From positions 1 to 5,782 of the forward strand of contig JAVEDQ010000305.1 of NCBI GenBank assembly GCA_030840885.1: a stretch of 5,782 nucleotides of DNA, in the 5' to 3' direction. This document shows positions 1 to 5,782 of the stretch, piece after piece. Every line of letters begins with the position of its first letter. Within the stretch, counting starts at the first letter, position 1. The position numbers were made by a program, and so were the translations under genes. Source of the stretch: Frankiaceae bacterium. GTDB taxonomy: Bacteria > Actinomycetota > Actinomycetes > Frankiales > Frankiaceae. A model generated the notes under the pieces. It saw only the letters and a list, made by a program, of their open reading frames with translations, was not told where the DNA came from and ran no database searches.

Positions 1-239
1 ACGTGCTCCGCGACGCGACCCTCGGTCTGCTGCACCGGGCGGGCGTGGCGACGGGGGTCCTCGTGCAGCTGCAGTCGCATCACCTCCGCTTCGCTGATCA
101 TCCCGACGAGAGCGCCCGTCTCGTCGACCACCGGCGCAGCCGCGATCCCCCGCTCGACGAGCAGCTGGGCGACAGACTTCAGCGCTGCGCCGGGGAGGAC
201 CGTCACCACCGGCTTCGTCATGACATCTGCAGCACGCAC
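1..239 (-). CDS. CBS-domain protein, 3' part outside window
   Basis: Seen: a minus-strand frame starting at GTG 239 and open to the left edge, giving 79 residues beginning MRAADVMTKPVVTV. This is the standard opening of a CBS motif; it continues with LVERGIAAAPVVDETGALVGMISEAEVMRL, completing one CBS unit at about residues 1-52. The tail ..TEGRVAEHV looks like the entry to a second CBS motif, so a paired (Bateman) module is likely but cut off. Start choice: ATG 221 would lose the conserved RAADV, whereas GTG 239 keeps it and has GAGGAGG at 250-244. The spacing of 4 nt is short. Known of the family: paired CBS motifs bind adenine nucleotides such as AMP, ATP or SAM and act as energy sensors. 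Context: last visible gene of the stress-protein operon starting at 818, probably translationally coupled through the small ORF ending at 218. The target of regulation cannot be told. Confidence 0.9.
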   Translation of the reverse strand, partial: MRAADVMTKPVVTVLPGAALKSVAQLLVERGIAAAPVVDETGALVGMISEAEVMRLQLHEDPRRHARPVQQTEGRVAEH

Positions 240-358
240 TGGTCCTCCTCAAGGCGGTCGACCACGGGACTCAGCAACCTGAGCCGATCGCTGTCGGCCG
301 GATCGTCGCCGTCGCGATCGCTTACCGCAAGCACCCGTAGCCGCACGTCACTCGGCAC
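218..358 (-). CDS. candidate 46-residue protein overlapping both neighbours
   Basis: Seen: between the stress-protein stop (348) and the CBS start (239) the minus strand keeps one frame open. Starting at GTG 358-356, which overlaps the upstream gene's last codons, it runs to TGA 220-218, inside the CBS gene. The product begins MPSDVRLRVLAVSDRDG and ends EEDQCVLQMS; it is acidic, with several Asp and Leu and no TM segment. AGGGG lies 9 nt before the GTG. Counted by hand, codon-position GC is about 80% (first), 40% (second) and 78% (third), the pattern of real coding sequence in a GC-rich genome and unlike random intergenic DNA. The overlaps at both ends would suit translational coupling through the operon. 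I do not recognise the family. Alternative: a chance open frame in a 108-bp spacer. Confidence 0.4.
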   Translation of the reverse strand: MPSDVRLRVLAVSDRDGDDPADSDRLRLLSPVVDRLEEDQCVLQMS

Positions 359-818
359 CGCTTTCAGCCCCTGAGGCAGCGGCACTATTCCGCACCACCG
401 CGACCGGACAATTCGCGTGTGCAACGCAGTGAGCGCTGACCGAGCCCAGCAGCATCCCGGTGAAGGCGCCATGACCGCGGCTGCCGACCACGAGCATCGA
501 GGCAGCTGCTGACTCTTCGAGCAGGACCTCTGCCGACCGCCCCTCCCGGACCACCTGTTCCAGGTGGATGTCGGGGAACTTCTCGAGTACCTCGTCGACC
601 ATCGCCGAGAGGGTCTGTGCCGAGTCCACCCGTAGATCCACCTCGATGGCCGGCGGGACGTTGCCGTACTCGATCGGCCAACGCCAGGCGATAACGGCAC
701 GCACCGGACATTTCGTCAGTTGCGCTTGCCGTACTGCCCAGTGCAGCGCTTCCCGGCTCGCCGGGGAACCGTCGACGCCGACGACCACCGGCTTCGCTGG
801 TGCGTCACTGAGCGTCAT
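348..818 (-). CDS. universal stress protein (UspA family), first copy
   Basis: Seen: 156 residues, a single UspA domain. The first strand and nucleotide-contact region is PVVVGVDGS (residues 10-18, D16). The ATP-binding signature G-x2-G-x9-G-S is intact at G112, G115, G125-S126 (GSRGHGAF...LLGSVS), followed by CPVAVVR. Start: ATG 818 has GAGG at 829-826 (7 nt spacing), and homology to the copy at 1199 begins right there. A longer frame from 929 would lie in the conserved leader. Known: Usp proteins with this signature are ATP-binding, usually dimeric cytoplasmic proteins induced by growth arrest, hypoxia or other stress. Neighbours: first gene of a minus-strand operon with the small ORF and the CBS gene; it is a close paralogue of, and divergent from, the gene at 1199. 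It is preceded by leader copy A, whose last hairpin pairs with its Shine-Dalgarno. Confidence 0.95.
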   Translation of the reverse strand: MTLSDAPAKPVVVGVDGSPASREALHWAVRQAQLTKCPVRAVIAWRWPIEYGNVPPAIEVDLRVDSAQTLSAMVDEVLEKFPDIHLEQVVREGRSAEVLLEESAAASMLVVGSRGHGAFTGMLLGSVSAHCVAHANCPVAVVRNSAAASGAESGAE

Positions 819-942
819 GAAGGTGCCTCGATGTGCGAGCTCACGGGAACGTCCGGCGACGAGCATCGCGCTCCGGGGTCGCGGCAGTTCGCGGCGCTCC
901 CGTTCCGGGCCTGGCTGAGACTCAGCCATTTGAACGTACGCC
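819..942 (-). promoter_or_regulatory. conserved structured leader, copy A (before first usp)
   Basis: Seen, reading the minus strand from 942: GGCGTACGTT, 6 nt, then GGCTG/CAGCC arms (927-913, 5-nt loop; the DNA is an 8+1+8 perfect palindrome at 912-928). Next come CCCG-GAA-CGGG (909-899), GCGAAC (892-887), hairpin GAGC/GCTC (873-861), CGCCGG, and CTCG-cacat-CGAG (839-827), where the last arm contains the Shine-Dalgarno GAGG. It ends directly at ATG 818, 124 nt from its first base. The same ordered blocks recur at 975, 4814 and 4855. TACGTT fits the actinobacterial -10 form TANNNT, so transcription may start just before the first hairpin; this is inference. No consensus -35 is visible. Confidence 0.8.
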
Positions 943-974
943 CCTGGTGACGTGCCCGCGCGCGCTGCCGCGAC
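943..974. promoter_or_regulatory. 32-bp spacer between head-to-head leaders A and B
   Basis: The leaders of the first and second stress-protein genes begin back to back here; their first ten bases form the inverted repeat AACGTACGCC (933-942) / GGCGTACGTT (975-984). Any upstream promoter elements for both directions must lie in or overlap this spacer. It is nearly all G/C with GGTGACGTG at 946-954. I see no TTGACA-like -35 hexamer at 17-18 bp from either TACGTT. Confidence 0.4.
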
Positions 975-1096
975 GGCGTACGTTGCAGAAGCTGAATACT
1001 CAGCCGGTCCGGGCCGGGGTTGCTGCGAACAGCTGCACCCTCCTGAGCGTCACGCTCACCGTCGGACGCTCTCGGTGCCCTCCTTCGAGGAACCCG
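975..1096 (+). promoter_or_regulatory. conserved structured leader, copy B (upstream of second usp)
   Basis: Seen: GGCGTACGTT (975-984), 6 nt, GCTGA-atac-TCAGC (991-1004), CGG..CGGGG, GCGAAC (1030s), hairpin GAGCG-tca-CGCTC (1045-1057; palindrome 1044-1058), CGTCGG, CGGTG, and CCTC-cttc-GAGG (1079-1090). Order and spacing match the other three copies, including a Shine-Dalgarno-like GAGG at 1087-1090. Unlike them, no ATG, GTG or TTG follows at the expected place (about 1097-1099). The gene served, if any, starts at 1199 with its own ribosome binding site, so this copy has a 224-nt distance instead of 122-124. It may act as promoter plus leader with an extended tail, or it may have lost its original reading frame. 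Confidence 0.75.
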
Positions 1097-1198
1097 CCTT
1101 CGCCTCGCTTCGCCGACGCCACCTGCGCCCGCTCCTCCGCTGCATCGCCGCTCGATGGCGGTTCACCCAGCACGAGAGTCCCCCCAGAAGGAGTTCTG
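1097..1198 (+). other. 102-nt untranslated stretch between leader B and second usp
   Basis: No open frame with a credible start or ribosome site was found here on either strand. It is C-rich with CTTCGC-like short repeats near 1098-1115. It ends with AGAAGGAG (1186-1193), the Shine-Dalgarno of the downstream gene. AGTCCCC at 1177-1183 resembles one half of a DosR box, but the other half is absent. Confidence 0.5.
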
Positions 1199-1651
1199 AT
1201 GGACAGCACAGCAACGACAACACGCCCTGTCGTCGTCGGCGTCGACGGCTCCCCCGGCAGCGCGAAAGCGCTGGCCTGGGGAGCACGGCAAGCTCGGCTG
1301 ACTCACGCACCACTCCACGCGGTCATCGCCTGGGCTTGGCCCGACATGTACGGCGTCGGCTTCGGCGGGATGCCGTACGAGATGGATCTGGCAGGCGATG
1401 CCGGCGTCGTTCTCAAGCAGATGGTGGCCGACCTGGGTGACGACGCGCCACCCGACGGGGTCCAGGCCCTGGTCTTCCAAGGCCATCCGGCACAGGTCCT
1501 GCTGCAGCAGGCCGAGAACGCGTCACTCCTCGTCGTCGGTAGCCGGGGACACGGGGCGTTCAGCGGCATGTTGCTCGGCTCCGTCAGCCAGCACTGCGTC
1601 AGCAACGCCGGCGGCCCGGTCGTCGTCGTTCGGGCCGAAGAAGCCGGCTGA
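1199..1651 (+). CDS. universal stress protein (UspA family), second copy
   Basis: Seen: 150 residues, a single UspA domain closely related to the product of the gene at 348-818: RPVVVGVDGSPGSAKALAW at residues 9-27, shared AVIAW.WP, and GSRGHGAFSGMLLGSVS. The ATP signature is complete (G114, G117, G127-S128). The usual CPVVVV end strand here reads GGPVVVV (138-144), so the Cys is missing. Start: ATG 1199 has AGAAGGAG at 1186-1193, 5 nt away. The frame is open far upstream, but that part is low-complexity Arg/Pro/Ser and crosses leader B, so it is not coding. Neighbours: first of three same-strand genes, 18 bp before the third usp. The divergent pair with the gene at 818 suggests an old duplication with shared regulation. 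Expected cytoplasmic, ATP-binding stress role. Confidence 0.95.
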   Translation: MDSTATTTRPVVVGVDGSPGSAKALAWGARQARLTHAPLHAVIAWAWPDMYGVGFGGMPYEMDLAGDAGVVLKQMVADLGDDAPPDGVQALVFQGHPAQVLLQQAENASLLVVGSRGHGAFSGMLLGSVSQHCVSNAGGPVVVVRAEEAG

Positions 1652-1669
1652 TCGCTGAGGGGTACCGGA

Positions 1670-2161
1670 ATGACCGAGATAGCGCAGCAGGCCGCCGCTC
1701 CTGCAGTCCCCGCCGCCGCCCGGCCGGCCCCGGTCGTGGTGGGTATCGACGGGTCGGCCGGAGCTCATGCCGCGCTGCTCTGGGCGGCGGACGAGGCCCG
1801 GCTGCGCGCAGTGCCGCTGGAGATCGTGCGCACCTGGCCGCTGGACCCACCGGCAGCCCACATTCCGGCCGCGGACTTGGCGGCCGTCGACGAGCGGGCG
1901 CGCCACGTCGAGGTCGAGGTCGAGGTGGAATCCGACAGCGTGCGCGGGGGCGATCTCGAGATCAGCCAGCTGGTCTGTCAGGGGTTCGCGCAGGACGTTC
2001 TCGTTGCTGCCTCGATGGCTGCCGACCTGCTGGTGGTCGGCAGCCGCGGTCGGGGCGCCGTGCGCACCCTGCTGCTCGGCAGCGTCAGCGCCCACGTCGC
2101 CTCCCACGCCCACTGCCCCGTCGTCGTGGTGCCGCACCCGGTGCCACCCGAGACGAACTAA
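1670..2161 (+). CDS. universal stress protein (UspA family), third, divergent copy
   Basis: Seen: 163 residues. An Ala/Pro-rich N-terminal tail (about residues 5-21) precedes PVVVGIDGSAGA (D27). The ATP signature is intact at G124, G127, G137-S138 (GSRGRGAVRTLLLGSVS), ending CPVVVV plus a Pro-rich tail. In the linker between the halves, four Val-Glu repeats occupy residues 80-87, encoded by a short GAGGTC tandem repeat at 1907-1930. Start: ATG 1670 with GAGGGG at 1657-1662, 7 nt spacing. It is less like the other two Usp proteins than they are like each other (no GHGAF). Neighbours: 18 bp after the second usp and 23 bp before the oxidase-like gene, so surely one operon. Known role: ATP-binding stress protein, possibly forming homo- or heterodimers with its neighbour. 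Confidence 0.95.
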   Translation: MTEIAQQAAAPAVPAAARPAPVVVGIDGSAGAHAALLWAADEARLRAVPLEIVRTWPLDPPAAHIPAADLAAVDERARHVEVEVEVESDSVRGGDLEISQLVCQGFAQDVLVAASMAADLLVVGSRGRGAVRTLLLGSVSAHVASHAHCPVVVVPHPVPPETN

Positions 2162-2184
2162 GCCCTGACCGAAGGAGCCCTGCC

Positions 2185-2817
2185 ATGACCGTTCGGCAAC
2201 AGTTCTCGCCGTGGACGCTGCTGCGTTCCCTCGACCCGACCGCTCGATCCGCCATCGCCAACGCGCGGCTCGCCGCCGCCGAGATCGGACGGTCCGTGGA
2301 GGAACGTCACGCTTTGATGGCAAGCCTGGACCACGCGGACGGCGAGGTCGTACCTCCGGGTCAGGAGGTAGCAGGGGATGTCAGCGGCGAACGCCATCTC
2401 GTCGCCCTGACAAGCAGTGAGTGCCGTCGTCTTCTCGCCACGCGCCGACTCGGCCGGCTGGCTTTCGTCAACCGGGCCGAGCAGCCGCTGATCCTTCCCG
2501 TGAACTACAGCATGGACGGCGGGGATGTCTTGATCGCCACCGGTCCGGGACCCAAGCTCCAGGCGGCCATCCGTCGCGATGTCGTGGCGTTCGAGGTCGA
2601 CGAGATCGATGAGGAGACCGGCCGAGGGTGGAGTGTCGTCGCCAGCGGTCGCGTCACGCGCGAGCCGCGGGCGAACGGGAACCTCCGCGAAGGCGACCGG
2701 ACCGGCCCCCACCCGTGGGCACCTGGTCCCCGTCTCGACGTCATACGGGTCTCCCCCTCCCGGCTCACCGGACGTTGGCTGACGGGGCCTCCCCTTGCAC
2801 CGGCGACCGACGCCTGA
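2185..2817 (+). CDS. pyridoxamine 5'-phosphate oxidase-like FMN-binding split-barrel protein
   Basis: Seen: 210 residues. Residues about 70-160 match the split-barrel family Pyridox_ox_2: LTSSECRRLLATRRLGRLAFVN, PLILPVNYSMDGGDVLIAT, KLQAAI, VVAFEVDEIDEETGRGWSVVASGRV. The C-terminus HPWAPGPRLDVIRVSPSRLTGRWL is also typical of actinobacterial members. Known: these proteins bind FMN or F420-like cofactors; most are uncharacterised and should not be assumed to make pyridoxal phosphate. Odd: about 65 residues precede the barrel, with a predicted helical ARSAIANARLAAAEIGRSVEERHAL stretch; the barrel usually starts near the N-terminus. Start ATG 2185 has GAAGGAG at 2170-2176, so the extension is probably translated. 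Third gene of the usp operon. Its TGA lies in the left arm of the terminator at 2808-2838. Confidence 0.88.
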   Translation: MTVRQQFSPWTLLRSLDPTARSAIANARLAAAEIGRSVEERHALMASLDHADGEVVPPGQEVAGDVSGERHLVALTSSECRRLLATRRLGRLAFVNRAEQPLILPVNYSMDGGDVLIATGPGPKLQAAIRRDVVAFEVDEIDEETGRGWSVVASGRVTREPRANGNLREGDRTGPHPWAPGPRLDVIRVSPSRLTGRWLTGPPLAPATDA

Positions 2818-2838
2818 CCGGGCGGCGGTCAGGCGTCG
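2808..2838. terminator. bidirectional hairpin terminator between convergent genes
   Basis: Seen: a perfect 13-bp stem, 2808-2820 with 2826-2838, and a 5-nt loop (ggcgg). No U tract on either side, as is common in GC-rich actinobacteria. The stem contains the TGA of the plus-strand oxidase-like gene (2815-2817) and the TGA of the minus-strand permease (2831-2829). The symmetry makes both proteins end in Asp-Ala-stop. Confidence 0.85.
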
Positions 2839-3665
2839 CGACGTCGGAAGAGCACCGCCGAGATGACCAGCAGGACGGCGACGACGGCGGTGAAGGTCAG
2901 CCCGCCGGCGAGCGGCGACAGATCGTTGCGGAACGCCTCGGGCACGCTCGGATCCACCTTGGTCGTGTACGCGACGAGTTGGCCGCCGGCGGTGAACGGC
3001 AGGAAGCGACCGGCCCCCGCCAGCGAATGCAGCGCATCCACCGACAGCAGCACCCGCAGGATCGGCTCGACGGCCACCGGCAGGACGAACAGCAGGCTGA
3101 CCGCGGCGGGGACGTTGCGCAGCAGCCAACCCAGGCCGAGCCCGATGAGCGAGAACAGCACGACGAGGATGACGGTGCCGCCGACGACCCGCGCGGTGCG
3201 GCCGTCCGCGAACCCGACCCCCGGCGCGAAGCGGCCTCCCCCGACGACCACGAGAACCACGGCGGACAGGGCGATGCAGAGCACGCCCACCGCCGCTGCC
3301 CACAGCGCCACCCCCACCAGCTTCGCCGAGGCCAGGGAGTTACGCCGGGGGACGCTGGTCAGCATCGGCAGGATGGTGCCGTGCCGGTAGTCGTGCCCGA
3401 ACGCGAACACCCCGATGAGGCCCACCAGCAGCGTGGTCATCTGCATCGCGGAGGACAGCACGAGAGCGAACGACGCCTGGTCCCCGAGGACGGCAGGGGA
3501 ACCTGCTCCGCGCGGGAGACCGAGACGAGCGGCCGTCGACGTCCCCGCCGTCAGCGTGAAGGCGACCGCCAACATCGTCGTGACGACCAGGGACACGCCG
3601 CTGAGCCACCATGTCGAGCGCAGCGTCCGCAGCCGGATCCACTCCTGGACCAGGGCGCCCCTCAT
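2829..3665 (-). CDS. ABC-2 type transporter permease
   Basis: Seen: 278 residues with six hydrophobic segments at about 19-39, 67-90, 114-142, 159-182, 185-207 and 250-273, the usual count for an ABC-2 (export-type) permease. Between segments 2 and 3 is FGHDYRHGTI (89-98), the (E/D)YRHGT motif conserved in this family's cytoplasmic coupling region. The N-terminus MRGALVQEWIRLRTLRSTWW is a typical amphipathic start. ATG 3665 overlaps the ATPase stop by 4 bp (ATGA), so translation is coupled. Known: such permeases pair as dimers with a BcrA/DrrA-like ATPase to export lipids, peptides or antibiotics, or to serve resistance. The substrate cannot be read from sequence. Ends in the shared terminator. 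The long antisense frames over this gene are GC-bias shadows. Confidence 0.93.
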   Translation of the reverse strand: MRGALVQEWIRLRTLRSTWWLSGVSLVVTTMLAVAFTLTAGTSTAARLGLPRGAGSPAVLGDQASFALVLSSAMQMTTLLVGLIGVFAFGHDYRHGTILPMLTSVPRRNSLASAKLVGVALWAAAVGVLCIALSAVVLVVVGGGRFAPGVGFADGRTARVVGGTVILVVLFSLIGLGLGWLLRNVPAAVSLLFVLPVAVEPILRVLLSVDALHSLAGAGRFLPFTAGGQLVAYTTKVDPSVPEAFRNDLSPLAGGLTFTAVVAVLLVISAVLFRRRDA

Positions 3666-4690
3666 GCCGCACTCAGATCGGACGTCGTCCGGATGGGGTG
3701 CTCCTGCGCGTCGGCGGTGGCCTCGAGGAACGCCTCCTCCAGTGACGCGACGCGGGTTGCGAGCTCATGGAGCACGATCCCCGCGCCGGCGGCGACATCT
3801 CCGATCTGCGCCTGGTCGAGTCCCGTGACCACGAACGCATCACCGTGGGGCGACTGCACCGTGGCCCCGCGGTCGATCAGCAGTCGACGCAGTTGCTCGC
3901 TCTGCGGACTCTGAACGCTGACGCTCTTCAGTGACCACCGGGACTCGAACTCGTCAGTCGGCAGATCACTGATCAAGCGGCCCCGTCCGATGACGACGAG
4001 GTGGTCGGCCATCTGTGCCATCTCCGCGAGCTGATGGCTGGAGACGAGCACGGTGCGTCCCGATTCCGCGAAGGACTGCAGGAAGCTGCGGAGCCAGTTG
4101 ATGCCCTGCGGATCGAGTCCGTTCGCCGGTTCGTCCAGGATCAGCACCCGAGGGTCGCCCAGCAGCGCAACCGCAAGACCCAAGCGCTGACTCATGCCCA
4201 GCGAGAAGCTCTTCGGTCCCTTGCCCGCGACCGACGCAAGGCCGACGAGTTCGAGCACCTCGTCGACGCGTCGGTCGGAGATGCGGCTGGGGGCGGCCAA
4301 CATCCGTAGGTGGTTGCGCGCGCTGCGCGTCGGGTGGAACGCCTTGGCCTCCAGCAGCGCCCCGACCTCCCTGGCTGGATCGCGGAGCTCCCGATAGGGC
4401 ACTCCGTCGAAGGTCGTGCGGCCGCCACCGCCGTCCAGCCCGAGCATGAGGCGCATCGCGGTGGACTTGCCGGCCCCGTTGGGGCCGAGGAAGCCGGTGA
4501 CCTGACCCGGGTGGACCTCGAACGTGAGGTCATCGACGGCGAGCTTCTTGCCGAACCGCTTGGTGAGACCGACCGCCTTGATGAGGCACTTGTCGGCTGA
4601 TGCGCCGGCGTCACCGCGTCCACGGCGCAGTGGTTTGACGGCCTGCGATGGGTCCGAGGGCAGCGCCTCGAGGACGTTGTCTGTCGACAT
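3662..4690 (-). CDS. ABC transporter ATP-binding protein (BcrA/DrrA-like)
   Basis: Seen: 342 residues. The nucleotide-binding domain runs from about 36 to 245: Walker A GPNGAGKST (69-77), signature variant SLGMSQR (163-169), Walker B VLILDEP with catalytic E187, D-loop NGLD, and H-loop His at 219 (VSSHQ). The stretch GALLEAKAFHP (110-120) in place of a clear Q-loop Gln, and the LGM signature, are typical of the bacitracin/daunorubicin-type exporters. Residues about 245-330 form the extra C-terminal domain found in this subfamily. About 33 polar residues precede the domain, which is longer than usual; there is no later ATG, and ATG 4690 has GGAG at 4700-4697 with 6 nt spacing, so I keep it. 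First gene of a two-gene operon with the permease. Its leader (copy C) has the last hairpin CTCC/GGAG covering this ribosome site. Confidence 0.94.
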   Translation of the reverse strand: MSTDNVLEALPSDPSQAVKPLRRGRGDAGASADKCLIKAVGLTKRFGKKLAVDDLTFEVHPGQVTGFLGPNGAGKSTAMRLMLGLDGGGGRTTFDGVPYRELRDPAREVGALLEAKAFHPTRSARNHLRMLAAPSRISDRRVDEVLELVGLASVAGKGPKSFSLGMSQRLGLAVALLGDPRVLILDEPANGLDPQGINWLRSFLQSFAESGRTVLVSSHQLAEMAQMADHLVVIGRGRLISDLPTDEFESRWSLKSVSVQSPQSEQLRRLLIDRGATVQSPHGDAFVVTGLDQAQIGDVAAGAGIVLHELATRVASLEEAFLEATADAQEHPIRTTSDLSAA

Positions 4691-4814
4691 GGGTGGCTCC
4701 GGAGGGAGTTCACCGTGACACCCGGCGGCGAGCGAAGGTCACTCGAGGGCACGCGGCAGAGTTCGCGGTGCGCCCCATCCGGGTCGGCTGGTCTCAGCCC
4801 CTACAACCTACGCC
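4691..4814 (-). promoter_or_regulatory. conserved structured leader, copy C (before ABC operon)
   Basis: Seen on the minus strand from 4814: GGCGTAGGTT, 6 nt, GGCTG/CAGCC arms (4799-4786; loop 4 nt), CCCGGA.GGGG, GCGAAC, hairpin GAGTG-accTT-CGCTC (4744-4730, one G-T pair), CGCCGG, CGGTGA, and CTCC-ctcc-GGAG (4708-4697), with GGAG being the Shine-Dalgarno. Its first base is 124 nt before the ATG, exactly as in copy A. TAGGTT fits a TANNNT -10 element. The arms of the last two hairpins differ in sequence from copy A but still pair, which favours an RNA structure over a plain DNA repeat. Confidence 0.8.
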
Positions 4815-4854
4815 GATCGAGCGACGGCTTCTGCCGACGGCGACGGCTGGACCC
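4815..4854. promoter_or_regulatory. 40-bp spacer between head-to-head leaders C and D
   Basis: Same arrangement as at 943-974: two leaders start back to back, so promoter contacts for both directions must lie here. The spacer holds several GACGGC repeats (4823-4847) but no recognisable -35 hexamer and no obvious sequence shared with the other spacer. Confidence 0.35.
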
Positions 4855-4976
4855 GGCGTAACGTGGCGGTCGCTGAGCGATCAGCCAGTTCGGAGCGGGG
4901 ACGCCGCGATTCGGTCGTGTCCTCGAGTGCCACACGGCTCCCGCCGAACACCTCGGTGACCTTCCGAAGGATCACC
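4855..4976 (+). promoter_or_regulatory. conserved structured leader, copy D (before TM protein)
   Basis: Seen: GGCGTAACGT (4855-4864), 7 nt, GCTGA-gcga-TCAGC (4872-4885, a GNRA-type loop if RNA), TTCGGAGCGGGG, GCGA (4906-4909), GAGT/GCTC arms (4925-4928 with 4937-4940), CGCCGA, CGGTGA, and CCTT-ccg-AAGG (4960-4970) overlapping the Shine-Dalgarno GAAGGA (4966-4971). Its first base is 122 nt before ATG 4977. TAACGT also fits TANNNT. Of the four copies this is the most diverged in the middle block (GCGATT instead of GCGAAC). Confidence 0.75.
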
Positions 4977-5447
4977 ATGAACAATCGCACTCCTGCTACT
5001 CCTGCCCCCAGGAACGGCGCTCTCGGGACTGCCCGGACTGTCGCTCTCCCCGAGCCCCAACAGATCGACGACGATGCCGTCTCGCCTGCCGAGGCGTCGG
5101 TCAGCCTGGTCCGCTCCAAGAGCGGACGTCCGCTGATGATGGTGTGGCGCGAGGACGGGCAACTGCGCACACGCAGGGTCTTCGACGTCGCCGGCCTGGT
5201 GGTCGCCGCCCCGCTGGCTGTCGGGGCGCTGGCGCTGATCCGTTCGCTCACCGCCCGGCTCACGCCGGTGCGCACGAGGATCGACATGGGGCCCGGCGGA
5301 TGGGTCAGCTTCAAGGACCATCCCGCGGCGAACGGTCCCCGTCGCGTCGTCGGACTTCGTCGCGGACCCGCACCCCACAGCCCCGGTCGATCACGTGACG
5401 GACGCCCACGGTGGGCTCGCCTGTTGAAGGCCCAGCCCTTCAGCTGA
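4977..5447 (+). CDS. unrecognised single-TM protein
   Basis: Seen: 156 residues. A Thr/Pro/Ala-rich polar N-terminus (1-45) is followed by a compact basic segment SGRPLMMVWREDGQLRTRRVF. Then comes one hydrophobic stretch at about 70-88 (DVAGLVVAAPLAVGALALI), a short MGPGGWVSFKDHP motif at 104-116, and a very basic Arg/Pro tail ending RWARLLKAQPFS. No signal peptidase site is obvious; one TM helix with basic flanks is likely. I do not recognise a functional family, although the GPGGWVSFK motif looks conserved-domain-like. Start: ATG 4977 with GAAGGA at 4966-4971 (5 nt spacing); the longer frame from 4863 would read through leader D. Expressed alone, divergent from the ABC operon, under leader D. 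It shares its terminator region with the converging CBS gene. Confidence 0.8.
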   Translation: MNNRTPATPAPRNGALGTARTVALPEPQQIDDDAVSPAEASVSLVRSKSGRPLMMVWREDGQLRTRRVFDVAGLVVAAPLAVGALALIRSLTARLTPVRTRIDMGPGGWVSFKDHPAANGPRRVVGLRRGPAPHSPGRSRDGRPRWARLLKAQPFS

Positions 5448-5465
5448 GGCTGCCCTTCAGCTGAG
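5435..5465. repeat. 14-bp direct repeat, period 17, at convergent gene ends
   Basis: GCCCTTCAGCTGAG occurs at 5435-5448 and 5452-5465. Each copy holds the palindrome TCAGCTGA, and each supplies a stop codon: TGA 5445-5447 for the plus gene and the complement of TCA 5457-5459 for the minus gene. Confidence 0.9.
5440..5464. terminator. candidate bidirectional terminator
   Basis: TCAGCTGA at 5440-5447 can pair with TCAGCTGA at 5457-5464 (8 bp, 9-nt loop). An alternative hairpin just upstream pairs GTTGAAGG (5423-5430) with CCTTCAGC (5437-5444), including one G-T pair and a 6-nt loop. No U tract. The position between two convergent stop codons supports termination; it is weaker than the stem at 2808-2838. 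Confidence 0.5.
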
Positions 5466-5782
5466 CGGCTCGCTCGTCTGGTTCCTAGCTGGGGTGGAGC
5501 CGTGGGGCAGCACGGGCGTCAGCTGGAACAGCGTCAGGGTGTGATCCCACGAGCGGTCCGTGGTTCGTGGCTGCACCTGGCCGGCAAGGGCCCGCAGCAG
5601 ATCGCGTTCCGTGATCACGCCGAGCATCATCCCGTCGTCGGTCTGCACGAGGACCGCGTCCTTCCCGGTTCGCAGCAGCGTCGCCGCGACGTCACCCACC
5701 AGGTCCCCGGGACCGACGAAGGCGGGTGCGTCGTCAACGAGCTCGCGCACCAATCGCCGCGAGTGCCCGAGCGGGTTGCGCT
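5457..5782 (-). CDS. CBS-domain protein, 5' part outside window
   Basis: Seen: a minus-strand frame open from the right edge to TGA 5459-5457, at least 107 residues. RNPLGHSRRLVRELVDDAPAFVGPGDLVGDVAATLL...DAVLVQTDDGMMLGVITERDLLRAL is one CBS motif; about 45 polar residues follow with no further domain. A TTG at 5753 sits just before the motif, but no ribosome site precedes it and the frame continues to the edge, so the gene very likely begins outside and may hold a first CBS motif or another domain there. Known: CBS motifs bind adenine nucleotides and regulate partner domains. Convergent with the TM-protein gene, 9 bp between stops. Its promoter, and any leader copy, is not visible. Confidence 0.85.
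   Translation of the reverse strand, partial: RNPLGHSRRLVRELVDDAPAFVGPGDLVGDVAATLLRTGKDAVLVQTDDGMMLGVITERDLLRALAGQVQPRTTDRSWDHTLTLFQLTPVLPHGSTPARNQTSEPLS

Follow-up and report, generated by a model that had tools for sequence, protein, structure and literature searches.

The 5,782-nt stretch of DNA analysed here (the window) is a whole contig (JAVEDQ010000305.1, G000:C540 in our numbering) of a Frankiaceae genome that is 63% complete and divided into 629 contigs. Four of its genes or gene groups each have one copy of a similar leader ahead, which raises the question of what these copies are and what reads them. A preliminary description had located the copies, A to D, and proposed them as a candidate novel cis-regulatory leader RNA. 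All four were recovered in place and orientation, and a degenerate pattern derived from them had four matches in the window, whereas 200 dinucleotide shuffles gave none; having been fitted to the four copies, this pattern measures rarity and not independence. Each copy is one module, made up of a likely promoter -10 box and a leader of about 105 nt, with the start codon also included in A, C and D (Table 1). These three abut an ATG (at 818, 4690 and 4977); copy B is the exception, as about 100 nt separate its leader from the start of the Usp gene at 1199. The genes behind the copies had been described as unrelated. This is true between A/B, C and D, but A and B both precede related Usp genes, which form a 129-nt inverted repeat that is 72% complementary. 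Genes for CBS proteins lie at either end of the contig (Pfam, NCBIfam).

Table 1. Leader copies and genes in the window, with positions counted from its first nucleotide
Feature	Position	Strand	Basis or details
Copy A, likely -10 box TACGTT	933..938	-	sequence
Copy A, leader RNA (presumed start)	819..927	-	R2 88.2 bits; in R2 and R3 training sets
Copy A, helices	P1 hairpin from 926 downwards; P2 arms 910-905 and 856-851; P5 ~845-822		P2 GCCCGG/CCGGAC, one mismatch
Usp gene behind copy A	348..818	-	Pfam Usp 6e-28
Copy B, likely -10 box TACGTT	979..984	+	sequence
Copy B, leader RNA (presumed start)	990..1098	+	R2 84.9 bits
Copy B, helices	P1 991-1004; P2 arms 1007-1012 and 1062-1067; P4 1044-1058		P2 GUCCGG/UCGGAC; ends without start codon
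Usp gene, first of series behind copy B	1199..1651	+	Pfam
Second Usp gene of copy B series	1670-2161	+	Pfam
Pyridox_ox_2 gene, last in copy B series	2185-2817	+	Pfam
Copy C, likely -10 box TAGGTT	4805..4810	-	sequence
Copy C, leader RNA (presumed start)	4691..4799	-	R2 88.3 bits
Copy C, helices	P1 from 4798; P2 arms 4784-4779 and 4725-4720; P5 4714-4691		P2 ACCCGG/CCGGGU
ABC transporter ATPase gene behind copy C	3662..4690	-	Pfam, NCBIfam
Gene for 278-aa protein without family, after ABC ATPase gene	2829-3665		Pfam, NCBIfam
Copy D, likely -10 box TAACGT	4859..4864	+	sequence
Copy D, leader RNA (presumed start)	4871..4976	+	R2 79 bits
Copy D, helices	P1 4872-4885; P2 arms 4888-4893 and 4944-4949; P5 4955-4976 (GGTGA/TCACC)		P2 GUUCGG/CCGAAC
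Gene for 156-aa protein behind copy D	4977..5447	+	no Pfam/NCBIfam family

Covariance models, a search with which had been proposed in the preliminary description, were built from the four window copies (R1), from 34 copies (R2) and from 44 (R3). Across the 35 family genomes searched, R1 also matched outside the window, with E values starting at 3e-11 and often with two or three matches clustered together. With R2, copies were found at E ≤ 0.01 in 22 of these 35 genomes, the window's own among them, and in 29 of 393 genomes of the class, seven lying outside the family. In a second genus (g10), R3 detected copies at E ≤ 0.001 in 45 of 148 genomes, with a maximum of six per genome; phylum-wide, two of 396 genomes had matches, one being that of the window. 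Stricter filters were applied in the large searches. Three of 37 earlier matches were left out of later alignments (L084:2912 and L085:7176, both beside ABC genes, and L082:10313). Also excluded were L134:14582 (R2, E 0.15) as well as L051:533 and three weak matches, L054, L055 and L056 (26.6-30.5 bits), which were not recovered with R2. A strict pattern had no match in the 35 family genomes besides the four window copies. Its matches at 31 scattered places in wider genome contigs were rejected as chance, with R1 scoring at most 20.9 bits there.

The predicted fold consists of a P1 hairpin, a stem P2 that would close a three-way junction with P3 and P4, and a final hairpin P5 over the ribosome site, where GGTG pairs with CACC. 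P2 is a six-pair long-range stem common to the four window copies, with changes on both sides. The CGG...GGG and CGYCGR blocks singled out in the preliminary description contain the two arms of P2, which, like P3, had not been recognised; its CGGTG block is present and corresponds to the 5' arm of P5. The minimum free energy (MFE) structure of window copy C alone contains P1 and P2 enclosing P3 and P4, and several g10 copies likewise reach the junction fold individually. Among the MFE structures of 53 copies, P1 was present in 47, P2 in 42 and P4 in 40, and the mean pair probability of P2 over these copies was 0.75 compared with 0.007 when the arms were slid. In the subfamily-2 copies, P2 was absent from the MFE structure in five of six (L067:14206, L068:10985, L069:660, L069:7713 and L080:11075). 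RNAalifold, applied to 25 hand-chosen copies mostly of the second type (alignment A12), recovered P1 and P3; as partner for the 3' arm of P2, however, it chose the CGG immediately after it. The four window leaders were no stabler than their shuffles (z of 0.01, -0.58, -0.19 and -1.42); the P3 region was stabler than its own shuffles, with a mean z of -1.93 and 58 of 75 rows below -1.

Upstream of P1, a TANNNT box was seen at a distance of 6-8 nt in 48 of 53 copies and CANNNT in another four, with some fits expected by chance because the scan took the first fitting site in a nine-base range. Copy L147 had neither motif in the scanned range. Boxes resembling a -35 element, of the TTGACA or GTCGACA type, were recognised by eye in subfamily 2 and in the L071/L073 copies. 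The GGCGTA block, previously taken as the first part of the element, is better read as a promoter -10, which in the window copies lies 6-7 nt ahead of the RNA; the RNA likely starts about 15 nt later than first drawn, presumably at P1. At the other end, the model's last position and a start codon are at most 4 nt apart in 71 of 74 rows, among which one locus appears twice; the three others are window copy B, L072:4661 and L141. This fit is favoured for training copies, because the sequences in alignment A5 had been trimmed close to start codons; the 20 rows outside R2 and R3 training all fit as well. The conserved module likely comprises promoter, leader and initiation site together.

A tree-aware test, in which substitutions were redistributed on the tree helix by helix (76 rows, representing 73 distinct copies), gave 51 double-change cells in P2 against 10.8 ± 8.0, and none of 300 runs reached 51. 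Covarying stems had been named as support in the preliminary description, and P2 is one. P1 and P4 each showed 14 double-change cells, against 3.2 (8/300 runs) and 4.6 (17/300 runs) on the tree, respectively. P5 showed no covariation (5 against 5.6, 139/300), although 91% of its cells pair, and four control helices showed no excess over the same null. The test was devised after a family-wise G-test with simulated alignments had come out negative, no pair having passed; compensatory change beyond phylogeny is found for P2 by the tree-aware test, with the stricter G-test negative. In a sequence-only MAFFT alignment of 36 copies (A9, hand-picked from 52), 96.4% of the cells of P1, P2 and P4 were paired, compared with at most 44.9% when slid, and these helices held 38 double-change cells against 10.9 ± 2.4 in shuffles (0/500). 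The fuller structure was paired in 91.1% of cells in a sequence-only MAFFT alignment of 34 copies. One of the P2 pairs occurs as CG 35 times, as UA 28 times and as UG 10 times; the additional copies came from models already holding P2 and are biased toward pairing there. Alternatively, the repeats might act as DNA and not as RNA, each combining a promoter with an operator; such a control element would fit a -10-like box that is the most constant part and single-copy fold energies that are ordinary. Against this stand the compensatory changes in P2, P1 and P4, the stability of P3 relative to shuffles and the start codon fixed at the end, and we consider such an element very improbable.

Comparison with Rfam 15 (4227 families), likewise proposed at the outset, gave no match at E ≤ 1 overlapping a copy in the window and seven further loci, and no description of this leader was found in the papers searched. 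The further copies, the covarying stem, the fixed place of the start codon and the lack of an Rfam match bear out the original proposal, and we are confident that the copies represent a real structured RNA and a new class of leader.

The genes that surround the copies point to a possible partner. Among the loci read, GAF-ANTAR genes adjoin the leader at locus after locus. An ANTAR protein was encoded in all 27 leader genomes searched (2-15 ANTAR domains each), and in at least 17 of the 27 (G001, 4, 8, 10, 11, 12, 13, 15, 19, 25, 28, 29, 30, 33, 53, 208 and 347) an ANTAR gene lay within 3 kb of an R1 or R2 copy, compared with 0.24 expected. Among the matches listed for G002, 6, 7, 9, 27, 31, 32, 223, 231 and 271 there was none within this distance; G002 and G027 each have one ANTAR domain besides the matches listed. 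If the R3 copy at C2:823541 is counted, G231 becomes an eighteenth linked genome.

The linked GAF-ANTAR ortholog (E ≤ 1e-40) was found in 12 of 34 family genomes, all of which hold the leader, and in none of the 13 family genomes without it (Fisher p 5e-4, ignoring the tree); nine family leader genomes lack the ortholog. In g10, 51 of 148 genomes have the ortholog, 45 the leader and 41 both (Fisher p = 2e-22, again ignoring the tree), leaving four leader genomes without the ortholog and ten ortholog genomes without a leader match. By our own tally, the 21 g10 genomes with an ortholog match at E ≤ 1e-80 all hold the leader. Of 83 g10 copies, 35 have an ortholog gene no more than 3 kb away, whereas 0.14 would be expected in genomes assumed to be 6 Mb long. 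The window's 5.8-kb contig carries no ANTAR gene. Its genome has 13 ANTAR matches and one GAF-ANTAR ortholog (62% identity, contig C482), and a fifth leader copy, L147:8029-8155 (37.5 bits, E 2e-5; P2 GGUCGA/UCGACC), lies there between two divergent GAF-ANTAR genes, ending at the ATG of the second and pointing away from the ortholog gene. The plasmid NZ_CP046101.1 of Rhodococcus sp. AQ5-07 carries two copies (L168:8659-8792 and 10609-10740), neither in R3 training, which flank one gene annotated as 'GAF and ANTAR' and one as 'ANTAR'; an annotated slipin gene starts about 140 nt behind the first.

This linkage is the basis for suggesting that the leader likely works with ANTAR proteins. Other readers of the RNA, such as a different RNA-binding protein, a small RNA or temperature, would make the ANTAR genes passengers of a mobile stress cluster. 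The clusters are plasmid-borne in Rhodococcus and collect stress genes, often together with a further ANTAR-like protein that lacks a GAF domain; among the loci read, though, no different gene adjoined the leader as regularly, and we find this explanation doubtful.

Some riboswitches combine a conserved junction with a downstream hairpin that covers the ribosome site, and the leader shares this anatomy. The junction itself might then sense a stress-related metabolite, with the GAF-ANTAR genes only co-members of the regulon. The absence of the linked ortholog from some leader genomes would agree with such a role, as would the finding that a GAF-ANTAR gene can itself follow a leader (L147). The leader differs from riboswitches in having no Rfam match and in sitting by genes of RNA-binding proteins; in addition, one regulator type co-occurs with it and adjoins it beyond chance, and the genes behind the copies have no common pathway that would name a ligand. 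A ligand-binding riboswitch is unlikely, if somewhat less so than an altogether different reader.

ANTAR-target RNAs have been described as tandem hairpins with A1/G4 hexaloops (PMC3369936, PMC3369931, PMC8164766), examples being the amiE, nasF and eut leaders and the actinobacterial RNAs surveyed by Mehta and Ramesh in 2021 (PMC8164766), whose members are reported often to overlap the ribosome site or start codon (PMC8164766). The present leader resembles them in going with ANTAR proteins and in sitting at the start codon (71/74 rows), and differs in being built of a P1 hairpin and a three-way junction without the A1/G4 hexaloop pair. The tandem pair occurred in one of 52 copies, compared with 1.3 in shuffles, and A1/G4 loops were found on P1 in two of 76 rows and on P4 in none. 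Because the tandem pair is absent, the leader is not assigned to the ANTAR-target family, and membership in that family seems highly unlikely to us despite the linked ANTAR genes and the overlap with the ribosome site. Single A1/G4 hexaloop hairpins were more frequent (29/52 copies, compared with 16.5 in simple shuffles), window copy D has the P1 loop AGCGAU, and this excess may leave room for an unusual ANTAR-target form. An A1/G4 hairpin at one shared place, between P4 and P2, was found in 15 of 52 copies; since none of the window copies has it, it was rejected as a general answer.

We favour, with a probability of roughly 55%, a reading in which GAF-ANTAR proteins bind the leader and thereby control translation of the gene behind it. 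The GAF domain would sense a signal that alters ANTAR binding to the leader; altered binding would open or lock P5, which presumably hides the ribosome site, and translation of the gene behind would be set through P5. A comparison is offered by the PPE1-5' RNA of Mycobacterium tuberculosis, described as titrating the receiver-ANTAR protein PdtaR (PMC8131098). In that account, too, an ANTAR-domain regulator binds to RNA hairpins close to a start codon, whereas here GAF-ANTAR genes lie beside a leader that is repeated ahead of many genes, a relation known from linkage. No GAF-domain ANTAR protein had been characterized as of 2012 (PMC3369931), and the words GAF, Frankia and stress do not occur in the main text of the 2021 survey of actinobacterial ANTAR RNAs (PMC8164766). 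More tentatively, and at somewhat less than even odds, actinobacterial GAF-ANTAR proteins would find their missing RNA partner in the three-way-junction leader: ANTAR recognition would here need no hexaloop and would make translation of a stress regulon (Usp, SpoIIE, STAS, phosphoketolase, glycosyltransferase) depend on what the GAF domain senses. This would apply to the window's family, to Rhodococcus and to the large, presumably mycobacterium-like genus g10. With its defined fold, fixed start codon and adjoining GAF-ANTAR genes, the leader makes an RNA target of GAF-ANTAR proteins directly testable, and its copies also point, species by species, to the genes that would be under the control of such a signal. 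Elsewhere, genes behind or near the copies encode a 77-aa protein without family, GAF-SpoIIE, STAS, STAS-DUF4332, nitroreductase-like and S30AE-like proteins, a phosphoketolase, an alpha/beta hydrolase, a fatty-acid desaturase and a GT4 glycosyltransferase.

Copy B of the leader, the conserved candidate cis-regulatory RNA, is complete, with GAGG within P5, the predicted hairpin over the ribosome site. It ends without a start codon, and the Usp gene starts about 100 nt downstream. This Usp gene and the one behind copy A, which diverges from B, contain the two arms of a 129-nt inverted repeat (72% complementary). The repeat indicates that the two genes are related, and the A/B leader pair may therefore stem from one duplication.

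In one leader subfamily the -10 box is TATGCT-like and the -35 box GTCGACA-like; its members lie upstream of STAS and STAS-DUF4332 genes, whose start sits further downstream of the leader. A GTG occupies the usual start position and is perhaps the start of a short reading frame. Downstream of a GAF-ANTAR gene, one locus carries a tandem pair of leader copies, the first of which ends without a start codon.

Features of the window and of loci (L) from other contigs or genomes
Feature	Location
Leader copy B	window:990-1098
Inverted repeat in Usp genes	window:663-791; window:1226-1354
STAS-linked leaders (and kin)	L067:14206-14333; L067:6785-6913; L069:660-788; L080:11075-11203
Tandem leader pair	L072:4659-4982
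75-90-aa protein (examples; others too)	L074:4877-5128; L069:4235-4468; L082:7315-7548
~200-aa GAF-less protein	L067:8810-9496; L168:9946-10605; L140:2256-2852; L136:13971-14564

In Frankiaceae, the usual gene 3' of the leader encodes a protein of 75-90 aa with the core LGSxYGxxxGK..A; the single such protein searched had no match in Pfam or NCBIfam. Several leader clusters also hold a second protein, of about 200 aa and lacking GAF. An ANTAR domain was found in two of the four listed (6e-7 and 3e-6), and a family search assigned the remaining two to no family. At g10 loci (g10 being the second genus with the leader) L152-L157 and L159-L166, the gene 3' of the leader resembles, by eye, a glycosyltransferase. 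GT4 membership was confirmed only for L153, L135 and L138. By the same reading, the glycosyltransferase-like genes at L152-L157 and L159-L166 begin with TTG directly at the leader end.
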